A stretch of 64,000 nt of DNA from Actinoallomurus soli (GTDB lineage: Bacteria; Actinomycetota; Actinomycetes; Streptosporangiales; Streptosporangiaceae). Shown here piece by piece: positions 1 to 64,000 of this stretch (its first letter is position 1; each line of letters begins with the position of its first letter). The stretch covers positions 124,001 through 188,000 of the forward strand of contig NZ_JAMXMV010000013.1 in the NCBI RefSeq assembly GCF_024055715.1. The letters run 5' to 3'. Under the pieces are notes generated by a model, which did not search any database, was not told the origin of the DNA, and was given only the letters and a program-made list of their open reading frames with translations. The position numbers and the translations under genes were made by a program.

Positions 1-793
1 GCTGCCGTTGGTGCTCGGGCACCAGGTCGGTTGGCGGCCCTGGACGTTCATCTGTATCGCCGCCGGCATTGTGCTGGCCGGGGTCTTCGTCCTGGTCGAG
101 CGGAGCATCGCGGCCCGCGGCGGTGACCCGTTGCTGAGCCTGTCGGCGCTGCGCGCGCCTGGAATGGCGTCCGGCGTGGGCACTCTCACCTGCATGCAGG
201 TCGCCTACGGCGGGTTCATGTTCACTCTCGCGCTGCACCTGCAAGGTGGTCTCGGGGACAGCGCGCTGCGTGCCGGCCTGACCTTCGTGCCGGTCGCCGC
301 GGTGTTCGGGCTGGTGGGGTTCTACTGGCGGGCGCTGCCCAGATCCATTCACCACACACTGTCGCCGACCGGCATGGCGATGTGCGTCCCGGGCTACCTC
401 GGCATCGCTGCCGGCTTCCACGGCGGGACCCAGGACAGCCCGCTGTTGTGGGCCGGGCTCATCGTCTGCGGGCTCGGCATGGCTTTGACGCTCAGCCCAC
501 TACTGGCCCTGGCGTTGGTCCACGTGCCACTGACCAAGGCGGCTGACGCCAGCGGAGTGCTGACCACCACGATGCAACTTGGACAGGTCATCGGCGTCGC
601 GGTGTTCGGCAGCCTCTACCTCTCCCTGGCCGAGCCGCTCCCGCAGCATTCGCCGGCACGAGCGCACTCATCGGCACATGCGATGTCGACGGCGGCGGAA
701 TGGATGGCGTTCCTGAGCGTCGTCGGCGTCGTCGGCGGTATCGCCCTCGCCCGCACCGTACGCCGAGCCGGGCGGCCTGACGCCGTCCGATAG
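1..793 (+). CDS. MFS drug-efflux transporter, C-terminal part (5' end outside window)
   Basis: The reading frame is open from the first bases of the window, so this is the C-terminal part (about 260 residues) of a longer protein. It is highly hydrophobic and contains about seven membrane-spanning stretches separated by short basic or acidic loops. The last is followed by an Arg-rich tail (VRRAGRPDAVR). The pattern, including the paired helices around GLIVCGLGMALTLSPLLAL, fits the 14-helix DHA2 (EmrB/QacA-like) drug:proton antiporters. Substrate cannot be predicted. The next gene, an ABM-type monooxygenase, starts about 80 bp downstream on the same strand, so co-transcription is possible. Confidence 0.8.
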   Translation, partial: LPLVLGHQVGWRPWTFICIAAGIVLAGVFVLVERSIAARGGDPLLSLSALRAPGMASGVGTLTCMQVAYGGFMFTLALHLQGGLGDSALRAGLTFVPVAAVFGLVGFYWRALPRSIHHTLSPTGMAMCVPGYLGIAAGFHGGTQDSPLLWAGLIVCGLGMALTLSPLLALALVHVPLTKAADASGVLTTTMQLGQVIGVAVFGSLYLSLAEPLPQHSPARAHSSAHAMSTAAEWMAFLSVVGVVGGIALARTVRRAGRPDAVR

Positions 794-872
794 CGACTCG
801 GACGCGGTCACGGCGTCGACAAAGGTGCCCATGCAGGCTGGAAGCCCCCATCTCGAGTACCTGGAGGTCCGG

Positions 873-1208
873 ATGAACAAGATCAATATCGTGCAGTACG
901 AGATTCGCCCTGAATCCGCCGATGAGAATCAACGGCTGATCGAGGAGGTCATGTCCGAGCTCGCGCACAATGACCCAGGCGGGCTGCGGTACGCCGCGTT
1001 CCGCCTCGACGACGGGGTCACCTTCGCTCACATCGTAGTCAGCGAAGACGATCGTGATCCGCTGTCGCGCTCCGCCGCTTTCACGGAGTTCCAGCAGGGA
1101 ATCGGTGAGCGCCAGATCCCCGGCACTCGCGTACGAACCGCCGCGACCCTTGTCGGGTCGTATCGTTTCTGGAGCCAGACCGCCCCTGACCTGACAGGCG
1201 GGGAGTGA
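873..1208 (+). CDS. Antibiotic biosynthesis monooxygenase (ABM) family protein
   Basis: A 111-residue protein of the dimeric alpha+beta-barrel (ABM/DUF4188-like) size class. The N-terminal strand NKINIVQYEIRPESADEN, a helix with an acidic face (IEEVMSELAHNDPGG), the strand RYAAFRLDDGVTFAHIV and a C-terminal strand are typical of this fold. Members are small cofactor-free oxygenases or quinone-protecting proteins. The start at 873 is chosen because GGAGG lies 5-6 nt upstream; an in-frame codon at 825 lacks such a site. Its stop overlaps the beginning of the following hydrolase gene by the ribosome-binding region, so the two are probably translationally coupled. The substrate is unknown. Confidence 0.7.
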   Translation: MNKINIVQYEIRPESADENQRLIEEVMSELAHNDPGGLRYAAFRLDDGVTFAHIVVSEDDRDPLSRSAAFTEFQQGIGERQIPGTRVRTAATLVGSYRFWSQTAPDLTGGE

Positions 1209-1210
1209 AG

Positions 1211-2053
1211 ATGCGGAAGACCGTTCTGCCGGAACCTGGTCTGGCTCGTACGGTCCGTGGTTCGGGTCCCGGTCTGGTGCTCTCCCATGGCGCGAATGGA
1301 AGCATCGAGCGTCAGTTCGGACCGATCCTTGACGGGCTCGCGGCGGATCACACCGTCGTCGGGGTCGACCTCCCGGGTTCGGGCGCGACACCTCGATCCG
1401 AAACTCCGCTCGACATCGACGAACTCGCGGATCAGCTGGTCGCCGCCGCCGACGCTGAGGGCCTGGACACCTTCACGATCGCCGGCATCTCTCTCGGAGG
1501 CCCCATCGGCATCCGTGCCGCCGTCCGCCACCCCGATCGGATCACGGCCCTCGTACTCACCGCCACCTTCGCTCGGCCCGATGCCAAAGTGCGCCTGTTC
1601 AACTCGATCTGGCGCCGACTCTACGAATCCGGAGACCGTAGGGTTCTCGCCGAATTCGGTGCCCTCATGGCCTTCAGCACCCGTACTTTGAACACGATGC
1701 CGAGCGAGAGGCTGCAGGCCACGATTGAACGGATCGCCGGGGCGTTCCCGCCGGGCACGCCCGAACAAGCCGATCTGCTCGAGCGGATCGACGTCAGCGA
1801 CGACCTCTCGCAGATCGAAGTTCCAACGCTCGTAGTCGTCACGATAGGCGACTGGCTCGTTCCCCCCGAGACGCAACGATGCCTCGCCGACCGCATTCCC
1901 GGTGCGAAGTCAGCCGAGATCGCCACGGGCCACGCGCCGTTCGGTGAAGATCCGGACGAGTGGCTGAGGATCATTACGACATTCCTGCGGCGCAACCGGC
2001 CGCAGGGTGCGGAGGAGACGGGGCGACCCGGTTTTCCGAGCCGTCATCGCTGA
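1211..2053 (+). CDS. Alpha/beta hydrolase fold protein
   Basis: A 280-residue single-domain alpha/beta hydrolase. The oxyanion strand ends in GPGLVLSHGAN, the nucleophile elbow is GISLGG (serine near residue 97), the likely acid is the Asp in TIGDWLVPP and the likely catalytic His is in ATGHAPFGEDP near the C terminus. These are the features of esterases, haloperoxidase-like and C-C bond hydrolases; specificity cannot be told. ATG 1211 is preferred over the GTG at 1205 because GGGGAG sits 6 nt before it. It follows the ABM gene by two bases, so both genes are likely one transcript, with the upstream efflux gene possibly part of it. Confidence 0.8.
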   Translation: MRKTVLPEPGLARTVRGSGPGLVLSHGANGSIERQFGPILDGLAADHTVVGVDLPGSGATPRSETPLDIDELADQLVAAADAEGLDTFTIAGISLGGPIGIRAAVRHPDRITALVLTATFARPDAKVRLFNSIWRRLYESGDRRVLAEFGALMAFSTRTLNTMPSERLQATIERIAGAFPPGTPEQADLLERIDVSDDLSQIEVPTLVVVTIGDWLVPPETQRCLADRIPGAKSAEIATGHAPFGEDPDEWLRIITTFLRRNRPQGAEETGRPGFPSRHR

Positions 2054-2085
2054 CGAAGGCCGTCGGCATCTCTCGGCATAGCGGC

Positions 2086-2463
2086 TGCTGGGAGGCCGAG
2101 CAGGTCTGCGTCGTCCTGCGCGCCGCGGGCTGCGCCGAGTTCCCCGCCCGCGCCGGGTTCTCGGTGGAGAGCCACGACCCGTTCACCGTGGGCGTCTGCG
2201 ACGACTTCACCGACCCCGCCCGGCAACCGGCCGCGCGCACCCGCGCCGCCCAGGTCCTGCCCGAGGCTGGCTACCGCGTCGAACCGCACCCCTACGACGA
2301 GGAGCTGCTGGCGGTCCGCCCTCCGGCCGGGCGGACCCCCGCCGCACCGGCCCGCGGAGAGCGGGGACAGCACTGCCTGGAGCGCGGAGAGCCGCCAACG
2401 ACGCCCGAGCCGAACGCTCGAGCGTCGTTGCATCCCCGCTCCAACCAGCTACAACACTGGTGA
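2086..2463 (+). pseudogene. Remnant of a small actinobacterial hypothetical protein
   Basis: One plus-strand frame here reads like real protein (EAEQVCVVLRAAGCAEF, then FTVGVCDDFTDPARQ and AARTRAAQVLPEAGYRVEPH) but has no start codon of its own with a ribosome-binding site. It is open only because it runs out of the preceding hydrolase gene in another frame. The C-terminal third loses protein-like composition. It resembles short hypothetical proteins common in actinomycetes, from memory only. Together with the next feature it suggests a scar of recombination upstream of the recombinase gene. Confidence 0.35.
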
Positions 2464-2575
2464 TGCACAACGGATTCGACGGCGCCGCCGAGGAACCGCA
2501 CTTCTCCGGCACTGCCGGCGGACAGGAACGCGGCTACCACGTCCTGACCTTCGACGGCCCCGGACGGCCTCGGTG
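2463..2575 (+). pseudogene. Fragment of an alpha/beta hydrolase (peptidase-like)
   Basis: About 37 codons read MHNGFDGAAEEPHFSGTAGG and then ERGYHVLTFDGPGRP. This matches the oxyanion-hole segment of dipeptidyl-peptidase-like alpha/beta hydrolases, where an HNGFD motif is followed by a helix and the strand YxVLTFDGPGQ. The nucleophile elbow and everything after it are missing: past about 2575 the frame becomes Arg/Pro-rich shadow sequence antisense to the recombinase gene. It is therefore a gene fragment, not a functional gene. Confidence 0.5.
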
Positions 2576-2669
2576 GTCGCCACCGCGTCGGGTCCGCGGC
2601 CGCGCCACTGCGAAGACCGGACGCTTTCGGCAGGCGATGTCCGGCCGAGCGCGCCGGCGCACGCGGAGG

Positions 2670-3713
2670 CTATTCCCGCTCGCCGGCCTCCGGGCCGCCG
2701 AGCAGAGGATGGACCCGCATCGCCGCCTCCAGCTCCCCGGGCAGCTCGTCACGGTAGCGGCCCAGCGTCGACAGGTCCGAATGCCCCAGCACCCGCCGTA
2801 CCGCGTCCATGTCCGTCGCCGCCGCCAGCAGATGCGTCGCGGTCGTGTGCCGCAGCCCGTGCGGGGTCACCGAACGCCGCCGGTCCGGGTCGACCCGCGC
2901 CAGCACCCGGTCGATCACCCCTTGCACGTCCCCGCGCGCCAGCCTGCGCCCCCGCCACGACAGCAGCAGCGCCGGGGTCTCCACCACGCGGGCACGCCGC
3001 TCCGCCAGGTAGGCGTCCAGCACCTGCACGACACCGTGGGGGAGCGGCACGTCACGCGTACGGCCGCCCTTCCCGAAGATCCGCCAGTACCGCACCCCGT
3101 CATTGGTGAAGAAATGCTCCACGTCCGCGCGCGTCAGCTCCGACACGCGCGGCCCGACCGTCGCCAGCAGCAGCACGATCAGCGCGTCACGCAACTCGGT
3201 GCGCTGATCCGCCCGCTTACGCTCGTCCGGCCCCGCCGACGCCAGCCCCCGCGCCGTGCCCAGCAGCCCCTCCGCCTGCTCACGCGTCAACGCCCGCCGC
3301 TCCGGCCGCAGACCGCCCCGCTGTCGCGGCGTCACCGTCACCGCCCGCATCGGATTCAGCTGCACCCACCCCGCCACGGCGGCGTGCCGGAAGAACGCCG
3401 ACACCGACCGGCGGAACCGCGCCTGGGAGTACGCGCTCTGCAGGGGAGCGGACCCGCCGCCGGCCGCCGGCGTCTTACGTCGGCCGTCCGGTTTGCGGGC
3501 GAACCGCAGCAGCACCTCGTCGACGTCTTCACCGGTCAGATCGTCCAGCACCCGATCCGCGCCGGCGAGGACCGCGAACGTGTGCACGTCACGCGTGTAG
3601 ATCTCCGCGGTGCTCGGCGCCAGCGCGCCGGTGACCGTCTTGGCCCGCACCATCTCCGCGTAACGATCCGCGGCCTCTTCCACAGTGACTCGCTGGACAT
3701 CGACAGGACGCAC
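2670..3713 (-). CDS. Tyrosine recombinase (XerC/D-like site-specific integrase)
   Basis: A 347-residue protein with the two-domain plan of phage-type integrases. An N-terminal SAM-like core-binding domain spans about residues 8-125 (VEEAADRYAEMVRAKTV ... FRRSVSAFFRHAAVAGW). The C-terminal catalytic domain carries the expected residues: Arg in ATVGPRVSELT, Lys in FGKGGRTR, HGLRHTTATHLL, the second His in VLGHSDLS and the nucleophile Tyr in TLGRYRDEL. All are present, so it should be active for strand exchange. The start is a GTG at 3713. No tRNA gene or obvious attachment site is next to it, but two gene fragments lie just beyond its 3' end. This suggests a former mobile element or an integration hot spot. 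Confidence 0.88.
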   Translation of the reverse strand: MRPVDVQRVTVEEAADRYAEMVRAKTVTGALAPSTAEIYTRDVHTFAVLAGADRVLDDLTGEDVDEVLLRFARKPDGRRKTPAAGGGSAPLQSAYSQARFRRSVSAFFRHAAVAGWVQLNPMRAVTVTPRQRGGLRPERRALTREQAEGLLGTARGLASAGPDERKRADQRTELRDALIVLLLATVGPRVSELTRADVEHFFTNDGVRYWRIFGKGGRTRDVPLPHGVVQVLDAYLAERRARVVETPALLLSWRGRRLARGDVQGVIDRVLARVDPDRRRSVTPHGLRHTTATHLLAAATDMDAVRRVLGHSDLSTLGRYRDELPGELEAAMRVHPLLGGPEAGERE

Positions 3714-3798
3714 CCGCCGGACCTTACCGGCCCCCTACGACACCGGCGCCCGCCCACCGGCCACGGCCCCGCCCGGGCACCCGCACCCCCGCCCACGG

Positions 3799-4434
3799 TC
3801 AGTGCACGGGACCGTCCAGGCGGGCGCGGATCCCGGTGAGCAACAGCTCCAGCCCGAAGCGAAAATGCTCCTGCGGATGCGGGGCCGCCACGTCGCCCGC
3901 CGCGGCGTGCAGGGCCGGATGACGCTGAGAGTCGAGCGCTGACACCAGCCGCGCGACCGCCGACCGGCCTCCGTCGGGCAGCGCGGCCGCCAGCTGCTCC
4001 TCGGCCGCATGACCGACGACGAAGTACGTCAGCGCGTCCACGGCCCACACGGCGTCCCGCAGCGGCAGACCCGCGTCCCGCAGTGTCGCGGCCATCGTCT
4101 CCCCGTAGGACAGGGCGTTGGGCAGCGGGAAGAAGACCCCGGCGAACAGCCGGGCACCGTCCCGCCGCGCCAGCAGCGCGCGGCGCAGGCGCTGCGCGGT
4201 CTCCGCGACCCGCGCTTCCCAGGGCAGGTCCGGGGCCAGCCCGGCGGTCACGCCCTCGAGCATCCGGTCGGCCATCGCCTCCAACAGGGCCTGCTTGCTG
4301 GAGAAATGCCAGTACGTCGCGCCGTTCTGCACGCCGAGCGCGGCCGCGAGCCGGCGCATCGTCAGCTTGTCCAGGCCGGCCTCGTCCAGCAGGTCGAGTC
4401 CGCCGGTGACCACCTGCTCGCGGGTCAGCCGCAT
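3799..4434 (-). CDS. TetR-family transcriptional repressor (TetR class, C-terminal TetR_C-like)
   Basis: A 211-residue repressor. The N-terminal helix-turn-helix is clear: REQVVTGGLDLLDEAGL, then LTMRRLAAALGVQNGATYWH with the recognition helix ending in FSSKQALLEAMADRML. The remainder is a helical ligand and dimer domain of the TetR/TetR_C type. The start at 4434 is preferred over an in-frame upstream codon at 4482 because GGGAGG lies 7 nt before it. It is divergent from the oxidoreductase gene at 4638, and the 200-bp intergenic region holds two perfect palindromes. It very likely represses itself and its neighbour; the inducer is unknown. Confidence 0.85.
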   Translation of the reverse strand: MRLTREQVVTGGLDLLDEAGLDKLTMRRLAAALGVQNGATYWHFSSKQALLEAMADRMLEGVTAGLAPDLPWEARVAETAQRLRRALLARRDGARLFAGVFFPLPNALSYGETMAATLRDAGLPLRDAVWAVDALTYFVVGHAAEEQLAAALPDGGRSAVARLVSALDSQRHPALHAAAGDVAAPHPQEHFRFGLELLLTGIRARLDGPVH

Positions 4435-4484
4435 CCGTGTGCCTCCCGTAACCGGTTGACGGTGCCCTTCAGTATCCCGCACAC

Positions 4485-4515
4485 TTCAACACTGTTGAAC
4501 TTCAACGCTGTTGAA
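4485..4515. promoter_or_regulatory. Tandem palindromic operator for the TetR regulator
   Basis: Two 15-bp palindromes stand one base apart: TTCAACACTGTTGAA (4485-4499) and TTCAACGCTGTTGAA (4501-4515). The arms TTCAAC/GTTGAA are identical and only the central triplet differs. They lie in the divergent promoter region between the TetR gene (start 4434) and the oxidoreductase gene (start 4638). This is the classic position for binding two TetR dimers. Confidence 0.75.
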
Positions 4516-4637
4516 GTTCTCCGTGAGAGAGGAGACCAGGTCGCTGATCGGGACCATGGGGTGACGCGGCCGCGGCGGCCACCGGCCGGTGGCCTCCGGC
4601 ACGTCCCGTTCCACGAACGCGAAGGAGGCGGTGCCGC

Positions 4638-5573
4638 GTGCGCGCGGTCCGATTGCACGAGTACGGCGGCCCGGAGGTTCTGCGGGCCGAGGAGACCCCG
4701 GCGCCCGAACCGGGGGAGGGTGAGCTGCTGATCGAGGTCGACGCCGTCGGCGTCACGCTCCCGGTCGTCCGCGCCACCCGCGGGGAGTCCGGCGTGCCGC
4801 TCCCGCACATACCCGGCGGGGAGATCGTCGGGCGGGTGGCGGGGATCGGCCGGGGGGTGAGCGGCCGCCGGGTGGGGGAGCGGGTCGCCGGGCTCGCCTT
4901 CAGTGGCGCGTACGCCGAGACCGTGGCGGTTCCGGCCGTCATGGTGACGGCCGTGCCCGACGACGTCGACGACCTCGCGGCGCTCGCGCTGACCCGCAGC
5001 GGCCAGGTCGCGCTCGGCGCGCTGCGCGCCGGCGGATTCGCCGAGGGTGACAGCGTGCTGGTCACCGCCGCCGCCGGTGGCGTCGGGCACCTGGCGGTCC
5101 AGTTGGCCGCCGCGCTGGGTGCGGGACGCGTGACGGCCGCCGTGGGAGACGCCGCCAAGGCCGGGTTCGCCCGCGAGCAGGGAGCCGGTCACGTCGTCAC
5201 CTACGACCAGGACGACTGGGGCGACCCGGTGGACGTGGTCCTGGACGGCGTCGGCGGTCAGGTTCAGGACGCCGGGCTGCGGGCGCTCGCGCCGCTGGGG
5301 CGGCTGGTCGCGTTCAACGCAGTCGGCGGGACCGTCGACACGAACGCGCTGCGGATGCGCGGCACCTCGGTCATCGGGTTCGCGGTGGCGCACCTGGCCG
5401 CCCGGCGGCGCGATACCTACGAGCGCCACCAGCGGGAGCTGTGGGAACTGCACCGGGACGGGCACCTGCGCCCGGTCGTCCATGAGGCGATGCCCCTCGA
5501 GCGCGCGGCCGACGCCCACCGCCTCATCGAGGCCCGCGCCAACCGCGGCAAGATCGTCCTTCTGGCGCGGTGA
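4638..5573 (+). CDS. Zinc-independent MDR oxidoreductase (NADPH:quinone reductase-like)
   Basis: A 311-residue medium-chain dehydrogenase/reductase of the quinone-reductase branch: MRAVRLHEYGGPEVLRAEE at the N terminus, no catalytic-zinc Cys or structural-zinc Cys cluster, and a Rossmann NAD(P)-binding motif AAAGGVGHLAVQLAAALGA around residue 140. Such enzymes reduce quinones or enones with NADPH. The GTG start at 4638 has GGAGG 8-9 nt upstream. The divergent TetR gene and its tandem operator suggest induction by an electrophile or quinone. The gene ends before a long hairpin at 5581. Confidence 0.82.
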   Translation: MRAVRLHEYGGPEVLRAEETPAPEPGEGELLIEVDAVGVTLPVVRATRGESGVPLPHIPGGEIVGRVAGIGRGVSGRRVGERVAGLAFSGAYAETVAVPAVMVTAVPDDVDDLAALALTRSGQVALGALRAGGFAEGDSVLVTAAAGGVGHLAVQLAAALGAGRVTAAVGDAAKAGFAREQGAGHVVTYDQDDWGDPVDVVLDGVGGQVQDAGLRALAPLGRLVAFNAVGGTVDTNALRMRGTSVIGFAVAHLAARRRDTYERHQRELWELHRDGHLRPVVHEAMPLERAADAHRLIEARANRGKIVLLAR

Positions 5574-5580
5574 CGCGTAC

Positions 5581-5653
5581 GGCCGCCGCCCACCGCGCGG
5601 ATCCGGTGAGACGGGGTCGCCCTGTCGCCGGACCCGCGCGGTGGGCGGCCGCC
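5581..5653. terminator. Bidirectional GC-rich hairpin terminator
   Basis: A long inverted repeat: GGCCGCCGCCCACCGCGCGG (5581-5600) faces CGCGCGGTGGGCGGCCGCC (5635-5653), extended inward by TCCGG/CCGGA. Only one or two bases fail to pair. It lies between the convergent genes ending at 5573 (+) and 5809 (-) and probably terminates both. Confidence 0.7.
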
Positions 5654-5808
5654 ATCAGGCTCGCGGGCGCGGACCCGGCGGGATATCGCACCACGCATCA
5701 CGCCATATGACTGGACAATTAGGTCATACCGGACAGAAGCTGGATTCTGTCCGGTATCGATCATGGACCTTCGCGGCCGGATGGCGGTGCCGGAACGGTG
5801 GGGGCGGG

Positions 5809-6222
5809 TCATGCGGAGCCGGGGGCGGGCAGCGGGCCGAGGCGGGCGGCGACCCGGTCGCGCAGGAGCTCGTACTCGTGACTGCGGCGGCGCGGCTGCG
5901 GCCGGGGCCGCTCGACGACGCGGATCTCGGTGATCACCTGGCCGTCGCGGAACTGGTCCCGGGTCAGGTCCAGTTCGACGCCGTTGGCCAGGCGGTTCCA
6001 CCAGTGATGACCCTGGGGCTCGCCGGTGGCCGAGTGGACAGTGCCGAGCACCAGTTCGCCGCCGAGCAGATCGTTCACGAGCAATGCGGTGATGTCGCAG
6101 TGGCCCACCGCGGGATTGTCCGGGCTCCAGCCGGTGCGTTCGAGATCGTCGGGCGAGCACGTGTCGGCCGCCCAGCTGTCCCGCAGCGCCTGATCGATGT
6201 CCCGGAGCGTCCATGGGGTCAC
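5809..6222 (-). CDS. YunG-like family protein of unknown function
   Basis: A 137-residue soluble protein resembling the YunG family. The N-terminal TLRDIDQALRDSWAADTC is followed by NPAVGHCDITALLVNDLLGG, in which a Cys and acidic residues are invariant in the family as far as I recall. Then come HHWWNRLANGVELDLTRDQF and a basic C terminus. The Gly-His-Cys/His-Trp/Asp arrangement recalls a cysteine-protease-like fold, but no activity is established. It stands alone, convergent with the oxidoreductase gene and separated from it by a hairpin. Confidence 0.6.
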   Translation of the reverse strand: MTPWTLRDIDQALRDSWAADTCSPDDLERTGWSPDNPAVGHCDITALLVNDLLGGELVLGTVHSATGEPQGHHWWNRLANGVELDLTRDQFRDGQVITEIRVVERPRPQPRRRSHEYELLRDRVAARLGPLPAPGSA

Positions 6223-6333
6223 GGCCGCATCATGTCAGTCGACGCTGACAACGCCGCGGCTCGACGGCCCCTTTCGACGCTCTCTCCAGGGCCCCGATGG
6301 ATGCTCGATAATGCACATTATGTCAAGTAAGCT

Positions 6334-6372
6334 GCTTCGGGCGTCTCCCTCACCGGAGGTGACTCACCGAAG
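6334..6372. repeat. Hairpin repeat, copy A
   Basis: Contains the core CTCCCTCACCGGAGGTGACT followed by CACCGAAGCG, shared with copy B near 7050. An inner stem CTCC/GGAG and an outer stem CTTCGG (6335-6340)/CCGAAG (6367-6372) form a hairpin. It contains the distal TGA stop (6350-6352) of the broken histidine phosphatase gene. It could be that gene's terminator or a small dispersed repeat. Confidence 0.5.
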
Positions 6373-6904
6373 CGACATCCAGGACCGCCTGGTCTTGAAG
6401 CGTCGTGATCGCACAGGGCGGGACGCCGCCCTCGAGCAACTGCGGCGCCAGCGCCTGGTCGCCGAGCAACGACCGCAGCAGGTCCACGGTCACGCCGCCA
6501 TGAGTGCACACGGCGACGACCCCGAGCTCCGCCGGAACTTCTCGGAGGAAGGAGCGGAACCGCTCACCGGCCTGCCACGACGTGTCGCCGGCCTAAGGCG
6601 TGTAATGCCGGTCACGGACCCAGGCCGCCCACTCGATCAAGAACTCCGCGAACGGTCGTGAACCGTCCCAGTTCATCCGCTCCCGCAACCGCGGGTCCTC
6701 CCGGACCGGAGCGCCGATCACCGACGCGATCGCATCGGCAGTGTCACGAGCTCGCCGCATCGGGCTGCTGAACACCGCAGTGACCCCCGCCCGGCCCAGC
6801 CAAACGGCAGTACGCTCGGCCTGCCAACGACCAAGATCAGTCAATCCTGGGTCACCAGGCAGCCGCTCCTTCTCGCCATGCTGCACCACATAGAAGATCG
6901 TCAC
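6350..6904 (-). pseudogene. Histidine phosphatase family gene interrupted by an in-frame TAG
   Basis: The gene starts at ATG 6904 with MTIFYVVQHGEKERLPGDPG, the first phosphohistidine motif with Gln in place of the usual Arg (QHG), then SSPMRRARDTADAIA. The reading frame meets TAG at 6593-6595 after 103 codons. Reading straight on in the same frame gives SWQAGERFRSFLREVPAELG followed by VVAVCTHGGVTVDLLRSLLG, which is the conserved C-terminal half with the second catalytic His. It ends at TGA 6350-6352. The undisturbed gene would be 184 codons, normal for the family. There is no frameshift, only the nonsense codon, so this is a recent nonsense mutation or a base-call error. Confidence 0.8.
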
Positions 6905-7273
6905 AGCACGCAGGATCCCCCGCCGGCCTCAGGCCAGGCATCCGAATTCCCGACCTGGTTCGGGTGCCCAAGGGGTCGCCCGGCTCTGAGCCAGGAATAC
7001 CGGCAGATCGAATATTGAAGCCCACCAGTAAGTGAGCGCCTCCCCCACCGGAGGTGACTTACCGAAGCGGTGTCGTCCGCTCTCACTCGACCTGGGCCAC
7101 TTCACTGAAACCGGGCCACCAGCCGATCTCTCTCACTAAGGCGGGCCGCACTGCAGGCCGCGATGTGGGTTGAGGGCCAAGGGGCGAACCGGCCCTCGGT
7201 GTGGTCTCACCGGTGATTTTTCCGCGCCGTGCCGGTCTGTACGCCGAGTACCGACTCACAGGAGGCTGACGCC
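6905..7273. other. Intergenic region without a recognised gene
   Basis: 369 bp between the broken phosphatase gene and the reductase gene. No frame reads like protein. It contains hairpin copy B (7028-7072) and, at about 7090-7120, a short stretch with two GGGCCAC words on either side of TTCACTGAAAC. The latter is too little to call an insertion-sequence end. The promoter of the phosphatase gene (reading left) and of the reductase gene (reading right) must lie here. Confidence 0.5.
7028..7072. repeat. Hairpin repeat, copy B
   Basis: Related to copy A over about 35 bp: CTCCCCCACCGGAGGTGACT then TACCGAAGCG. Here the inner stem is CCTCC (7039-7043)/GGAGG (7050-7054) and the outer stem is GTAAGT (7028-7033)/ACTTAC (7057-7062). 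The outer-stem sequence differs from copy A while pairing is kept. The two copies flank the broken phosphatase gene. Confidence 0.5.
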
Positions 7274-7837
7274 ATGCGGAAACTGACCTTTGGCATGAAC
7301 CTGAGCCTGGACGGCTACATCGCCGCGCCCGGCGACGACCTCGGCTGGAGCGTGCCGAGCGACGAGCTGTTCCAGTGGTGGTCCGACCGGGTGGAGGCGA
7401 CGGGCCTGGCGCTGTACGGCCGCAAACTGTGGGAGACGATGAGCTCCCACTGGCCGATCGCCGACCAGCAGCCTGGCGCCACACCGGCGGAGATCGAGTT
7501 CGCCCGGCGCTGGCGGGACATGCCGAAGGTGGTGTTCTCCTCGACGACCAGCACGGTCGACTGGAACACCCGCCTGGTCACCGGCGACGCGGTCACCGAG
7601 ATCACCCGGCTCAAGGCCGAGGACGGCGGCCCCATGGACATCGGCGGCGCCACACTCGCCGGGGTGGCGATGCGGGCCGGGCTGATCGAAGAGTACGTGC
7701 TGGTCACCGCACCGGTCTTGGTGGGCAGCGGCACGCCATTCTTTACGGCCCTGGACAACTGGGTGAACCTGACCCTGGTGGAGACCCGGACGTTCCCCGG
7801 CGGCGTACTCCTGACCAGGTACGAGACCAGGCGCTGA
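7274..7837 (+). CDS. Dihydrofolate reductase family protein (RibD C-terminal domain)
   Basis: A 187-residue protein of the DHFR/RibD-C superfamily: MRKLTFGMNLSLDGYIAAPG at the N terminus, YGRKLWETMSSHW (the GRxxWE signature), PKVVFSSTTSTVDWNTRLV and the NADPH-binding segment GPMDIGGATLAG. It lacks the conserved set needed for folate-specific DHFR, so it is one of the many single-domain reductases of unknown substrate in actinomycetes. The start at 7274 follows GGAGG at 7261 by 8 nt; an upstream in-frame codon at 7229 has no such signal. It is monocistronic. Confidence 0.83.
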   Translation: MRKLTFGMNLSLDGYIAAPGDDLGWSVPSDELFQWWSDRVEATGLALYGRKLWETMSSHWPIADQQPGATPAEIEFARRWRDMPKVVFSSTTSTVDWNTRLVTGDAVTEITRLKAEDGGPMDIGGATLAGVAMRAGLIEEYVLVTAPVLVGSGTPFFTALDNWVNLTLVETRTFPGGVLLTRYETRR

Positions 7838-7988
7838 GTAGCCGACCTCGGATCGGCCCGTGCTTCGGGCCGCCCAAGGATCGAAGCGCTCCTGCGGGAA
7901 GCGGTGGGCCTGCGCGTCGGCGTGTTCGAAGGTGGCGTTGCGCGGCCCCTCCCCCGGGGCGAGTCGCGGGCGCGCTCGATGCCGGTGT

Positions 7989-9113
7989 TCATCGGGACGG
8001 CGCCCCGCCGGTTCGCAGGTGGGCCAGGCCGGTGCGGGTGCCGGTGACGTCCTCGCCGGTGGCGGCGATGGTGTCTTCCAGGCGCGCTCCGGCGCGTACG
8101 GTCGCTCCGGGCAGGATCACGGACCGGTCGATTTCGGCGCCGGGTTCGATGACGCAGCCGGGGAACAGCAGGCTGGAGCGGACGGACGCGCCGGGCGGGA
8201 CCGTGACGTCCGTGCCGGTGAGGCTTTCGTGCTCGGGGCGGTAGCGCGGGGCCGTGGCGGCGAGGGTCCGCGGGAGGGTTTCGGGCGGGAGCGGGAACGG
8301 CCGGTCGAGGAGTTTGAGCTGTTCGAGGTGGTAGCGCTCGACGGTGCCGATGTCGGCCCAGTATCCGGTGATCGGGTGGGCCAGGACGCGCCGGCCTTCG
8401 CGGATCATGAGCGGGAGGACGTCGCGGCTGATGTCGTGCTGCCAGCCGTCGTCGCCGAGTGCGGCCAGTGAGGTGAGGACCTCCTCCAGGACGTCGGCCT
8501 TGAAGAGGCAGAAGGCGGTGAAGACCAGGTCGGAGGTCGGCTCGGCGGGCTTTTCGACGAGGCGGCGTACGCGCAGGTCGTCGTCGACGTCGACCATGCC
8601 GAACAGGTGCACGAAGCGTCGTTCGATGCGCTGGACGCCGATGGTGACGTCGGCGTCGGCGGCGCGGTGCGCGGCGGTCATGGGCCCGTAGTCGTGGACG
8701 TAGACGTGGTCGGCGTGCTGGATGAGGACGTCGCGGGCACCGGGCGCGAACAGGTACTCGGCGTTGCCCAGGAGGGCGTCGGCGGTGCCGGATTCGGGGG
8801 GCCGCGGGGGCAGGGTCTCCCCCGCGGTGAGGGCGCCGGAGCGGATGAGCCGGTCGTGGGGGCCGAAGTTGATGCGCACTCCCCTGCCGTCCCAGTGGGT
8901 GAGGAGGTGGTCGATGAGGTCGCGTTCGCGGTGGAGGGACAGCAGGACGATCTCGGGGACGCCGGAGCGGGCGGCGTTGGCGACGCTGAAGTCGACGAGG
9001 CGGCAGGAGGCGGCGTACGGGACGAGGGGTTTGCAGAGGGTGTCGGTGAGGTGGCCCATGCGTTCGCCGAGGCCGCCGGCGAGCAGTGCCGCGCGTACGT
9101 CGGGCAGGGTCAT
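7989..9113 (-). CDS. GlgC-like sugar/cyclitol-phosphate nucleotidyltransferase (VldB/ValB-type candidate)
   Basis: A 374-residue nucleotidyltransferase. The N-terminal Rossmann-like domain has the signature LLAGGLGERMGHLTDTLCKP and continues RLVDFSVANAARSG and GTADALLGNAEYLF, as in ADP-glucose pyrophosphorylases. GYWADIGTVERYH and a C-terminal left-handed beta-helix (hexapeptide-like repeats, about residues 290-360) complete the GlgC plan. A bona fide glgC lies at 38999, so this copy is likely specialised. It is the last gene of the operon with the cyclase and the kinase-isomerase fusion. In validamycin biosynthesis a GlgC-like enzyme activates valienol 1-phosphate as the NDP donor for the pseudoglycosyltransferase, and the same role is inferred here. 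GGAGG precedes the ATG. Confidence 0.75.
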   Translation of the reverse strand: MTLPDVRAALLAGGLGERMGHLTDTLCKPLVPYAASCRLVDFSVANAARSGVPEIVLLSLHRERDLIDHLLTHWDGRGVRINFGPHDRLIRSGALTAGETLPPRPPESGTADALLGNAEYLFAPGARDVLIQHADHVYVHDYGPMTAAHRAADADVTIGVQRIERRFVHLFGMVDVDDDLRVRRLVEKPAEPTSDLVFTAFCLFKADVLEEVLTSLAALGDDGWQHDISRDVLPLMIREGRRVLAHPITGYWADIGTVERYHLEQLKLLDRPFPLPPETLPRTLAATAPRYRPEHESLTGTDVTVPPGASVRSSLLFPGCVIEPGAEIDRSVILPGATVRAGARLEDTIAATGEDVTGTRTGLAHLRTGGAPSR

Positions 9114-9132
9114 CGGGTCCTCCTGCGGGTGG

Positions 9133-11115
9133 TCACCAGGTGCGGCCCTGCGGGGCGTGCTGTGGGAGCAGGTCGCGCAGGAGCCGGGTCGAGACGTGGA
9201 CGCTCTGTTCGCGGGGCAGGAGCGCGTCTTCGTGTTCGACGTACAGGACGCCGTGGAAGTCCTCGTCGAGGAGCGCGGCGACGATGGCGGGCCAGGGCAG
9301 GTCGCCGGCGCCGAGGGCGCGGAAGCGGATGGCGGGTCCGGGGCCGTAGCGGGACCAGCCGGTGCCGGTCGGTGGGTGGGCGGTGGTGTGGCGCTGGAGG
9401 TCTTTGGCGTGTGCGGCGCCGAGGTCGGTGCCCCAGCCGCGTACGGCGTCGACGGGGTCGTGGCCGGTGGCGGCGAGGTTGGCGGGGTCGAGGCAGATCT
9501 GCACGGTGGCGCGGGGTTCGGTGCGGGCGGCGGCGTCGAGGAGCCGGCGGGTGCTGGTGCGGTCGTAGGCGACCTGTTTGGGGTGGGGTTCGATGAGGAG
9601 GGTGATGCCGTGTTCGGCGGCGAGGGTGAGGATGGGGTGGGCGTGTTCGCACCAGGCGGTGATGTTGTCGTCCCAGGTGACGGTGCTGTGCCACCAGGAC
9701 AGCCAGCGGGTGAGGTCGGGGACGCCGAGCATGAGGCGGGCGTGGGGTGCGCCGAGGTCGGCGGCGAGGCGGATGGTGTCCTGGGCGTGGCGGAGGGCGT
9801 GGTCGTGTTTGGCCTGGGGGGTGCCGTGCAGGACGGGGTCGGTGTGGGGGCCGTGGGGGCCGAGGAGGAGCTGGGTGTCGCGGCTGTTGGAGACGCAGCC
9901 GACGGTGACGCCGGTGAGGGCGGTGCGCAGGTCGGCGCGGTAGTCGGGGTCGTGTGACCAGCGGGTGAGGTCGAGTAGCCCGGTGGTGGTGTCGGTGGGC
10001 AGGTCGACGGTGTGGACGCCGATGTGGGTGGCGTGCTGGAGGGCGGTGGTGAGGTCGGTGCCGCCCCAGGCGGCGAGGCACAGGCCGATGGTGATCTGGG
10101 GGTCGCCGGTGCGGGGGTGCGGTGGTGGCGGTTGTGGGGTGCGGTGTGGTGGCGGGTCGAGGTCGATGAGCCAGGTGGCGGTGCCGGCGGGGCCGTCGGG
10201 TGGGCGGGGTGGTCCGTCGCTGAGGGTGTGGTGCAGTGCGGCGTGGACGGTGGCGACGGGTTCGGTGACGGGGATGACGTGGCCGGCGTCGAGTTCGGTG
10301 CGGAGTCTGCGGTCGAGTTCGGTGCGGAGCGGGGGGCATTCGCGGAGCACTCCCCCGCCGGCGGCGACGGTGAGGGGGCCGGTGAGTCCGGCGCGGTCGC
10401 GGGCGGCGCGGACGCCGAGGACGAGTTCGTCGAGGGCCGCGGTGATGAGGGCGGTGGCGACCTCGTCGCCGTCGAGCCAGGCGGCGGTGACTGCGGGGGC
10501 GAGGGCGGCGATGGCGGCTTTGGGGAAGGCGGTGGCGGCGAGGCGGCGGGCGAGTTCGGCGGGGGTGTGGCCGTGGGCGGCGGTGAGGCGGGCGCCGATG
10601 GTGGTGGCCGGTCCCCTGCCGTCGTCGGCGCGTACGGCGGCGCGGAGTCCGGCGATGCCGAGGTCGTAGGCGCTGCCTTCGTCGCTGCCGAGGTATTCGC
10701 AGCCGCCGGTGCGGGCGAGGCGGGGGTGGTCGCCGGCGGCGATGAAGCCGGTTCCGGTGCCGCAGACGAGGGCGACGCCGCGGCCGCCCAGGGGTGGGGC
10801 GACGAGCCAGGGCAGGGCGTCGTTGGACAGGAGGAGGTGGCCGCGCAGGCCGGCGTCGCGGGCGAGGCGGCGCAGGCGGTCGGGTTCGGTGCCGGGGTCG
10901 GTGAGGTCGACGGTGGCGGTGGCGAGCCATCCTGTCGCGGGTGCTCCGTCGAGGGATCGGGCGATGTCGTGGAGGAGGGTGCGCAGGGTCCGGTCGGCGG
11001 TGTCGGGGCCGGTGGAGGCGGGGTTGATCGGGCCGTAGGTGGTGATGGCGTGGGTGCCGGGGTGGATCGCCGTGGTGGTGGTGCCGCCGGCGTCGGCGGC
11101 CCACAGTGCCGTCAT
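9133..11115 (-). CDS. Fusion protein: BadF/BadG-type kinase + sugar-phosphate isomerase/epimerase TIM barrel
   Basis: 660 residues in two parts. Residues 1 to about 300 form an ASKHA kinase of the BadF/N-acetylglucosamine-kinase type: WAADAGGTTTTAI (phosphate 1), ALVCGTGTGFIAAG (phosphate 2), CEYLGSDEGSAYDLG and AGGGVLRECPPLR (adenosine motif). A Pro/His-rich linker follows (about 305-340). Residues 345-650 form a xylose-isomerase-like TIM barrel with metal-ligand candidates Glu in LLIEPHPKQ, Asp in CLDPANLAATGHD, His in GAAHAKDLQ and Glu in YVEHEDALL. The start ATG 11115 overlaps the cyclase stop by 4 bp. A cyclitol kinase and a cyclitol epimerase are both needed in C7-cyclitol pathways, where they are separate proteins with an unrelated (VOC-type) epimerase. 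One polypeptide carrying both is unusual. The role is inferred from context. Confidence 0.72.
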   Translation of the reverse strand: MTALWAADAGGTTTTAIHPGTHAITTYGPINPASTGPDTADRTLRTLLHDIARSLDGAPATGWLATATVDLTDPGTEPDRLRRLARDAGLRGHLLLSNDALPWLVAPPLGGRGVALVCGTGTGFIAAGDHPRLARTGGCEYLGSDEGSAYDLGIAGLRAAVRADDGRGPATTIGARLTAAHGHTPAELARRLAATAFPKAAIAALAPAVTAAWLDGDEVATALITAALDELVLGVRAARDRAGLTGPLTVAAGGGVLRECPPLRTELDRRLRTELDAGHVIPVTEPVATVHAALHHTLSDGPPRPPDGPAGTATWLIDLDPPPHRTPQPPPPHPRTGDPQITIGLCLAAWGGTDLTTALQHATHIGVHTVDLPTDTTTGLLDLTRWSHDPDYRADLRTALTGVTVGCVSNSRDTQLLLGPHGPHTDPVLHGTPQAKHDHALRHAQDTIRLAADLGAPHARLMLGVPDLTRWLSWWHSTVTWDDNITAWCEHAHPILTLAAEHGITLLIEPHPKQVAYDRTSTRRLLDAAARTEPRATVQICLDPANLAATGHDPVDAVRGWGTDLGAAHAKDLQRHTTAHPPTGTGWSRYGPGPAIRFRALGAGDLPWPAIVAALLDEDFHGVLYVEHEDALLPREQSVHVSTRLLRDLLPQHAPQGRTW

Positions 11116-12287
11116 GGGCGGCCTGCCGGGAGGTCGTCGGCGGTGGTGCGCAGGAGGGCGGCGCGGACCTCGTCTTCGGTGACGTCGTCGACGATGAGGG
11201 TGGTGCCGAGTTCGAGCGGGAGGACGAAGCGGAGGCTGCCGTCGCGGATCTGGCGGATCTTCCCGAGTGCGGCGAGGACGTCGTCGATGGGGGGCTCGGC
11301 GCGGAGCTGGTGGAGGCGTACGGGGAGGTTCAGGGCGGTGAGGAGGTGGGTGATGCGGTCGGCGGTGGCGGGGTCGAGGAGGCCGCGGGCGCGGGAGATG
11401 TCGGCGGCGATGACCATGCCGTAGGCGACGGCCTCGCCGTGCAGGACGGGGCCGTATCCGGTGGTGGTCTCGACGGCGTGGCCGACGGTGTGGCCGAAGT
11501 TGAGGGGGCGGCGCAGGTCGTTCTCGTAGGGGTCGCGGCCGACGAGCTGGGATTTGATGGCGCCGGCGGCGCGGACGAGGGTTTCGGTGGCGGGGAGGCG
11601 GTGGTGGAGGAGGTCGTCGGCGTGGGTCTCGATGAAGTCGAAGTACTCCGGGGAGGCGATGACGGCTTTTTTGACGGCTTCGGCGAGGCCGGCGCTGGTC
11701 TGCCTGGTGTCGAGGGTGTCTAGGTGGGTGAGGCAGGAGATGACGGCGCGTGGCTGGTGGAAGGCTCCGACGAGGTTCTTGGCGGAGTTGTGGTCGACGG
11801 CGACCTTGCCGCCGATGGCGGCGTCGACCTGGGCGAGGAGGGTGGTGGGGACGTTGATGTAGGGGACGCCGCGCATGTAGGCGCTGGCGACCCAGCCGAC
11901 GGTGTCGATGATCATGCCGCCGCCGAGGGCGATGATGACGTCGCGGCGGGCGAGGTCGAGTTGGGAGAGCCAGTCGAGGAGGAGGTAGGCGGTGTCGAGG
12001 GTCTTGCTGCGCTCCCCCGGTGGGACGGCGATGGTGCCGAGGAGCAGTCCGTGCTGCTGGAGGGTGCGGGTGAGGTCGTCGTAGGGCGGCAGGGCGGCGA
12101 CGGTGCGTTCGGTGATGACGGCGGCGCGGCGGCCGTCGAGTTCGTCGAGGATCGCCTGGAGGGCCTTGTGCGGATCCGCTGTGACGTGGATGCGGTAGGT
12201 GTCCTGGCGTTCGTGGGTGACCTGGAGGGCCGACGGGGTCGTGGAGAGAGGGATGCGGTCACGAACGATATGCCCGTTTACGGCCAT
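11112..12287 (-). CDS. Sugar phosphate cyclase (dehydroquinate synthase / EEVS superfamily)
   Basis: 391 residues with the full sugar-phosphate-cyclase plan: ALGGGMIIDTVGWVASAYMR (NAD+ binding), VPTTLLAQVDAAIGGKVAVD, KNLVGAFHQP, GLAEAVKKAVIAS, LNFGHTVGHAVE and VLHGEAVAYGM (zinc His ligands). These enzymes cyclise C7 sugar phosphates (DAHP in AroB, sedoheptulose 7-phosphate in 2-epi-5-epi-valiolone synthase). The neighbours are those of a C7N-aminocyclitol pathway, which predicts an EEVS. Yet the second motif reads GHTVGHA as in dehydroquinate synthase, whereas the valiolone synthases I recall have GHTFSP and KTGVN/KNRLG. Class is therefore uncertain. It is the first gene of the minus-strand operon; AGGAAGG stands just before the ATG. 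Confidence 0.8.
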   Translation of the reverse strand: MAVNGHIVRDRIPLSTTPSALQVTHERQDTYRIHVTADPHKALQAILDELDGRRAAVITERTVAALPPYDDLTRTLQQHGLLLGTIAVPPGERSKTLDTAYLLLDWLSQLDLARRDVIIALGGGMIIDTVGWVASAYMRGVPYINVPTTLLAQVDAAIGGKVAVDHNSAKNLVGAFHQPRAVISCLTHLDTLDTRQTSAGLAEAVKKAVIASPEYFDFIETHADDLLHHRLPATETLVRAAGAIKSQLVGRDPYENDLRRPLNFGHTVGHAVETTTGYGPVLHGEAVAYGMVIAADISRARGLLDPATADRITHLLTALNLPVRLHQLRAEPPIDDVLAALGKIRQIRDGSLRFVLPLELGTTLIVDDVTEDEVRAALLRTTADDLPAGRP

Positions 12288-12483
12288 CTTCCTTCCTTAC
12301 TTAGATCGACCAAATGTGTCGGAGGTACCCTCATGGGGCGCACGATAACCTTTTGATGGCTGTGTTTGGCAAACGTCAGATTTGTCAATGATGTGAGCTG
12401 ATGCGCAGATCTGATGGCGCCGGGTGCGCCGGCCGGCCAGGCCTCGAGAGGAACGCCACGCGCGGCGCGCGGGAGGTCCCGGG
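12288..12483. promoter_or_regulatory. Divergent promoter region of the cyclitol cluster
   Basis: 196 bp between the cyclase gene (left) and the reductase gene (right), clearly more AT-rich than its surroundings between 12297 and 12415. For the leftward operon a TTGCCA (12372-12367, minus) lies 18 bp from TTATCG (12348-12343). A TTGACA is also present at 12388-12383. A rightward promoter must be here too, but I see no convincing pair. No clear palindrome was found. Confidence 0.35.
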
Positions 12484-13419
12484 GTGCTGACGATGGTCGT
12501 GGGAAGCGGTTACCTCGGCGGGCACATCGGCGCGCGGATCCGCGCGCTCGGCGGTGAGGCGGTCCTGTGCTCCCGGCGGCCGCCGGCGGCGCGGTCCGCC
12601 GCGGGCCTGCGGTGGTGCGAGCTCGACGTGCGCGACCCGCGGGCGTGCCGGGATCTGGTGCGCCGCGTGGCGCCGGACTCCCTCGTCCTCGTGCACGGCC
12701 CGTCCGACATCACCTGGTGCGAGCGGCATCCGGACGAGGCGATGGCCGCGCACGGCGCGGGCGCGGTGAACCTGGCGGCCGCCGCCGGGGGGCTGCCGAT
12801 GCTGCTGATCTCGACGGACAACGTCTTCCCCGGGGCCCGGGACAGTTACGGCGAGTCCGACGAGGTCGCGCCCGCCAACGCCTACGGCCGGGCGAAGCTG
12901 GCGGCCGAGCGGACGCTGCTGGACACCGGGTCGGCGCTGGTGCTGCGGGTCAGCCTGGTCTACGGCTGGGATCCCGACGGGCACCGCCCCAACTACTTCA
13001 CGACGTGCGTGCGGGCGCTGCGCGCGGGACGCGTGGTGGAGGCCCCGGAGGACCACTGGAACACCCCGGTGCTGGTCGACGATGTCGCCGCCTGGTCGGC
13101 GGAGCTGGTCCGGACGCGGCGGACCGGAGTGCTGCACCTGGCCGGGCCCGAGCGGCTGTCGCGGTACGCGTGGGCGCGCCGGATCGCCGCGGGCCTGGGC
13201 CTGCCGGAGGGCCTGGTCCGTCCCGTCGCGCAGGCGGGCACGGCGTACGCGTGCCGGCCGCGGAACGCCTGCCTGCACAGTGAGCAGGCGGCGGGCCTGC
13301 CGGAGCTGGCCGGTCTGTGGCCGGTCGATGTGGACGAGGGCGCCCGGCGCCTGGCCCCGGTGGCGTTCGCCGCCGGTGGGCCTCCTGTCGTCCCCGCCCC
13401 CCGACCCGTGAAGGAGTGA
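12484..13419 (+). CDS. Extended-SDR NAD(P)-dependent reductase/epimerase (RmlD-like)
   Basis: A 311-residue extended short-chain dehydrogenase. VVGSGYLGGHIGARIRAL is the N-terminal nucleotide-binding GxGxxG, LISTDNVFPGARDSYGESD carries the catalytic Ser/Thr and AYGRAKLAAERTLL the catalytic YxxxK. PVLVDDVAAW and HLAGPERLSRYAWARRIAAG follow, as in dTDP-4-dehydrorhamnose reductases. The GTG start at 12484 has GGGAGG 7-8 nt upstream; longer in-frame starts lack a site. It opens the plus-strand operon, with only 3 bp to the pseudoglycosyltransferase gene. A likely role is reduction of a keto-cyclitol, inferred from its position. Confidence 0.78.
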   Translation: MLTMVVGSGYLGGHIGARIRALGGEAVLCSRRPPAARSAAGLRWCELDVRDPRACRDLVRRVAPDSLVLVHGPSDITWCERHPDEAMAAHGAGAVNLAAAAGGLPMLLISTDNVFPGARDSYGESDEVAPANAYGRAKLAAERTLLDTGSALVLRVSLVYGWDPDGHRPNYFTTCVRALRAGRVVEAPEDHWNTPVLVDDVAAWSAELVRTRRTGVLHLAGPERLSRYAWARRIAAGLGLPEGLVRPVAQAGTAYACRPRNACLHSEQAAGLPELAGLWPVDVDEGARRLAPVAFAAGGPPVVPAPRPVKE

Positions 13420-13422
13420 GAG

Positions 13423-14847
13423 TTGAGCAAGCGGGTGTTCCTCGCCAGCAAGCGCGCGGTCGTCACTTACGCGCCCGATCCGGAGACCGGGGCGTTGCGC
13501 GCGTGGCTGGCGCCCGGCGGGACCGGGAACGTGGTCGCCGAGCAGGCCGGGTACCTGGACGTGGCGTGGATCGTGAGCGCGGACAGTGACGCGGACCATC
13601 GTGCGGCGCTGGAGAATCCCGAGGGGATGCGGATCGAGCTGCCGTCGGGGCGCGGGGTGCGGCTGCACCAGTTGCGGCACGACCGTGAGACGTTCCGTGT
13701 GGTGCAGGACTTCTTCACCGCCGAGCTGATGTGGGCGGGCAACAACTACGGCTGGGACCGGTGGACGCGGCCGTCGTTCGGGGCGGAGACCCGGGCGGCG
13801 TGGGAGCGGTTCGGGGAGTTCACCGAGGACTTCGCCGGGGAGCTGCTGCGGCGTTCGGAGGGTGAGCCGGATCCGGTGTTCCTCGTCCACGATTACCAGT
13901 TGGTGCGGGTGCCGCAGCGGCTGCGGGCGGGGCGGCCGGACGCGCCGATCCTGTTGTTCGTGCACATCCCCTGGCCGTCCGCGGACTACTGGCGGATCCT
14001 GCCGAAGGAGGTACGGACGGGTGTGCTGGAGGGGATGCTGGCGGCCGACGTGATCGGGTTCTTCGCGCGCCGATGGTCGGCGAACTTCCTGGCGTGCGTG
14101 GCCGACCTGCTGCCCGACGCCGAGGTCGACGCGGCCGCCGGCACCGTACGGCGGGGCGGGCACGTGACGCGGGTGTGCACGCAGCCGCTGGGGTACAGTC
14201 CCGAGACGCTGCACCGCCGGGACGCGCGGCTGCCCGGCGGGATCGCCGAGTGGGCCGGTGACCGGCCGCTGGTGGTGCATTCGGGCCGCACCGATCCGAT
14301 CAAGAACGCCGAGCGCGCCGTACGGGCGTTCGTCCTGGCGGTGGAGGCGAACGAGCGGCTGCGCGGGACGCGGATGCTGGTGCGGATGAACCCGAACCGG
14401 CTGTACGTGGAGGCCAACGACGCCTACCGGCGGCGGGTGGAGGCGGCGGTGGCCGAGGCGAACGCGAAGCTGGGCGCGGACACCGTGCGGACGCACTGCG
14501 ACAACGACGTCGGTCACACGTTCGGGTGTTTCGAGCGCGCGGACCTGCTGGTGTTCAACTCCACGGTGGACGGCCAGAACCTGAGCGTGTTCGAGGCGCC
14601 GCTGGTGAACGAGCGGGACGCCGACGTGGTCCTGTCGGAGATGGCGGGCGCGGCGGAGATCCTGGGGCCGGTGTGCCGGACGGTGAACCCCTTCGATCTG
14701 GCCGAACAGGCCGAGGCGATCGCGGCGGGGCTGCTGGCCGGGCCGGCCGAGCGGGCGGAGGCGGCGCGGCGGCGGCGGGACACGGCGCGGCCGTGGACGC
14801 TGGAGGCGTGGGTGACCGCGCAGCTCACGAGCCTGGGCGCGGCCTGA
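13423..14847 (+). CDS. Pseudoglycosyltransferase of the VldE/ValL type (GT20, trehalose-6-phosphate synthase homologue)
   Basis: 474 residues, full GT20 length. FLVHDYQLVRVPQRLRAG and LLFVHIPWPSADYWRILPKE correspond to the OtsA motifs holding the catalytic Asp and His. VVHSGRTDPIKNAERAVRAF replaces the OtsA GRLDYTKGI segment but keeps Arg and Lys. NSTVDGQNLSVFEAPLVN holds the nucleotide-sugar Asp and Glu. The N terminus (VFLASKRAVVTY ... LAPGGTGNVVAEQAG) and these variant motifs match VldE/ValL as I recall them rather than OtsA. VldE joins GDP-valienol to validamine 7-phosphate through a non-glycosidic C-N bond. The start is TTG 13423, with AAGGAG 6 nt upstream. This gene is the strongest evidence for the nature of the cluster. 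Confidence 0.85.
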   Translation: MSKRVFLASKRAVVTYAPDPETGALRAWLAPGGTGNVVAEQAGYLDVAWIVSADSDADHRAALENPEGMRIELPSGRGVRLHQLRHDRETFRVVQDFFTAELMWAGNNYGWDRWTRPSFGAETRAAWERFGEFTEDFAGELLRRSEGEPDPVFLVHDYQLVRVPQRLRAGRPDAPILLFVHIPWPSADYWRILPKEVRTGVLEGMLAADVIGFFARRWSANFLACVADLLPDAEVDAAAGTVRRGGHVTRVCTQPLGYSPETLHRRDARLPGGIAEWAGDRPLVVHSGRTDPIKNAERAVRAFVLAVEANERLRGTRMLVRMNPNRLYVEANDAYRRRVEAAVAEANAKLGADTVRTHCDNDVGHTFGCFERADLLVFNSTVDGQNLSVFEAPLVNERDADVVLSEMAGAAEILGPVCRTVNPFDLAEQAEAIAAGLLAGPAERAEAARRRRDTARPWTLEAWVTAQLTSLGAA

Positions 14848-16115
14848 TGGGCGCCGATGCCGGCGCGCAGGCGTTCGCGTACTACGAGCTGGGCGATGTC
14901 CGGCTGGTGCACGGTGAGGGCGTGCGGGTCTGGGACGAGAACGGCCGGGAGTACCTGGACTGCGTGGCCGGGACGTTCAACCTGGTGCTGGGGCACAACC
15001 ATCCGGCGGTGCTGGCGGCGGTGCGGGGTCAGCTGGAGGACCTGGTGTTCGCCAGTTCGTCGTTCCGCACCGAGCCGACCGACCGGGTGATGGAGCTGCT
15101 GGTGGAGCTGAGCCCGCCGGGGCTGACGCGGGTGAATCTGCGCAGCTCGGGCGGGTCGACGGCGAACGAGGGCGCCATCAAGATCGCTCAGTGGGTGACG
15201 GGGCGGCGGGACGTGATCGTGCCGTTCCGGGGGCATCTGGGGCAGAGCATGGCCACGGCCAGTTACAACGGGACGTCGCGGATGCGGGCTCCGTTCCCGT
15301 ACCACCTGCCGGGTGCGGTGCACGTCCCGGACCCGTACTGTTTCCGGTGTTTCTACCGGCAGACGCCGGACCGGTGCGGGATGTGGTGCGTGGACCGCAT
15401 CGAGGACTTCCTCACCTATGCCAGCTCCGGCAGCGTCGCCGCGATGATCATCGAGCCGATCAGCGGGGTGGGCGGGAACGTCGTCCCTCCCCCGGGCTAC
15501 CTGCGGCGGCTGCGGGAGTTCTGCGATGAGCGCGGCATCATCCTGATCTTCGATGAGAACCAGACGGGCCTGGGGCGTACGGGCCGGCTGTTCGCGGCCG
15601 AGCATTTCGGTGTCGAGCCGCACATCATGACGGTGTCGAAGGGGCTGACGGGCAGCGGCCTGCCGCTGGCCGCGATCCTCACCGAGGAGCGCCTGGTCGG
15701 GATGCCGCGTTCGATGCACGGGTTCACCTACGGCAGTCACACGCTGTCGGCGGCGGCCGCGGTCGTGACGCTGCAGGAGGTGCGCCGGCCGGAGTTCCTC
15801 GCCGGGGTGCGCGCGTCGGGCGGTGTGCTGCTCGAGCGGCTGCGGGCGCTGCGCTCGGACTTCCCGTGCGTCGGGGACGTGCGCGGTGTGGGGCTGATGC
15901 TGGGCGTGGAGCTGGTCGAGCCGGACGGGGCCCGCTCCCCCAGGCTGGCCACCGCGCTGAACAAGGCCCTGTACGACCGGTCGGTGATCACGCGGGTGTC
16001 GGAGCACGGCCTGGGCAACGTGATCGAGTTGCGGCCGCCGCTGGTGCTGTCGGTGGAGGACGCCGGCCTGATCGCCGACCGGTTCGGTGAGGCGCTGGAG
16101 ACGCTGCGGACGTGA
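14847..16115 (+). CDS. Class III PLP-dependent aminotransferase (cyclitol amination candidate)
   Basis: A 422-residue fold-type I class III aminotransferase. GREYLDCVAGTFNLVLGHNH opens the large domain, RSSGGSTANEGAIKIAQW binds the cofactor phosphate, IIEPISGVGG and IFDENQTGLGRTG hold the PLP-ring Asp, and MTVSKGLTGSGLPLA carries the Schiff-base Lys. A Cys-rich insert (YCFRCFYRQTPDRCGMWC) sits mid-protein, as in several class III members. The ATG overlaps the stop of the preceding gene by one base. In this cluster it should install the amine of the acceptor cyclitol (validamine-like). The specific substrate is inferred from context. Confidence 0.82.
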   Translation: MGADAGAQAFAYYELGDVRLVHGEGVRVWDENGREYLDCVAGTFNLVLGHNHPAVLAAVRGQLEDLVFASSSFRTEPTDRVMELLVELSPPGLTRVNLRSSGGSTANEGAIKIAQWVTGRRDVIVPFRGHLGQSMATASYNGTSRMRAPFPYHLPGAVHVPDPYCFRCFYRQTPDRCGMWCVDRIEDFLTYASSGSVAAMIIEPISGVGGNVVPPPGYLRRLREFCDERGIILIFDENQTGLGRTGRLFAAEHFGVEPHIMTVSKGLTGSGLPLAAILTEERLVGMPRSMHGFTYGSHTLSAAAAVVTLQEVRRPEFLAGVRASGGVLLERLRALRSDFPCVGDVRGVGLMLGVELVEPDGARSPRLATALNKALYDRSVITRVSEHGLGNVIELRPPLVLSVEDAGLIADRFGEALETLRT

Positions 16116-17185
16116 GCGCGGTCCCGGGAACAGGCCCGGCGGCGCCGGGTCCGCTGAGCGTGGAACTGACGGGGTCGGGGCCGCGGCTGTCGCGGGCCCG
16201 GCCCCGCCGCCCGGACGGCGCGGAGACGGTCCTGGTCGAGCCCCTGGTCGTCGGGGTCTGCCGCTCGGACCTGAAGGAGATCGCCGGGCGGCGGCCGGGG
16301 CCGAGCCAGTTCGGTCACGAGCTGGTCGGGGTCGTCGCGCGCAGTTCGACGCCGCGGCTGCCGGTGGGCGCGCGGGTCTGCCTGGACCCGAACGTGCCCG
16401 TCGCGCGGGGACCCGGGTTCGCGCGCGCCATGTGGGTGGGCGGGGACGCCGACGCGCTGACGCGGGCGCTGCCGCTGGCGCCCGCCGGGGTCGTCGAACG
16501 CCGTCTGGTGTTCGCCGAGCCGCTGGCGTGCGCGGCGCACTGCCTGACCATGACGCGGCGGCACCGGGGCGGCGCCGGCCTGCGGGGCGCGTCGGTGTGC
16601 GTGCTGGGCGCGGGGACGGCGGGTGTCTTCATCGCCCGGCTGGCCGAGGCCGGCGGCGCCCGCGTCCTGCTGGCGAACCGGGACGCCGACCGGCTCGCGT
16701 TCCTGGCGGCGCGGCGGATGCTGCCCGGGGGCGGCGGCGTGCCGCTGTCCGAGTCCCCCGGGGCGGCCGGGCCGGTGAAGGGGACGGCCGGGGGGCACGA
16801 CGTCGTGGTCATCGCCACGAGCTTCGTGCTGCCGGAGCTGCTGGAGCACGCGCTGCGGCTGGTCCGCCCGGGCGGGCTGGTGATGCTGTACGGGGGTACG
16901 GCCGCCGGTGACCGGCTGCCCGGCCTGGACTGCGACCTGGACCGGGTACGGCGCGGGGAGCGGGTGGAGGCGGTGTCGTGGCGGGGCCGGCCGGTGCGGG
17001 TGGGCGGGAGTTACGGTACGACGCCCGAGGATTTCACGGTGGCGTTGCGCGCCCTGTCGGAGCTTCCGGACGGGCTCGGCGTGGAGCGGCTGATCACGGC
17101 GGAGGTGCCGTTGCGGGAGCTGCCGGCGGTCCTGCGCCGTCTCGCCGCCGGGCGGTGCTTCGGGAAGGTGCTGGCGCGTCCCTGA
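16112..17185 (+). CDS. Medium-chain (zinc-type) alcohol dehydrogenase-like protein
   Basis: A 357-residue MDR protein. GVCRSDLKEIAG and FGHELVGVV hold the usual catalytic-zinc Cys and His-Glu. VFAEPLACAAHCL supplies the Glu before the nucleotide domain, and VCVLGAGTAGVFIARLAEAG is the Rossmann motif. The four-Cys structural-zinc loop is absent: the segment reads LDPNVPVARGPGFARAMW. Such dehydrogenases act in cyclitol pathways on the ring hydroxyl or ketone. The GTG start overlaps the previous stop (GTGA), so four genes in a row are translationally coupled. It ends the plus-strand operon and converges on the HAD gene. Confidence 0.75.
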   Translation: MSAVPGTGPAAPGPLSVELTGSGPRLSRARPRRPDGAETVLVEPLVVGVCRSDLKEIAGRRPGPSQFGHELVGVVARSSTPRLPVGARVCLDPNVPVARGPGFARAMWVGGDADALTRALPLAPAGVVERRLVFAEPLACAAHCLTMTRRHRGGAGLRGASVCVLGAGTAGVFIARLAEAGGARVLLANRDADRLAFLAARRMLPGGGGVPLSESPGAAGPVKGTAGGHDVVVIATSFVLPELLEHALRLVRPGGLVMLYGGTAAGDRLPGLDCDLDRVRRGERVEAVSWRGRPVRVGGSYGTTPEDFTVALRALSELPDGLGVERLITAEVPLRELPAVLRRLAAGRCFGKVLARP

Positions 17186-17282
17186 CCGCCCGGCCGGCCC
17201 GGTGGCCGCCCTCCATGACCAGGCGCGGCGGCCGGGGCCGGTGGCGTACCGGTTCGTGGCGGCCAGGCGGGACCGGGACCGG

Positions 17283-17972
17283 TCAGCGGGCCAGCCGCAG
17301 GACCGCGGCCAGGCCCCGGGCCGTGTCGGCGGACCGTTCGCTGGGCAGCAGGTAGACGGGCAGGCCGGCGCGTACGGCCGCGCCGTCCTTGACGGGGTCG
17401 TCGCCGACGTACAGGACCCGCCCGGCAGGGGCGCCCAGGCGTTCGCAGGCCAGGGTGAACAGCGCGGGGTCGGGTTTGGCGATGCCGTGCTCGCAGGACA
17501 GCACCACGGTGTGCAGGGTGTCGAGGGCGCCGGCGCGGGCGAACGCCGGGCGGATGTCCCAGCCGATGTTGCTGAGCACTCCGGTGCGGACGCCGCGGTC
17601 CCGCAGGGCGCGCAGCACCGGGACGGTGTCGGGGTAGGGCCGCCAGGCGTGCGGGTCGGTCAGGCAGGCGTAGACCGCCTCGACGAGCGGGGGCTCGAAC
17701 GGGCCGGCGTCGGCGATCAGCGTGGTCCAGGTCGTGCGGTGGGCCTGCGGTGACAGGTCGCATCCTTCGCGGGCTGCGAAGCCCTCGGGCGAGTCGACGT
17801 GGCGCAGGGTCCGCCGGATCACGTCGGCGGCCGTCGCCGGGTCGAGGCGTACGCCGTGGCGGGCGGCGGCCGCGGTGAGGGAGGCCGGGTCCAGTACCCC
17901 GGTGTCGTCGAACAGGGTGCCGGAGAAGTCGAACAGAACGGCTTCGACACGGGCGTCGGCGAGATCATCCAC
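17283..17972 (-). CDS. HAD-family phosphatase with DxSGT motif
   Basis: A 229-residue HAD hydrolase. Motif I is VLFDFSGTLFDD, with the nucleophile Asp present but the second Asp replaced by Ser. Motif II is GVLSNIGWD, the motif III Lys is in HGIAKPDPALF and motif IV is VLYVGDDPVKDG. A cap domain of about 80 residues lies between I and II. The second Asp normally acts as general acid, so the Ser variant may change rate or specificity. It is 32 bp downstream of the MFS gene, and the two likely share a transcript. A phosphatase is needed to release the 7'-phosphate after pseudoglycosyl transfer, which is the inferred role. Start: GTG 17972. Confidence 0.75.
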   Translation of the reverse strand: MDDLADARVEAVLFDFSGTLFDDTGVLDPASLTAAAARHGVRLDPATAADVIRRTLRHVDSPEGFAAREGCDLSPQAHRTTWTTLIADAGPFEPPLVEAVYACLTDPHAWRPYPDTVPVLRALRDRGVRTGVLSNIGWDIRPAFARAGALDTLHTVVLSCEHGIAKPDPALFTLACERLGAPAGRVLYVGDDPVKDGAAVRAGLPVYLLPSERSADTARGLAAVLRLAR

Positions 17973-18004
17973 GGCGCCAGCATAGGGCGGTGGGCGCGGT
18001 GGGG

Positions 18005-19213
18005 TCAGGCGTCGGCGTGGTCGGGGGCCGGGTGCGCGGCCGCCGGGGCGGTGAACCCGCTGAGGCGCAGCAGCGGCGGCGTGAGGGCCGTCAGGGCCGC
18101 GGCCAGGGCGGCGACCGCGACCATGGCGCCGCGCAGGCCGGTGGCGTCGGCCCACAGGCCGACGTAGACCGGGCCGAGGAGGAAGCCCATGTAGGAGACG
18201 GTGCCGACGATCGACGTGGCGCGGCCCCGGTAGGCCTCCTCGACGTTGCGGGACACGACGCCCAGGAGGGTGGGGAACAGGACGGCGGTCCCGGCACCGC
18301 CCAGGACGAGCCCGACGGCGGCGGTGAGCAGGTTCGGGGAGGCCGCGATGACCAGCGCTCCGAGCGCGGCGGTGACGGCGCCGCCGAGCAGGACGGTCCG
18401 GGCGTGGGCGTCGCCGAGCCCGCCCAGGGAGAACCGGGTGATGGCGACGGTCCCGGCGAAGACGGCGGGGGCGACCGTGGTGAGCCACGCCCCGGCGTGC
18501 AGTTCGTCCTGGGCGAAGACCGCGCTCCAGCTCTGGTGGGCGTTCTCGCTGGCGAACGCGAGCGTGCCCAGCACCCCGATGAGCAGCAGGGGAAGAAGCC
18601 GTGACCGGGTGACCACGGCCGGTCCCGGCGCTGTGGACCGTTCCTCGGCGCCGTCGGCGGCGGCGCCTGCGGTGTCGGTGGCGCCTGCCGGCAGGGCGAT
18701 GAACAGGGCCGCGCCGGCGGCGACGGACAGGGCGGCGACGGCGGCGAAGGGCACGGCGAGCGGCCAGGACGCGGCGGAGGCGGCGCCGGTGGCCAGGCTG
18801 GTGAGGACGACCAGGGCGGAGAAGGTTCCGTGGGCGCGGGTGATGACGGGCCGTCCGGCGGTCTTCTCGGCCCGGCCCGCGACCGCGTTCATGGCCACGT
18901 CGGCCGCGCCGCTGGAGGCGCCCGCGACGGCGAGGCCGACGCACAGGGAGGGCAGGTCGACCGCGGTGAGGGCCAGGGCGGCGCCGACGAGGCCGAGCAG
19001 GGCGATGACGGCGGCGGAGACCCGCAGTCCCCAGCGGTCGAGCGCCCGGCCGATGAGCATCATGGCCGGCAGGGCGCCGGCGCCGACGAACAGCAGGGCG
19101 AAGCCGAGCTCACCGTCGGTGACTCCGGCCTGGTCCTGGACCCGGGGCACCGACGCGCCCCAGACCCCCCAGAACGAGCCGAACGCGGCGAATGCCGTGA
19201 ACGCGGAGAGCAC
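18005..19213 (-). CDS. MFS transporter, probable exporter of the cluster product
   Basis: A 402-residue, about 12-helix major facilitator. The N-terminal helix AFTAFAAFGSFWGVWGASV, the loop GRALDRWGLRVSAA (cytoplasmic signature between helices 2 and 3) and a large central loop with TDTAGAAADGAEERS divide two six-helix halves. The annotated GTG at 19213 has no ribosome-binding site. AAGGAG (19245-19240) stands 5 nt before an in-frame ATT at 19234, which would give the natural-looking N terminus MTSPRSLVLSAF. Initiation at ATT is rare but possible. It is co-oriented with, and just upstream of, the HAD phosphatase, so export of the dephosphorylated product is inferred. Confidence 0.78.
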   Translation of the reverse strand: MLSAFTAFAAFGSFWGVWGASVPRVQDQAGVTDGELGFALLFVGAGALPAMMLIGRALDRWGLRVSAAVIALLGLVGAALALTAVDLPSLCVGLAVAGASSGAADVAMNAVAGRAEKTAGRPVITRAHGTFSALVVLTSLATGAASAASWPLAVPFAAVAALSVAAGAALFIALPAGATDTAGAAADGAEERSTAPGPAVVTRSRLLPLLLIGVLGTLAFASENAHQSWSAVFAQDELHAGAWLTTVAPAVFAGTVAITRFSLGGLGDAHARTVLLGGAVTAALGALVIAASPNLLTAAVGLVLGGAGTAVLFPTLLGVVSRNVEEAYRGRATSIVGTVSYMGFLLGPVYVGLWADATGLRGAMVAVAALAAALTALTPPLLRLSGFTAPAAAHPAPDHADA

Positions 19214-19350
19214 CAGGCTGCGTGGCGAGGTAATGACGACTCCTTCGGCCCGTGTCGGTCAGCATCCGGAAGTGATCACGGTACCGAAGCGCGCCGTCCC
19301 TCGCCCGGCGTTGTTCCCCACTGCGCCCGGTTCGTCCCAGGGGCCGGGGG

Positions 19351-20172
19351 TCAGCGGCGTACGACGACGGGGCAGTCGGCGTGGTGCAGGACGGTCTGGC
19401 TGACCGAGCCGAGCAGCAGGCCGCGGAAGCCGCCCCTGCCGCGGGAGCCGACGACGAGCAGGTCCGCGCCGGTGGAGGCGTTGATCAGGGCTTCGGCGGG
19501 GTGGCCGGGCATGGTGACGAGGTCGGCGGGCAGGTCCGGGAAGCGCCGGCCGTACCGTTCGATCGCCTCGGTGATGCCCGGGTCGGCGTCGCCGGTGGCG
19601 TCGTCGGTGGCGTGGATCGCGGTCAGTTCGGCCCCGCGCAGCGCCGCCTCCTCGAACGCGTAGGCGAGGGCGTCCAGGGAGGCGGTGGAGCCGTCGACGC
19701 CGGCGACGATCCGCTGCGCCTTGTGCGGGCGGCCGCGTACGACGACGACGGGGCAGGCGGCGCGGGCGGCGAGTTCGACGCCGGTGGAGCCGACGAGCAC
19801 GGTCCCGACGGCGCCGAGTCCCCGGGAGCCGACGACCATGAGTGAGGCGTGGGCGGCCTGCTGGAGCAGGACGGGGACGGGTGAGCCTTCGAGGACGACC
19901 GATTCGACGGTGACCTCGGGCGCGCGGGCCCGCGCGCGGTGCTCGGCGGTGCGGGCGACCTGGTCGGAGGAGTCTCTGAGGTAGTTCAGTTCCGAGCCGA
20001 GGATGGGCGCGCCCAGGGGCGCGTACGGCATCGGCAGGACGAACACGTGGACGATGCGCAACGGGACGTCGCGCAGGCGTGCCTCCTCGGCGGCCCACTC
20101 GGCCGCGGTGAGGCTCTCCTCGGAGCCGTCGACGCCGACGATCAGGGGACCGGTTCCGGTCTGGTCGTGCAT
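19351..20172 (-). CDS. Tandem universal stress protein (two UspA domains)
   Basis: 273 residues comprising two UspA domains. Domain 1 begins IVGVDGSEESLTAAEWAAEE and ends in the ATP-binding run VVGSRGLGAVGTVLVGSTG. Domain 2 begins IVAGVDGSTASLDALAYAFE and ends VVGSRGRGGFRGLLLGSVSQ. Both keep the Gly-x2-Gly-x9-Gly-Ser nucleotide signature, so both should bind ATP. Double-domain Usp proteins are typical of actinomycetes and are often under DevR/DosR-type control during hypoxia or stationary phase. A DevR-like regulator starts 229 bp away, divergently. Confidence 0.9.
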   Translation of the reverse strand: MHDQTGTGPLIVGVDGSEESLTAAEWAAEEARLRDVPLRIVHVFVLPMPYAPLGAPILGSELNYLRDSSDQVARTAEHRARARAPEVTVESVVLEGSPVPVLLQQAAHASLMVVGSRGLGAVGTVLVGSTGVELAARAACPVVVVRGRPHKAQRIVAGVDGSTASLDALAYAFEEAALRGAELTAIHATDDATGDADPGITEAIERYGRRFPDLPADLVTMPGHPAEALINASTGADLLVVGSRGRGGFRGLLLGSVSQTVLHHADCPVVVRR

Positions 20173-20224
20173 GGGGACCTCCTCTGGTCGTCTTCAGCTC
20201 ATCAGGCGGGTACGGGACGGGGCA

Positions 20225-20314
20225 GGGACCAACGGCCCGCGGCGGCGCGGCCATGGGCCCTCACCGGGCGGGGCTGCGGGGGCGGGTGCCGGCGCAGGAA
20301 GGGTCTTTGGTCCT
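20225..20314. promoter_or_regulatory. Possible DevR/OsdR-type boxes between usp and response regulator genes
   Basis: Two imperfect palindromes with the GGG(A/T)C-n-G(T/C)CC look of actinobacterial DevR/OsdR sites: GGGACCAACGGCCC (20225-20238) and GGGTCTTTGGTCCT (20301-20314). They lie in the divergent intergenic region between the universal stress protein and the DevR-like regulator. The match is by eye only. Confidence 0.3.
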
Positions 20315-20400
20315 CGGTTTCGGGGGCGTGCCGCCCTGCCGTCCGGGCGGGATCGGTGCCTAGCGTGGGGCGTCTGCAGGAGAGCGGAGGCGAGGCGGGA

Positions 20401-21060
20401 ATGACCGTCCGGGTGTTCTTGCTGGATGATCACGAGGTGGTCCGGCGGGGGGTGGCGGCGCTGCTGTCCTCCGAGTCCGACATCGAGATCGTGGGTGAGG
20501 CGGGCACCGCCGAGCAGGCGCTGGTGCGGATCCCGGCGGCACGCCCGGACGTGGCCGTGCTGGACGTGCGGCTGCCCGACGGTGACGGTGTCAGCGTGTG
20601 CCGGGAGGTCCGGTCGCGGCTGCCGGAGGTGGCGTGCCTGATGCTGACGTCCTTCTCCGACGAGGAGGCGTTGTTCGACGCGGTGATGGCCGGGGCCGCG
20701 GGGTATGTGCTCAAGCAGATCCACGGGTCGGACCTGGTCAGCGCGGTGCGGACGGTGGCGTCCGGGCAGTCGCTGCTGGATCCGCGCAGCACCGCGCAGA
20801 TGCTGCAGCGGCTGCGGGAGCGGCAGACCCGCAAGGATCCGCTGGCGGCCCTGTCGACGCAGGAACGCCAGATCCTGGAGCTGATCGGTGAGGGCCTGAC
20901 GAACCGGCAGATCGGCGAGCGCCTGTTCCTGGCGGAGAAGACGGTGAAGAACTACGTGTCGAACCTGTTCTCCAAGCTGGACATGCGCCGCCGGACGCAG
21001 GCGGCCGCGTTCGTGGCGCAGCTGAAGGCGGCCGAGGGCCGTGAGCCCCGTGCCGAGTGA
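20401..21060 (+). CDS. NarL/FixJ-type response regulator, DevR/DosR-like
   Basis: 219 residues. The receiver domain (about 1-120) has the acidic pair in FLLDDHEVVRRGV, the phosphorylated Asp in VAVLDVRLPDGDG, the Thr/Ser in LMLTSFSDEEA and the Lys in GYVLKQIHGSDL. The C-terminal LuxR-type HTH (about 150-205) reads LSTQERQILELIGEGLTNRQ then IGERLFLAEKTVKNYVSNLF. Phrases such as LTSFSDEEALFDAVMAGAAG are typical of DevR. No histidine kinase is in the window, so it is an orphan here. Divergent from the tandem stress protein and possibly its activator. The stop overlaps the start of the truncated PPOX gene. Confidence 0.85.
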   Translation: MTVRVFLLDDHEVVRRGVAALLSSESDIEIVGEAGTAEQALVRIPAARPDVAVLDVRLPDGDGVSVCREVRSRLPEVACLMLTSFSDEEALFDAVMAGAAGYVLKQIHGSDLVSAVRTVASGQSLLDPRSTAQMLQRLRERQTRKDPLAALSTQERQILELIGEGLTNRQIGERLFLAEKTVKNYVSNLFSKLDMRRRTQAAAFVAQLKAAEGREPRAE

Positions 21061-21337
21061 GGTCGTGCTGGACTCCGGTGGCCTGGAGGTCCTGGGCCGG
21101 CAGGAGTGCCTGGCGCTGCTGGGCGCCGTCCCGATCGGCCGGATCGTGTTCACCGACCGGGCGTTGCCGGCGGTGTGGCCGGTGAACTTCGCGCTCAGCG
21201 GCGGGGACGTCGTCATCCGGACCATGGCGGGGTCGAAACCGGCGGCGGCCGCCCGCGGCGCGGTCGTCGCGTTCGAGGCCGACGAGTTCGACCCGGTGAG
21301 GCGCGATACCGCCGCCCGGACCAGCGGAATCTCTTAG
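21041..21337 (+). pseudogene. Truncated pyridoxamine 5'-phosphate oxidase-like (split beta-barrel) gene
   Basis: The N-terminal 85 residues are a normal flavin-binding split-barrel domain: LGRQECLALLGAVPIGRIVF, then LPAVWPVNFALSGGDVVIRT and SKPAAAARGAVVAFEADEFD. After the Asp-Pro at about 21297 the sequence changes abruptly to VRRDTAARTSGIS and stops. The family's second half (the remaining barrel strands, usually 50 or more residues) is missing. The GTG start overlaps the response regulator gene, an arrangement common for DevR-regulated PPOX proteins. The break lies just before the promoter of the next gene. Confidence 0.65.
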
Positions 21338-21386
21338 TGATCGAGCGATGATCGGTCGTGGCGACGGACCCGCGAGGGGGGTTTGC

Positions 21387-21413
21387 GTTAGAGCGCGCTC
21401 CAACTCCTAGGTT
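21387..21413 (+). promoter_or_regulatory. Palindromic operator and -10 element of the aldo-keto reductase gene
   Basis: GTTAGAGCGCGCTCCAAC (21387-21404) is a nearly perfect palindrome directly before TAGGTT (21408-21413), a good -10, seven bases before the ATG at 21421. A palindrome against the -10 recalls MerR-type operators, but no MerR gene is adjacent. The half-site GTTAGAGCGCG recurs at 61527 in front of the CGNR gene. Confidence 0.5.
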
Positions 21414-21420
21414 CCGAAGC

Positions 21421-22431
21421 ATGCGATACATCAAACTCGGAACGACCGGACTGGAAGTGTCCGCCATCACCCTCGGCTGCATGAGCTTCGGCGAGCCGGA
21501 CCGGGGCGGCGAGCCCTGGTCGCTGGGCGCGGACGCCAGCCGGGACATCATCAACCAGGCCCTCGAGAGCGGCGTCAACTTCCTCGACACGGCCAATGGG
21601 TACAGCGCCGGAAGCAGCGAGGAGATCGTCGGCCAGGCGGTCAAGGACTTCGCCCGGCGCGAGGAGGTCGTTCTCTCCACCAAGGTCTGGATGCGGATGC
21701 GCCCCGGCCCGAACGGCGCCGGGCTGTCCCGCAAGGCGATCTTCGCCGAGCTCGACGCCTCCCTGAGGCGACTGGGCACCGATTACATCGACCTGTACCA
21801 GATCCACCGCTGGGACTACGACACCCCGATCGAGGAAACCCTCGAGGCGCTGCACGACGCGGTCAAGTCCGGGAAGGTCCGCTACATCGGAGCCTCTTCC
21901 ATGTACGCCTGGCAGTTCGCCAAGGCCCTGTACCTGGCTGACCTGAACGGCTGGACCCGTTTCGTGTCGATGCAGGACCACTACAACCTCATCCACCGAG
22001 AAGCAGAGCGGGAGATGTTCCCGCTCTGCGCCGACCAGGGCATCGGCGTGATCCCGTGGAGCCCGCTGGCGCGGGGCAGGCTGACGCGGGCCCGGGACAC
22101 CGCCACGGCGCGTGCCGGGACCGACGAGGGCAGCAAGATCCTCTACCGCGACGAGGACCAGGCAGTGGCCGAGCGCGTCCACGAGATCGCGGGCAAGCGG
22201 GGTCTGTCCCCGGCCCAGGTCGCCCTGGCCTGGGTCATGCGCAACCCGGTGGTGACCTCGCCCATCGTCGGGGTCACCAAGCCGGCCCAGCTGGCCGACG
22301 CGGTCGCCGCGGTGGACGTCGAACTCGACGAAGACGAGGCCGCCTACCTGGAGGAGCCCTACCAGCCGCACGAGGCCGCCTACCTGGAGGAGTCCTTCTA
22401 CAAGTCGCGTCCTGGGGCGGGCTCCCGGTAG
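21421..22431 (+). CDS. Aldo-keto reductase
   Basis: A 336-residue (alpha/beta)8 aldo-keto reductase. FLDTANGYSAGSSEEIVGQA contains the catalytic Asp and Tyr, VVLSTKVWM the Lys and IDLYQIHRWDYDTPIEET the His. NADPH-binding residues are in VIPWSPLARGRLTR and PIVGVTKPAQL. It is typical of the YhdN/Tas-like enzymes that reduce carbonyl compounds. The C terminus is odd: AAYLEEPYQPHEAAYLEESF contains a repeated block caused by a 23-bp direct duplication at 22334-22356 and 22370-22392. Related proteins usually end shortly after the first copy. The promoter appears to give a very short leader. Confidence 0.87.
   Translation: MRYIKLGTTGLEVSAITLGCMSFGEPDRGGEPWSLGADASRDIINQALESGVNFLDTANGYSAGSSEEIVGQAVKDFARREEVVLSTKVWMRMRPGPNGAGLSRKAIFAELDASLRRLGTDYIDLYQIHRWDYDTPIEETLEALHDAVKSGKVRYIGASSMYAWQFAKALYLADLNGWTRFVSMQDHYNLIHREAEREMFPLCADQGIGVIPWSPLARGRLTRARDTATARAGTDEGSKILYRDEDQAVAERVHEIAGKRGLSPAQVALAWVMRNPVVTSPIVGVTKPAQLADAVAAVDVELDEDEAAYLEEPYQPHEAAYLEESFYKSRPGAGSR
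22334..22392 (+). repeat. 23-bp direct duplication inside the aldo-keto reductase C terminus
   Basis: The sequence ACGAGGCCGCCTACCTGGAG plus GAG occurs at 22334-22356 and again at 22370-22392, offset 36 bp. It keeps the frame and repeats EAAYLEE in the protein. Confidence 0.8.
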
Positions 22432-22439
22432 TCCGGGCT

Positions 22440-22860
22440 GCCACCGGGCCTTCGACGAGTCCTTGGCCCCGGCCTTCAGCCCTGTGGTCGGCCCGACGGT
22501 GCTTGCGGGCGGTCGCGCGCAACTGCATGATCCGCGCGCTACGGGCCCAGCGCCGCTGGGTGTAGTAGGCCCGCCCGGTCTGACTGCGGATGGTCTCGGC
22601 CAGGCCGGCGGCCGCCAGCGTGCGCACCGCGCGCTGGACCGCTGGGCCCCGGCGCGCTCAGCGGCCCGGGCGGCCTTGTCCTGGTGTTCCATCGCCCGCC
22701 GCCAGGCCGCATCCGCCTCCCGCCGGCGCTGCTCGTCGGCGTCGCGGGCCATCCGCTGGCGACCCGCTCGGCCTCCAGCGACGAATCGACGCGACGCCTG
22801 CGGATCGGGAAGCGGCCGGCCCGCTCCCAGACCTTCCGCAGAAGCGTCACGAACTCTTCC
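22440..22860 (-). pseudogene. Decayed gene of unknown function with two frameshifts
   Basis: Protein-like sequence continues across three reading frames on the minus strand: EEFVTLLRKVWERAGRFPIR to about 22755, then MARDADEQRRREADAAWRRA and MEHQDKAARAAERAGAQRSS to about 22640, then VRTLAAAGLAETIRSQTGRA and YYTQRRWARSARI to about 22540. Each switch can be repaired by one base. The product would be an Arg/Ala/Glu-rich helical protein. I do not recognise the family; a plasmid- or integrative-element protein is possible. The region overlaps the end of the PIG-L gene by a few bases. Confidence 0.45.
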
Positions 22861-23620
22861 GGGCGGGATCGGCGGCCGGTATGGCTGCGGTGGGGGCGGG
22901 AGGCAGGAGCCGGCGCAGCCACTCGTGGTCGCCCTGGAGGGCGAGGCGGGCGCGCTGTGGGCGGTCGCCGTCGTGCTGGCTGCGGTGCGCGCGGGCGGCC
23001 TGCAGCTGGACCCGCCGGTCGACCCGCACCTCGAAGTCGATGCGGGAGTACAGGTCGCCGCTCATCGGCGGGCCGCCGGCGTGCCGCACCGCCCGGGCCA
23101 GGTCGTGCGGGAGCGTCCAGGCCAGGACCGGGACGCCGCGTTCGCGTCCGGCGTGGACGGCCGCGCGGGCGGTCGTGCGTTCGGTGCCGCGCCCGTCGAC
23201 GGTGAGCAGGAGGTCGGCGTCCCATTCGGTGATCACGCGGGTGATGTGCTCGGTGAGCTCCTCGATCGGGGGGCCGCTCAGCCCGTCGTCGGGGTAGTCG
23301 ATCAGGGTGCGGTGCTCGGCGCGCAGGACGGCGGTGGCCGCTTCGAATTCCCAGGGGCGGATGGTCTCCAGGCGGCACAGCGAGTCGTTGTAGGGGGATC
23401 TCTCGCCGTGGGTGAAGCACAGCACGCCGATGCGGGCGCCGCGGGAGCGGAAGGCGTCCAGGACGGCGCCGAGGTACCAGGTCTCATCGCCGGGGCGGGC
23501 GACCACGGCCAGGACGCGGCGGGCCGGCGGCAGTTCGGTGGCCGGCCGGCGGGGCCGGGACGCCGCCGTGCGCGGATGCGGGGTCCTGGCCGGTGGCGTG
23601 CTGATCGTGGTGGTGCTCAT
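22847..23620 (-). CDS. PIG-L/LmbE-family deacetylase
   Basis: A 257-residue protein with a PIG-L fold. The N-terminal signature reads RRVLAVVARPGDETWYLGAV, where AHPDD(E) of the family is ARPGDE. It continues LCFTHGERSPYNDSLCRLE, LRAEHRTLIDYPDDGL and LLLTVDGRGTERTTARAAVH. Zinc enzymes of this family remove acetyl from GlcNAc conjugates (MshB, Mca) or act on natural products. The first metal-binding His and one Asp are substituted (ARPGD), so activity is uncertain. The start at 23620 is preceded by GGAGC. The first 30 residues are a Thr/Pro/Arg-rich extension. Confidence 0.7.
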   Translation of the reverse strand: MSTTTISTPPARTPHPRTAASRPRRPATELPPARRVLAVVARPGDETWYLGAVLDAFRSRGARIGVLCFTHGERSPYNDSLCRLETIRPWEFEAATAVLRAEHRTLIDYPDDGLSGPPIEELTEHITRVITEWDADLLLTVDGRGTERTTARAAVHAGRERGVPVLAWTLPHDLARAVRHAGGPPMSGDLYSRIDFEVRVDRRVQLQAARAHRSQHDGDRPQRARLALQGDHEWLRRLLPPAPTAAIPAADPARKSS

Positions 23621-23754
23621 CGGGCGGCTCCTGTCGGGGTGATCGGTCCACGTCGATGATCTCCGGCAGCGGCCGGGGGCGGGCAGTGGCGAAGGTCCCG
23701 ACCCGGTGGGCCTTCGGGCATCTCCGCCGGGCGGGCGTTCGGCGGTTCCCCGCG

Positions 23755-25092
23755 TCATTCGGCGACGGTGTCCTCGGGGGTGCCGTGGGCGATGGCGGCC
23801 AGGGTGGTGAGCGCGTGGTCGAGGGTGTCGGGCGGTGGGGAGGCGAGCCCGAGGCGTACGGCGCCGGGCGCGGCGGGCCGGCCGATGGCGAACGCCGCCG
23901 CGGGGGTGATGGCGATGCCGCGCCGGGCGGCGGCCGCGACGAACGTCTCGGCGCGCCAGGGATCGGGCAGCCGCCACCAGCAGTAGTAGGCGTGCGGGTC
24001 GGCGTGCACGGTGAAGCCGGTGAGGGCGCGTGCGGCGATTCGCTGGCGGGCGGCGGCGTCGTCGCGTTTGGCCTGGCCGATGACGGCGGCGGTGCCGTCG
24101 GTGATCCAGCGGGTGGCGGCCTGCAGGGCGAATCCGGTCGCGGTCCAGGCACCGGACCGCAGCGCGGAGGTGAGGCGGTCGGTGAGCGCGGGTGGGGTGA
24201 GGATGAGGCCGGCGGTCAGGCCGGGCGCGAGCCGTTTGGACAGGCTGTCGACGAGGACGGTGTGGTCGGGGGCGAAGGCGGCCAGCGGCGGCGGCCCGTT
24301 GGTGAGGAAGGACCAGATGCGGTCCTCCACGGCGGTCAGGTTCAGGCGGGTGAGGGTGGCGGCGAGTTCGGCGCGCCGCGCGGGCGGCATGGTGAGGCCG
24401 AGCGGGTTGTGCAGGGTCGGCTGCAGGTACACGGCGTGCAGGGGGGTGGCGCGGCAGGCGTCGGTGACGCCGTCGGGGCGCAGGCCGTGCTCGTCGAGGG
24501 GCAGCGGGACCGGGGTGATGCCGAGCCGGGCCGCGATGGCCTTGATGACCGGGTAGGTCAGGGACTCCACGCCGAGGCGTCCTCCGGGTGGGACGAGGGC
24601 GGCCAGGGCCGCGGCGATCCCCTGGCGGCCGTTGCCGGCGAACAGGACGCGGGCCGGGTCGGGATCCCAGCCGGGGCGGCTCAAGAGCGCGGCGGCCGCG
24701 GCGCGGGCGGCGGGTGTGCCGGTGGCGGCGCAGGGGCGCAGTGCCGAGCCCAGGACGTCGGGACGGAGCAGGGGCGTGAGGCCGCCGGCGAGCAGGGTGT
24801 CCTGGCTCGCGACGAGCGGGTAGTTCAGCTCCAGGTCGATGCGGGCGGCGGCGGGTTCGGCGAGCGCGGGGCCGGGAACGGGGGCGGCGGCCCGGACGAA
24901 GGTGCCACGGCCGACCTCGCCGACGACGAGGCCGCGGCGGGTCAGTTCGCGGTAGACGCGGGCGGCGGTGGACTCGGCGATGCGGTGGTCTCGGGCGAAC
25001 CTGCGCTGGGGTGGGAGCCGGTCGCCGGGCCGCAGCCGCCCGGCGGTGATGTCGGCGGCGATGGTGTCGGCGATGCGCCGGTAGTCCTCCAT
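23755..25092 (-). CDS. MocR-type regulator (GntR HTH fused to aminotransferase domain)
   Basis: 445 residues. An N-terminal winged helix of the GntR type (about 1-70) reads YRRIADTIAADITAGRLRPG, RLPPQRRFARDHRIAESTAA and RVYRELTRRGLVVGEVGRGT. A fold-type I aminotransferase domain fills the rest: VLFAGNGRQGIAAAL, LQPTLHNPLGLTMP and the Schiff-base Lys in LVDSLSKRLAPGLTAG. MocR proteins bind PLP and control vitamin B6, GABA or aminosugar genes. It is divergent from an alpha/beta hydrolase gene, with three direct repeats between them. Confidence 0.87.
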   Translation of the reverse strand: MEDYRRIADTIAADITAGRLRPGDRLPPQRRFARDHRIAESTAARVYRELTRRGLVVGEVGRGTFVRAAAPVPGPALAEPAAARIDLELNYPLVASQDTLLAGGLTPLLRPDVLGSALRPCAATGTPAARAAAAALLSRPGWDPDPARVLFAGNGRQGIAAALAALVPPGGRLGVESLTYPVIKAIAARLGITPVPLPLDEHGLRPDGVTDACRATPLHAVYLQPTLHNPLGLTMPPARRAELAATLTRLNLTAVEDRIWSFLTNGPPPLAAFAPDHTVLVDSLSKRLAPGLTAGLILTPPALTDRLTSALRSGAWTATGFALQAATRWITDGTAAVIGQAKRDDAAARQRIAARALTGFTVHADPHAYYCWWRLPDPWRAETFVAAAARRGIAITPAAAFAIGRPAAPGAVRLGLASPPPDTLDHALTTLAAIAHGTPEDTVAE

Positions 25093-25107
25093 CGGGCATT
25101 CCCTTCG

Positions 25108-25165
25108 ATTGCTCCGAGGGCAATGATCCTATTGCACCGAGAATGCTCTGATCAATAGCATCGAG
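25108..25165. promoter_or_regulatory. Three direct repeats, probable MocR operator
   Basis: ATTGCTCCGAG (25108-25118), ATTGCACCGAG (25131-25141) and ATAGCATCGAG (25155-25165) are spaced 23 and 24 bp apart in the MocR/hydrolase divergent promoter region. MocR regulators (GabR, PdxR, TauR) recognise direct repeats, so this is a fitting operator. Confidence 0.6.
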
Positions 25166-25195
25166 CAGTCGGTGTGCGCAGGCAGGAAGGGGCCC

Positions 25196-26095
25196 GTGGT
25201 GGGTTCGGCGTCGGTGAACGGGATCACGGTGGGCTACGACGACGAGGGCGCGGGCGAGCCGCTGGTGCTGGTGCACGGCCACCCGTTCGACCGGACGATG
25301 TGGGGGCCGCAGGCGGCCGCGTTCGCGGCCGAGGGATGGCGGGTGATCGTGCCGGACCTGCGCGGGTACGGGGCCTGCTCCGTCGTGCCGGGTGCCACTC
25401 CCCTGCGGACCTTCGCGCAGGACATCGCCGCGCTCCTGGACCACCTGGGGATCGGGGAGATCACCCTGGGCGGGCTGTCGATGGGCGGGCAGATCGTGCT
25501 GGAGTTCCTCCGGCTGTTCCCCGGCCGGGTGCGAGCGCTGGTGCTGGCCGACACGTTCGCCCAGGCCGAGACCGCCGAGGGCCGGGCGGCGCGGTACGCG
25601 ATGGCCGACCGGCTCGAGCGCGAGGGCATGGACGGCTACGCCCGCGAGAACCTGGCCAAGATGATCTCCCCGGCGAACGTCGAGGCGCTCCCCCACGTCG
25701 CCCGTCACGTCCTGGACATGATGCGCGGCGCCCTTCCGGCGGGCGCGGCGGCCGCGCTGCGGGGCCGGGCCGAACGGCCCGACTACACCGGGCTGCTCTC
25801 CCGCGTCGGCGTGCCGACGCTGATCGTGGTCGGCCGTGAGGACGAGTTCACGCCCGTGGCCGACGCGCGGTTCATGCACGAGCGGATCCCCGGCTCGCGG
25901 CTGGCGGTCCTCGACGGGGCGGCGCACCTGCCGAACCTGGAACGGCCCGAGGAGTTCAACCGGGTCCTGCGCGCCTTCCTGACCGGCCGGGACGACCCGG
26001 CCGGCGCGCCCGCGGAGCGCGCCGCCGACGATCGCGGCGGCGGCCGCGGCGAAGCAGCCGGCCGCTCCGTAGGCGGTGCCGCGAGAGACGCCTGA
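25196..26095 (+). CDS. Alpha/beta hydrolase fold protein
   Basis: 299 residues, with a hydrolase core of about 265 followed by a low-complexity Ala/Gly/Arg tail (from about 26000). LVLVHGHPFDRTMW is the oxyanion strand, GGLSMGGQIV the nucleophile elbow, LIVVGREDEFTPVAD the acid and LDGAAHLPNLERPEEFN the His. This pattern is that of the 3-oxoadipate enol-lactonase/haloperoxidase group. AGGAAGG stands 5 nt before the GTG at 25196. Regulation by the divergent MocR protein is likely from the shared direct repeats. It ends at a strong hairpin. Confidence 0.8.
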   Translation: MVGSASVNGITVGYDDEGAGEPLVLVHGHPFDRTMWGPQAAAFAAEGWRVIVPDLRGYGACSVVPGATPLRTFAQDIAALLDHLGIGEITLGGLSMGGQIVLEFLRLFPGRVRALVLADTFAQAETAEGRAARYAMADRLEREGMDGYARENLAKMISPANVEALPHVARHVLDMMRGALPAGAAAALRGRAERPDYTGLLSRVGVPTLIVVGREDEFTPVADARFMHERIPGSRLAVLDGAAHLPNLERPEEFNRVLRAFLTGRDDPAGAPAERAADDRGGGRGEAAGRSVGGAARDA

Positions 26096-26112
26096 CCCGC
26101 CACGGCGTGTGC

Positions 26113-26147
26113 GCCGCCTCGGCGCGCGACTCGCGCGCCGAGGCGGC
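26113..26147. terminator. Bidirectional hairpin terminator
   Basis: A perfect 16-bp stem, GCCGCCTCGGCGCGCG (26113-26128) with CGCGCGCCGAGGCGGC (26132-26147), and a three-base loop. It lies between the convergent hydrolase (+) and VOC (-) genes. Confidence 0.75.
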
Positions 26148-26190
26148 GGCCGTCAGGAGGCGGCCCCTGTGCGGCCCCTGTGCGGCCTTG

Positions 26191-26565
26191 TCAGGAGGAG
26201 GCGGGACGCGGGCAGACGCAGAAGGGATGCCCGGCCGGGTCCAGCAGCACCAGCCAGCGTCCCTCGCCCGGCTGGAAGTCCGGGCGGGAGGCGCCCAGCT
26301 TCACGCACCGCGCCTCGGCCTCGTCCAGGTCGTCTGCGTACAGGTCCAGGTGGTAGCGCTTGGGCGCGTTCTCGTCGGGCCAGCTCGGCGCCTGGTAGCC
26401 CTCGACGCGCCCGAAGCCGATGTTGGTCACGCCGTCGCCGATCATCGCGTAGTCGCCTTCGCGGTGAGTGATCGGCATGCCGAGGACCTCGTGGTAGAAC
26501 TCGGCGAGCGCGCCTGGATCGGCGCAGTCGAAGTTGAACATGGCCAAAGAGGCGATCGCGGTCAT
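26191..26565 (-). CDS. VOC superfamily (glyoxalase/bleomycin-resistance-like) protein
   Basis: 124 residues with two beta-alpha-beta-beta-beta modules: FNFDCADPGALAEFYHEVLG opens the first and YHLDLYADDLDEAEARCVKL the second, ending in RWLVLLDPAGHPFCVCPRP. This is the pattern of the large actinobacterial VOC group of unknown substrate. Candidate metal ligands (His in KRYHLDLY, Glu/His near the C terminus) are partly present. It is monocistronic and convergent with the hydrolase gene. Confidence 0.8.
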   Translation of the reverse strand: MTAIASLAMFNFDCADPGALAEFYHEVLGMPITHREGDYAMIGDGVTNIGFGRVEGYQAPSWPDENAPKRYHLDLYADDLDEAEARCVKLGASRPDFQPGEGRWLVLLDPAGHPFCVCPRPASS

Positions 26566-26695
26566 GTGACGCCGCCCTTTCGTTCGTCGGTGATGGGCCG
26601 ATCATTCCGGCGATACCTGACATCTTCTGGCAGTTTTGCCGGGGGCATCTCGAGGCGGCGTGCGCTCCTGCGGCCGCGGTCCCGCGGCGGCCGTG

Positions 26696-27316
26696 TCAGA
26701 TCTCGACGTCGACAAGGGTGCGGGCGCCGCGCCGCAGCGCGGCCTGTCCGCCGGTGGCGGCCGCGGCCCACGCCTCGAACGCCGCGAGGTCCTCCTCCGG
26801 CACCGCGACGTCGATCTCGGCGCGGGGACCGTAGCGGGCGCCGATCGGCGGGTACGGGGAGGCGTGCAGGTCCCGCTGGAGCCGGCCGGCCCGCTCGTGG
26901 CCGACGGCGACGGTGACGGTGACGACGGGACGGCGTTCGACCACGCCGACCGCGTCGATCGTCTCGGCGACCGCCTGGCCGTAGGCGCGGACCAGGCCGC
27001 CGGCGCCGAGCTTGACCCCGCCGAAGTACCGGGTGACCACGGCGGCCACCCCGGTCAGGCCGCGGCGGCCCAGCACCTCCAGCATGGGCGGGCCGGCGGT
27101 CCCGGCCGGTTCCCCGTCGTCGCTGTTGCGCGTGATCTCCCCGCGCTCGCCCAGGATGAAGGCGGTGCAGTTGTGGTTCGCGTCGCGGTGGGCGCGGCGG
27201 CGCCCGGCGATGAACGCCTGCGCCTCCTCCTCGGTGACGACGCGGGCCAGGGCACAGATGAACCGGGACCGGCGGATCTCCAGCTCGTGGACGCCGGAGT
27301 GCTTGATGGTGCGCAT
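26696..27316 (-). CDS. YigZ/IMPACT family protein
   Basis: A 206-residue YigZ-type protein: FICALARVVTEEEAQAFIAG at the start of the UPF0029/IMPACT domain, HRDANHNCTAFILGE, the diagnostic NSDDGEPAGTAGPPMLEVLG and VVTRYFGGVKLGAGGLVRAY, then a C-terminal ferredoxin-like DUF1949 domain from about residue 140. It may modulate translation or stress signalling, as eukaryotic IMPACT does; the bacterial role is not settled. The start at 27316 is preferred because GGGAGG lies just upstream. Confidence 0.88.
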   Translation of the reverse strand: MRTIKHSGVHELEIRRSRFICALARVVTEEEAQAFIAGRRRAHRDANHNCTAFILGERGEITRNSDDGEPAGTAGPPMLEVLGRRGLTGVAAVVTRYFGGVKLGAGGLVRAYGQAVAETIDAVGVVERRPVVTVTVAVGHERAGRLQRDLHASPYPPIGARYGPRAEIDVAVPEEDLAAFEAWAAAATGGQAALRRGARTLVDVEI

Positions 27317-27573
27317 GTCGCCTCCCACGGTAGGGCGCGGCCGCCGTGGCGGCCCCGCCGCCGCCTCTCGTCACCGAGAGTGACAGGCGGTGCCGGGCCG
27401 TACCGGCCGGTCCGCCCGCCCGTACCGCGGCGCCGTCGGGTCCGTCGACCGGTCTGAGGTGGTGATTCGCATCGGGCATAGTGGAACGGCCCGCCCGGAC
27501 GGCGCGTGCCTGGGGCATGCGAGATGATTACTCGTCGATCACACACGGATGGGCGGCACAGGGAGCCAGGCTG

Positions 27574-28917
27574 ATGGAATCGTTCGAGGTCCCCGACCGC
27601 GTCCCGCCGCCGGCCCCGGTCGCGCCCGCCGGCGAGGAGGCCGGCGAGGCGGCGCGGCTCGCGGCCGTCCGCCGCTACCGGATCCTCGACACCCCGCCGG
27701 ACGCGGCGCTGGACCGGATCGCGGCGCTGGCCGCCAGGATCTTCGGCGCGCCCATCGGGACCGTGACGATCGTCGACGGCGACCGGGTGTGGTTCAAGGC
27801 GGCGCACGGGCTGCCGGGCGTGGAGGAGGTGCCCCGGGGGCCGGGCCTGTGCGCCGAGGCGGTGTCCCGGCCCGGGCCGTACGCCGTCGCCGACGCCGCG
27901 CAGGACCCGGACGCACGGGAGCATCCGCTGGTGGCGGGCGAGACGGGGGTGCGGTTCTACGCGGCCGCGCCGATCACGACGCCGGACGGGCACCGGCTGG
28001 GGACGGTGAACGTCATGGGGACCCGGCCGCGCGAGGCCGGCCCGCAGGAGCTGACGGTGCTCGGCGACCTGGCGGCCCTGGCCATGGAGCACCTGGAGCT
28101 GCGGTCGTCGGCGCTGCGCGCCGCCGCGCTCGAACGCGCGGTGCACGAGACCGCCGAGCGGGACAGGACGCAGCTGACGGCCCTGGCCGACGCCCTGCAG
28201 CGGTCGCTGCTGCCCCCGACCCTGCCCGAGATGCCGCACTGTGAGATCGCCGCGCACTACCAGCCGGCCATCGAGCCGATCGGCGGGGACTTCTACGACC
28301 TGTTCCCCCTCGACGAGCACGGCCGGCGGTGGGGCCTGTTCATCGGTGACGTCGTCGGCAAGGGCGCCCAGGCGGCCGGCCGCACGTCCCTGGTCCGCTA
28401 CACGCTGCGGACCGAGGCGATCACCCGCCCGAACCCGGCGCGGATGCTGACGGGGCTGGACGCGGCGATCACCCTGGACCAGGCCGTCTATGGGTCCGGC
28501 GGCGCGGAGATGTGGTTCTGCACCGCCGCGGCGGCGATCGTGCGCCCGGGCCCGGCCGGTGCGATCATCACGATCGCCGCGGGCGGTCATCCCCCGCTGA
28601 TCGTGCTGCGCGCCGGCGGCGGGCTGGAGAGCCGTGAGCTGCGCGGTCCGATCATCGGCTGTCTCGAGGGCGCGGTGTACGACAACGTGCACCTGGAGCT
28701 GGCCGCCGGTGACACGCTGCTGCTGTACACCGACGGGCTGATCGACGCCCACCGTGACGGCGCCCGGCTCGGCGAGGACGGGCTGCGGGCGTTCCTGGCC
28801 GGCTGCGGTGGCCTGGCCGCCCCGGCGCTGATGGAACGCCTGCGGGGCCTGGTCGCGACGTTCGACGAGCCCGCCGACGACGACATCGCCATGGTCGCCC
28901 TCAGCATCCCCGCCTGA
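27574..28917 (+). CDS. GAF-domain PP2C/SpoIIE-type protein phosphatase
   Basis: 447 residues. A GAF domain spans about residues 30-175: RILDTPPDAALDRIAALAAR, GTVTIVDGDRVWFKAAHGLP and GTVNVMGTRPREAG. A linker helix (TAERDRTQLTALADALQRSL LPP) leads to a PP2C-like SpoIIE domain with Asp-rich metal motifs IGGDFYDLFPL, FIGDVVGKGAQAA, LLLYTDGLIDAH and ADDDIAMVALS. Actinomycetes use such enzymes to dephosphorylate anti-anti-sigma factors in stress responses. No anti-sigma gene is adjacent. The start at 27574 removes a 31-residue extension with no coding look. Confidence 0.85.
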   Translation: MESFEVPDRVPPPAPVAPAGEEAGEAARLAAVRRYRILDTPPDAALDRIAALAARIFGAPIGTVTIVDGDRVWFKAAHGLPGVEEVPRGPGLCAEAVSRPGPYAVADAAQDPDAREHPLVAGETGVRFYAAAPITTPDGHRLGTVNVMGTRPREAGPQELTVLGDLAALAMEHLELRSSALRAAALERAVHETAERDRTQLTALADALQRSLLPPTLPEMPHCEIAAHYQPAIEPIGGDFYDLFPLDEHGRRWGLFIGDVVGKGAQAAGRTSLVRYTLRTEAITRPNPARMLTGLDAAITLDQAVYGSGGAEMWFCTAAAAIVRPGPAGAIITIAAGGHPPLIVLRAGGGLESRELRGPIIGCLEGAVYDNVHLELAAGDTLLLYTDGLIDAHRDGARLGEDGLRAFLAGCGGLAAPALMERLRGLVATFDEPADDDIAMVALSIPA

Positions 28918-29058
28918 TCGCGGCCGCCCTGCGGGCCGAGTAAGGCCGGCCGGCGCGTCGGCGACGCCGTGCTGCGGGCCGCGCGAGAGGCCGCCGCGCG
29001 CCGGTGACGGCGGCCGATGGGCCGTCAGCGGCGCGACGCGGCGCCGACGGCCGGGTCG

Positions 29059-29988
29059 TCAGCGGCCCGGCGCGCCGGGCCGGTCGTCCGGGGGCCGGCC
29101 GGCGGCGGTGAGGAGCAGGACGGCGGCCAGGGTCAGGGCCGCGCCGAGGTACTGCAACGGCAGCAGCCGCACGCCGAGGAACAGCGCTCCGGCCAGCCCG
29201 GCGACGGCCGGTTCGATCGTGCTGACGATGGCCGATTCGGTGGCCGTGATGTGGCGCAGGCCGGTGACGGACAGGCTGAAGGCCAGCGCCGTGGACAGCA
29301 CGACCACGATCGCGGTCAGGGCGGTCACGGTGACGGCGTCGCCGACCGGGTGGGCCCGCCAGGGCGGGGCCCAGATGAGCATGGGGACGCTCGCGATGCT
29401 CAGCCCCCACGCCGTGGTCGCTCCGGAGCCGATGACCCGGACCATCCGCGCCGAGGCGAGCATGTAGTACGCGAAGGCGACGGCGGACGCCAGGCCGAAC
29501 ACGACGCCGAGCGGACCGATCCGCAGGGCGGCGAGGCCGCCGCGCCGGCCCAGGATGAGCAGGGCCACGCCGACGCCCGCGGCCGCCAGCGCCGCCAGGC
29601 GGCCGGGCGAGGGGCGGACCTCGCCGCGCAGCATCTGCCATCCGGCCGTGATGGCGATGGCGTTGTACTGCAGGAACGTGGCCGTCGCGACGTCGGAGTG
29701 CTCGATGGCCGCGAACCAGGTGTACTGGGTCGCGGCCATGCCGACGAGGCCCAGGACGAGGAGCCGCCCGATGTGCCGGCCCGGCCAGGCGGGGCGGAAG
29801 ACCGCCAGCAGGAGAAGCCCCGCGCCCGCCATGCGGACGGCGACCAGCCAGCGCGGATCGATGCCGTGCCGGTGGAACAGCTCCTGGGCCGCGACCCCGC
29901 CCACTCCCCACAGGACGGCGGCCGTGGCGGCGAGGATCAGGCCGGCCGTGCGCCCGATCGCGCGACGCCGTCGCGTGTCCTGCAGCAA
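29059..29988 (-). CDS. EamA/DMT-family transporter
   Basis: 309 residues with ten predicted membrane helices in two EamA repeats: LILAATAAVLWGVGGVAAQE opens the first, PLGVVFGLASAVAFAYYMLA the second. Drug/metabolite transporters of this type export amino acids or small metabolites. A basic N terminus (MLQDTRRRRAIGR) fits the positive-inside rule. It is monocistronic; the substrate is unknown. Confidence 0.85.
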   Translation of the reverse strand: MLQDTRRRRAIGRTAGLILAATAAVLWGVGGVAAQELFHRHGIDPRWLVAVRMAGAGLLLLAVFRPAWPGRHIGRLLVLGLVGMAATQYTWFAAIEHSDVATATFLQYNAIAITAGWQMLRGEVRPSPGRLAALAAAGVGVALLILGRRGGLAALRIGPLGVVFGLASAVAFAYYMLASARMVRVIGSGATTAWGLSIASVPMLIWAPPWRAHPVGDAVTVTALTAIVVVLSTALAFSLSVTGLRHITATESAIVSTIEPAVAGLAGALFLGVRLLPLQYLGAALTLAAVLLLTAAGRPPDDRPGAPGR

Positions 29989-30147
29989 GCGACCTCCCGC
30001 TTCCGGGGCGCTCGCCGGGTGACGCCCTGCTCCGTGCCCGTTTCACCGGACTTGCGGTCATGATGCCAGAGGCGGGCCCGGTGACTCGCCGACGCCTCCG
30101 CGTGCGGATCCTCGTACCGGCACGGGCCGCGCGGCCGCCGTCGCGTC

Positions 30148-31758
30148 TCAGCCACGGGCGGGGACGAAGATCCGCTGCAGGGTCCGCAGCGCCGCGTCGA
30201 GGTCGGTGAGCGCCGCGCGTACGCGGTCGGCCGGGGATTCCGGCGCTGCGGGGACCGTCTCGTCCCGGGCGGGCGGGGGCGGCCCGGGGAGGGTACGGCG
30301 CCCGACCGCGAGGCGGGCCCGGGTCAGGTCGGCCGCGACGGCGGCGTGCATGCGGAGCACACCGGGCGCGTCCAGCACGGCGTGGTGCTCGGCCGCGCAT
30401 CGCGCGATGGCGTGGACCGGCGCGGCGCACCGGCGCACGGCGTCGATCGCGTCGGCGGGATGGGAGCGACCGGGGTGGTGGAGGCCGTGGAGGGCGCGGT
30501 GGGCCCGCAGCGGGCCGGCGATCTGCTCGAGCCGCCGTACGGCGGCGTCGAACCTGGCCTGGTCGTCGGCCAGCCGGGCCGGTTCCCGGCGCGCGGCGGC
30601 CAGGAAGTCCCCCAGCACGGCCAGCGCGTCCGCGGTGCGGCGGCGCAGTACGTCGGCGGACCGGATCGGCAGGATCAGCCAGAACGCCGCCACGCCCAGG
30701 ACGGCGCCGACGGCGATCGCCTCCAGGCGGGTGCCCAGCAGGCCCGGGGCGGACTGCCCGAAGTAGCCGTAGAGCAGGGCCAGGACCGCGGTGACGCACC
30801 CGGCCCAGTAGGCGTACCCGAAATGCCGTAGCCAGGTCGCCGCGGCGAGGACAATGAAGATCACGACGACCGTGCGGTGGTCGTGGACGCCGAACGTGCC
30901 GGCGATCAGCGTGGCGGCCGCGGTGCCGGCCGCCGCGCCGGCGGTCCGCAGCACGCCCTTGTGAAGGACGTCCGCGCGGCCCCGCGCCCCGCTGCACACG
31001 ACGAACGCGGTGAGCACCGCCCACGTCCAGTGCTCGGCGAACGCCGCGTGACCCGCGACGAAGGCGGCGCCGACGGCGCCGGCCATCTGCAGGCTCATGC
31101 GCGTGCTCGCGGACGGCCGCCGCCCGCCGCCCGCCCGGGCCGGTGGCGTGTACGCCGGGGGGTGCGGGCGGGTGAACCCAGTGCGTTCCGCGGCCCACCG
31201 GGCGGTGAGCCCCCACGACGCGGCGATCAGCGCGACGAGCGCCGCCCACAGGTCCTGCCCGTGGCCGGCGGGCGGGACCCCGGGCACCTGCACGATGAGC
31301 ACGGCGACCAGCGGCAGCACCGCGAGGGTGCCGGCCCTGGTCGCGCGCGGCCCGAATCGCCGTACCGCGATCGTGGCGGCGAGCAGGACGGTGAAGACCG
31401 CGTCGCCGGCGACGCGGTGGCCGGCCATGAGCCGGGAGGTCTCGGCAGCCGCGACCGCCAGGGGCGGCAGGACCGCCAGGGCGATGAGCCGGTCGGCGAC
31501 GCCGGTGCCGGACCCGGCGCGCGAGAGGGTCAGCGTCAGCGCGACCGCCTGGATGAGGATGTCCACGTGCAGGTGCGCGGTGTGCTCGAGCAGCAGCGCC
31601 GACCCGTACGCCGCCAGGGTCGCGGCCATGCCGACGGCGGTCGCCCGCAGCGCCGTCAGGCCCGGATCGAGGCGCTGGGCGGCGGAGAAGCCGGAACGAA
31701 CGGTACGAAATACGTACGAGTTGAGAGCTGAGGAACGCCGTATCGGCCTGTCGCTCAT
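30148..31758 (-). CDS. FUSC-family membrane protein (aromatic-acid exporter-like)
   Basis: 536 residues with two blocks of membrane helices (about 30-150 and 195-330). The second contains the FUSC core: AVLTAFVVCSGARGRADVLH, then VLRTAGAAAGTAAATLIAGT and FGYAYWAGCVTAVLALLYGY. A C-terminal cytoplasmic helical domain of about 190 residues follows (AARREPARLADDQARFDAAV). This is the plan of the FUSC/YccS/AaeB group. It is divergent from a MarR regulator only 29 bp away, so it is probably repressed by it and induced by a phenolic or similar ligand. Confidence 0.82.
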   Translation of the reverse strand: MSDRPIRRSSALNSYVFRTVRSGFSAAQRLDPGLTALRATAVGMAATLAAYGSALLLEHTAHLHVDILIQAVALTLTLSRAGSGTGVADRLIALAVLPPLAVAAAETSRLMAGHRVAGDAVFTVLLAATIAVRRFGPRATRAGTLAVLPLVAVLIVQVPGVPPAGHGQDLWAALVALIAASWGLTARWAAERTGFTRPHPPAYTPPARAGGGRRPSASTRMSLQMAGAVGAAFVAGHAAFAEHWTWAVLTAFVVCSGARGRADVLHKGVLRTAGAAAGTAAATLIAGTFGVHDHRTVVVIFIVLAAATWLRHFGYAYWAGCVTAVLALLYGYFGQSAPGLLGTRLEAIAVGAVLGVAAFWLILPIRSADVLRRRTADALAVLGDFLAAARREPARLADDQARFDAAVRRLEQIAGPLRAHRALHGLHHPGRSHPADAIDAVRRCAAPVHAIARCAAEHHAVLDAPGVLRMHAAVAADLTRARLAVGRRTLPGPPPPARDETVPAAPESPADRVRAALTDLDAALRTLQRIFVPARG

Positions 31759-31787
31759 GACCAGATGCTAAGTGATAGCGTAACAAT
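31759..31787. promoter_or_regulatory. Short divergent promoter between fusC-like and marR genes
   Basis: Only 29 bp separate the two starts. TAGCGT (31776-31781) ends six bases before the GTG of marR, so that gene is probably leaderless. The AT-rich word AGTGATAGCGTAACAAT is a candidate MarR site covering both promoters. Confidence 0.4.
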
Positions 31788-32270
31788 GTGAGCGCGACGG
31801 ATGAGGGCGCCGACCTCCTGGACGGCGCCGCGCAGGTGCGGCAGGGCGTGACGCGGCTCGGGCGGCGGTTGCGCGCGGCGCGCGCGCCCGGGGCGCTCAG
31901 CGCCAACAAGCTCGGGGTCCTCGGCCACCTGCACCGGCACGGCCCGGCCACCGCCGGCGAGCTCGCCGCCGCCGAGTACCAGCGGCCGCAGTCCCTCACC
32001 CGGGTGTTCGCCGAGCTGGAGCGCGCCGGCCTGATCACCCGGATCCGGGACGACCGCGACCGCCGCCAGTCGGTGCTGGCCATCACCCCGGCGGGCACCG
32101 CCGCGCTGGCCCACGACATGGCCGAGCGCGACGCGTGGCTGGCCTCGGCGATGGCCGGGCTCTCGGACACCGAACGCCAGGTGCTGCGGCTGGCCGGGGC
32201 GCTGATGGAGCGGCTCGCCGGCGACCCTTCCCCTCCCGGCCGCCCGGGCGGCCGGCCCACCGACCACTGA
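31788..32270 (+). CDS. MarR-family transcriptional regulator
   Basis: 160 residues with a MarR winged helix: LSANKLGVLGHLHRHGPATA, AAEYQRPQSLTRVFAELERA and GLITRIRDDRDRRQSVLAIT (recognition helix and wing with the Asp-Arg-Asp-x-Arg tip). Amphipathic N- and C-terminal helices form the dimer interface. There is no ribosome-binding site; a -10 directly upstream suggests a leaderless mRNA. It is divergent from the FUSC transporter it likely controls and 11 bp upstream of a GH13 gene, which is probably co-transcribed. Confidence 0.87.
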   Translation: MSATDEGADLLDGAAQVRQGVTRLGRRLRAARAPGALSANKLGVLGHLHRHGPATAGELAAAEYQRPQSLTRVFAELERAGLITRIRDDRDRRQSVLAITPAGTAALAHDMAERDAWLASAMAGLSDTERQVLRLAGALMERLAGDPSPPGRPGGRPTDH

Positions 32271-32281
32271 CGGGATCCGCC

Positions 32282-33580
32282 ATGCACTGGTCCGACCACG
32301 CCATCTGGTGGCACGTGTACCCGCTCGGCTTCACGGGCGCCGAACCCCGGGCCCTGCCGCCGGGCGCGCCGCCGGTGCCCCGGCTGTCCCGCCTGGCGGG
32401 CTGGCTGGACTACCTGATCGACCTGGGCTGCAACGGGCTGGCGCTCGGCCCGGTGTTCGCCTCCGAGACCCACGGCTACGACACCGTCGACCATTTCCGC
32501 GTCGACCCGCGCCTGGGCGCCGAGCAGGACCTGCTGCGGCTGATCGAGCGGGCGTCCGAGCGCGGGGTGCGGGTGCTGCTGGACGGGGTGTTCAACCACG
32601 TCGGCCGGAGCTTCCCCGCCTTCGCCGACGTGGCCGCGCACGGGCCGCGCTCACGGTACGCCTCCTGGTTCCGTCCCGCGCCCGGCGGCGGCTACGAGAC
32701 CTTCGAGGGCCACCACCGGCTCGTCGCGCTCGACCACGACGAGCCCGAGGTCGCCGACTACGTCACCGAGGTGATGACGCACTGGCTGGAGCGCGGGGTG
32801 TCCGGCTGGCGGCTGGACGCCGCCTACGCCGTGCCGCCGCGGTTCTGGCGCACCGTCACCGGCCGGGTCCGGGCGCGGTTCCCCGGCGCCTGGCTGATGG
32901 GCGAGGTCATCCACGGCGACTACGCCTCCTACGTCACCGACGGCGGACTCGATTCGGTCACCCAGTACGAGCTGTGGAAGGCGATCTGGAGCTCGCTCAA
33001 CGACCGCAACCTGTTCGAGCTGGCCTGGGCGCTGAAACGGCACAACACCCTGCTGGAGACCTTCGCGCCGTACACCTTCGTCGGCAACCACGACGTCACG
33101 CGGATCGCCAGCCGCCTGGACGACCCGCGGCACCTGGAGCACGCCCTGGTGATCCTGTGCACGGTCGGGGGGATCCCCGCGATCTACTCCGGGGACGAGC
33201 AGGCGTTCCGCGGGATCAAGGAGGAGCGTGAGGGCGGCGACGACGCGATCCGGCCCGCGTTCCCCGACGACCCGGCCGGACTGTCCGGGCAGGGCCGTCC
33301 CCACTACCGGCTCCACCAGGACCTCATCGGGTTCCGGCGGCGACACCCGTGGCTGGTCCGCGCCCGTACGACGGTGACGGCGCTGACCAACACCGTGCTG
33401 GTCTACACGGCCGCGGAAGGCGACGAGGGCGTCACGGTCGCGCTGAACGCCGCGGACGATCCCGCCGAGACCGACCTGCCGGCGGGCCCATGGCGGCACG
33501 CCGCCGGGCCCGGGCGGATCGAGGGGGACCGGGTGAGCCTGCCGGCGGCCGGCTGGGCGATCGCGACCCGCGACCGGTAG
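32282..33580 (+). CDS. GH13 alpha-amylase-family glycosidase
   Basis: 432 residues, cytoplasmic (no signal peptide). The GH13 catalytic motifs are all present: region I VLLDGVFNHVGR, region II GWRLDAAY (nucleophile Asp), region III WLMGEVIHG (acid/base Glu) and region IV FVGNHDVTRI. It has a short C-terminal beta domain, so it is smaller than secreted amylases and close to maltodextrin- or oligo-1,6-glucosidase-like enzymes. Start ATG 32282, 11 bp after marR. It ends nine bases from the convergent MerR gene. Confidence 0.85.
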   Translation: MHWSDHAIWWHVYPLGFTGAEPRALPPGAPPVPRLSRLAGWLDYLIDLGCNGLALGPVFASETHGYDTVDHFRVDPRLGAEQDLLRLIERASERGVRVLLDGVFNHVGRSFPAFADVAAHGPRSRYASWFRPAPGGGYETFEGHHRLVALDHDEPEVADYVTEVMTHWLERGVSGWRLDAAYAVPPRFWRTVTGRVRARFPGAWLMGEVIHGDYASYVTDGGLDSVTQYELWKAIWSSLNDRNLFELAWALKRHNTLLETFAPYTFVGNHDVTRIASRLDDPRHLEHALVILCTVGGIPAIYSGDEQAFRGIKEEREGGDDAIRPAFPDDPAGLSGQGRPHYRLHQDLIGFRRRHPWLVRARTTVTALTNTVLVYTAAEGDEGVTVALNAADDPAETDLPAGPWRHAAGPGRIEGDRVSLPAAGWAIATRDR

Positions 33581-33589
33581 GCCGGGTCC

Positions 33590-34003
33590 TCAGCCCGCGG
33601 ACGCGGGACGGCACGGCGCCGCGCGGCCGGCGAGGACGTCCTCGTACACGCCGACCTTGTGGTCGACCAGGTCCAGGCACCGTGTCAGGTCGCCGATCTG
33701 GGCGGTGAGCCGTTCCCGGTGGGCGCGCAGGAGGGTGAGGCGTTCCTCCTCGTTGCCGTCGCCTTCCCGGACCAGTTCGGTGTAGCGGCGGATCGCCGGC
33801 AGGGGCATGCCCGAGGCCCGCAGGATGACGCAGACCGTCAGCCAGTCGACGTCGTTGTCGCTGTAGAGGCGCCGGCCGCCGGGGTCGCGCCGCACCGGGT
33901 CGACCAGGACGCCCTCACGCTCGTAGAAGCGCAGCGTGTGCACGCTCAGGCCCGTTCGCTCGGCGACCTGCCCGATGGTCAGCAGTGGTGCGGGATCCGG
34001 CAT
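33590..34003 (-). CDS. MerR-family transcriptional regulator
   Basis: 137 residues. The N-terminal winged HTH is clear: LTIGQVAERTGLSVHTLRFY, EREGVLVDPVRRDPGGRRLY and SDNDVDWLTVCVILRASGMP. A dimerising coiled coil follows (RAHRERLTAQIGDLTRCLDLV). Single Cys residues do not form a metal site, so it is of the general type sensing small molecules or regulating oxidoreductases. TACGCT, a -10, ends seven bases before the ATG, suggesting a leaderless transcript. It lies directly downstream of the VOC gene on the same strand. Confidence 0.87.
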   Translation of the reverse strand: MPDPAPLLTIGQVAERTGLSVHTLRFYEREGVLVDPVRRDPGGRRLYSDNDVDWLTVCVILRASGMPLPAIRRYTELVREGDGNEEERLTLLRAHRERLTAQIGDLTRCLDLVDHKVGVYEDVLAGRAAPCRPASAG

Positions 34004-34046
34004 GCCGCCCAGCGTAGGCCCACCCTTACCGGCGGCGGCGCGGGGC

Positions 34047-34478
34047 TCAGACGGCGAAGACCTGCGCGTCGTCGGCGAACGCCTTGAACTCCAGGGCGTT
34101 GCCCGCCGGGTCCAGCAGGAACATCGTCCACTGCTCGCCGGGCAGCCCCTCGAATCGCAGGTACGGCTCGATGACGAACGTGGTGCCCGCCGCGCGGAAC
34201 CGCTCGGCGAGCCGGTGGAACTCCGGGATGGTCAGGATCAGTCCGAAGTGCGGCACGGGAACGTCGTGGCCGTCGACCGGGTTGTGCACGCGCTCGGCGC
34301 GGCGGGGTGCCAGGTGGGTGACGAACTGGTGTCCGTGCAGGTTCCAGTCGATCCAGGTGTCGGCGCTGCGGCCCTGCGCGCAGCCGATGACCTCGCCGTA
34401 GAAGACGCGGGCGGCCTCCAGGTCGTCGACGGGCATGGCCAGGTGGAAGCGCGGGATCGGGGAGTCGAGCGTGGACAC
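34047..34478 (-). CDS. VOC superfamily protein (glyoxalase-like)
   Basis: 143 residues: [20 protein letters not shown] opens the first module, [20 protein letters not shown] and [20 protein letters not shown] the second, and [19 protein letters not shown] ends it. Metal-ligand candidates (His in RFHLAMP, His in PHFGLIL, Glu in LEFKAF) are all kept, so it may be an active metalloenzyme. This subgroup is commonly called dioxygenase or glyoxalase without proof. It is upstream of merR on the same strand. Confidence 0.82.
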
Positions 34479-34585
34479 GGCGGGTCGTCCTTTCGGTCGG
34501 CGGTCGCGGGCGGCGTTGTGGCGCGGGCGGCGTTGTGGCGCCGGTGGCGGGATCGCCCGCCGGGGCCGTGGTGGCGGTCAGGGGG

Positions 34586-34918
34586 TCATTCGCCGGCGGG
34601 GGCCGGGCGCAGGACGGCGGCGAGCAGGCCGGGGAACCGCTGCTCCAGGTCGTCGCGGCGCAGGCTGACGTAGCGCTGCCGGCCGTGCGGGACGTTGCGG
34701 ATGACACCGGCCTCGCGCAGCGTCTTCAGGTGGTGGGACAGGGTCGACTTGGGGAGGTCGCCGCCGGTGGGCTGGCAGGCCGCGACCTCGAGGGGGCCCT
34801 CGGCGAGGCGGCGGGTGATCTCCAGGCGCGCCGGGTCGCTGAGCGCGAACAGCACGTCGGTCAGGACGAGGTCCGCCGCGTCGGGATGGGCGAGTTCACG
34901 TGTCGATCCGGGCCGCAT
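34586..34918 (-). CDS. ArsR-family transcriptional repressor
   Basis: 110 residues, mostly a winged helix: VLFALSDPARLEITRRLAEG, LPKSTLSHHLKTLREAGVIR and VPHGRQRYVSLRRDDLEQRF. The metal-binding Cys pair of ArsR/SmtB (CVC in helix 3) is absent. A single Cys sits in VAACQPTG, so it is likely a non-metal sensor. It is divergent from an MFS gene, and similar inverted elements lie in each promoter. Confidence 0.87.
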   Translation of the reverse strand: MRPGSTRELAHPDAADLVLTDVLFALSDPARLEITRRLAEGPLEVAACQPTGGDLPKSTLSHHLKTLREAGVIRNVPHGRQRYVSLRRDDLEQRFPGLLAAVLRPAPAGE

Positions 34919-34920
34919 GG

Positions 34921-34989
34921 TTCGATAATAGTTGAACAGTGGGCCGGGCCGGAGTAACCTCCAATAGTTCGAAGATTTTGGAACTATTG
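34921..34989. promoter_or_regulatory. Operators of the ArsR regulator in the divergent ArsR/MFS promoter
   Basis: CAATAGTTC (34962-34970) and GAACTATTG (34981-34989) form a perfect inverted repeat with a 10-bp spacer, just before the MFS ribosome-binding site. A related element, TTCGATAATAGTTGAAC (34921-34937), lies at the ArsR start. Both suggest control of the two genes by the ArsR protein. Confidence 0.6.
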
Positions 34990-35001
34990 AGGAGCATCAC
35001 A

Positions 35002-36297
35002 ATGTCCACAGTGGACGACCGCGTCACGCCCGCGGCCGCCCGTGCGGCCCGGCGCCTGCCGCGCACGGCCGGCTTCTGGCTGCTCGGGACGACCCTGCTG
35101 GCCTTCATGGGCGCAGCGAGCGCCCCCTCCCCGCTCTACGTCGTCTACCAGCACCGGTGGGGATTCTCGGCGACCACCCTGACGGCCGTCTTCGCCGTCT
35201 ACGCCCTCGCCCTGCTCGTCGCGCTGCTGACCGTCGGCGGGCTGTCGGACTTCCTCGGCCGCCGGCCCGTGCTGATCGCCGCGCTGCTGGCCGAGACCGC
35301 CGCCATGGTCGTGTTCCTCACCGCCGGGGACGTCGGGACGCTCCTGGCCGCGCGCGTCGTGCAGGGCCTGGCGACCGGCGCCGCGACCGGCGCCATCAGC
35401 GCCGGCCTGGTCGACCTGCAGCCCGGCGCGCGGCTGGGCTCCCTGGTCAACAGCGTGGCCCCCTCCCTGGGCCTGGCCGCCGGCGCGCTGGGCAGCGGAG
35501 CGCTGGTCCAGTACGCCCCCGCGCCGACGACCCTGGTCTTCGCGGTGCTCACCGGGGTCTTCGTGGTCCTGGCGGCCGTGATGGCGTTCATTCCCGACCT
35601 GGTGACCCCGCGCCCCGGCGCGCTGGCGTCTCTACGGCCCCGGGCGGCCGTCCCGGCCCCCGCCCGCGCGGCGTTCCTGGCCGTCGCGCCCTGCCTGGTG
35701 GCGACCTGGGCGCTGGGCGGGCTGTACCTGTCCCTGGGCGGCTCGCTGGCCGCGGGCGTGCTGCACATCGGCAACCACCTGGTCGGCGGGCTCGTCGTCA
35801 CCGCCCTGACCGGGGCGGGCGCCGTGGTCTCGGTGCTCGTCCGCGACCGGGCGCCGCAGCGGGTCATGGCCGCAGGGTCGGCCGCGCTGGCCGCCGGGAC
35901 CGCCGTGACGCTCCTGGCGCTGGGCACCGCCTCGACGTCGCTGTTCTTCATCGGAACGGCCATCGCGGGCTGCGGGTTCGGCGGCGCGTTCCTCGGGGCG
36001 TTCCGGTCCGTGGCGGCCCTGGCGGGCACCGGGCAGCGGGCGGAACTGTTCGCCTCGGTGTACGTCATCAGCTATCTGGCCTTCAGCGTGCCCGCCGTCG
36101 TCGCCGGGATCGCGGTCCCGTCGTTCGGCCTGCGGGCGACCGCGACCGCCTACGGCGCCGTCGTCATCGCCTTGTCCCTGATCGCGGCCGTCTCCGAAAC
36201 CGTAGGGTCGCGGACCGGCCGGCCCGCGGCCGCTCCGGCTCCCGCGGCCCCGGCGCCGGCCGCGCCGTGCCCGGTCGGCGACCGCGCCGCCGGGTGA
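35002..36297 (+). CDS. MFS transporter (drug-efflux-like)
   Basis: 431 residues, 12 helices. The loop GGLSDFLGRRPVLIAALLAE is the MFS signature between helices 2 and 3. AARVVQGLATGAATGAISAG and LVNSVAPSLGLAAGALGSGA carry the helix-4 Arg and the helix-5 antiporter motif. The C-terminal tail is Ala/Pro-rich. The start at 35002 has GAGGAG upstream; the open frame extends to 34939 across the operator and is rejected. Probably derepressed by the divergent ArsR protein in response to an unknown ligand. Confidence 0.87.
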   Translation: MSTVDDRVTPAAARAARRLPRTAGFWLLGTTLLAFMGAASAPSPLYVVYQHRWGFSATTLTAVFAVYALALLVALLTVGGLSDFLGRRPVLIAALLAETAAMVVFLTAGDVGTLLAARVVQGLATGAATGAISAGLVDLQPGARLGSLVNSVAPSLGLAAGALGSGALVQYAPAPTTLVFAVLTGVFVVLAAVMAFIPDLVTPRPGALASLRPRAAVPAPARAAFLAVAPCLVATWALGGLYLSLGGSLAAGVLHIGNHLVGGLVVTALTGAGAVVSVLVRDRAPQRVMAAGSAALAAGTAVTLLALGTASTSLFFIGTAIAGCGFGGAFLGAFRSVAALAGTGQRAELFASVYVISYLAFSVPAVVAGIAVPSFGLRATATAYGAVVIALSLIAAVSETVGSRTGRPAAAPAPAAPAPAAPCPVGDRAAG

Positions 36298-36343
36298 CCC
36301 GGCGCGACCCCGGGGCCGGGCCACCGGCCGTGAGCTCTTGGAG

Positions 36344-36388
36344 ACCGGTGAGGGCGGGCGGCCGAGGGGGGCGCCCGCCCTCACCGGT
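36344..36388. terminator. Bidirectional hairpin terminator
   Basis: A perfect 17-bp stem, ACCGGTGAGGGCGGGCG (36344-36360) with CGCCCGCCCTCACCGGT (36372-36388), and an 11-base loop. It lies between the convergent MFS gene and the small secreted-protein gene. Confidence 0.75.
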
Positions 36389-36394
36389 GGGTGA

Positions 36395-36688
36395 TCAGAT
36401 CACCCAGAGGTCGTAATTGGTCCAGGTGCTGCCGTAGCACTGGTACTTGGACCAGGAGCGGTTGTTGATGCCGCGGTTGCCGACCTCGATGCAGCTGCTG
36501 GCCCAGTAGTAGTTGTCGATGTAGCGCCAGCCGGGGCCGGGCGGGTCGCTGCAGGGGTGGTTGCAGCGGAGGGTGAGCGTCCCCTGGGCCGGGGCCGGCG
36601 CCGCACTCGCGGGGGACGCGAGGACGACGCCGGCGGTGACCAGCGCGCCCGCGGCGGCGGCCGCCGTCGTGATCTTCGGTATTCGCAT
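36395..36688 (-). CDS. Small secreted Cys-containing protein of unknown function
   Basis: 97 residues. A typical Sec signal peptide (RIPKITTAAAAAGALVTAGV, then VLASPASA with cleavage expected before APAPA) leaves a mature part of about 67 residues. That part is rich in Trp, Tyr, Asn and Gly, with four Cys: LRCNHPCSD, ASSCIEVG and YQCYGST. Two disulfides are likely. I recognise no family; the aromatic-rich composition could suit carbohydrate or surface binding or an inhibitor. AAAGGG lies before the ATG. A strong palindrome stands upstream (36769-36786). An AraC gene precedes it on the same strand. Confidence 0.7.
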   Translation of the reverse strand: MRIPKITTAAAAAGALVTAGVVLASPASAAPAPAQGTLTLRCNHPCSDPPGPGWRYIDNYYWASSCIEVGNRGINNRSWSKYQCYGSTWTNYDLWVI

Positions 36689-36761
36689 GAGCGGACCCTT
36701 TCGTCCGGGGGAATTTCCACCTCGAACGCTAGGTGCGGGCCCCTCCGCGGGTCTTGAACGA

Positions 36762-36786
36762 ATGCGAAGCGTTCGCATGCGAACGC
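36762..36786. promoter_or_regulatory. Overlapping palindromes upstream of the small secreted-protein gene
   Basis: GCGTTCGCATGCGAACGC (36769-36786) is a perfect 18-bp palindrome. It overlaps a second, TGCGAAGCGTTCGCA (36763-36777). They lie about 75-100 bp before the secreted-protein start and 10 bp after the AraC stop, so they may be an operator or a terminator of the AraC gene. There is no T-run. Confidence 0.5.
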
Positions 36787-36795
36787 GAAACGTGA

Positions 36796-37650
36796 TCAGT
36801 GGACCGTGGTGGCGGCGGCGTGCTCGGCGCGGAGCGTGGTGGGCGTGCGGCCCGCCAGGGCACGGAACTCCCGGGTCAGGTGCGCCTGGTCCGCGTAGCC
36901 GCACACCGCGGCGATCCGCGCCGGCGGCGGTCCCGCCGGCGCGGTGAGCAGGCGCGCGGCGCGTTCGAACCGCACGAGGCGGGCGATCGTCTTGGGCGGC
37001 AGCCCGATCTGCGCGGCGAAACGCATCTCCAGGCAGCGGCGGGTCACACCGGCCTCCTCGGCCAGCGCGGCGACGCTCACCGTGCCGCCGGTCCGCCGCA
37101 GCAGCCGCCACGCGCGCAGCACCGTCGGCGCCGGTTGCGGCCCGGCGCCGAACCAGGCCGGCAGCACACTGTCCAGCAGCGCGAACCGCGTCGCCCAGTC
37201 CGGCGCGTCACGGAGCCGCCCGGTGAGCCGCTCCGCGCGGCGCCCCAGCAGGTCGGCCAGGTCCACGGTCGTGTTGCTCAGCTCCCGCATCGGCACGCCG
37301 AACAGCGCGTACGCCCCCGGCGGGGTGAGCTCGACGGCCATTCCCCGGTGGCGGCTGTGCTGCTCGAACAGGACGGGACGGTCGTGCAGGCCGGTGACGT
37401 GCGAGGCCTGGACGCGCAGGGGGCGGTCCGGCCCGCTCACCACCCGTACCGAGGCGGCGAAGTCGAGGAACAGCGTGACCCCGCAGCCGGCCACGGCGCG
37501 ACCCCGCAGCGGCCGGTCGGCGTCGACGCGCAGACCGGCGTACCCGGCGACGTGGCCGCGCAGCACGGGTGCCGGCCGTGCCGCCACCATCCGGGGCTCA
37601 CACCCCGGATCCGGGCATTCCAGTATGACTCCGCCGATGCCATTCACCAT
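36796..37650 (-). CDS. AraC-family transcriptional regulator
   Basis: 284 residues. The C-terminal AraC DNA-binding domain (about 195-280) has two HTH units: VSVAALAEEAGVTRRCLEMR and ARIAAVCGYADQAHLTREFR, followed by ALAGRTPTTLRAEH. The N-terminal part (CGVTLFLDFAASVRVVSG ... VELTPPGAYALFGVPMREL) is of the DUF6597/YSIRK-like effector type often found in this subgroup. It is co-oriented with the secreted-protein gene, which it might control. Confidence 0.85.
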   Translation of the reverse strand: MVNGIGGVILECPDPGCEPRMVAARPAPVLRGHVAGYAGLRVDADRPLRGRAVAGCGVTLFLDFAASVRVVSGPDRPLRVQASHVTGLHDRPVLFEQHSRHRGMAVELTPPGAYALFGVPMRELSNTTVDLADLLGRRAERLTGRLRDAPDWATRFALLDSVLPAWFGAGPQPAPTVLRAWRLLRRTGGTVSVAALAEEAGVTRRCLEMRFAAQIGLPPKTIARLVRFERAARLLTAPAGPPPARIAAVCGYADQAHLTREFRALAGRTPTTLRAEHAAATTVH

Positions 37651-37745
37651 CGCCCGCCCTTTTCACCGGTGACGGGGCACAGTCTCCCCGGTGAACCGCC
37701 TCCGGGGGATCCGGGTAATCCCGTACTCCGCGCGTGGGGACGGTG

Positions 37746-38927
37746 TCAGGTGAGGGAGGCGTACAGGTCGTGGGTGCGGCGGGCGATCCGGGACCAGGAG
37801 AAGTGCTCGATCGCCCGGCGGCGGCCCGCCTCGCCCATCGCGGCGGCGCGCGCGGGGTCGGCGAGCAGCGCGTTGACGCGTTCGGCGAGGTCGGCGGCGA
37901 AGCGATCGGGGTCGACGGGGGTGCCGGTGCCGTCGGCGGCCTGTTCGATCGGGACGAGCAGTCCCGTCTCGCCGTCGGCGACGACCTCGGGGATGCCGCC
38001 GGTCGCGGTGGCGACGACGGCCGCCTCGCAGGCCATGGCCTCCAGGTTGACGATGCCCATCGGCTCGTACACCGACGGGCAGACGAACACGGTCGCGTGG
38101 CTGAGGATCTGCACGACCTCGGGGCGGGGCAGCATCTGCTCGATCCACACGATCCCGCCGCGGTCGCGGCGCAGCTCCCCGACGAGCCCCTCGACCTCCG
38201 CGGAGATCTCCGGGGTGTCCGGCGCTCCGGCGCACAGGACGAGCTGGGCGGCCGGGTCGAAGGACCGGGCGGCCCGCAGCAGGTAGGGCAGGCCCTTCTG
38301 GCGGGTGATGCGCCCGACGAAGACCACGGACGGGCGCTCGGGGTCGATGCCGTGGCGGGTGAGCACGTCGGTGCCGTGGTCCGGGGCGTACTGGTCGGTG
38401 TCGATGCCGTTGTGCAGGACCGTGATCCGGCCGGGGTCGACCTCGGGATAGCAGGCGAGCACGTCGCGGCGGATGCCCTCGGAGACGGCCACGACCGCGT
38501 CGGCGGCCAGGATCGCGGTGCGCTCGGCCCAGGAGGAGATCGCGTACCCGCCGCCGAGCTGCTCGGCCTTCCAGGGCCGCAACGGCTCGAGGCTGTGGGT
38601 GGTGACCACGTGCGGGACGCCGTGCAGGAGCTTGGCGACGTGACCGGCGAGGCCCGCGTACCAGGTGTGGCTGTGCACCAGGTCCGCACCCCCGGCGCCG
38701 GCGGCCATCTCCAGGTCGACGCCGAGCGTCTGCAGGGCCGGGTTCGCCGCCCGCAGCGGCTCCGGGACGCGGTAGCCGGTCACGCCGGGCTCGGTACGTT
38801 CGCCGTCGAAGCAGTGGACCCGCAGGTCGCACAGCCGGCGCAGCTCCCGGGCCAGGTACTCGACGTGGACTCCGGCGCCTCCGTAGACGTCCGGCGGGTA
38901 TTCACGGGTGAGCAGGTCGACGCGCAT
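37746..38927 (-). CDS. glgA: Glycogen synthase-type GT4 glycosyltransferase (GlgA/GlgM, Rv1212c-like)
   Basis: A 393-residue GT4 enzyme. The N-terminal MRVDLLTREYPPDVYGGAGV has the Gly-Gly-Ala-Gly nucleotide-binding loop. VHSHTWYAGLAGHVAKLLHG, TTHSLEPLRPWKAEQLGGGY, VGRITRQKGLPYLL and CPSVYEPMGIVNLEAMACE (Glu-x7-Glu) follow. This short actinobacterial form corresponds to mycobacterial Rv1212c, which makes maltose 1-phosphate from ADP-glucose for the GlgE pathway and/or extends glucan. It is divergent from glgC with 71 bp between, the same neighbourhood as in mycobacteria. Confidence 0.88.
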   Translation of the reverse strand: MRVDLLTREYPPDVYGGAGVHVEYLARELRRLCDLRVHCFDGERTEPGVTGYRVPEPLRAANPALQTLGVDLEMAAGAGGADLVHSHTWYAGLAGHVAKLLHGVPHVVTTHSLEPLRPWKAEQLGGGYAISSWAERTAILAADAVVAVSEGIRRDVLACYPEVDPGRITVLHNGIDTDQYAPDHGTDVLTRHGIDPERPSVVFVGRITRQKGLPYLLRAARSFDPAAQLVLCAGAPDTPEISAEVEGLVGELRRDRGGIVWIEQMLPRPEVVQILSHATVFVCPSVYEPMGIVNLEAMACEAAVVATATGGIPEVVADGETGLLVPIEQAADGTGTPVDPDRFAADLAERVNALLADPARAAAMGEAGRRRAIEHFSWSRIARRTHDLYASLT

Positions 38928-38998
38928 GCCCGGCAGCGTAGTGCCGAATATGCCTCCTCGTCCTGTTTCAACGCTGGTGGGAGGGCTAAGGTCTGGCC

Positions 38999-40234
38999 AT
39001 GGCGAGACCTCATGTCCTGGCGATGGTGCTGGCGGGCGGGGAGGGCAAGCGGCTGATGCCGCTGACGGCCGACAGGGCCAAGCCCGCGGTGCCCTTCGGC
39101 GGAATGTACCGGCTGATCGACTTCGTGCTGTCCAACCTGGCGAACGCCGGCTACCTCAAGATCGTGGTGCTGACGCAGTACAAGAACCACAGCCTGGACC
39201 GGCACGTGTCTCGTACGTGGCGGATGTCGACGCTGCTGGGGAACTACGTGACGCCCGTGCCCGCCCAGCAGCGGCTGGGGCCGCGGTGGTTCGCCGGCTC
39301 GGCCGACGCGATCCTGCAGAACCTCAACCTGATCGAGGACGAGCGGCCCGACCATGTGATCGTCTTCGGCGCCGACCACATCTACCGCATGGACCCGCGG
39401 CAGATGGTCGAGCAGCACATCGAGTCCGGCGCAGGAGTCACGATCGCCGCCATCCGCCAGCCGCTGTCCCTCGCCGACCAGTTCGGGGTGATCGAGACGG
39501 ACCCCGACGGCGTCGGTGTCGCGGCCTTCCGGGAGAAGCCCAAGGACGCGGTGGGCCTGCCGGACGCACCCGACCAGGTCTACGCCTCCATGGGCAACTA
39601 CGTCTTCGACACCAAGGTCCTCGTCGACGTGGTCAAGGAGGACGCCGCCGACCTGTCCAGCAAGCACGACGTCGGCGGGAACATCATCCCCAAGCTCGTC
39701 AAGGCCGGCCGCGCGCAGGTCTACGACTTCGCCGACAACCAGGTGCCCGGCTCCACCGACCGTGACCGCGGGTACTGGCGCGACGTGGGGACCCTGGACG
39801 CCTTCTACGAGGCGCACATGGACCTGATCTCCATCCACCCGGTGTTCAACCTGTACAACCAGGAGTGGCCGATCTACACCGGTCACGACCCGCTGCCGCC
39901 GGCCAAGTTCGTGTTCAACGAGGAGGGGCGGCGCGGGTACGCCGTCGACTCGATGGTCTCCCCCGGCGTCATCGTCGCCGGCGGGGTGGCCGAGAGCTCC
40001 ATCCTGTCCCCCGGCGTCCACATCGAGGCGGGCGCCTCCGTGCACGGCTCGGTCCTGATGGACTGCGTACGGGTCGGGCGCGGCGCCGTCGTCCGGAACG
40101 CCATCATCGACAAGAACGTCGTCATCCCCGACGGCGCCCGGATCGGCGTCGATGAGGACTACGACCGGCAGCACTTCACCGTCACCGCGAGCGGCGTACG
40201 GGTCCTGGGCAAGAACCAGATCGTGCCGGGCTGA
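38999..40234 (+). CDS. glgC: Glucose-1-phosphate adenylyltransferase
   Basis: 411 residues, normal length. The N-terminal [20 protein letters not shown] is the nucleotidyltransferase and allosteric signature. [62 protein letters not shown] (substrate Lys) and [18 protein letters not shown] follow, and a C-terminal left-handed beta-helix spans about residues 300-405. It makes ADP-glucose for GlgA, encoded divergently. Its stop is one base from that of the convergent FMN reductase gene. It differs clearly from the GlgC-like gene at 7989. Confidence 0.93.
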
Positions 40235-40235
40235 G

Positions 40236-40955
40236 TCACTCCGGGCGCAGGGCCGCCAGTTGCTCCGCGAAGGGCACGACGGCCCCTTCCGGCGGTGGCC
40301 CGGACGGGCGGTCGCCCATCAGGGCGGCCAGCTCGCCCGCCGCGCGGCCGATCCGGGCCGCCAGGTCGCCGGTGCCGTCGCCGCCGGAGCTCCAGTCCTC
40401 CGGCGCGGCGTACACCGCGGTGGGGACCGTGATCGCGCGCAGGTAGGTGAACAGCGGCCGCAGCGCGTGCTCGAGGGCGAGCGAGTGGCGGGCGGTGCCT
40501 CCGGTCGCGGCGATCAGGACGGGGCGGCCGGCGAGAGCGGTGTTGTCGATCACGTCGAAGAACGACTTGAACAGCCCGCTGTAGGAGGCCGAGAAGATCG
40601 GGGTGACCGCGATCAGGCCGTCCGCGCCGGTGACCGCCTCGATCGCCGGGCGCAGCCGGGCGCCGGGGAATCCGGTGACCATGGCGCCCGCGATGTCGGT
40701 GGCCAGGTCGCGCAGCTCGACGACCGTGACCTCGGCGGGGCGCCCGCCCTCGGTCAGGTGCTCGCGGGTGGCCGCGGCCAGGCGGTCGGCCAGCAGCCGG
40801 GTCGAGGACGGCGTGCCCAGGCCCGCCGAGACCGCGACGACCCGCAGCGGGTCGATCCGGCCTTCTCCGCCCGAGGAGGCGCTTCGCTCACCCGTGCGGC
40901 CTGCTTCGCCGGAGGAGTCCCCAGCGGCGCCGTGCTGCTCGCTCCGCTCGCTCAT
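40236..40955 (-). CDS. NADPH-dependent FMN reductase (CE1759-type)
   Basis: 239 residues. The flavodoxin-like core from residue 36 reads LRVVAVSAGLGTPSSTRLLA, VTPIFSASYSGLFKSFFDVI (FMN loop), RPVLIAATGGTARHSLALEH and FTYLRAITVPTAVYAAPEDW. It pairs with the LLM monooxygenase gene, whose stop it overlaps by 4 bp, and supplies it with reduced flavin. The first 33 residues (MSERSEQHG ... GERSASSGG) are low-complexity and encoded by the repeated word GAGCGXAGCGAG, as if a repeat had been inserted at the start codon; a later start is possible. Confidence 0.85.
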   Translation of the reverse strand: MSERSEQHGAAGDSSGEAGRTGERSASSGGEGRIDPLRVVAVSAGLGTPSSTRLLADRLAAATREHLTEGGRPAEVTVVELRDLATDIAGAMVTGFPGARLRPAIEAVTGADGLIAVTPIFSASYSGLFKSFFDVIDNTALAGRPVLIAATGGTARHSLALEHALRPLFTYLRAITVPTAVYAAPEDWSSGGDGTGDLAARIGRAAGELAALMGDRPSGPPPEGAVVPFAEQLAALRPE

Positions 40956-42052
40956 GAGGCCGCCTCGGCCGGGGTCTCGGTGCCGCGGGCGGCCAGCAGG
41001 GAGGCGTGGGTGGGCGCGTCGGGGACCCCGGCGGGCCGCCTGGCGGCGAACTCCTCGCGCAGCACCGGGACGACCTCCTCGCCGAGCAGGTCCAGCTGCT
41101 CCAGGACGGTCTTGAGCGGCAGTCCGGCGTGGTCGATGAGGAACAGCTGGCGCTGGTAGTCCCCGAAGTGCTCGCGGAAGGTCAGGGTCTTGTCGATGAC
41201 CTGCTGGGGGCTGCCGACGGTGAGGGGCGTCTCGGCCGTGAACTCCTCCAGCGACGGGCCGTGCCCGTACACGGGGGCGTTGTCGAAGTAGGGGCGGAAC
41301 TCCCGCACGGCGTCCTGGGAGTTCTTGCGCATGAACACCTGCCCGCCCAGGCCGACGATCGCCTGCTCGGGCGTGCCGTGCCCGTAGTGGGCGTAACGCT
41401 CCCGGTACAGGCTGATGAGCCGCTGGAAGTGCTCCTTGGGCCAGAAGATGTTGTTGGCGAAGAATCCGTCGCCGTAGTAGGCGGCCTGCTCGGCGATCTC
41501 CGGGCTGCGGATCGAGCCGTGCCAGACGAACGGCGGGACGCCGTCCAGCGGCCGGGGCGTGCTGGTGAACCCCTGCAGCGGGGTGCGGAAGCGGCCCTTC
41601 CAGTCGACCACGTCCTCGCGCCAGAGCCGGTGCAGCAGCGCGTAGTTCTCGACGGCCAGGGGGATGCCCTGGCGGATGTCCTGGCCGAACCAGGGGTAGA
41701 CGGGGCCGGTGTTGCCCCGGCCCAGCATCAGGTCGACGCGCCCGCCGGCCAGGTGCTGGAGCATCGCGAAGTCCTCGGCGATCTTCACCGGGTCGTTCGT
41801 GGTGATCAGCGTGGTCGCGGTCGACAGGATCAGCCGCTCGGTGCAGGCCGCGATGTAGCCCAGCATCGTCGTCGGGGACGAGGGCACGAACGGCGGGTTG
41901 TGGTGCTCGCCGGTGGCGAACACGTCCAGACCGACCTCCTCGGCCTTGCGCGCGATCGTCACCATCGCCGTGATCCGCTCATGCTCACTCGGCGTCCTGC
42001 CGGTGGTCGGATCCGGCGTGACGTCGCCGACCGTGAAGATCCCGAACTGCAT
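40952..42052 (-). CDS. LLM-class flavin-dependent monooxygenase (CE1758-type)
   Basis: A 366-residue luciferase-like TIM barrel: MQFGIFTVGDVTPDPTTGRT, FATGEHHNPPFVPSSPTTML, LMLGRGNTGPVYPWFGQDIR, FVWHGSIRSPEIAEQAAYYG and FANNIFWPKEHFQRLISLYR. This subgroup is paired with a CE1759-type reductase, as here. The start at 42052 has GAAGGG upstream; an in-frame codon at 42094 is rejected. An HxlR gene upstream on the same strand and an inverted repeat in its promoter suggest control by a redox or quinone signal. Substrate unknown. Confidence 0.87.
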   Translation of the reverse strand: MQFGIFTVGDVTPDPTTGRTPSEHERITAMVTIARKAEEVGLDVFATGEHHNPPFVPSSPTTMLGYIAACTERLILSTATTLITTNDPVKIAEDFAMLQHLAGGRVDLMLGRGNTGPVYPWFGQDIRQGIPLAVENYALLHRLWREDVVDWKGRFRTPLQGFTSTPRPLDGVPPFVWHGSIRSPEIAEQAAYYGDGFFANNIFWPKEHFQRLISLYRERYAHYGHGTPEQAIVGLGGQVFMRKNSQDAVREFRPYFDNAPVYGHGPSLEEFTAETPLTVGSPQQVIDKTLTFREHFGDYQRQLFLIDHAGLPLKTVLEQLDLLGEEVVPVLREEFAARRPAGVPDAPTHASLLAARGTETPAEAAS

Positions 42053-42073
42053 GACGCGACCCTTCCATGCTGA

Positions 42074-42098
42074 TTGAATCTTCAACGATAGCAACGTT
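42074..42098. promoter_or_regulatory. Inverted repeat in the promoter of the LLM monooxygenase operon
   Basis: TTGAATCTTCAA (42074-42085) is a palindrome (TTGAA/TTCAA), followed by AACGATAGCAACGTT (42084-42098) with AACG/CGTT arms. On the minus strand the second contains a -10-like TATCGT. This is a candidate site for the HxlR regulator encoded just upstream. Confidence 0.4.
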
Positions 42099-42122
42099 TC
42101 CCGTCGACCATTCCCCCGCGGG

Positions 42123-42560
42123 TCACCGGACGGGGCCGAGACGGACCGGGCTGACCCCCTCCTCCGTCACCGGCTCACCGCAGTGCGCGCACACCGTCTG
42201 CGGGCGCAGGTCGGCACCGCAGGAGTGGCGCCAGACCGTCGGCGGCGGGCCCTCGGCGACGTAGCGGTCGCCCCAGTCCATCAGGTTCAGCAGGATCGGC
42301 TGCAGCGCCCGCCCGGCCTCGGTCGGCACGTACTCATGGCGCGGCGGGTGCGCCTCGTACTGGCGCCTGGTCAGCACCCCGGCGTCCACCAGCGTCCGCA
42401 GCCGCGTGGCGAGGATGTCGCGGCTGGCGCCGGTGTTGCGGGCGATCTGGTCGAACCTCCGCTCGCCGAGCAGGATCTCCCGCAGGGCGAGCAGGCTCCA
42501 CTTCTCGCCGATCACGGCCAGCGCGTCGGCGATCGAACACTGACGGCCGCGTACGGCCAC
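42123..42560 (-). CDS. HxlR-family (DUF24) transcriptional regulator with C-terminal Cys pairs
   Basis: 145 residues. The HxlR winged helix reads CSIADALAVIGEKWSLLALR, EILLGERRFDQIARNTGASR, DILATRLRTLVDAGVLTRRQ and YVPTEAGRALQPILLNLMDW. A C-terminal extension has CGADLRPQTVCAHCGEPV, a small zinc-ribbon-like tail. The Cys near the N terminus (RGRQCSIADAL) is the redox-sensing position of this family. The start at 42560 follows GGAGGG; longer frames are rejected. It probably controls the LLM/FMN-reductase operon and perhaps the divergent thiolase. Confidence 0.82.
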   Translation of the reverse strand: MAVRGRQCSIADALAVIGEKWSLLALREILLGERRFDQIARNTGASRDILATRLRTLVDAGVLTRRQYEAHPPRHEYVPTEAGRALQPILLNLMDWGDRYVAEGPPPTVWRHSCGADLRPQTVCAHCGEPVTEEGVSPVRLGPVR

Positions 42561-42718
42561 GGGGCTGCCCTCCTCGCTCGGCGCCGTCGGCGCACCGGCC
42601 GGTCCTGTGGCCCAACCTACCCCCAGGACGCGGTGACGCCCGCGATCAGTGGGTTGTGAAATCCAACTTTGCACGGTATACCCGTCAGTAGCTTCGATGG
42701 CGAGTGAGGGGATGTCTC

Positions 42719-43912
42719 ATGAACGACGCGGTCATCGTCGACGCGGTCCGCACGCCGATCGGCAAGGGCAAGCCGGGCGGCGCCCTGTCGGGGATGCACC
42801 CCGTCGACCTGCACGCGCACGCGATCCGGTCGCTGCTGGAACGGACCGGGATCGCCCCGGCCGCCGTCGACGACGTGATCAGCGGAGCCGTCGGCCAGAT
42901 CGGCGAGCAGAGCGCCAACACCGCGCGGTGGGCGGCGCTGGCGGCCGGGCTGCCGGAGTCGGTGCCCGCCGTGACGGTGGACCGCCAGTGCGGCAGCAGC
43001 CAGCAGGCGATCCACTTCGCGGCCCAGGGTGTCATCAGCGGGGCGTACGACGTGGTGATCGCCTCCGGTGTCGAGTCGATGAGCCGGGTGCCGATCGGCA
43101 GCCAGACGGCCGGACGCGACTTCCTCGGCGCGGGCGTGGCCGAGCGCTACCCGGGCGGCCTGGTGCCGCAGGGCGTCAGTGCCGAGCTGATCGCCCAGCG
43201 CTGGGATCTGTCCCGCGAACGGCTGGACGCCTTCGCCGTCGAGAGCCACCACCGCGCCGCGCGGGCGTGGGAGGAGGGCCGCTTCGCCGGCGAGGTATCC
43301 CCCCTCAAGGCGCCCTCGGCCGACGGCACGCCCGTGCAGGTCACCCGCGACGAGTCCGTACGGCCGGGCACCACGCCGCAGATCCTGGCCGGCCTGCGGC
43401 CCGCCTTCCGCGCCGACGTGTGGCAGGAGCGCTTCCCCGACCTCGACTGGCGGATCACCGCGGGCAACTCCTCACCCGTCAACGACGGCGCCGCCGCCGT
43501 CCTCATCACCAGCGGCGCGACGGCGCGGCGGCTCGGGCTGCGGCCCCGCGCCCGCCTGCACTCCTTCGCCGTGGTGGGCGACGACCCCCTGCTCATGCTC
43601 ACCGGCATCATCCCCGCGACGCGCAAGGTCCTGGACCGCGCGGGCCTGTCGCTGGAGGAGATCGACGCGTTCGAGGTCAACGAGGCCTTCACCAGCGTCG
43701 TGCTCGCCTGGCTCGCCGAGACCGGCGCCGATCCGGCCAAGGTCAACGTCAACGGCGGGGCCACCGCCCTGGGACACCCGCTGGGAGCCAGCGGCGCACG
43801 CCTGATGACCACGCTGCTGTCGGTCCTCGAACAGCGTGGCGGGCGCTACGGGCTGCAGACGATGTGCGAGGCCGGCGGCCTCGCCAACGCGACCATCGTC
43901 GAACGCCTCTGA
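42719..43912 (+). CDS. Acetyl-CoA acetyltransferase (thiolase)
   Basis: 397 residues. The nucleophile Cys is in VDRQCGSSQQAIHFAAQG, and VIASGVESMSRVPIGS follows. The C-terminal set is VNEAFTSVVLAWLAE, VNVNGGATALGHPLGASGAR (catalytic His) and QTMCEAGGLANATIVE (second Cys). All catalytic residues are present, so it should perform thiolysis or Claisen condensation in fatty-acid breakdown. There is no 3-hydroxyacyl-CoA dehydrogenase beside it. The start at 42719 has GAGGGG upstream. Its stop lies in the first unit of a 14-bp tandem repeat. Confidence 0.9.
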   Translation: MNDAVIVDAVRTPIGKGKPGGALSGMHPVDLHAHAIRSLLERTGIAPAAVDDVISGAVGQIGEQSANTARWAALAAGLPESVPAVTVDRQCGSSQQAIHFAAQGVISGAYDVVIASGVESMSRVPIGSQTAGRDFLGAGVAERYPGGLVPQGVSAELIAQRWDLSRERLDAFAVESHHRAARAWEEGRFAGEVSPLKAPSADGTPVQVTRDESVRPGTTPQILAGLRPAFRADVWQERFPDLDWRITAGNSSPVNDGAAAVLITSGATARRLGLRPRARLHSFAVVGDDPLLMLTGIIPATRKVLDRAGLSLEEIDAFEVNEAFTSVVLAWLAETGADPAKVNVNGGATALGHPLGASGARLMTTLLSVLEQRGGRYGLQTMCEAGGLANATIVERL

Positions 43913-43948
43913 GCCGAACGCTCTGAGCCGAACGCTCTGAGCCGAAGG
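43907..43948 (+). repeat. 14-bp tandem repeat, three copies, over the thiolase stop
   Basis: CTCTGAGCCGAACG at 43907-43920 and 43921-43934, and CTCTGAGCCGAAGG at 43935-43948, with a partial fourth unit CTCTGAACGG after one base. The first unit contains the thiolase stop TGA, and each unit supplies another TGA. Confidence 0.8.
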
Positions 43949-44052
43949 CCTCTGAACGGCACGCGGGCTCCGGCACGGCGCCAGGTCCCGGACAATGAAG
44001 GTCCGTGCCGGGCGCCGCGCCCGGAGCCGAGCCCAGCCAGGAGAGCGCGCCG

Positions 44053-44886
44053 TTGCCCCGCGAACGCCAGACCATCCCCCTCACGACGGCCCGTACGGAC
44101 CTGCGCGCCGACTGCGGACGCTGCCAGGGGCTGTGCTGCGTGGCGCTGCCGTTCGCGGCCTCGGCCGGCTTCGCCATCGACAAGGACGCCGGACGGCCCT
44201 GCCCGAACCTGAACGCCGACTTCCGCTGCGGCATCCACGCCGACCTGCGCGGCAAGGGCTTCTCCGGCTGCACCGTCTTCGACTGCTTCGGCGCCGGGCA
44301 GCAGGTCTGCCAGGTCACCTTCGCCGGACAGGACTGGAGGGAGTCGCCCGGCACCGCCCGGCGGATGTTCGCGGTGTTCGCCGTCATGCGGCAGCTCCAC
44401 GAGATCCTGTGGTACCTCGCCGAGGCGCTCGCGCTGCCCGCCGCCCGCCCGGTCCACGGCGAGCTGCGCCGGGCGCTGACCGACACCGAACGCCTCACCC
44501 GCGCCGGCGCCGAGGAGCTGGCCGAGGCGGACGTCGCCGCGCACCGAGCCCGCGTCAATCCGCTCCTGCTGCGCGCCAGCGAGCTCGTACGGGCCGGGGT
44601 GCCCGGCCGCCCCAAGAACCGCCGGGGCGCCGACCTCATGGGGGCGCGGCTGCGCGGCGCGGACCTGCGCGGCGCCGACCTGCGCGGGGCCTACCTCATC
44701 GCCGCGGACCTGCGGAACGCCGACCTGCGCACGGCCGACCTGATCGGGGCCGACCTGCGCGACGCCGACCTGCGGGGAGCGGACCTGACCGGCGCGATCT
44801 TCCTGACCCAGGCCCAGGTCAACGCCGCCCGCGGCGACGCCGCCACACGGCTGCCGTCCGCCTTGACCCGCCCGGCGCACTGGTGA
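44053..44886 (+). CDS. Pentapeptide-repeat protein with N-terminal Cys-rich (YkgJ-like) domain
   Basis: 277 residues. The N-terminal part has [49 protein letters not shown], resembling the metal-binding Cys pattern of YkgJ-type proteins. A helical segment follows. The C terminus (about 195-260) consists of A(D/N)LRxAD pentapeptides: [20 protein letters not shown] and [12 protein letters not shown] form a right-handed beta-helix. Function unknown; pentapeptide proteins can mimic DNA or act as scaffolds. TTG 44053 is preferred (AGGAG 8 nt upstream, N terminus [10 protein letters not shown]); GTG 44005 is an alternative. Confidence 0.72.
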
Positions 44887-45395
44887 CCCGCACGGCCACC
44901 CGTGACCGGCCTTGTCCGTACGATCCGGCGCGCCGGGCGCCGTCACCAGGCGGGCAGGAGCGAGCCGCGGGCCGTGACGGCGGTGTTCGGATCGGCGGCG
45001 AGGGGGCAGGGGACGCGCCGGGCCGGGACCGGCGCCCGTGACCGGGGAACGACCGAACGTGGAGCCGCCCCGCCGCATCGGCGACAGGCCCGGCGCTTCG
45101 ACGTCCCGTGGGACTGGCATCCCTTCGACGGACCGGCGCGCGCGAACCGAGCTGGCCCTTGACGCTCCTGTACCGCGGCGGTCCCGCCGACGAGGCGACG
45201 GCCGCCGCGGCCGCTCACGCGACGCGCACGGGTTCCCATCGAGAAGAAGTCAGGCGCTGGAGCGAACTGGCACGGGCGAGACCCACCCGCGCAAGCGGTA
45301 GGCGCCCGCCGGACGCGGGCCCGCCGTGGCGGACGACCGGCCGTCGACGGCGGTGCGGCGGTCCCTCCGGCCCGTGGCCGGATGCGCGCGGGCCG
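44887..45395. other. 509-bp intergenic region, no gene recognised
   Basis: Lies between convergent genes. One plus frame around 45150-45300 reads somewhat like protein (LTLLYRGGPADEATAAAAAH, ATRTGSHREEVRRWSELARA) but has no start signal and turns into antisense shadow downstream. It may be a remnant. The end (45296-45330) has inverted GC-rich words (GGCGCCCGCCGGACGCGGGC) that could terminate the leftward operon. Nothing else was seen. Confidence 0.4.
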
Positions 45396-46601
45396 TCAGA
45401 TCAGGCCCTCGGCCGACAGCGGGTGCCGGGCCAGGGCCTTGTCGACGCCCAGCCACAGCGCGCCCGCCATCTCCATGATCTTGGGCTGGCCCATGAGGTG
45501 CTGCCCGATCGTGGTCAGGTCGCGCTGGTGGCGCTCGAGCGGGCAGCGCCGGTAGATCGAGGCGCTGCCGACGACGTCCGCGAGGAGGCGTACGGCGTCG
45601 CGGCAGGTCCGGATCGTGTGCATGTGCGCGCCGACCAGCGCGGCCCGCAGGCGCAGCGACGGCTCGGCGCCGGTCTCCAGCGTCGACCACAGTTCGCCCA
45701 GGACGTCGTACTGGTAGCTGCGGGCGGCACCGACCATCGCGTGGACCTGGGCGACGCCGGCGCGTACCCGCGGGTCCTCGCGCGCCGGGCGCATCTCCGG
45801 GACGAGCATCTTGTCGGCCAGGATCTGCTCGGCGGATCGCAGCGCGGCGCGGGCGATGCCCAGCGGCACCCCGGGAAGGTTGGCGAAGAACATGCCCGGC
45901 CACGCGTAGAGGGTGCCGGCGCGCCGGCGGCGGCGAAGGTCGCCGAACCGGAAGGTCTGCCCGGCCGGGACGAACGCGCCCTCGACGGCGTAGTCGTGGC
46001 TGCCGCTGCCGGCCAGCCCGGTGGTGTGCCAGGTGTCGAGGATCTCGAACTCCCCGGCCGGCAGCATCGCGACGCGGGTCTCCGGCCGCCCGTCCTCCGT
46101 CATCACGGGGGCGCCGTCCTCGAACACCAGCGCGCCGCCGATGATGACGTCGGCGTGCGTGCAGCCGCTGCCGAACTGCCAGCGGCCCTCCAGCCGGTAG
46201 CCGCCCGCCACCCGGTGCAGCCGGCCGGCCGGGACGATCCAGCCCGCGGTGATCATGTCCAGGTCGGGGTAGAGCCCGCGGGCGACGGAGTCCTCCAGGG
46301 GCGCGGTGTAGAAGCCGCCGTCCGAGCCGATCATGGCGCACCAGCCGGCCGCCCCGTCGGCCGCGGACAACTCCTCGATGATCTCGGTCTGGGTGCGGAT
46401 GTCCACCTCCGGCCCGCCCCAGGCGCGCGGCATCGCCATGCGGAACACGCCCGTCGAGCGCAGCGCCTCCACCGCGCGCGGGGTCAGCCGGCGGCCGCGT
46501 TCGCCCGCCTCGGCCTCCTCGCGCAGGACCGGGGCGACGGCGCGGGCGGCCGCCAGGATCGCCGGGCCGTCCAGGACCGTGGTGTCGGTCGGGAGCGTCA
46601 T
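45396..46601 (-). CDS. Acyl-CoA dehydrogenase-fold flavin monooxygenase (HsaA/DszC-like)
   Basis: 401 residues with the three-domain acyl-CoA dehydrogenase fold: EAGERGRRLTPRAVEALRST, EELSAADGAAGWCAMIGSDG, YRLEGRWQFGSGCTHADVII (the W-x-F-x-S-G phrase of group D monooxygenases) and VGSASIYRRCPLERHQRDLT (in place of the G-G-x-G-y FAD loop). No catalytic Glu for CoA-ester oxidation is recognisable. Such enzymes hydroxylate aromatic or N-containing small molecules using FMNH2 or FADH2 from a partner reductase. It is last in the five-gene operon beginning at 49614; a reductase is not in the operon. Confidence 0.8.
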   Translation of the reverse strand: MTLPTDTTVLDGPAILAAARAVAPVLREEAEAGERGRRLTPRAVEALRSTGVFRMAMPRAWGGPEVDIRTQTEIIEELSAADGAAGWCAMIGSDGGFYTAPLEDSVARGLYPDLDMITAGWIVPAGRLHRVAGGYRLEGRWQFGSGCTHADVIIGGALVFEDGAPVMTEDGRPETRVAMLPAGEFEILDTWHTTGLAGSGSHDYAVEGAFVPAGQTFRFGDLRRRRRAGTLYAWPGMFFANLPGVPLGIARAALRSAEQILADKMLVPEMRPAREDPRVRAGVAQVHAMVGAARSYQYDVLGELWSTLETGAEPSLRLRAALVGAHMHTIRTCRDAVRLLADVVGSASIYRRCPLERHQRDLTTIGQHLMGQPKIMEMAGALWLGVDKALARHPLSAEGLI

Positions 46602-46614
46602 GCGCGGTGCCTCC

Positions 46615-47694
46615 TCAGGCCGGGGTCGCCTCGATCACCCGGAAGTCCAAGCGGGGAAGGGCGGTCAGCCGGACCTGCTCGAACCCGGCGGCGTCGAGCA
46701 GCCGCTCGAACTCCCGCTCCGTGCGCTCCCGGCCGCCGGTGGCGACGAGCATGTGCAGGTCCAGCAGCAGGTCCCGGGTCTCGGCGGGGTCGCCGGGAGT
46801 GACGCGCTCGGGCACGGCCCGTTCGATCACGAACAGGCGGCCGCCCGGCGGCACCGCGGCGCGGACGTTGCGGAGGATCGCGGTGGCGCGCTCGTCGTCC
46901 CAGTCATGGAGGATCTGCTTGAGCAGGTAGGCGTCGGCGCCCGCGGGCACCGAGACGAAGAAGTCGCCGCTGACCACCTCGCACCGCGCGGCGACACCGG
47001 CTTCGGCGAGCGTCGTGGCCGTCGCGGCCAGGCCGGTCGGCACGTCGAACACCACGCCCCGTACGCCCGGATGGGCTCGCAGGACGTGGGAGAGCAGGGT
47101 GCCGTCGCCGCCGCCGACGTCGACGACCGTGCCGAAGCGCGACAGGTCGGCCGCGGCGAGGATGCCGGGCGCGGCGTCCCGGGTGTGCTCGGCCATGGCC
47201 CGGTTGAACGTCGCCGCCTCCTCGGGCTCGCGCGCGTAGTACTCGATCCAGGAGACCCCGTGCGCCAGGTCCCAGGCCGGCTCTCCGGTGCGCACGCTGG
47301 GCACCAGTTCGTCCCAGCTCCGCCAGACCGCCGGGCCGCACAGCATCCGCACGAGTTCGCGGATGGAGTCCGGGGCGTCCTTGCGCAGGGGCCGCCCGGA
47401 CTCGGCCAGCTCGAACCGGTCCGTCGCGGTCTGGGTCACCAGCCCCATCCCGGCCAGGGCCAGCAGCAGCCGCCGCAGCGACGGCCCGTGCGCGCCGGTG
47501 CGCTCGGCCAGTTCGGCCGTCGTCAGGGGCCCGTCGCCGAGCAGGTCGGCCAGGCCCAGCTCGGCGGCCGCGTAGACGGTCTTGGCGGCCATCGCGTGCA
47601 GGACGGTCTGCATGAGGCGGGCCGGCGCCGGCCGCCCGTTCGAACCGGCGGCCGTGCCGCCGGCCGTGGCGGCGTCCTGATCCGTCGAGCCCAC
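46615..47694 (-). CDS. SAM-dependent O-methyltransferase (plant-OMT/TcmN-like)
   Basis: 359 residues. The N-terminal helical dimerisation domain reads LMQTVLHAMAAKTVYAAAEL, GLADLLGDGPLTTAELAERT and RRLLLALAGMGLVTQTATDR. The Rossmann methyltransferase domain has FGTVVDVGGGDGTLLSHVLR (motif I), RCEVVSGDFFVSVPAGADAY and LLKQILHDWDDERATAILRN with the catalytic-base His. This type methylates hydroxyls on natural-product rings (compare carminomycin or hydroxyneurosporene methyltransferases). It sits between the monooxygenase gene and a GNAT-like gene in one operon, 13 and 1 bp from its neighbours. Confidence 0.87.
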   Translation of the reverse strand: MGSTDQDAATAGGTAAGSNGRPAPARLMQTVLHAMAAKTVYAAAELGLADLLGDGPLTTAELAERTGAHGPSLRRLLLALAGMGLVTQTATDRFELAESGRPLRKDAPDSIRELVRMLCGPAVWRSWDELVPSVRTGEPAWDLAHGVSWIEYYAREPEEAATFNRAMAEHTRDAAPGILAAADLSRFGTVVDVGGGDGTLLSHVLRAHPGVRGVVFDVPTGLAATATTLAEAGVAARCEVVSGDFFVSVPAGADAYLLKQILHDWDDERATAILRNVRAAVPPGGRLFVIERAVPERVTPGDPAETRDLLLDLHMLVATGGRERTEREFERLLDAAGFEQVRLTALPRLDFRVIEATPA

Positions 47695-47695
47695 C

Positions 47696-48421
47696 TCACA
47701 CGCCCCCGAGCTCGTCCGTCGCGCGCGGGGCCGACCGTTTCACGTCGGCGGCGATGCTCTTCATCGTGACCTTCCGGTGGAAGTAGTGGTAGCTGCGGGC
47801 GAGGGCGTAGTCGATGTGCTCCCTGCGGTCGGTCCTGAAGTAGGTGACGTAGTCGCAGATGGCCGCGTCTCCCAGCAGGTGCAGGGGCTCGTGCCGGACC
47901 GGGAGCGTTCCGAAGTCGACGAACAGGGGCAGGACCTCGTACCGGACCAGCCCGGCGACGAAGTCGAACCCCTTGGTGTACGACAGCAGGGCGCAGTTCT
48001 TCAGGATGATGCCCAGGAGGAGATCGCCCTGGTAGGTCTGCTCGACCGCGACGTTGTTGACCTGGAGGATCTTCCTGCCGGACGCTCCGGGGATCGTCCG
48101 GTGGAAGACCGAGTCCGGGGCGACCGGCGTGAGCCGGAAGATGGCCACCGCCTGATCGCGGTAGGTGACCTTGTAGCAGCTCGACGTGGTGCTCGGAAGG
48201 AAGTCCTCGCTGTAGAGCCCGAGCGGCTTGAGGGCCTTCTCCAGGAACTCCCGGTACTCATCGTGCTCGTGCACGTCCTGGATCTCGCAGGTCTGGTACT
48301 TGCGCACCTCCCGCAGGACCGACTCGTCGGCGGGGGCGGCGACCAGGGTGATCGGGGACGTCACGTCGCGGTTGGCGAGGATCGCGTCGTCTTCCAGGTG
48401 GAGACCGTCGTAGGTGATCAT
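47696..48421 (-). CDS. Putative GNAT/AHL-synthase-fold acyltransferase, unknown function
   Basis: 241 residues not clearly assigned to a family. The middle part looks like the acyl-CoA/ACP-binding core of GNAT or FeeM/AHL-synthase proteins: SCYKVTYRDQAVAIFRLTPV (strands 2-3), KILQVNNVAVEQTYQGDLLL (strand 4 and pyrophosphate-loop position), IILKNCALLSYTKGFDFVAG (helix 3 and strand 5), then EVLPLFVDFGTLPVRHEPLH. The classic Q/R-x-x-G-x-G/A loop is degenerate (QTYQGDLL). Its start follows directly on the stop of the diiron enzyme gene, so the two are coupled. An N-acylation role is a guess from fold and neighbours. Confidence 0.45.
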   Translation of the reverse strand: MITYDGLHLEDDAILANRDVTSPITLVAAPADESVLREVRKYQTCEIQDVHEHDEYREFLEKALKPLGLYSEDFLPSTTSSCYKVTYRDQAVAIFRLTPVAPDSVFHRTIPGASGRKILQVNNVAVEQTYQGDLLLGIILKNCALLSYTKGFDFVAGLVRYEVLPLFVDFGTLPVRHEPLHLLGDAAICDYVTYFRTDRREHIDYALARSYHYFHRKVTMKSIAADVKRSAPRATDELGGV

Positions 48422-49084
48422 CTAGGAGGTGGCGCTCATCACGTCGCGGAACATCTGGCCGTAATAGTGGATCGTCATCCGCCTGCCCTGGATGACCTCA
48501 TCGAGGTCGGAGTCCCCGACCAGCAGTTCGTCGACGGCCTTCTTGACGTCCTCGATGTGCCGGGTGTCGAACCCGCCGTGGCTCCTGATGAAGGTCACCT
48601 GGTCGCGTTCCAGGCCGTACTGCTGCCTGAGCGTGTCCGCGATCACCTTGCCCAGGTCCGCGCCGAGCCCCTCGGTCAGGCTGGCCACGCCGAGGATGCC
48701 CAGCGGGCTTCCGTAGGTCGCCATGTAGTAGTTCTGTGCGACCAGGCCCCAGGAGCCGGGCATCGGCGGGACGGCCAGGACCCGGTCGACGTCCTCGCCG
48801 AGGTTCCGCAGGTCGTTGACGCAGAACAGGTCGTGGTTGTTCTCCTCGCGGACCTGGTCGAAGAACCAGTCCCGCAGTCCGCGGTACTCGTCGCCGAGAC
48901 GCGCTCCGGCCAGCGACAGCATCCGGGAGGTGTGGCGGACCATGTGGTACGTCTCGCGCAGATAGCTGATGTAGTGCTCGCGCTTCATCCCGCCGCCGAG
49001 GACGAGTTCGATCAGCGGGTTGTTCTCGATCTCGCTCGTGAACTCCCTGTCGGTGGCGGACAGCAGTCTCTCGAAATTGCTCAT
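48422..49084 (-). CDS. Haem-oxygenase-like diiron oxidase/oxygenase (HDO) family enzyme
   Basis: A 220-residue all-helical protein of the iron-containing redox enzyme group (TenA/haem-oxygenase-like). Helix ligands are in YISYLRETYHMVRHTSRMLS (Glu, His), FFDQVREENNHDLFCVNDLR (Glu, His), VASLTEGLGADLGKV (Glu) and FIRSHGGFDTRHIEDVKKAV (His/Asp/His). These match the spaced E/H...D/H pattern of HDOs. Known members cleave C-C bonds, oxidise N or make terminal alkenes (UndA, BesC, SznF), so an unusual oxidation is expected; the substrate is not predictable. ATG 49084. Second gene of the five-gene operon. Confidence 0.75.
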   Translation of the reverse strand: MSNFERLLSATDREFTSEIENNPLIELVLGGGMKREHYISYLRETYHMVRHTSRMLSLAGARLGDEYRGLRDWFFDQVREENNHDLFCVNDLRNLGEDVDRVLAVPPMPGSWGLVAQNYYMATYGSPLGILGVASLTEGLGADLGKVIADTLRQQYGLERDQVTFIRSHGGFDTRHIEDVKKAVDELLVGDSDLDEVIQGRRMTIHYYGQMFRDVMSATS

Positions 49085-49155
49085 GCGCGGCGTTCCATCC
49101 TTCGAGGCCCGCTGGGCGGGCGAGAGGCGGCGTGATCTGCGAGGCGGCGGGACCG

Positions 49156-49614
49156 CTACCGGGACCCGGAGTCGTGGTCCGGGCCGTTGGGGAAGGGGGT
49201 CAGGCGGTAGGTCCCGATCGCCCGGGCCAGGGGCCGACTGGCCTGGTCCATGAGCCGTGCCTCGAGAAAAGCGGACGTATTGCCCATTGAGGTGATGCGG
49301 CCTTCGCCGAAGATCCGGCCCACGGGAACCGGCTTGACGAAGTCGATCGACATCGAAATCGTGACGGGCAGGAACCGCGCGTCGGTGAGCCCGACAATGG
49401 CCGAGCCCATGCACTCGTCGAGCATGGCCGTGATGAATCCGCCGTGGACGCTTCCGCCGGGATTCGTGAAAGCCTCGGTCGTGGTGAACGACAGATGGAT
49501 CGAATCCGAGTTCTTGTCGAGTTTCAGCAGCGTCCAGTCGACCAGCGCCGCGACCTGCGGTCGGTCGCCCAGGCGGTCGAAGATGGTCTCTTCCGTCGTG
49601 TTGGTCTCAGGCAC
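49156..49614 (-). CDS. PaaI-type hot-dog-fold thioesterase
   Basis: 152 residues. The hot-dog fold is visible in NPGGSVHGGFITAMLDECMG (the HGG...D/E catalytic motif), GSAIVGLTDARFLPVTISMS and IDFVKPVPVGRIFGEGRITS, ending LARAIGTYRLTPF. The enzyme would hydrolyse an acyl-CoA or acyl-carrier thioester. It is the first gene of the leftward operon with the diiron enzyme, a GNAT-like protein, the methyltransferase and the monooxygenase. It may release or edit the acyl intermediate. GTG start at 49614. Confidence 0.83.
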   Translation of the reverse strand: MPETNTTEETIFDRLGDRPQVAALVDWTLLKLDKNSDSIHLSFTTTEAFTNPGGSVHGGFITAMLDECMGSAIVGLTDARFLPVTISMSIDFVKPVPVGRIFGEGRITSMGNTSAFLEARLMDQASRPLARAIGTYRLTPFPNGPDHDSGSR

Positions 49615-50167
49615 GAACGAGTCGCTTTCGTTGATACTTCAACGGGCCTCGGCCCCCGAAGCCCGTCCGTCCGTAATTCGCGTCGGCGAGGCACCCGGCC
49701 TCGCCCGACAGATTCAATGACTTCATGATCTTTGTCAAGTCAACGATGACGCCGATCCGTCCACTCTATGTACGCGCACGGTGGCCCAACGCCTCTGGCG
49801 CGGTGAATCACGGCCGTTCTCGTGAATTCCACAGGTCCCGGAACACGCGTCCCATGATTGGGAGCGAACGCCCCATCTTTTACAGATGGCCCGAATATCG
49901 ACTGCCGGCCGGGACGCGGCCGGCCGCGGAGACCGGATCCGGCCAGCGATCCGGCGGCCATGCGCGGGTCGTACCGATCCCGGGCCGCGGCTCATGGGGC
50001 TTGCCGTGCCGTTGGCTTAGAGTGAGGCCCATGTGTACGGCAGCGCTTGCGCCTCCGACCCTCTAGACGGGTCGCGATCGAGACCGCACGTCGATGAGCG
50101 TATCGACGTGCCGGCCGGTCGTGCCCGCGCAGGCGACCACGACCGCTCTGCTCCGTCTGGAGATTCT
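49615..50167. other. 553-bp divergent intergenic region with promoters and an inverted repeat
   Basis: No frame here looks coding. Less GC-rich than the surroundings between 49620 and 49900. For the leftward operon TTGACA (49738-49733) is followed after 16 bp by TGAATC (49716-49711). On the right, CACGTCGAT (50087-50095) and ATCGACGTG (50102-50110) form a perfect 9-bp inverted repeat with a 6-bp spacer, about 58 bp before the EamA start. The region could hold binding sites for an unlinked regulator. Confidence 0.45.
50087..50110. promoter_or_regulatory. Inverted repeat upstream of the EamA gene
   Basis: CACGTCGAT (50087-50095) and ATCGACGTG (50102-50110) are perfect 9-bp arms around GAGCGT. 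It could be an operator or a 5'-leader hairpin. Confidence 0.5.
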
Positions 50168-51124
50168 GTGTCGAAAACTGCCGTTACGACGCCGTCCGCC
50201 GTACTGAGCGCTCCACGCTCGGCGCCACGCGGACTCATCTATCTCGCGATCGCCGGGTCCACCTGGGGGACGACCGGGGCCGCGGTGGAGGTCGTCTACA
50301 GGTCGAGTGACCTGGGGCCGATGGCGATCTCCTTCTGGCGCTTCCTTACGGGAATGGCGCTGCTGGTCGCGGCACGGACACTGCGCCGTTCCCGCAGACC
50401 CCGCACGTCCCAGCCGGTACGGCGGCGGGTGCTCCTGCCGACGGGGACGGGCATCGGCCTGGCGGTGTTCCAGACCGCTTACTTCGGCGCCGTCCGGGAC
50501 ACCGGACTGGCCGTCGGCACCATCGTGGCCTTGGGCGCCGCTCCCGTGTTCGCCGCCGGCGGCGGGCGGCTGTTCCTGGGCGAGCGCCTCGGACGCGGAG
50601 GGTTCCTCGCCGTCGGCGGCGCCCTGGCCGGCCTCGCGATCCTCGTCCTGGGAAATCAGCAGAGCGTCGTCCGTCCCGTCGGCGTCGGGCTCGCGCTGCT
50701 GTCGGCGGCCGGATACGCCGTGACCAACGTCCTGGGCCGCTGGACCGGGCGACACGGGACCGGGGAGAACCCCTACACCCTGACCGTAAGGTCGTTCGGC
50801 ATCGGCGCGGCCATCATGCTTCCCTTCGCGTGGGGTGAAGGGCTCTGGCCGCACACGGCGCACCTCGGCCGGGTCCTGCTGATGATCCTGTACGTGGCCG
50901 TCGTCACGACGGCGCTCGCCTATCCGCTGTACTTCGCCGGCGCGGCCGTCGTGCGGGCGGCCACCGCGGCCGTGGTGATGCTGATCGAGCCGGTCAGCGC
51001 CGCGGTACTGGCGGTCGTGCTGTTGGGCGAGCGGCTCACCGACGCCACGGTCGGCGGCACAGCGCTGCTGCTGGCGGCCATCACCGGCCTGGCGATCGCC
51101 GAATCACGCCCGGCGCGGAGCTGA
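50168..51124 (+). CDS. EamA/DMT-family transporter
   Basis: 318 residues with ten membrane helices in two EamA units: [57 protein letters not shown] and [20 protein letters not shown] mark the halves, and [20 protein letters not shown] the last helices. Likely a metabolite exporter. GTG 50168 with TGGAG upstream is preferred over the long in-frame extension to 50033, which crosses the inverted repeat. It is divergent from the HDO operon and may export its product. Confidence 0.83.
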
Positions 51125-51167
51125 CAAGAGCACGACCTTCTCTCAATTCTGGGATATCTTCCCCTAT

Positions 51168-51758
51168 ATGGGAGAAGAGAGCCCGGTCCAGGAGCGCGGG
51201 CCGGATGGGGTGGACGCCCGGCTGGCGGCCCGGCTGGCGGAGCTGCGCGTCGAGCGTGGCTGGTCGCTGGAGGAGCTGGGCCGCCGGACGGGGGTGAGTC
51301 GTTCGACCCTGTCGCGGTTGGAACGCGGCGAGATCAGCCCCACCGCCGCCCTGCTCGGCAGGCTGTGCGCGGCCTACGAGCGGACGATGTCACGCCTCCT
51401 CGCCGAGGTCGAGACCGACCCTCCCCACGTCGTACGGGCCGGTGAGCAGACCGTGTGGCGGGACGAGGCGTCGGGTTTCGTGCGGCGGTCGGTGTCGCCT
51501 CCGCACCCCGGCCTCCGCGGCGAGGTCATCGAGGGGCTGCTGACCCCGGGCGCGGACATCTCCTACGACGGACCGCCCGTCCCCGGCCTGGAGCAGCACA
51601 TCTGGGTGCTCGAAGGGACCCTGGAGATCGGCGCCAACGGGCACACGTACCGGCTGGGCGAAGGCGACTGCCTCCGGTTCCGGTTGTGGGGCCGGTCGCG
51701 TTTCCGCTGCACCGGAGCCGAGCCGGTCCGCTACGTCCTGCTGGTGGTCCTGCCGTGA
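51168..51758 (+). CDS. XRE-family HTH regulator with C-terminal cupin domain
   Basis: 196 residues. HTH_3 (about 17-75) reads LAELRVERGWSLEELGRRTG and VSRSTLSRLERGEISPTAAL. The cupin domain (about 110-190) reads GEVIEGLLTPGADISYDGPP, EQHIWVLEGTLEIGANGHTY and RLGEGDCLRFRLWGRSRFRC. This class senses small ligands. TATCTT (51155-51160) ends seven bases before the ATG and no ribosome-binding site is present, so the mRNA is probably leaderless. The symmetrical words GGGATAT/TATATGGGA around the -10 suggest autoregulation. It is followed by a GNAT gene, a common pair. Confidence 0.85.
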   Translation: MGEESPVQERGPDGVDARLAARLAELRVERGWSLEELGRRTGVSRSTLSRLERGEISPTAALLGRLCAAYERTMSRLLAEVETDPPHVVRAGEQTVWRDEASGFVRRSVSPPHPGLRGEVIEGLLTPGADISYDGPPVPGLEQHIWVLEGTLEIGANGHTYRLGEGDCLRFRLWGRSRFRCTGAEPVRYVLLVVLP

Positions 51759-51850
51759 CGTCCTTCACCGCGCGAGAGTCCGGTTCGGGCGCCGTGCGGC
51801 CGCTGACCCAGTCCCCTCCCCCATCGCCGGCCGGCGAAGGAGATCCCCCG

Positions 51851-52369
51851 GTGCACGCCATCACCCGCCTGTCCGCCGCCGAGTTCACCGCCCGCGTGCC
51901 GGACCTGGCCGACCTCCTGATGGACGCCGTCGCCGGCGGTCACTCCCTCGGCTTCGTGGAGCCGTTCGAGCGCGGCGCCGCGCTCGACTGGTGGCGGGCG
52001 CGCACCCCGGCCGTGGCCGACGGGAGCCTGCTCGTGTGGGCCTGCCCCGGCCCGCGGGGCGTCGACGGGACCGTCGGCCTCGCCCTGGAATCCAAGCCCA
52101 ACGGCCGGCACCGCGCCGAGGTGGTCAAACTGATGGTCCACCGCGACGCGCGGGGCCGGGGACTGGGCCGGGCGCTGCTGGCCACCGCCGAGCGTGCCGC
52201 CGCGGAGCTCGGCGCCGGGCTCCTGCTCCTGGACACCGAGACCGGCAGCGTCGCCGAGAGCCTCTACACCACCGCCGGCTGGACGCGGTACGGCATCGTT
52301 CCGGACTATGCGAGCGACCCGTCGGGCGTGCTGCGCGACTGCAGCTTCTTCTACAAGCGCCTGCGGTGA
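51851..52369 (+). CDS. GNAT-family N-acetyltransferase
   Basis: 172 residues. The acetyl-CoA pyrophosphate loop is in VVKLMVHRDARGRGLGRALL, with LLATAERAAAELGAGLLLLD and TETGSVAESLYTTAGWTRYG following (strand 5, Tyr near the active site). GTG 51851 has GAAGGAGA upstream and the family N terminus ITRLSAAEFTARVPDL. An earlier GTG at 51755 overlapping the XRE stop would add 32 low-complexity residues. Pairing with the XRE-cupin regulator suggests a detoxifying acetylation. Confidence 0.83.
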   Translation: MHAITRLSAAEFTARVPDLADLLMDAVAGGHSLGFVEPFERGAALDWWRARTPAVADGSLLVWACPGPRGVDGTVGLALESKPNGRHRAEVVKLMVHRDARGRGLGRALLATAERAAAELGAGLLLLDTETGSVAESLYTTAGWTRYGIVPDYASDPSGVLRDCSFFYKRLR

Positions 52370-52508
52370 GCCCGGCCGCGCGCGCCGGGAAGGACCGCCC
52401 GGCGGAGGGACGAGCGAATGCGTCGCCTGGTCGTCGCGGGCCGGTCCGGCACCACCTCGGTGACATGAGGTCAGGAGGTGATGCCGGGCCGGAGGGCCTG
52501 CCGCCGGC

Positions 52509-53864
52509 TCAGAGCCGGGACCAGGCCTCGGTCAGCGTCGCGCGCAGGATCCGCTCGATCTCGTCGAAGTGCTCCTGGCCGCAGATCAGCGGCGGGGCCA
52601 GCTGGATCACCGGGTCGCCGCGGTCGTCGGCCCGGCAGACCAGGCCGGCGTCGAACAGCGCGGAGGACAGGAAGCCCCGCAGCAGCCACTCGGACTCCTC
52701 GCCGCTGAAGGTCTCCCGGGTGTCCTTGTCCTTGACGAGTTCGATGCCGTAGAAGTAGCCGGCGCCGCGGACCTCCCCCACGATCGGCAGGTCGGTCAGC
52801 TTCTCCAGGGTGGCGCGGAAGGCGGCCTCGTTCTCACGGACGTGGTCGAGGACCTTCTCCTTCTCGAACAGGTCGAGGTTGGCCAGGGCGACCGCGGTGG
52901 AGACCGGGTGCCCGGCGAAGGTGATGCCGTGCAGGAAGGTGGCGGGCCCGTCGGCGAACGGCTCGACGAGCCGGTCGCTGACCATCATGCCGCCGAGCGG
53001 CGAGTAGCCGGAGGTGACGCCCTTGGCGAAGGTGATGATGTCGGGTTGGTAGCCGTACCGCTCGGCGCCGAAGTAGTGCCCGAGCCGCCCGAACGCGCAG
53101 ATCACCTCGTCGGAGACCATGAGCACGCCGTACTTGTCGCAGATCTTCCGGACCCGCTCGAAGTAGCCGGGCGGCGGTGGGAAGCAGCCGCCGGCGTTCT
53201 GCACCGGCTCGAGGAAGACGGCGGCCACCGACTCGGGGCCCTCCCGCAGGATGGCCCGTTCGATCTCGTCGGCCGCCCACTGCCCGAACCGCTCCGCGGA
53301 GTCGCCGTACTCGGGCGCGCGGTAGAAGTTGGTGTTGGGCACGCGGACCGAACCCGGCACGAGGGGCTCGAAGGGGTGCTTGATCGGGGCGAGGCCGGTG
53401 ATCGACAGGGCGCCCATGGAGGTGCCGTGGTAGGCGATGTCGCGGCTGAGCACCTTGTAGCGGCCGTGCTGCCCGATCAGCTTGAAGTAGTTGCGGGCCA
53501 GCTTCCACGCCGACTCGACCGCTTCGGAGCCGCTCGCCGTGAAGAAGACCCGGTTCAGGTCGCCGGGGGCCAGGGCGGCGAGCCGCTCGGCCAGCTCGAT
53601 CGCGCCCGGGTGGGCGTAGGACCACAGGGGGAAGTAGGCCAGCTCTCCGGCCTGGGCGCCCGCGGCGTCGGCGAGCTCGCGGCGGCCGTGCCCGAGCTGG
53701 GACACGAACAGGCCGGACAGGCCGTCGAGATAGCGCCGGCCCTTGTCGTCGTAGACGTAGGCGCCCTCCCCGCGGACGATGACGGGAACGTCGGCGTCCT
53801 TGTAGGACGACATCCGGGTGAAGTGCATCCACAGATGGCGCTTGGCGGCGTCCTGGAGGTTCAT
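52509..53864 (-). CDS. Class III aminotransferase (polyamine/omega-amino acid:pyruvate type)
   Basis: 451 residues. YVYDDKGRRYLDGLSGLFVS, TASGSEAVESAWKLARNYFK (phosphate cup), IAYHGTSMGALSITGLAPIK, VFLEPVQNAGGCFPPPPGYF, VSDEVICAFGRLGHYFG (PLP-ring Asp) and IITFAKGVTSGYSPLGGMMV (Schiff-base Lys) are all in place. Sequence style and context fit SpuC-like putrescine/cadaverine:pyruvate or beta-alanine-type aminotransferases. It lies 14 bp downstream of the Lrp-type gene on the same strand and opposite the dehydrogenase/transport operon. Confidence 0.87.
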   Translation of the reverse strand: MNLQDAAKRHLWMHFTRMSSYKDADVPVIVRGEGAYVYDDKGRRYLDGLSGLFVSQLGHGRRELADAAGAQAGELAYFPLWSYAHPGAIELAERLAALAPGDLNRVFFTASGSEAVESAWKLARNYFKLIGQHGRYKVLSRDIAYHGTSMGALSITGLAPIKHPFEPLVPGSVRVPNTNFYRAPEYGDSAERFGQWAADEIERAILREGPESVAAVFLEPVQNAGGCFPPPPGYFERVRKICDKYGVLMVSDEVICAFGRLGHYFGAERYGYQPDIITFAKGVTSGYSPLGGMMVSDRLVEPFADGPATFLHGITFAGHPVSTAVALANLDLFEKEKVLDHVRENEAAFRATLEKLTDLPIVGEVRGAGYFYGIELVKDKDTRETFSGEESEWLLRGFLSSALFDAGLVCRADDRGDPVIQLAPPLICGQEHFDEIERILRATLTEAWSRL

Positions 53865-53878
53865 CTTTCTGCTTTCTC

Positions 53879-54382
53879 TCAGCGGGTTCCCCACGCGTAG
53901 GTCTGCTTGCGGAGCTTGAGGTAGACGAAGCTCTCGGTGCCGGCCACACCGGGCACCGCCCGGATCCGGCCGAGGAGGTCGAGCAGGTGGTCGTCGCTCT
54001 CGCACACGATCTCGACCAGCAGGTCGAAGGAGCCCGCGGTGATCACGACATAGTCGATCTCCTGGAAGCCGGCGAGGGCGTCGGCGACGCTCTCCAGGTC
54101 GCCCTCGCAGCGGACGCCGATCATGGCCTGCCGGAAGAAGCCCAGCGAGAGCGGGTCGGTGACCGCGACGATCTGCATCACGCCCGACTCCAGCAGCCGC
54201 TGGACGCGCTGCCGTACGGCGGCCTCGGACAGGCCCACCGCCTTGCCCAGCGCGGCGTACGAACTGCGGCCGTCCGCCTGGAGCAGCTCGATCAGTTTCT
54301 TGGACGTCTCGTCGAGGGCGTTGTTGCCCGTGCGCCGTCCGTTCGCCACCGGCCGTGCGGGTGGCCCTTGATCGTCGGTCAT
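53879..54382 (-). CDS. Lrp/AsnC-family transcriptional regulator
   Basis: 167 residues. The HTH reads LDETSKKLIELLQADGRSSY, AALGKAVGLSEAAVRQRVQR and LLESGVMQIVAVTDPLSLGF. The C-terminal RAM domain reads RQAMIGVRCEGDLESVADAL and EIDYVVITAGSFDLLVEIVC (ligand-binding). It probably senses an amino acid or polyamine-derived metabolite and controls the flanking aminotransferase and the divergent dehydrogenase/pot operon. A 17-bp inverted repeat lies in the shared promoter. Confidence 0.88.
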   Translation of the reverse strand: MTDDQGPPARPVANGRRTGNNALDETSKKLIELLQADGRSSYAALGKAVGLSEAAVRQRVQRLLESGVMQIVAVTDPLSLGFFRQAMIGVRCEGDLESVADALAGFQEIDYVVITAGSFDLLVEIVCESDDHLLDLLGRIRAVPGVAGTESFVYLKLRKQTYAWGTR

Positions 54383-54432
54383 CGCGACCTCCCTTGCTGC
54401 GACATCGTGGCAGATCAGCTCCAGAAGTCAAG

Positions 54433-54449
54433 GATTTCGTCGTGAAATC
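54433..54449. promoter_or_regulatory. Inverted repeat, probable Lrp-type operator
   Basis: GATTTC (54433-54438) and GAAATC (54444-54449) around GTCGT form a symmetrical site in the AT-rich divergent region between the Lrp gene (54382) and the dehydrogenase gene (54536). Confidence 0.5.
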
Positions 54450-54535
54450 TATTCGTAACAACGGAATCGCTTGTTTTGGGAGGTTCGTTCTGTCAGGGTC
54501 GGCTCATCACAGCCTGTAGACCCCGGAGGCCGACC

Positions 54536-55966
54536 GTGACCTTGCGGAACTTCGTGGGCGGCGAGCACGTCGATGCCAAGGACGGCCGCACGTCCGACGT
54601 GATCGATCCCAGCACCGGCGAGACGTACGCCCAGGCGCCGCTGTCGGGGCCCGCGGACGTCGACGCGGCGATGACCGCCGCCGCCGCGGCGTTCGAACAG
54701 TGGCGCGACGCCACGCCCGGCGAGCGGAGCCTGGCCCTGCTACGGATCGCCGACGCCATCGAGGCCCGGGCCGAGGACCTCGTCCAGGCCGAGTGCCGCA
54801 ACACCGGCAAGCCGCTGCAGCTCACCCGGGACGAGGAGGTCGGCCCCATGGCCGACGAGTTCCGGTTCTTCGCCGGCTGCGCCCGGCTGCTGGAGGGACG
54901 CTCGGCCGGGGAGTACATGACCGACCACACCTCCATGATCCGCCGCGAGCCGATCGGCGTCTGCGCGCAGGTCACGCCGTGGAACTACCCGATGGTCATG
55001 GCGACCTGGAAGATCGCGCCGGCGCTGGCGGCGGGCAACACGGTCGTGCTCAAGCCGTCCGACACCACGCCGGTCACCACGCTCATGCTCGCCGAGATCG
55101 CCGCGGAGTTCCTGCCGCCGGGCGTGCTCAACGTCGTCTGCGGCGACCGTGACACCGGCCGCGAGCTGGTCGGCCACCCGATCCCGCAGATGATCTCGGT
55201 CACCGGCTCGGTACGGGCGGGCATGCAGGTCGCCCGGCAGGCGGCCGGCTCGCTGAAGAAGGTCCACCTCGAACTGGGCGGCAAGGCCCCGGTGCTCGTC
55301 TTCGACGACGCCGACGTGGCCAAGACCGCCCGCGGCATCGCCGAGGCGGGGTACTTCAACGCCGGCCAGGACTGCACCGCCGCCACCCGGGTCCTGGCCA
55401 CGCCCGGCGTCTACGACGACCTGGTCGCCGCGCTCGCCGAGCGGGCCCAGGCCACGCGGGTCGGCCCGCCGAGCGACGAGGACGCCTTCTACGGCCCGCT
55501 GAACAACGCGAACCAGCTGGACCGCGTCACCGGCTTCCTGGACCGGGCGCCCGCGCACGCCGAGGTGGTGGCCGGCGGCGGACGCGTCGGCGACCGCGGC
55601 TACTTCTACGCCCCGACCGTGGTCACCGGCCTGCGCCAGGACGACGAGATGATCCAGAGCGAGATCTTCGGCCCGGTCATCACCGTCCAGCGCGTCGCCG
55701 ACGAGGACGAGGCGATCAGCATGGCCAACGGTGTGCCGTACGCGCTGGCCGCCAGCGTCTGGACGCGCGACCACGGGCGGGCGATGCGGATGTCCAAGCG
55801 GCTCGACTTCGGCGCCGTGTGGATCAACACCCACATCCCCTTCGTCTCCGAGATGCCGCACGGCGGCTTCAAGCACTCCGGCTACGGCAAGGACCTGTCG
55901 ATGTACGGCTTCGAGGACTACACGCGGATCAAGCACGTCATGAGCTACATCGGAGCCGGGGAATGA
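54536..55966 (+). CDS. Aminoaldehyde (gamma-aminobutyraldehyde-type) dehydrogenase
   Basis: 476 residues. VTPWNYPMVMATWKIAPALA, NTVVLKPSDTTPVTTLML (NAD-binding Lys-Pro), VHLELGGKAPVLVFDDADVA (general-base Glu), YFNAGQDCTAATRVLATPGV (catalytic Cys) and QSEIFGPVITVQRVADEDEA are standard ALDH motifs. The Trp-Asn-Tyr-Pro and context favour 4-aminobutyraldehyde or related amino-aldehydes from polyamine breakdown. GTG start with GGAGG 6-7 nt upstream. First gene of the six-gene operon; its stop overlaps the ATP-binding protein start. Confidence 0.87.
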   Translation: MTLRNFVGGEHVDAKDGRTSDVIDPSTGETYAQAPLSGPADVDAAMTAAAAAFEQWRDATPGERSLALLRIADAIEARAEDLVQAECRNTGKPLQLTRDEEVGPMADEFRFFAGCARLLEGRSAGEYMTDHTSMIRREPIGVCAQVTPWNYPMVMATWKIAPALAAGNTVVLKPSDTTPVTTLMLAEIAAEFLPPGVLNVVCGDRDTGRELVGHPIPQMISVTGSVRAGMQVARQAAGSLKKVHLELGGKAPVLVFDDADVAKTARGIAEAGYFNAGQDCTAATRVLATPGVYDDLVAALAERAQATRVGPPSDEDAFYGPLNNANQLDRVTGFLDRAPAHAEVVAGGGRVGDRGYFYAPTVVTGLRQDDEMIQSEIFGPVITVQRVADEDEAISMANGVPYALAASVWTRDHGRAMRMSKRLDFGAVWINTHIPFVSEMPHGGFKHSGYGKDLSMYGFEDYTRIKHVMSYIGAGE

Positions 55967-57093
55967 CCGAGCTGCGCGAGACCGAGGCCGCCACCGCCGC
56001 GAAGGTCGCCGCGATCGAGCTGCGCGGCGTCGTCAAGAGCTTCCAGTCCCACGGCGAGACGGTCACCGCCGTACGGGGCGTCGACCTGACCATCGCCGAA
56101 GGCGAGTTCTTCTCCCTGCTGGGCCCGTCCGGGTGCGGCAAGACGACGACGATGCGGATGATCGCCGGGTTCGACGAGCCCACCGAGGGCCAGATCATCC
56201 TGCACGGCGGCGACGTCGTCGGCGTGCCGCCCAACCGCCGCGACGTCAACATGGTCTTCCAGTCCTACGCGCTGTTCCCGCACATGAGCGTGTTCGAGAA
56301 CGTCGCGTTCGGGCTGCGTCGCAAGAACACCCCCAAGGACGAGGTCACCCGCCGCGTCGGGGAGATGCTGGAGATCGTGGACCTCGCCGGCCGGGAGAAG
56401 CGCCGGCCGCGCGAGCTGTCCGGCGGCCAGCAGCAGCGGGTCGCGCTGGCACGCGCGCTGGTCAACCGCCCGCGGGCGCTGCTGCTGGACGAGCCGCTCG
56501 GCGCGCTGGACCTGAAACTGCGCCAGGCGATGCAGGTCGAGCTCAAGCGCATCCAGCGCGAGGTCGGCATCACCTTCGTCTACGTCACCCACGACCAGGG
56601 CGAGGCGCTGACGATGTCGGACCGCATCGCGGTCATGAACGAAGGCGTGATCGAGCAGCTCGGCCCGCCGCGGCAGGTCTACGAGCGGCCCGCCACCGCC
56701 TTCGTCGCCGGCTTCATCGGCACCTCGAACGTGCTGTCCGGCACCGTCGCCCGCGCCGACGGCGACACGGCCGTCATCGAGCCGGGACCCGGCGAGCGGA
56801 TCCTGATCCCCGGTGCCGCTGCGGAGGCCGGCGGGACCGTCGAGCTCACCGTACGGCCCGAGAAGATCGCCATCGGCCTGCACCCTCCGGACGGGGAGGC
56901 GTGCGCGCTGCGCGGCACCGTCACCGAGGTCGTCTACCTCGGCACGTTCACGAACTACACGGTCCGTACGTCCACCGGCGCCGAGGTCGTGGTCTTCGTG
57001 CAGAACGCCTCCTCCGCGGACGACGTCGCCGCGTCCGGGGACACCGTCTGGCTCTCCTGGGAGCCCCGCCACTCCTACGCGATCGGAGCATGA
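55963..57093 (+). CDS. potA: Polyamine ABC transporter ATP-binding protein (PotA-like)
   Basis: 376 residues. Walker A LLGPSGCGKTTTMRM, Q-loop VFQSYALFPHMSVFENVAFG, signature RELSGGQQQRVALARALV, Walker B ALLLDEPLGALDLKLRQ and switch His YVTHDQGEALTMSDRIAVM are intact. A C-terminal TOBE domain from about residue 290 (AGGTVELTVRPEKIAIGLHP) is typical of PotA/FbpC importers. Its ATG overlaps the dehydrogenase stop and its stop overlaps the binding-protein start, so the genes are coupled. Confidence 0.9.
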   Translation: MTELRETEAATAAKVAAIELRGVVKSFQSHGETVTAVRGVDLTIAEGEFFSLLGPSGCGKTTTMRMIAGFDEPTEGQIILHGGDVVGVPPNRRDVNMVFQSYALFPHMSVFENVAFGLRRKNTPKDEVTRRVGEMLEIVDLAGREKRRPRELSGGQQQRVALARALVNRPRALLLDEPLGALDLKLRQAMQVELKRIQREVGITFVYVTHDQGEALTMSDRIAVMNEGVIEQLGPPRQVYERPATAFVAGFIGTSNVLSGTVARADGDTAVIEPGPGERILIPGAAAEAGGTVELTVRPEKIAIGLHPPDGEACALRGTVTEVVYLGTFTNYTVRTSTGAEVVVFVQNASSADDVAASGDTVWLSWEPRHSYAIGA

Positions 57094-58316
57094 TGAACGA
57101 GATCAACCCCGAGCTCCTGCGCGGCATGACTCGGAGCCGGCGCGACGCCCTGCGGCTGTTCGGCCTGGCCGGCGCCGGTCTCGGCCTGGCCGCCTGCGGC
57201 GTCAAGGGCACCAAGGCCGCCCCGGCCAAGCAGAGCGACGTCCAGAAGTACTGGAACGGCAAGACCAAGCACGGCCACGTGAACTTCGCCAACTGGCCGC
57301 TGTACATGGACAAGGGCCGTACCCCGCTGAAGCAGTTCACCAAGGAGACCGGCATCTCGGTGACCTACCGGGAGGTCATCCAGGACGACCCGTCATGGTT
57401 CGGCAAGATCCAGCCGCAGCTGCAGGCGAACCAGTCGATCGGGTACGACCTGATGGTCATCACCAACGGCGTGTCGTTCACCAAGCTCACCGAGCTCGGC
57501 TACCTCGTGCCGCTGGACCACTCCAGGATGCCGAACTTCACCAAGAACGCCGGCGCCGCGTACAAGAACGAGTCCTTCGACCCGGACAACGTCTACAGCG
57601 TCCCCTACCAGACCGGGATCACCGGGATCGCCTACGACCCGACGAAGACCGGCCGGGAGATCACCAGCCTCGCCGACCTGTGGGACCCGAAATTCAAGGG
57701 CAAGGTCGGGATGCTGTCCGACGTCCAGGAGATCGGCAACTTCGGGATGATGGCGGTCGGCGTCAACCCGGAGCAGTCCACGCCGGACGACTGGAAGAAG
57801 GCCGGCGCCAAGCTGAAGGAGCAGCGGGACCAGGGGATCGTCCGCAAGTACTTCGACCAGGACTACATCGACGCGCTGACCCGCGGCGACATCTGGCTGT
57901 CCATGGCGTACTCCGGCGACATCTTCCAGCAGAACCTCTCGGAGGGGTCGAACCTGAAGTTCGTCATCCCGAAGGAGGGCGGCACGATCTGGACCGACAA
58001 CCTGACGATCCCCAAGACCGCCGAGAACCCCGTCGACGCCATCACGCTGCTGGACTACTTCTACCGGCCGGACGTCGCCGCCCAGCTCGCCGAGATCGTC
58101 AGCTACGTCACCCCGGTCCCGGGCGCCAAGGAGGTCCTCGCGGCCGAGGCGGCCAAGGCCACCGGGTCGCGGAAGAAGACGCTGCAGACGCTGTCGGACA
58201 GCCCGCTGATCTTCCCCTCCGACGCCGACTACGCCCGGCTCCACCACTACCGGAAGATGACCACGGCGGAGGAGCAGCAGTACAACGCGGTCTTCCAGCA
58301 GATCACGGCGGGGTGA
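57090..58316 (+). CDS. potD: Polyamine-binding lipoprotein (PotD-like), probable Tat substrate
   Basis: 408 residues. The N terminus has a twin-arginine motif and lipobox: MTRSRRDALRLFGLAGAGLG followed by LAACGVKG with the lipidated Cys. The mature part is an extracellular solute-binding protein: HVNFANWPLYMDKGRTPLKQ, GYDLMVITNGVSFTKLTELG, VPYQTGITGIAYDPTKTGRE, DIWLSMAYSGDIFQQNLSEG and IPKTAENPVDAITLLDYFYR are PotD/PotF-like. It presents putrescine/spermidine or related amines to the permeases encoded next. Confidence 0.88.
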   Translation: MMNEINPELLRGMTRSRRDALRLFGLAGAGLGLAACGVKGTKAAPAKQSDVQKYWNGKTKHGHVNFANWPLYMDKGRTPLKQFTKETGISVTYREVIQDDPSWFGKIQPQLQANQSIGYDLMVITNGVSFTKLTELGYLVPLDHSRMPNFTKNAGAAYKNESFDPDNVYSVPYQTGITGIAYDPTKTGREITSLADLWDPKFKGKVGMLSDVQEIGNFGMMAVGVNPEQSTPDDWKKAGAKLKEQRDQGIVRKYFDQDYIDALTRGDIWLSMAYSGDIFQQNLSEGSNLKFVIPKEGGTIWTDNLTIPKTAENPVDAITLLDYFYRPDVAAQLAEIVSYVTPVPGAKEVLAAEAAKATGSRKKTLQTLSDSPLIFPSDADYARLHHYRKMTTAEEQQYNAVFQQITAG

Positions 58317-58319
58317 CCG

Positions 58320-59174
58320 ATGCGCAGACGTCTCGCGCCGTACCTGCTGGTCCTGCCCGGTGGGCTCTGGCTCGCGATCTTCTTCGTGCTGCCGATGGTC
58401 GTGATGCTGTCGTTCTCGCTGATGCAGGGCGACGTCGTCAACGGCTTCCAGCTCACCTGGCACTGGCAGAACTACACCGACAGCCTGTCGGCCTACGACG
58501 ACCAGCTGATCCGCTCCCTGGTGTACGGCCTGCTGGCGACGGCGGCGTGCGTGCTGCTCGCCTACCCGGCCGCGTACTGGATCGCCTTCCGCGGCGGCAG
58601 CCGCAAGTCGACGTACCTGTTCCTGATGCTGCTGCCGTTCTTCGTGTCGTTCGTGCTGCGGACGTTCTCCTGGAAGTTCCTGCTGGCCGATGACGGCATC
58701 GTCCTGGGTCCCCTGAAGAACGCCGGGCTGCTGCCCCAGGACTTCCACGTGCTCGCCACCGGCTTCGCCGTCGTGGCCGGCCTCACCTACAACTACCTGC
58801 CGTTCATGGTGCTGCCGATCTACGTGGCGCTGGAGCGCGTGGACCCGCGGCTGATCGAGGCGGCGCAGGACCTGTACGCGGGCCGGGCGCAGGCGTTCCT
58901 GCGGGTGGTGCTGCCGCTGTCGGTGCCGGGGGTGTTCGCGGGCGTGCTCATGACGTTCGTCCCGGTCAGCGCCGACTACGTCAACGCGACGGTGCTCGGC
59001 GGCACCAACAACACGATGATCGGCAACGTCATCCAGAACCTCTACCTGGTGAACAACGACTACCCCCAGGCCGCGGCGCTGTCGTTCGCGCTGATGGCGA
59101 TCCTGCTGATCGGGATCTTCGCGTACGCGCGGGCGCTGGGCACCGAGGACGTATTGGAGGTGGCGGCCAGATGA
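58320..59174 (+). CDS. potB: Polyamine ABC transporter permease (PotB-like)
   Basis: 284 residues with six membrane helices: YLLVLPGGLWLAIFFVLPMV, SLVYGLLATAACVLLAYPAA and FLMLLPFFVSFVLRTFSWKF. The cytoplasmic EAA loop is in LIEAAQDLYAGRAQAFLRVV LPLSVPGV, which docks on PotA. It starts 3 bp after the binding-protein stop. After it comes a small region with a hairpin before potC. Confidence 0.9.
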   Translation: MRRRLAPYLLVLPGGLWLAIFFVLPMVVMLSFSLMQGDVVNGFQLTWHWQNYTDSLSAYDDQLIRSLVYGLLATAACVLLAYPAAYWIAFRGGSRKSTYLFLMLLPFFVSFVLRTFSWKFLLADDGIVLGPLKNAGLLPQDFHVLATGFAVVAGLTYNYLPFMVLPIYVALERVDPRLIEAAQDLYAGRAQAFLRVVLPLSVPGVFAGVLMTFVPVSADYVNATVLGGTNNTMIGNVIQNLYLVNNDYPQAAALSFALMAILLIGIFAYARALGTEDVLEVAAR

Positions 59175-59242
59175 CCGAGCGAAGCGAGGGAATCACCAGG
59201 CACAGCACCTTGGTCATGAGGCCGACGAAGGAGGCCTCATGA
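59171..59242 (+). CDS. Possible 23-codon leader ORF derived from a repeat
   Basis: ATG 59171 overlaps the potB stop. It reads MTERSEGITRHSTLV, then MRPTKEAS and stops at TGA 59240-59242, overlapping the ATG of potC (59239). GAGCGAAGCGAGG, at its start, also encodes the N terminus of the FMN reductase at 40955 in variant form (ATGAGCGAGCGGAGCGAG). It may be a translated repeat or a coupling peptide that opens the hairpin over the potC start. Confidence 0.35.
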   Translation: MTERSEGITRHSTLVMRPTKEAS

Positions 59243-59244
59243 CC
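59212..59244 (+). promoter_or_regulatory. Hairpin enclosing the ribosome-binding site and start of potC
   Basis: GGTCATGAGGCC (59212-59223) and GGCCTCATGACC (59233-59244) are perfect 12-base arms. The nine-base loop GACGAAGGA carries the ribosome-binding site, and the right arm carries the ATG at 59239. In the mRNA the start codon would be buried unless ribosomes from upstream disrupt the stem. Confidence 0.6.
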
Positions 59245-60066
59245 ACCATGACGCAGGCCGGGCCCGCCGTCCGGGCACGGCGGGGCCGGCATGGCTGGGG
59301 CGACCGGCTCCTGTACGCCTACACCTGGCTGATCATCGTCTGGCTGTGCCTGCCGATCGCCGTGATGATCGCGTTCGGGTTCAACAACGCCAAGGGGCGC
59401 CTGAACCTGACGTGGCAGGGCTTCACGTTCACGTGGTACGGCAAGCTTTTCGCGGTGCCGGACCTGACGACGGCGCTGGTCAACTCGCTGACGATCGCGG
59501 TCCTGGCGGCGCTCGGCGCGACGGTCCTCGGCACGCTGATCGGCTTGGCCCTGGGCCGGTTCCGGTTCCGCGGGCAGGGCGCGCTGAACCTCGTGCAGTT
59601 CGCGGCGATCTCCGCGCCGGAGACGGTGATGGGCGCGTCCCTGCTGTCGTTCTTCGTCCAGCTGGGTGTCGGCCGCGGCTACCTGACGATCCTCGTCTCG
59701 CACATCATGTTCTCGCTGTCGTTCGTGGCGGTCACGGTACGGGCGCGGGTGCTGACCCTCGACCCGTTCGTGGAGGAGGCCGCGCAGGACCTGGGCGCGA
59801 GCGGCTGGACGACGTTCCGGCTCGTCACGCTGCCGATGATCTTCCCGGCGGTGCTGGCCGGCGGGCTGCTGGCCTTCGCGCTGTCCATCGACGACTTCAT
59901 CATCACGAGCTTCAACAGCGGCTCCACCCTGACGTTCCCGCTGTGGATCTGGGGCGCGCAGAAGAACGGCCTGCCGCCGCAGGTCAACGTCATGGGAACC
60001 CTCATCTTCCTGGCGGGCGTCCTCCTCGCGGTGGGCAACGCGGTGCTCGCCCGCAGGCGGCGGTGA
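59239..60066 (+). CDS. potC: Polyamine ABC transporter permease (PotC-like)
   Basis: 275 residues with six membrane helices: LLYAYTWLIIVWLCLPIAVM, LVNSLTIAVLAALGATVLGT and LSFFVQLGVGRGYLTILVSH. The EAA loop is FVEEAAQDLGASGWTTFRLV TLPMIFP. The last helices are LLAFALSIDDFIITSFNSGS (a PotC hallmark) and LIFLAGVLLAVGNAVLARRR. It completes the ABC importer. The start is embedded in a 12-bp hairpin, so its translation is probably coupled to the upstream mini-ORF. Confidence 0.9.
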   Translation: MTTMTQAGPAVRARRGRHGWGDRLLYAYTWLIIVWLCLPIAVMIAFGFNNAKGRLNLTWQGFTFTWYGKLFAVPDLTTALVNSLTIAVLAALGATVLGTLIGLALGRFRFRGQGALNLVQFAAISAPETVMGASLLSFFVQLGVGRGYLTILVSHIMFSLSFVAVTVRARVLTLDPFVEEAAQDLGASGWTTFRLVTLPMIFPAVLAGGLLAFALSIDDFIITSFNSGSTLTFPLWIWGAQKNGLPPQVNVMGTLIFLAGVLLAVGNAVLARRRR

Positions 60067-60073
60067 TCCGGAG

Positions 60074-61471
60074 ATGAACGTCCTGGCGGCCCTGGCCGAG
60101 GCCGAGCCCGCGCCGTACTGGCTGGCCGACCCGGCGGCGCCCGAACCCGCGCCTGCGCTCGTCGGCCCGACCTCCTGCGACCTGGCCGTGGTCGGCGCGG
60201 GCTACACCGGACTGTGGACGGCGCTGCGGGCCAAGGAACGCGACCCGTCCCTGGACGTGGTCGTCGTCGAGGCGGACGTGGCGGGCGGCGCCGCGTCCGG
60301 CCGCAACGGCGGGTTCTGCGCGGCCAGCCTCACCCACGGACTCGGCAACGGCCTGGCCCGCTGGCGCGAGGAGATGCCCGTCCTCGAGCGCCTCGGCCGG
60401 GAGAACCTCGACGGGATCGAGGACACGGTGCGGCGCCACGGCATCGACTGCGACTTCGAGCGCACCGGTGAGCTCAGCGTCGCGACGGAGGACTGGCAGC
60501 TCGACGGCCTGCGGACGCTGGCCGAGGAGTCCGCCGCCCTCGGCCGCCCCGCCGAGCTGCTCGACGCCGACGCCGTCCAGGCCGAGATCGCCTCACCCAC
60601 CTACCAGGGCGGGCTGTGGGACCGGGACGGCGTCGCGATGGTGCATCCGGCCAAGCTCGCCTGGGGACTGCGGCAGGCGTGCCTGACGGCCGGCGTCCGG
60701 CTGTACGAGCGCACCCCGGTCGACGCGGTCGAGGACGAACACCACGGCCGGCTGCGGCTGCGCACGCCGTACGGCTCCGTCGAGGCCGAGAAGGTCGCGG
60801 TGGGCACGGGCGCCTTCGCCGGGCCCCTGCGCCGCCTGCGGCACTTCGCCGTTCCGGTGTACGACTATGTGCTGGTCACCGAGCCGCTGCCCGCCGACCG
60901 GCTCGCGTCGATCGGCTGGCGGAACCGCCAGGGCGTCGGCGATGCCGGGAACCAGTTCCACTACTACCGGCTCACCGCGGACGGCCGGATCCTGTGGGGC
61001 GGCTACGACGCCATCTACCACTTCCGCGGCGGGGTGGCGTCCGAGCTGGAACGCCGCCCGCAGACGTTCGCGACGCTCGCCCGGCACTTCTTCGCGACGT
61101 TCCCGCAGCTGGAGGGGGTCCGCTTCAGCCACGCGTGGGGCGGCATGATCGACACCTGTAGCCGTTTCTGTGCGTTCTACGGCACGGCGTACGGCGGCCG
61201 GCTGGCGTACGCGGCCGGTTATACGGGCCTGGGCGTCGGCGCGACGCGGTTCGGCGCCGACGTCATGCTCGACCTGCTGTCCGGCGCGGAAACCGAGCGC
61301 ACCCGGCTGGAGATGGTGCGTTCCAAGCCGATGCCGTTCCCGCCCGAGCCGCTGCGCTACGGCGTCATCCAGCTCACCCGCTGGTCGCTCGCCCGCGCCG
61401 ACCGCCACCGGGGCCGCCGCAACCTGTGGCTGCGCACCCTCGACCACCTGGGCGTCGGCTTCGACTCCTGA
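60074..61471 (+). CDS. FAD-dependent amine oxidoreductase (DadA/PuuB-like)
   Basis: 465 residues. The N-terminal FAD-binding fold begins at residue 36, DLAVVGAGYTGLWTALRAKE, continues VVVVEADVAGGAASGRNGGF (the GAASGRNGGF of PuuB/DAO-type enzymes) and ends with YAAGYTGLGVGATRFGADVM. The substrate domain reads FRGGVASELERRPQTFATLA and FSHAWGGMIDTCSRFCAF. It probably oxidises gamma-glutamylputrescine, a polyamine or another secondary amine to the aldehyde used by the dehydrogenase at 54536. Last gene of the operon, 7 bp after potC. Confidence 0.85.
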   Translation: MNVLAALAEAEPAPYWLADPAAPEPAPALVGPTSCDLAVVGAGYTGLWTALRAKERDPSLDVVVVEADVAGGAASGRNGGFCAASLTHGLGNGLARWREEMPVLERLGRENLDGIEDTVRRHGIDCDFERTGELSVATEDWQLDGLRTLAEESAALGRPAELLDADAVQAEIASPTYQGGLWDRDGVAMVHPAKLAWGLRQACLTAGVRLYERTPVDAVEDEHHGRLRLRTPYGSVEAEKVAVGTGAFAGPLRRLRHFAVPVYDYVLVTEPLPADRLASIGWRNRQGVGDAGNQFHYYRLTADGRILWGGYDAIYHFRGGVASELERRPQTFATLARHFFATFPQLEGVRFSHAWGGMIDTCSRFCAFYGTAYGGRLAYAAGYTGLGVGATRFGADVMLDLLSGAETERTRLEMVRSKPMPFPPEPLRYGVIQLTRWSLARADRHRGRRNLWLRTLDHLGVGFDS

Positions 61472-61526
61472 GCGGCTCCGGAGGGACGGCGGAGCGGCCG
61501 TATAACGCATGGCCGCGGGGAGTTCC

Positions 61527-61550
61527 GTTAGAGCGCGGTAGGGTGCGGCC
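61527..61550 (+). promoter_or_regulatory. -10 element giving a leaderless CGNR transcript
   Basis: TAGGGT (61539-61544) ends six bases before the ATG at 61551, with no ribosome-binding site, so transcription likely starts at the start codon. GTTAGAGCGCG (61527-61537) matches the first half of the palindrome before the aldo-keto reductase (21387). Confidence 0.45.
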
Positions 61551-62171
61551 ATGGGAACGAGCGCGCCGCTGCTGGGCGAACCGCTGCCCATCGAGCTGAT
61601 GAACACGGTCTGGGGCGACCGCGACGGCGTGCACGACGCGCTCGACGGGCCCGCCGGCGCCGCGGCGTGGCTGCGGGCCGTTCTTCCCCGCCTGGCGCCG
61701 ATGACCGCGTCCGACCTGGACGACCTGACCGCGGAGGACGCCGGGGACCTGACGGGGCGGCTGCTCCGGCTGCGGGACGCCCTGCGGCGCCTCGCGGCCG
61801 AGGCCACCGGCGACCCCCGGCCGGCGGCGACGGCCCCGATCCGGGACCTGGAGGCGGCCGTCGCCGTCGTCAACGAGGCGGCCGGCGCGGTACCCCGGTG
61901 GGCGGCGCTGACATGGACGCCCGGCGGAACGCCCGCTCGCCTCATCCGCGCCGGCGGGCGGGCGCCCGCCGCGGCGGTGTCGGCCATCGCCGAAGAGGCC
62001 GTCGACCTGTTCGGCCGCCCCGACCGGCTGCGGCTGCGTGCCTGCCTGGCCCCCGGATGCGTCCTGTACTTCCGCAAGGACCACCCTCGCCGTGAGTGGT
62101 GCTCCGCGGCCTGCGGCAACCGGGTCCGCGCGGCCCGCCACTACCGGCGCCACCGCCGCTCGGCCTCCTGA
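61551..62171 (+). CDS. ABATE-domain CGNR zinc-finger protein
   Basis: 206 residues. The N-terminal ABATE domain reads GEPLPIELMNTVWGDRDGVH and RLLRLRDALRRLAAEATGDP. The C-terminal CGNR zinc finger reads LRACLAPGCVLYFRKDHPRR and EWCSAACGNRVRAARHYRRH, with the four Cys of the family. These proteins are presumed stress-induced transcription factors of actinobacteria. It is probably leaderless. Downstream is a truncated TetR gene in opposite orientation. Confidence 0.87.
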   Translation: MGTSAPLLGEPLPIELMNTVWGDRDGVHDALDGPAGAAAWLRAVLPRLAPMTASDLDDLTAEDAGDLTGRLLRLRDALRRLAAEATGDPRPAATAPIRDLEAAVAVVNEAAGAVPRWAALTWTPGGTPARLIRAGGRAPAAAVSAIAEEAVDLFGRPDRLRLRACLAPGCVLYFRKDHPRREWCSAACGNRVRAARHYRRHRRSAS

Positions 62172-62194
62172 GGCCGGGCCGCCTCGCCGTTCGC

Positions 62195-62665
62195 TCACTG
62201 TCCGGGTTGAAGGCCGGACAGGGTGGTCCGCACGAGGCGCCGGACCGCCGCCGCGTCCTGGAGACGGGCGGCTGCGGCCAGTGCGTGCAGGCAGTAGACG
62301 GCCAGTTCGTCGGCCGGAACGTCCCGGCGTACGGCGCCGGCCTCCGCGGCGTCGGCCACCAGATCCCGGATGAAGTCGCGCAGACGCTGGTGGGCGGCGG
62401 CGACATGATCGCCGCGGTCGAGCTCGGCGGCGATCTCGGAGTCGTGCCGTCCCGGGTGCGAGATCGCCGCCGCGTACGCGGTCAGCACCGTCTCCAGCCG
62501 CCGCATGGCGCCTTCCGTGCCGTCGCGAACCTGGAGCAGCCGGTCCAGATGCCGGTCGATCTCACGGTCATGCCAGGCGCGCAGGATCGACTCGACGTCG
62601 GGGAAGTACTTGTACAGCGTCGCTCGCCCGACGCCGGTGTCCTTGGTGATGCCCGACATCGTCAC
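62195..62665 (-). pseudogene. TetR-family regulator gene lacking its first HTH helix
   Basis: 156 codons read TMSGITKDTGVGRATLYKYF PDVESILRAWHDREI and then a TetR ligand-binding domain (MRRLETVLTAYAAAISHP, LAVYCLHALAAAARLQ). TetR proteins need about 25-30 residues (helix 1) before the SGI(A/T) turn. Here they are absent: the frame begins at GTG 62665 and upstream, before a stop at 62699, it reads unrelated residues (RSVPTG). DNA binding would be lost, so the gene is 5'-truncated. The 228 bp up to 62893 contain nothing recognised. Confidence 0.6.
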
Positions 62666-62893
62666 GCCCGTTGGAACAGACCGGACGGCGTGACGCCCTC
62701 ACCGTCACCTGGCGGCCGGTAGCGCCGGATGAGACCCCCGGCACCTGAGCGCCCTGATCGGCCCCACCTCGACCGCCCGGGTCGTTACTCCATCGCGGCC
62801 TCCGCACCCGCCTAAGGCCTGCGCGAGCCCGGGGCCCTCCCCGCGCTCCCTTCTCTGTTGCCTGGGCCGCCGCCGATGTCGAAACGGTGTCGA

Positions 62894-63628
62894 CTAGGCG
62901 GCGAAGCCGCCGTCGATGGTGAGGCTGGCGCCGGTGACGAAGGCGGCCTCCGGGCCGGCGAGGTAGGAGACCAGCGCCGAGACCTCTTCCGGCGTCCCGA
63001 TCCTGGGCAGCGCCAGCCATTTGGTCATGGCGTGGGCGGCGGGACCGTCCACGGTCATGCTGTCGTTGGCGGTGGGGCCGGGTTGGACGTTGTTCACCGT
63101 GATGCCGCGGGGTCCCAGATCTCGGGCCAGGCCGCGGACCAGGCCGGCGACGGCCGCCTTGGTCATGGCATAGGCGGCCGCTCCGGCGAAGGGGGCCCGC
63201 TCGGCGTTGACGCTGCCGATCGTCACGATGCGGCCGCCGTCGCGGAGGTGGGGCAGGGCCGCTCGGATGGTGTGCACGACCCCGCGCACGTTAACGTCGA
63301 TCATCTGGTCGATCTCCTCGGCGGGAAGGGTGTCGATGCCTCCCGCACGGGCCACGCCCGCGTTGGCCACCACGACATCGAGCCGCCCCCATCGGTCCAG
63401 GGCGTGCTCCACCACCCCGGCGATGCCGGCGGGATCGGCCGCATCGGCCTCCAGGCAGAGCGCGTGGCCCTGATGGGCGTTCACCTCGTTGACGACCTGC
63501 TCGGCCCGGTCCCGCTTGGTGGCGTAGGTGAAGGCCACCCGCATGCCATCGGCCGCCAGTCGGCGCACAATGGCCGCGCCGATCCCCCGAGAACCTCCAG
63601 TGACCAGCGCCACCTTGCTGTCGTCCAT
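62894..63628 (-). CDS. Short-chain dehydrogenase/reductase (SDR, FabG-like)
   Basis: 244 residues, classical SDR: VALVTGGSRGIGAAIVRRLA (TGxxxGIG), LDVVVANAGVARAGGIDTLP (NAG), IVTIGSVNAERAPFAGAAAY with the Ser and YAMTKAAVAGLVRGLARDLG (YxxxK). The C terminus AFVTGASLTIDGGFAA is typical. The start at 63628 has GAGGTC upstream. It is divergent from an ArsR-type regulator, and a long nested palindrome lies between them. Confidence 0.9.
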   Translation of the reverse strand: MDDSKVALVTGGSRGIGAAIVRRLAADGMRVAFTYATKRDRAEQVVNEVNAHQGHALCLEADAADPAGIAGVVEHALDRWGRLDVVVANAGVARAGGIDTLPAEEIDQMIDVNVRGVVHTIRAALPHLRDGGRIVTIGSVNAERAPFAGAAAYAMTKAAVAGLVRGLARDLGPRGITVNNVQPGPTANDSMTVDGPAAHAMTKWLALPRIGTPEEVSALVSYLAGPEAAFVTGASLTIDGGFAA

Positions 63629-63662
63629 GTCATGACCTCGATTCGACAGACAACGAATACAT

Positions 63663-63695
63663 CGATGGGTATCGAACAGTACGATAGTCATCGAC
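63663..63695. promoter_or_regulatory. 33-bp nested palindrome, probable ArsR operator
   Basis: TCGATG (63663-63668) and CATCGA (63690-63695) enclose TATCG (63671-63675) and CGATA (63683-63687); both pairs share the same centre at 63679. It lies in the 99-bp divergent region of the SDR and ArsR genes. Confidence 0.7.
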
Positions 63696-63727
63696 ATGAT
63701 GGCGAAACGACGCCCTGAGGGAGCATC

Positions 63728-64000
63728 GTGCTGATCGATGAGACCCACCCCGTCACGGCCGACCTGCGACTACCGAAGGTCTTGGCGGCCTTGGCCGACC
63801 CTGCGCGGTTGCTGATGGTGCGCGCCCTGAACCGCGTGGGGGAATCGTCGTGCACCCGGCTGCAGCAAACGGCCGGCCTGACGATCAGCCGGTCCACGTT
63901 CTCCCACCACCAGCGGGTTCTGCGCGAATCCGGGGTGATCCAGGTCAGGGTGAGCGGTTCTCAGCGCATCCTCAGCCTGCGCCGCGACGACCTGGACGCC
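63728..64000 (+). CDS. ArsR-family regulator (3' end outside window)
   Basis: The first 91 codons are in the window: LPKVLAALADPARLLMVRAL, TRLQQTAGLTISRSTFSHHQ and RVLRESGVIQVRVSGSQRIL form an ArsR-type winged helix. No metal-binding Cys pair is in the recognition part. GTG 63728 has GAGGGAG four bases upstream. Divergent from the SDR gene and very likely its repressor. Confidence 0.82.
   Translation, partial: MLIDETHPVTADLRLPKVLAALADPARLLMVRALNRVGESSCTRLQQTAGLTISRSTFSHHQRVLRESGVIQVRVSGSQRILSLRRDDLDA

Follow-up and report, generated by a model that had tools for sequence, protein, structure and literature searches.

A predicted validoxylamine gene cluster combining an EVS-type front end with a validamycin-type back end

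Genes at the locus and the VldE orthologue

Nine ORFs were confirmed at positions 7989-19213 of the window, which here means the whole 64-kb stretch of DNA analysed, from the Actinoallomurus-type genome of a soil bacterium. The ORFs and their Pfam families agreed with the gene names given in a preliminary description of this DNA; its coordinates were essentially right, with the aminotransferase start now placed at 14847 and the HAD frame best read as 17283-17972. The genes are listed below, percentages being identities to the validamycin-cluster copies.

7989..9113, minus strand: GlgC-like cyclitol nucleotidyltransferase (NTP_transferase), predicted ValB role (valienol 1-phosphate to GDP-valienol) from its cluster-specific clade
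9133..11115, minus strand: BadF/NagK-like kinase (N half, BcrAD_BadFG) fused to a xylose-isomerase-like TIM-barrel isomerase/epimerase (C half, AP_endonuc_2), from Pfam, PDB relatives, invariant residues and fold
11112..12287, minus strand: sugar phosphate cyclase (DHQ_synthase), EVS type by tree clade and residue motifs, putatively converting sedoheptulose 7-phosphate to 2-epi-valiolone
12424..13419, plus strand: RmlD-like reductase (RmlD-type Pfam family), ValK orthologue (59%)
13423..14847, plus strand: GT20 pseudoglycosyltransferase (Glyco_transf_20), VldE/ValL orthologue by scores, tree and contact residues
14847..16115, plus strand: class III aminotransferase (Pfam), ValM orthologue (71%)
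16112..17185, plus strand: MDR cyclitol dehydrogenase/reductase (Pfam MDR), ValN orthologue (54%)
17283..17972, minus strand: HAD phosphatase (Pfam HAD), homologue of the validamycin-cluster HAD, taken as ValO (72%)
18005..19213, minus strand: MFS transporter (Pfam MFS), probable exporter, with a close match in A. spadix only

The cluster genes are tightly coupled. The VldE stop and the aminotransferase start overlap as TGATG near 14847, the aminotransferase and MDR frames overlap at 16112, and the cyclase and kinase-isomerase frames overlap at 11112-11115. Scanning of 12200-12500 for a promoter and a terminator found none.

The GT20 protein scored 714.5 bits against VldE and 146 against the best OtsA-annotated chain, and was 70% identical to VldE. 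In the tree, 27 VldE rows including the window protein formed a clade (100/100) apart from the OtsA-type proteins; L044 was left out for frameshifts in its VldE, and the outgroup branch was long (4.11 changes per column). All 21 positions contacting GDP and the cyclitol in the VldE crystal structure (contact list from PMC3441724) were identical in the window protein, and R321, N323, N325, N361, Q385 and S388 were of the VldE type, differing in 6/6 OtsA-type rows. The protein is thus placed by sequence as the VldE/ValL orthologue, with predicted C-N coupling activity. The preliminary description had named it as such a homologue and had proposed a phylogeny, with grouping with OtsA as the contrary outcome; the tree put the protein with VldE and away from OtsA, and the contrary grouping did not occur. 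Membership of the GT20 family is what a trehalose 6-phosphate synthase (OtsA) locus would have in its favour. Against the separate clade and the six base-contact-type residues, unlike those of all the OtsA-type rows compared, such a locus has practically no chance, and OtsA identity is ruled out by the bit scores, the tree and the contact residues.

Cyclase, nucleotidyltransferase and kinase-isomerase fusion

In a quick cyclase tree with warned long branches, the window cyclase fell in a clade of cluster cyclases together with that of Actinosynnema mirum (G811), apart from AroB and from EEVS/DDGS. The EEVS fingerprint was absent in 26/26 cluster cyclases. Identity to ValA of the validamycin cluster (L042) was 35%, the two lying on opposite sides of a 100 split, while the cyclase of the A. 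mirum cluster (L107) was 66% identical to the window's. From its position, the A. mirum cluster cyclase is probably Amir_2000, the 2-epi-valiolone synthase (EVS) reported by Asamizu in 2012. Through this genome match and the probable locus tag, the window cyclase is most likely an EVS.

Several features point towards dehydroquinate synthase (DHQS). The best PDB relatives of the cyclase were DHQS, its score of 320.6 lay above the NCBIfam aroB equivalog cut-off of 305, and the DHQS residues K250, R264, N268 and H275 were retained. Because these residues are kept and the cut-off is passed, the enzyme may act on another substrate. There is accordingly a slim chance that it is an extra copy of dehydroquinate synthase or forms some other product, in which case the cluster would make a different pseudo-disaccharide stereoisomer. 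Against this, the D-K of the DHQS DKK motif, present in 30/30 DHQS rows, was replaced by I-R in 26/26 cluster cyclases, and the genome's own separate AroB (L006) sat in the AroB clade with the cluster cyclase outside. A DHQS-like appearance is also what is expected of the confirmed EVS clade, which would pass for DHQS (PMC5133447). Plain AroB identity is ruled out by the tree and the lost D-K, the NCBIfam score alone being misleading.

The NTP_transferase protein scored far under the GlgC equivalog cut-off and belonged to a cluster-specific clade of 22 members (97/97), with ValB outside.

PDB relatives of the fusion protein included N-acetylmuramate/GlcNAc kinase and ketoglucal hydratase, and E184, D218, H244 and E302 were invariant across 21 homologues. 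Kinase and isomerase formed a single frame in 11 distinct loci and separate frames in 13, L041 and L044 being counted as separate despite early stops in their kinase frames; the kinase alignment was made without L038. The TIM barrel was strongly matched in 23/26 genomes searched; the other three, which were the validamycin-cluster genome and two from Actinoallomurus without detected VldE, gave weak partial matches at most. By gene content, the fused kinase-isomerase takes the place of ValC and ValD, and we propose that it is a cyclitol 7-kinase and C2-epimerase.

Foldseek matches of the TIM barrel, taken from solved structures only, were sugar epimerases and a hydratase. The nearest annotated structure was the ketoglucal hydratase 8ro4, so the barrel may be a dehydratase, and the dehydratase AsbF was also among the 50 fold matches listed. 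Enzyme roles shift between pathways, since dehydration in acarbose is performed by AcbL (PMC7081202). A dehydrating barrel, with C2 epimerisation carried out by another enzyme or needless, is accordingly possible, though we think it doubtful: ketose 3-epimerases made up the majority of the remaining matches in the list of 50, and the acarbose order is kinase and then 2-epimerase (AcbM, AcbO), both of which agree better with an epimerase.

Distribution and origin of the validamycin cluster

The gene block is found again at 24 further VldE loci, complete or truncated by a contig end, and this recurrence is far above chance. A VldE-type GT20 was found in 6/8 genomes of the genus, the window's own counted. 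The EVS-type cyclase was present in 21 of the 22 genomes with VldE loci that were searched (a set without L026, L021 and L023), missing only in the validamycin-cluster genome. In a class sample of 394 genomes, a close VldE occurred in the window's own genome only, with GT20 relatives of 33-35% in five others; in a phylum sample of 396 genomes, this cyclase was found at E up to 1e-75 in the window's own genome only. The cluster family is thus thinly spread, and the EVS-type arrangement occurs in actinomycetes of several families. The locus scan of genome contigs used two short peptide patterns and was non-exhaustive; A. mirum was not listed by it, and its copy came from a whole-genome search instead. 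L111, which nearly duplicates the Actinosynnema cluster, was excluded from the trees.

The A. mirum cluster L107 holds the same gene set, including the fused kinase-isomerase and VldE; unlike in the window, its HAD lies about 2 kb off and an MFS gene separates the cyclase from the reductase. The literature searched named no product for this cluster.

The validamycin cluster of S. hygroscopicus (here L042 with L169/L170) shares the valKLMN order, its copies being 54-71% identical to the window's, and VldE, the HAD phosphatase and a GlgC-like nucleotidyltransferase are also present there. The preliminary description held that gene order and components differed from validamycin. The reductase-VldE-aminotransferase-MDR order is in fact that of valK-L-M-N, and in both clusters the operon with cyclase and nucleotidyltransferase runs divergently; the difference holds for the front-end components. 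The window is without ValA (EEVS), the ROK kinase ValC, the VOC epimerase ValD and the glucosyltransferase ValG, and instead has an EVS-type cyclase, a BadF-type kinase, a TIM barrel as epimerase candidate and a nucleotidyltransferase from another clade than ValB. The cluster is read from its sequence as a validamycin-like core with another first enzyme.

L042 was nearest to L045 and L040 for valK, valL, valM and valN, and not for valB. A concatenated KLMN tree of the 23 taxa having all four genes gave (L040,(L045,L042)) at 100/100, and L042 was sister to L045 at bootstraps of 99-100 for valK, VldE and the concatenated KLMN. In the rooted valK tree, built without L041 (valK in three pieces), a basal L042 was rejected (p-AU 0.016); a grouping of ValB with L040/L045 was likewise rejected (p-AU 7e-37). 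Because valKLMN nests within the EVS-type clusters and valB does not, the validamycin cluster looks chimeric with an exchanged valABCD operon, and it is best read, from the one validamycin-cluster genome in the set, as the family's valKLMN back end with a replaced valABCD front end. Replacement rather than divergence is suggested because neither ValC nor ValD was matched (E up to 1e-3) in the window or in any of the 24 other non-validamycin loci. A simple two-part chimera leaves the HAD unexplained, since the L042 HAD is nearest to that of the window (70%). A donor of valABCD was sought in 20 ValA-like stretches and 4 more in VldE genomes; no valABCD-like operon was found, and the ValA relatives there were sometimes accompanied by a ValD or ValC relative.

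We lean towards the EVS-fed pathway as the common, ancestral actinomycete validoxylamine route, from which validamycin would have arisen by valABCD exchange and ValG gain, enabled by erasure of C5, with the fusion as a new bifunctional cyclitol enzyme. Conversely, the validamycin arrangement could be original and the others could have gained their front end, or valA, valB, valC and valD could just be fast-diverging. The single validamycin-cluster genome, the long outgroup branch of the VldE tree and an L042 HAD that does not follow L040/L045 agree with this, which is nevertheless improbable given the nested position of L042 as sister to L045, the rejected basal placement for valK and the lack of ValC and ValD matches in the 24 other loci.

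Proposed pathway and product

We consider it probable that the EVS-type front end and the validamycin-type back end lead to validoxylamine A and that the validamycin cluster is chimeric. Sedoheptulose 7-phosphate would be cyclised to 2-epi-valiolone by the cyclase, as its clade suggests. The kinase half would then phosphorylate O7, and the TIM-barrel half would epimerise C2, beside the C1 ketone. Dehydration, for which the MDR protein, the TIM barrel and the RmlD-like reductase are candidate enzymes, would give valienone 7-phosphate. All later steps would be those of the validamycin pathway: reduction and transamination to validamine 7-phosphate on one side, and on the other reduction to valienol 7-phosphate, followed by a housekeeping phosphomutase and GDP activation. 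The VldE orthologue would couple GDP-valienol to validamine 7-phosphate with retention, and the HAD enzyme would dephosphorylate the coupled product to validoxylamine A.

The only difference between 2-epi-valiolone and 2-epi-5-epi-valiolone lies in the configuration at C5, a carbon that is sp2 in valienone. Because dehydration erases this stereocentre, the two front ends would be interchangeable, meeting at valienone 7-phosphate.

A search for ValG at E up to 1e-3 covered all 64 kb of the window and, for each of the 24 non-validamycin loci, a fetched stretch extending by at most about 10 kb to either side. Nothing matched, and the lack of a ValG-like glucosyltransferase reported in the preliminary description was thus borne out. 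Because there is no ValG, the pathway is taken to end at validoxylamine A, and the likely product is the unglucosylated compound. Since the search was confined to the window and these stretches, an unlinked enzyme could glycosylate or decorate the final product; with ValG unmatched in the window and in all 24 loci, we regard this as conceivable and on balance unlikely.

Validoxylamine A inhibits trehalase and serves as precursor to validamycin, a crop antifungal; for actinomycetes in several families, a defined compound with an established use is thus predicted. The final metabolites behind EVS were called uncharacterised in 2016 (PMC5133447), and by the proposed route EVS gains a concrete pathway tied to the well-studied VldE coupling step. 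The clusters would also provide a case of modular pathway evolution, with one operon exchanged, the other inherited and a simple stereochemical reason.

Two further systems were compared by description. The acarbose cluster of Actinoplanes sp. SE50/110, as given in papers, shows a similar logic of cyclase, 7-kinase, 2-epimerase and GlgC-like nucleotidyltransferase, but AcbC yields 2-epi-5-epi-valiolone, the kinase AcbM is ROK-like and the acceptor bears 4-amino-4,6-dideoxyglucose. Its pseudoglycosyltransferase AcbS is of the GT5 type (PMC9200736), whereas that of the window is GT20 and so not of the acarbose type. No acarbose cluster was recognised among the stretches fetched. In the Ebo operon (PMC5133447), the cyclase EboD stands beside the xylose-isomerase-like TIM-barrel EboE, as in the window; the operon's six genes differ in including one for a UbiA prenyltransferase and in lacking VldE.

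Conservation is uneven among the genes. A HAD homologue was found in the fetched stretch of 11/24 non-validamycin loci and not seen in that of 13/24, including L040 and L045, so that dephosphorylation as a final step is not constant across the cluster family. ORFs from 7 loci, taken as candidates for genes missing from the window between MDR and HAD, matched only the same or sister strains, bar a handful of weak hits (32-45%) to ORFs at different positions in other loci. For the window MFS, A. spadix had the only close match (90%), and identity to the validamycin-cluster MFS was 32%; other MFS proteins, 29-35% identical to the window's, occurred in 18/24 loci, mostly just upstream of the reductase.

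Gene set of the cluster and identity of the GT20 protein

All nine genes of the preliminary description were found in the window (G000:C4:124001-188000; assembly of 9.42 Mb), with the families it had listed, as divergent operons plus a tail:

7989-9113, minus strand, nucleotidyltransferase
9133-11115, minus strand, kinase-isomerase fusion
11112-12287, minus strand, cyclase
12424-13419, plus strand, RmlD-like reductase
13423-14847, plus strand, GT20 protein
14847-16115, plus strand, class III aminotransferase
16112-17185, plus strand, MDR
17283-17972, minus strand, HAD
18005-19213, minus strand, MFS

Eight flanking ORFs were scanned; a family was obtained for five (MDR, RibD_C, Usp, response regulator and aldo/keto reductase) and none for three, and by family none of the five is an obvious pathway part. 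A second GlgC-like gene (39002-40105, plus strand), 32% identical to the cluster nucleotidyltransferase, is probably housekeeping. The plus-strand GC skew was strong and positive (0.29-0.35) at 8001-12000, over the minus-strand operon, whereas no other 2-kb block of the window exceeded 0.175.

In phmmer the GT20 protein scored 714.5 bits with VldE chains versus 146 for the best OtsA-annotated chain, and was 70% identical to VldE. In a GT20 tree of 33 rows, the 27 VldE rows formed one clade (100/100) apart from the six OtsA-type rows; the other GT20 proteins encoded in the window's genome account for three of these six. The 21 ligand-contact positions of VldE, as listed in Table 2, a figure legend and the text of PMC3441724, were all identical in the window protein. 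Across 28 VldE sequences 19 of these positions were invariant, with D or E at D362 and T or S at T366, and R321, N323, N325, D360, N361, Q385 and S388 differed in all six OtsA-type rows. Since bit scores, tree and contact residues agree, the phylogeny against OtsA does not refute the VldE/ValL-like identity proposed earlier, and judged by its sequence the protein is a VldE orthologue. The closest named relative was that of Actinoallomurus spadix (L021, 96%).

Cyclase class and comparison with the validamycin cluster

The validamycin cluster is held, as the matches indicate, by locus L042 of S. hygroscopicus NBRC 13472 (genome G804), whose VldE starts with the PDB VldE sequence and whose cyclase gave 732 bits with ValA (4p53). 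The plus-strand operon of the window corresponds to valK-L-M-N in the same order (59, 70, 71 and 54% identity; valABCD and valKLMN are named in PMC3424136), and the window HAD is 72% identical to the L042 HAD, which was taken as ValO. The front end, i.e. the cyclase and nucleotidyltransferase side, differs, with only 35% and 48% identity to the L042 copies, respectively. No match to ValC, ValD or ValG was obtained at E up to 1e-3 in the window and the fetched stretches of 24 other non-validamycin VldE loci, so the reported absence of a ValG-like glucosyltransferase from the window was upheld. Elsewhere in G804 (contig C59; L104, L177), a second ValB-like nucleotidyltransferase, 50% identical to the window enzyme, lies ~6 kb from another cyclase.

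The window cyclase scored above the NCBIfam aroB cut-off (320.6 vs 305), and its best PDB matches were dehydroquinate synthase (DHQS, 225 bits) versus ValA (156 bits). In a cyclase tree of 96 rows (quick method, SH-aLRT only, long branches flagged), 26 cluster cyclases and one second copy (from L112) formed a clade (support 99) beside the DHQS/AroB group (95), with a split of 100 from the side of DDGS and the validamycin-type cyclases (EEVS). With the numbering of the active site, which we take to be that of the Aspergillus enzyme, DHQS-type K250, N268 and H275 were kept in 26/26 cluster cyclases, where EEVS have M, D and P (11/11); R264 was kept in 25 of the 26, one having Q, and I-R was found in all 26 where the DHQS rows have D-K (30/30). 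Because they form their own clade and mix active-site residues, the cluster cyclases are of neither the DHQS nor the EEVS type.

Actinosynnema mirum (G811) has four cyclase matches, one inside a like cluster (L107) at 2.216 Mb, which by proportion is about gene 1927 of 7174, and three at 3.87, 5.02 and 6.25 Mb. The characterised A. mirum 2-epi-valiolone synthase (EVS) is presumably Amir_2000 (Asamizu 2012), and given the positions of the other three only the L107 cyclase fits. According to PMC5133447, the confirmed-EVS clade would pass for DHQS and its products were uncharacterised. On this account and the clade shared with the A. mirum cluster cyclase, we call the window enzyme a putative EVS. 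PMC12041759 states that VldE homologues cluster with valA-similar cyclases, always with a transaminase alongside. The transaminase was present in every locus whose contig runs on past VldE; the statement on the cyclases needs refinement to include the EVS-type class.

Distribution of the cluster type and possible front-end exchange in validamycin

One scan of genome contigs gave 25 VldE loci. A close VldE was present in 6/8 Actinoallomurus genomes, the window's own counted, and was not found in the other two (G394 and G400). The cluster-type cyclase lay within 19 of the 25 loci and was found genome-wide in 21/22 of their genomes that were searched (55-74% identity), the exception being G804; other cyclase matches in the 22 genomes reached at most 43%, except a 54% second copy in G787. 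Of 26 genomes searched in full, 23 had a strong match to the TIM barrel of the isomerase half (about 390 bits or more), G804 and G394 had weak partial matches only, and G400 had no match. In 11 distinct loci (Actinoallomurus, Umezawaea, Saccharothrix, Actinosynnema) a single frame encodes both kinase and isomerase; in 13 others (Streptomycetaceae, Allokutzneria, MAGs) each has a frame of its own. This division agrees with the cyclase tree, which falls into two corresponding halves. Among the 24 non-validamycin loci, 11 showed a HAD homologue within the fetched stretch; every one of these but L038 belongs to the one-frame group.

EVS, VldE and validamycin are already known, and the 2012 EVS paper reportedly predicted aminocyclitol use. 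In the literature searched, which leaves out most subscription papers, no statement was found that VldE clusters are mostly EVS-fed, or of a front-end exchange in validamycin.

For valK, VldE and valM, L042 was closest to L045 and then to L040, both EVS-type clusters; for valN this order was reversed. The VldE tree gave (L040,(L045,L042)) with forks of 100/100 and 100/99, the bootstrap being not fully settled. The valK tree, rooted by L112, agreed (96/95 and 99/97) and rejected a basal L042 (p-AU 0.016), and both forks had 100/100 in a concatenated KLMN tree (23 taxa, unrooted). The L042 nucleotidyltransferase was 45-51% identical to all others, which share at least 60% among themselves; ValB fell outside the clade of 22 cluster nucleotidyltransferases (97/97), and its joining with L040 and L045 was rejected (p-AU 7e-37). 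EVS-type cyclase, kinase and TIM barrel are present in both L040 and L045. The simplest reading, on the thin base of one validamycin-cluster genome, would be that in the validamycin lineage valKLMN was retained and the front-end operon was replaced. The L042 HAD is nearest to that of the window (70%) and no HAD homologue was seen in the fetched stretches of L040 and L045, which speaks against a simple two-part chimera.

Proposed pathway and related loci

The sequence itself establishes the gene set and the orthologies, as well as the conservation of the contact residues and the invariance of four TIM-barrel residues. In the TIM barrel E184, D218, H244 and E302 are invariant and are read as a probable metal site. 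Its AlphaFold model (mean pLDDT 86.1) matched best, among the folds listed, a Streptomyces protein of unknown function and then ketoglucal hydratase AtHYD; isomerase Art22 and D-tagatose 3-epimerase-type enzymes came next, and AsbF dehydratase was also listed.

C5 is the only position at which the products of the two cyclase types differ, and its configuration is lost in valienone, which would make a front-end swap possible. The kinase would form the 7-phosphate and the TIM barrel would act as C2-epimerase, in parallel with AcbM and then AcbO in acarbose (PMC7081202 and PMC6599336). Dehydration, performed by AcbL in acarbose (PMC7081202), would give valienone 7-phosphate, from which the validamycin steps would proceed. 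Since the EVS-type and the validamycin front end are each followed by an identical valKLMN set and by identical VldE contacts, they should deliver the same intermediate, and with no ValG match in the window the predicted product should be validoxylamine A.

Other cyclitol-like loci were observed. The window's genome holds one outside the window (G000:C5 ~8389-12952; L007, L113), in which an 807-aa frame matches cyclases twice, once at 40% to ValA and once weakly; next come genes for a ROK-like kinase (34% to ValC) and an MDR (32%). In a relative, L112 (G787:C50, 8880-15690) carries a second EVS-like cyclase (54%), RmlD-like reductase (44%), BadF kinase (43%) and MFS (38%), with no VldE match in its 20-kb stretch; judging from these genes it is a related cluster for another product. 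In one Allokutzneria and one Streptomyces strain (L117, 10041-11240; L118, 10636-11838), the EVS-type cyclase is on the VldE contig but at a distance from VldE, and sits next to another class III aminotransferase-like gene (31-33%), which may mark an additional tailoring branch.
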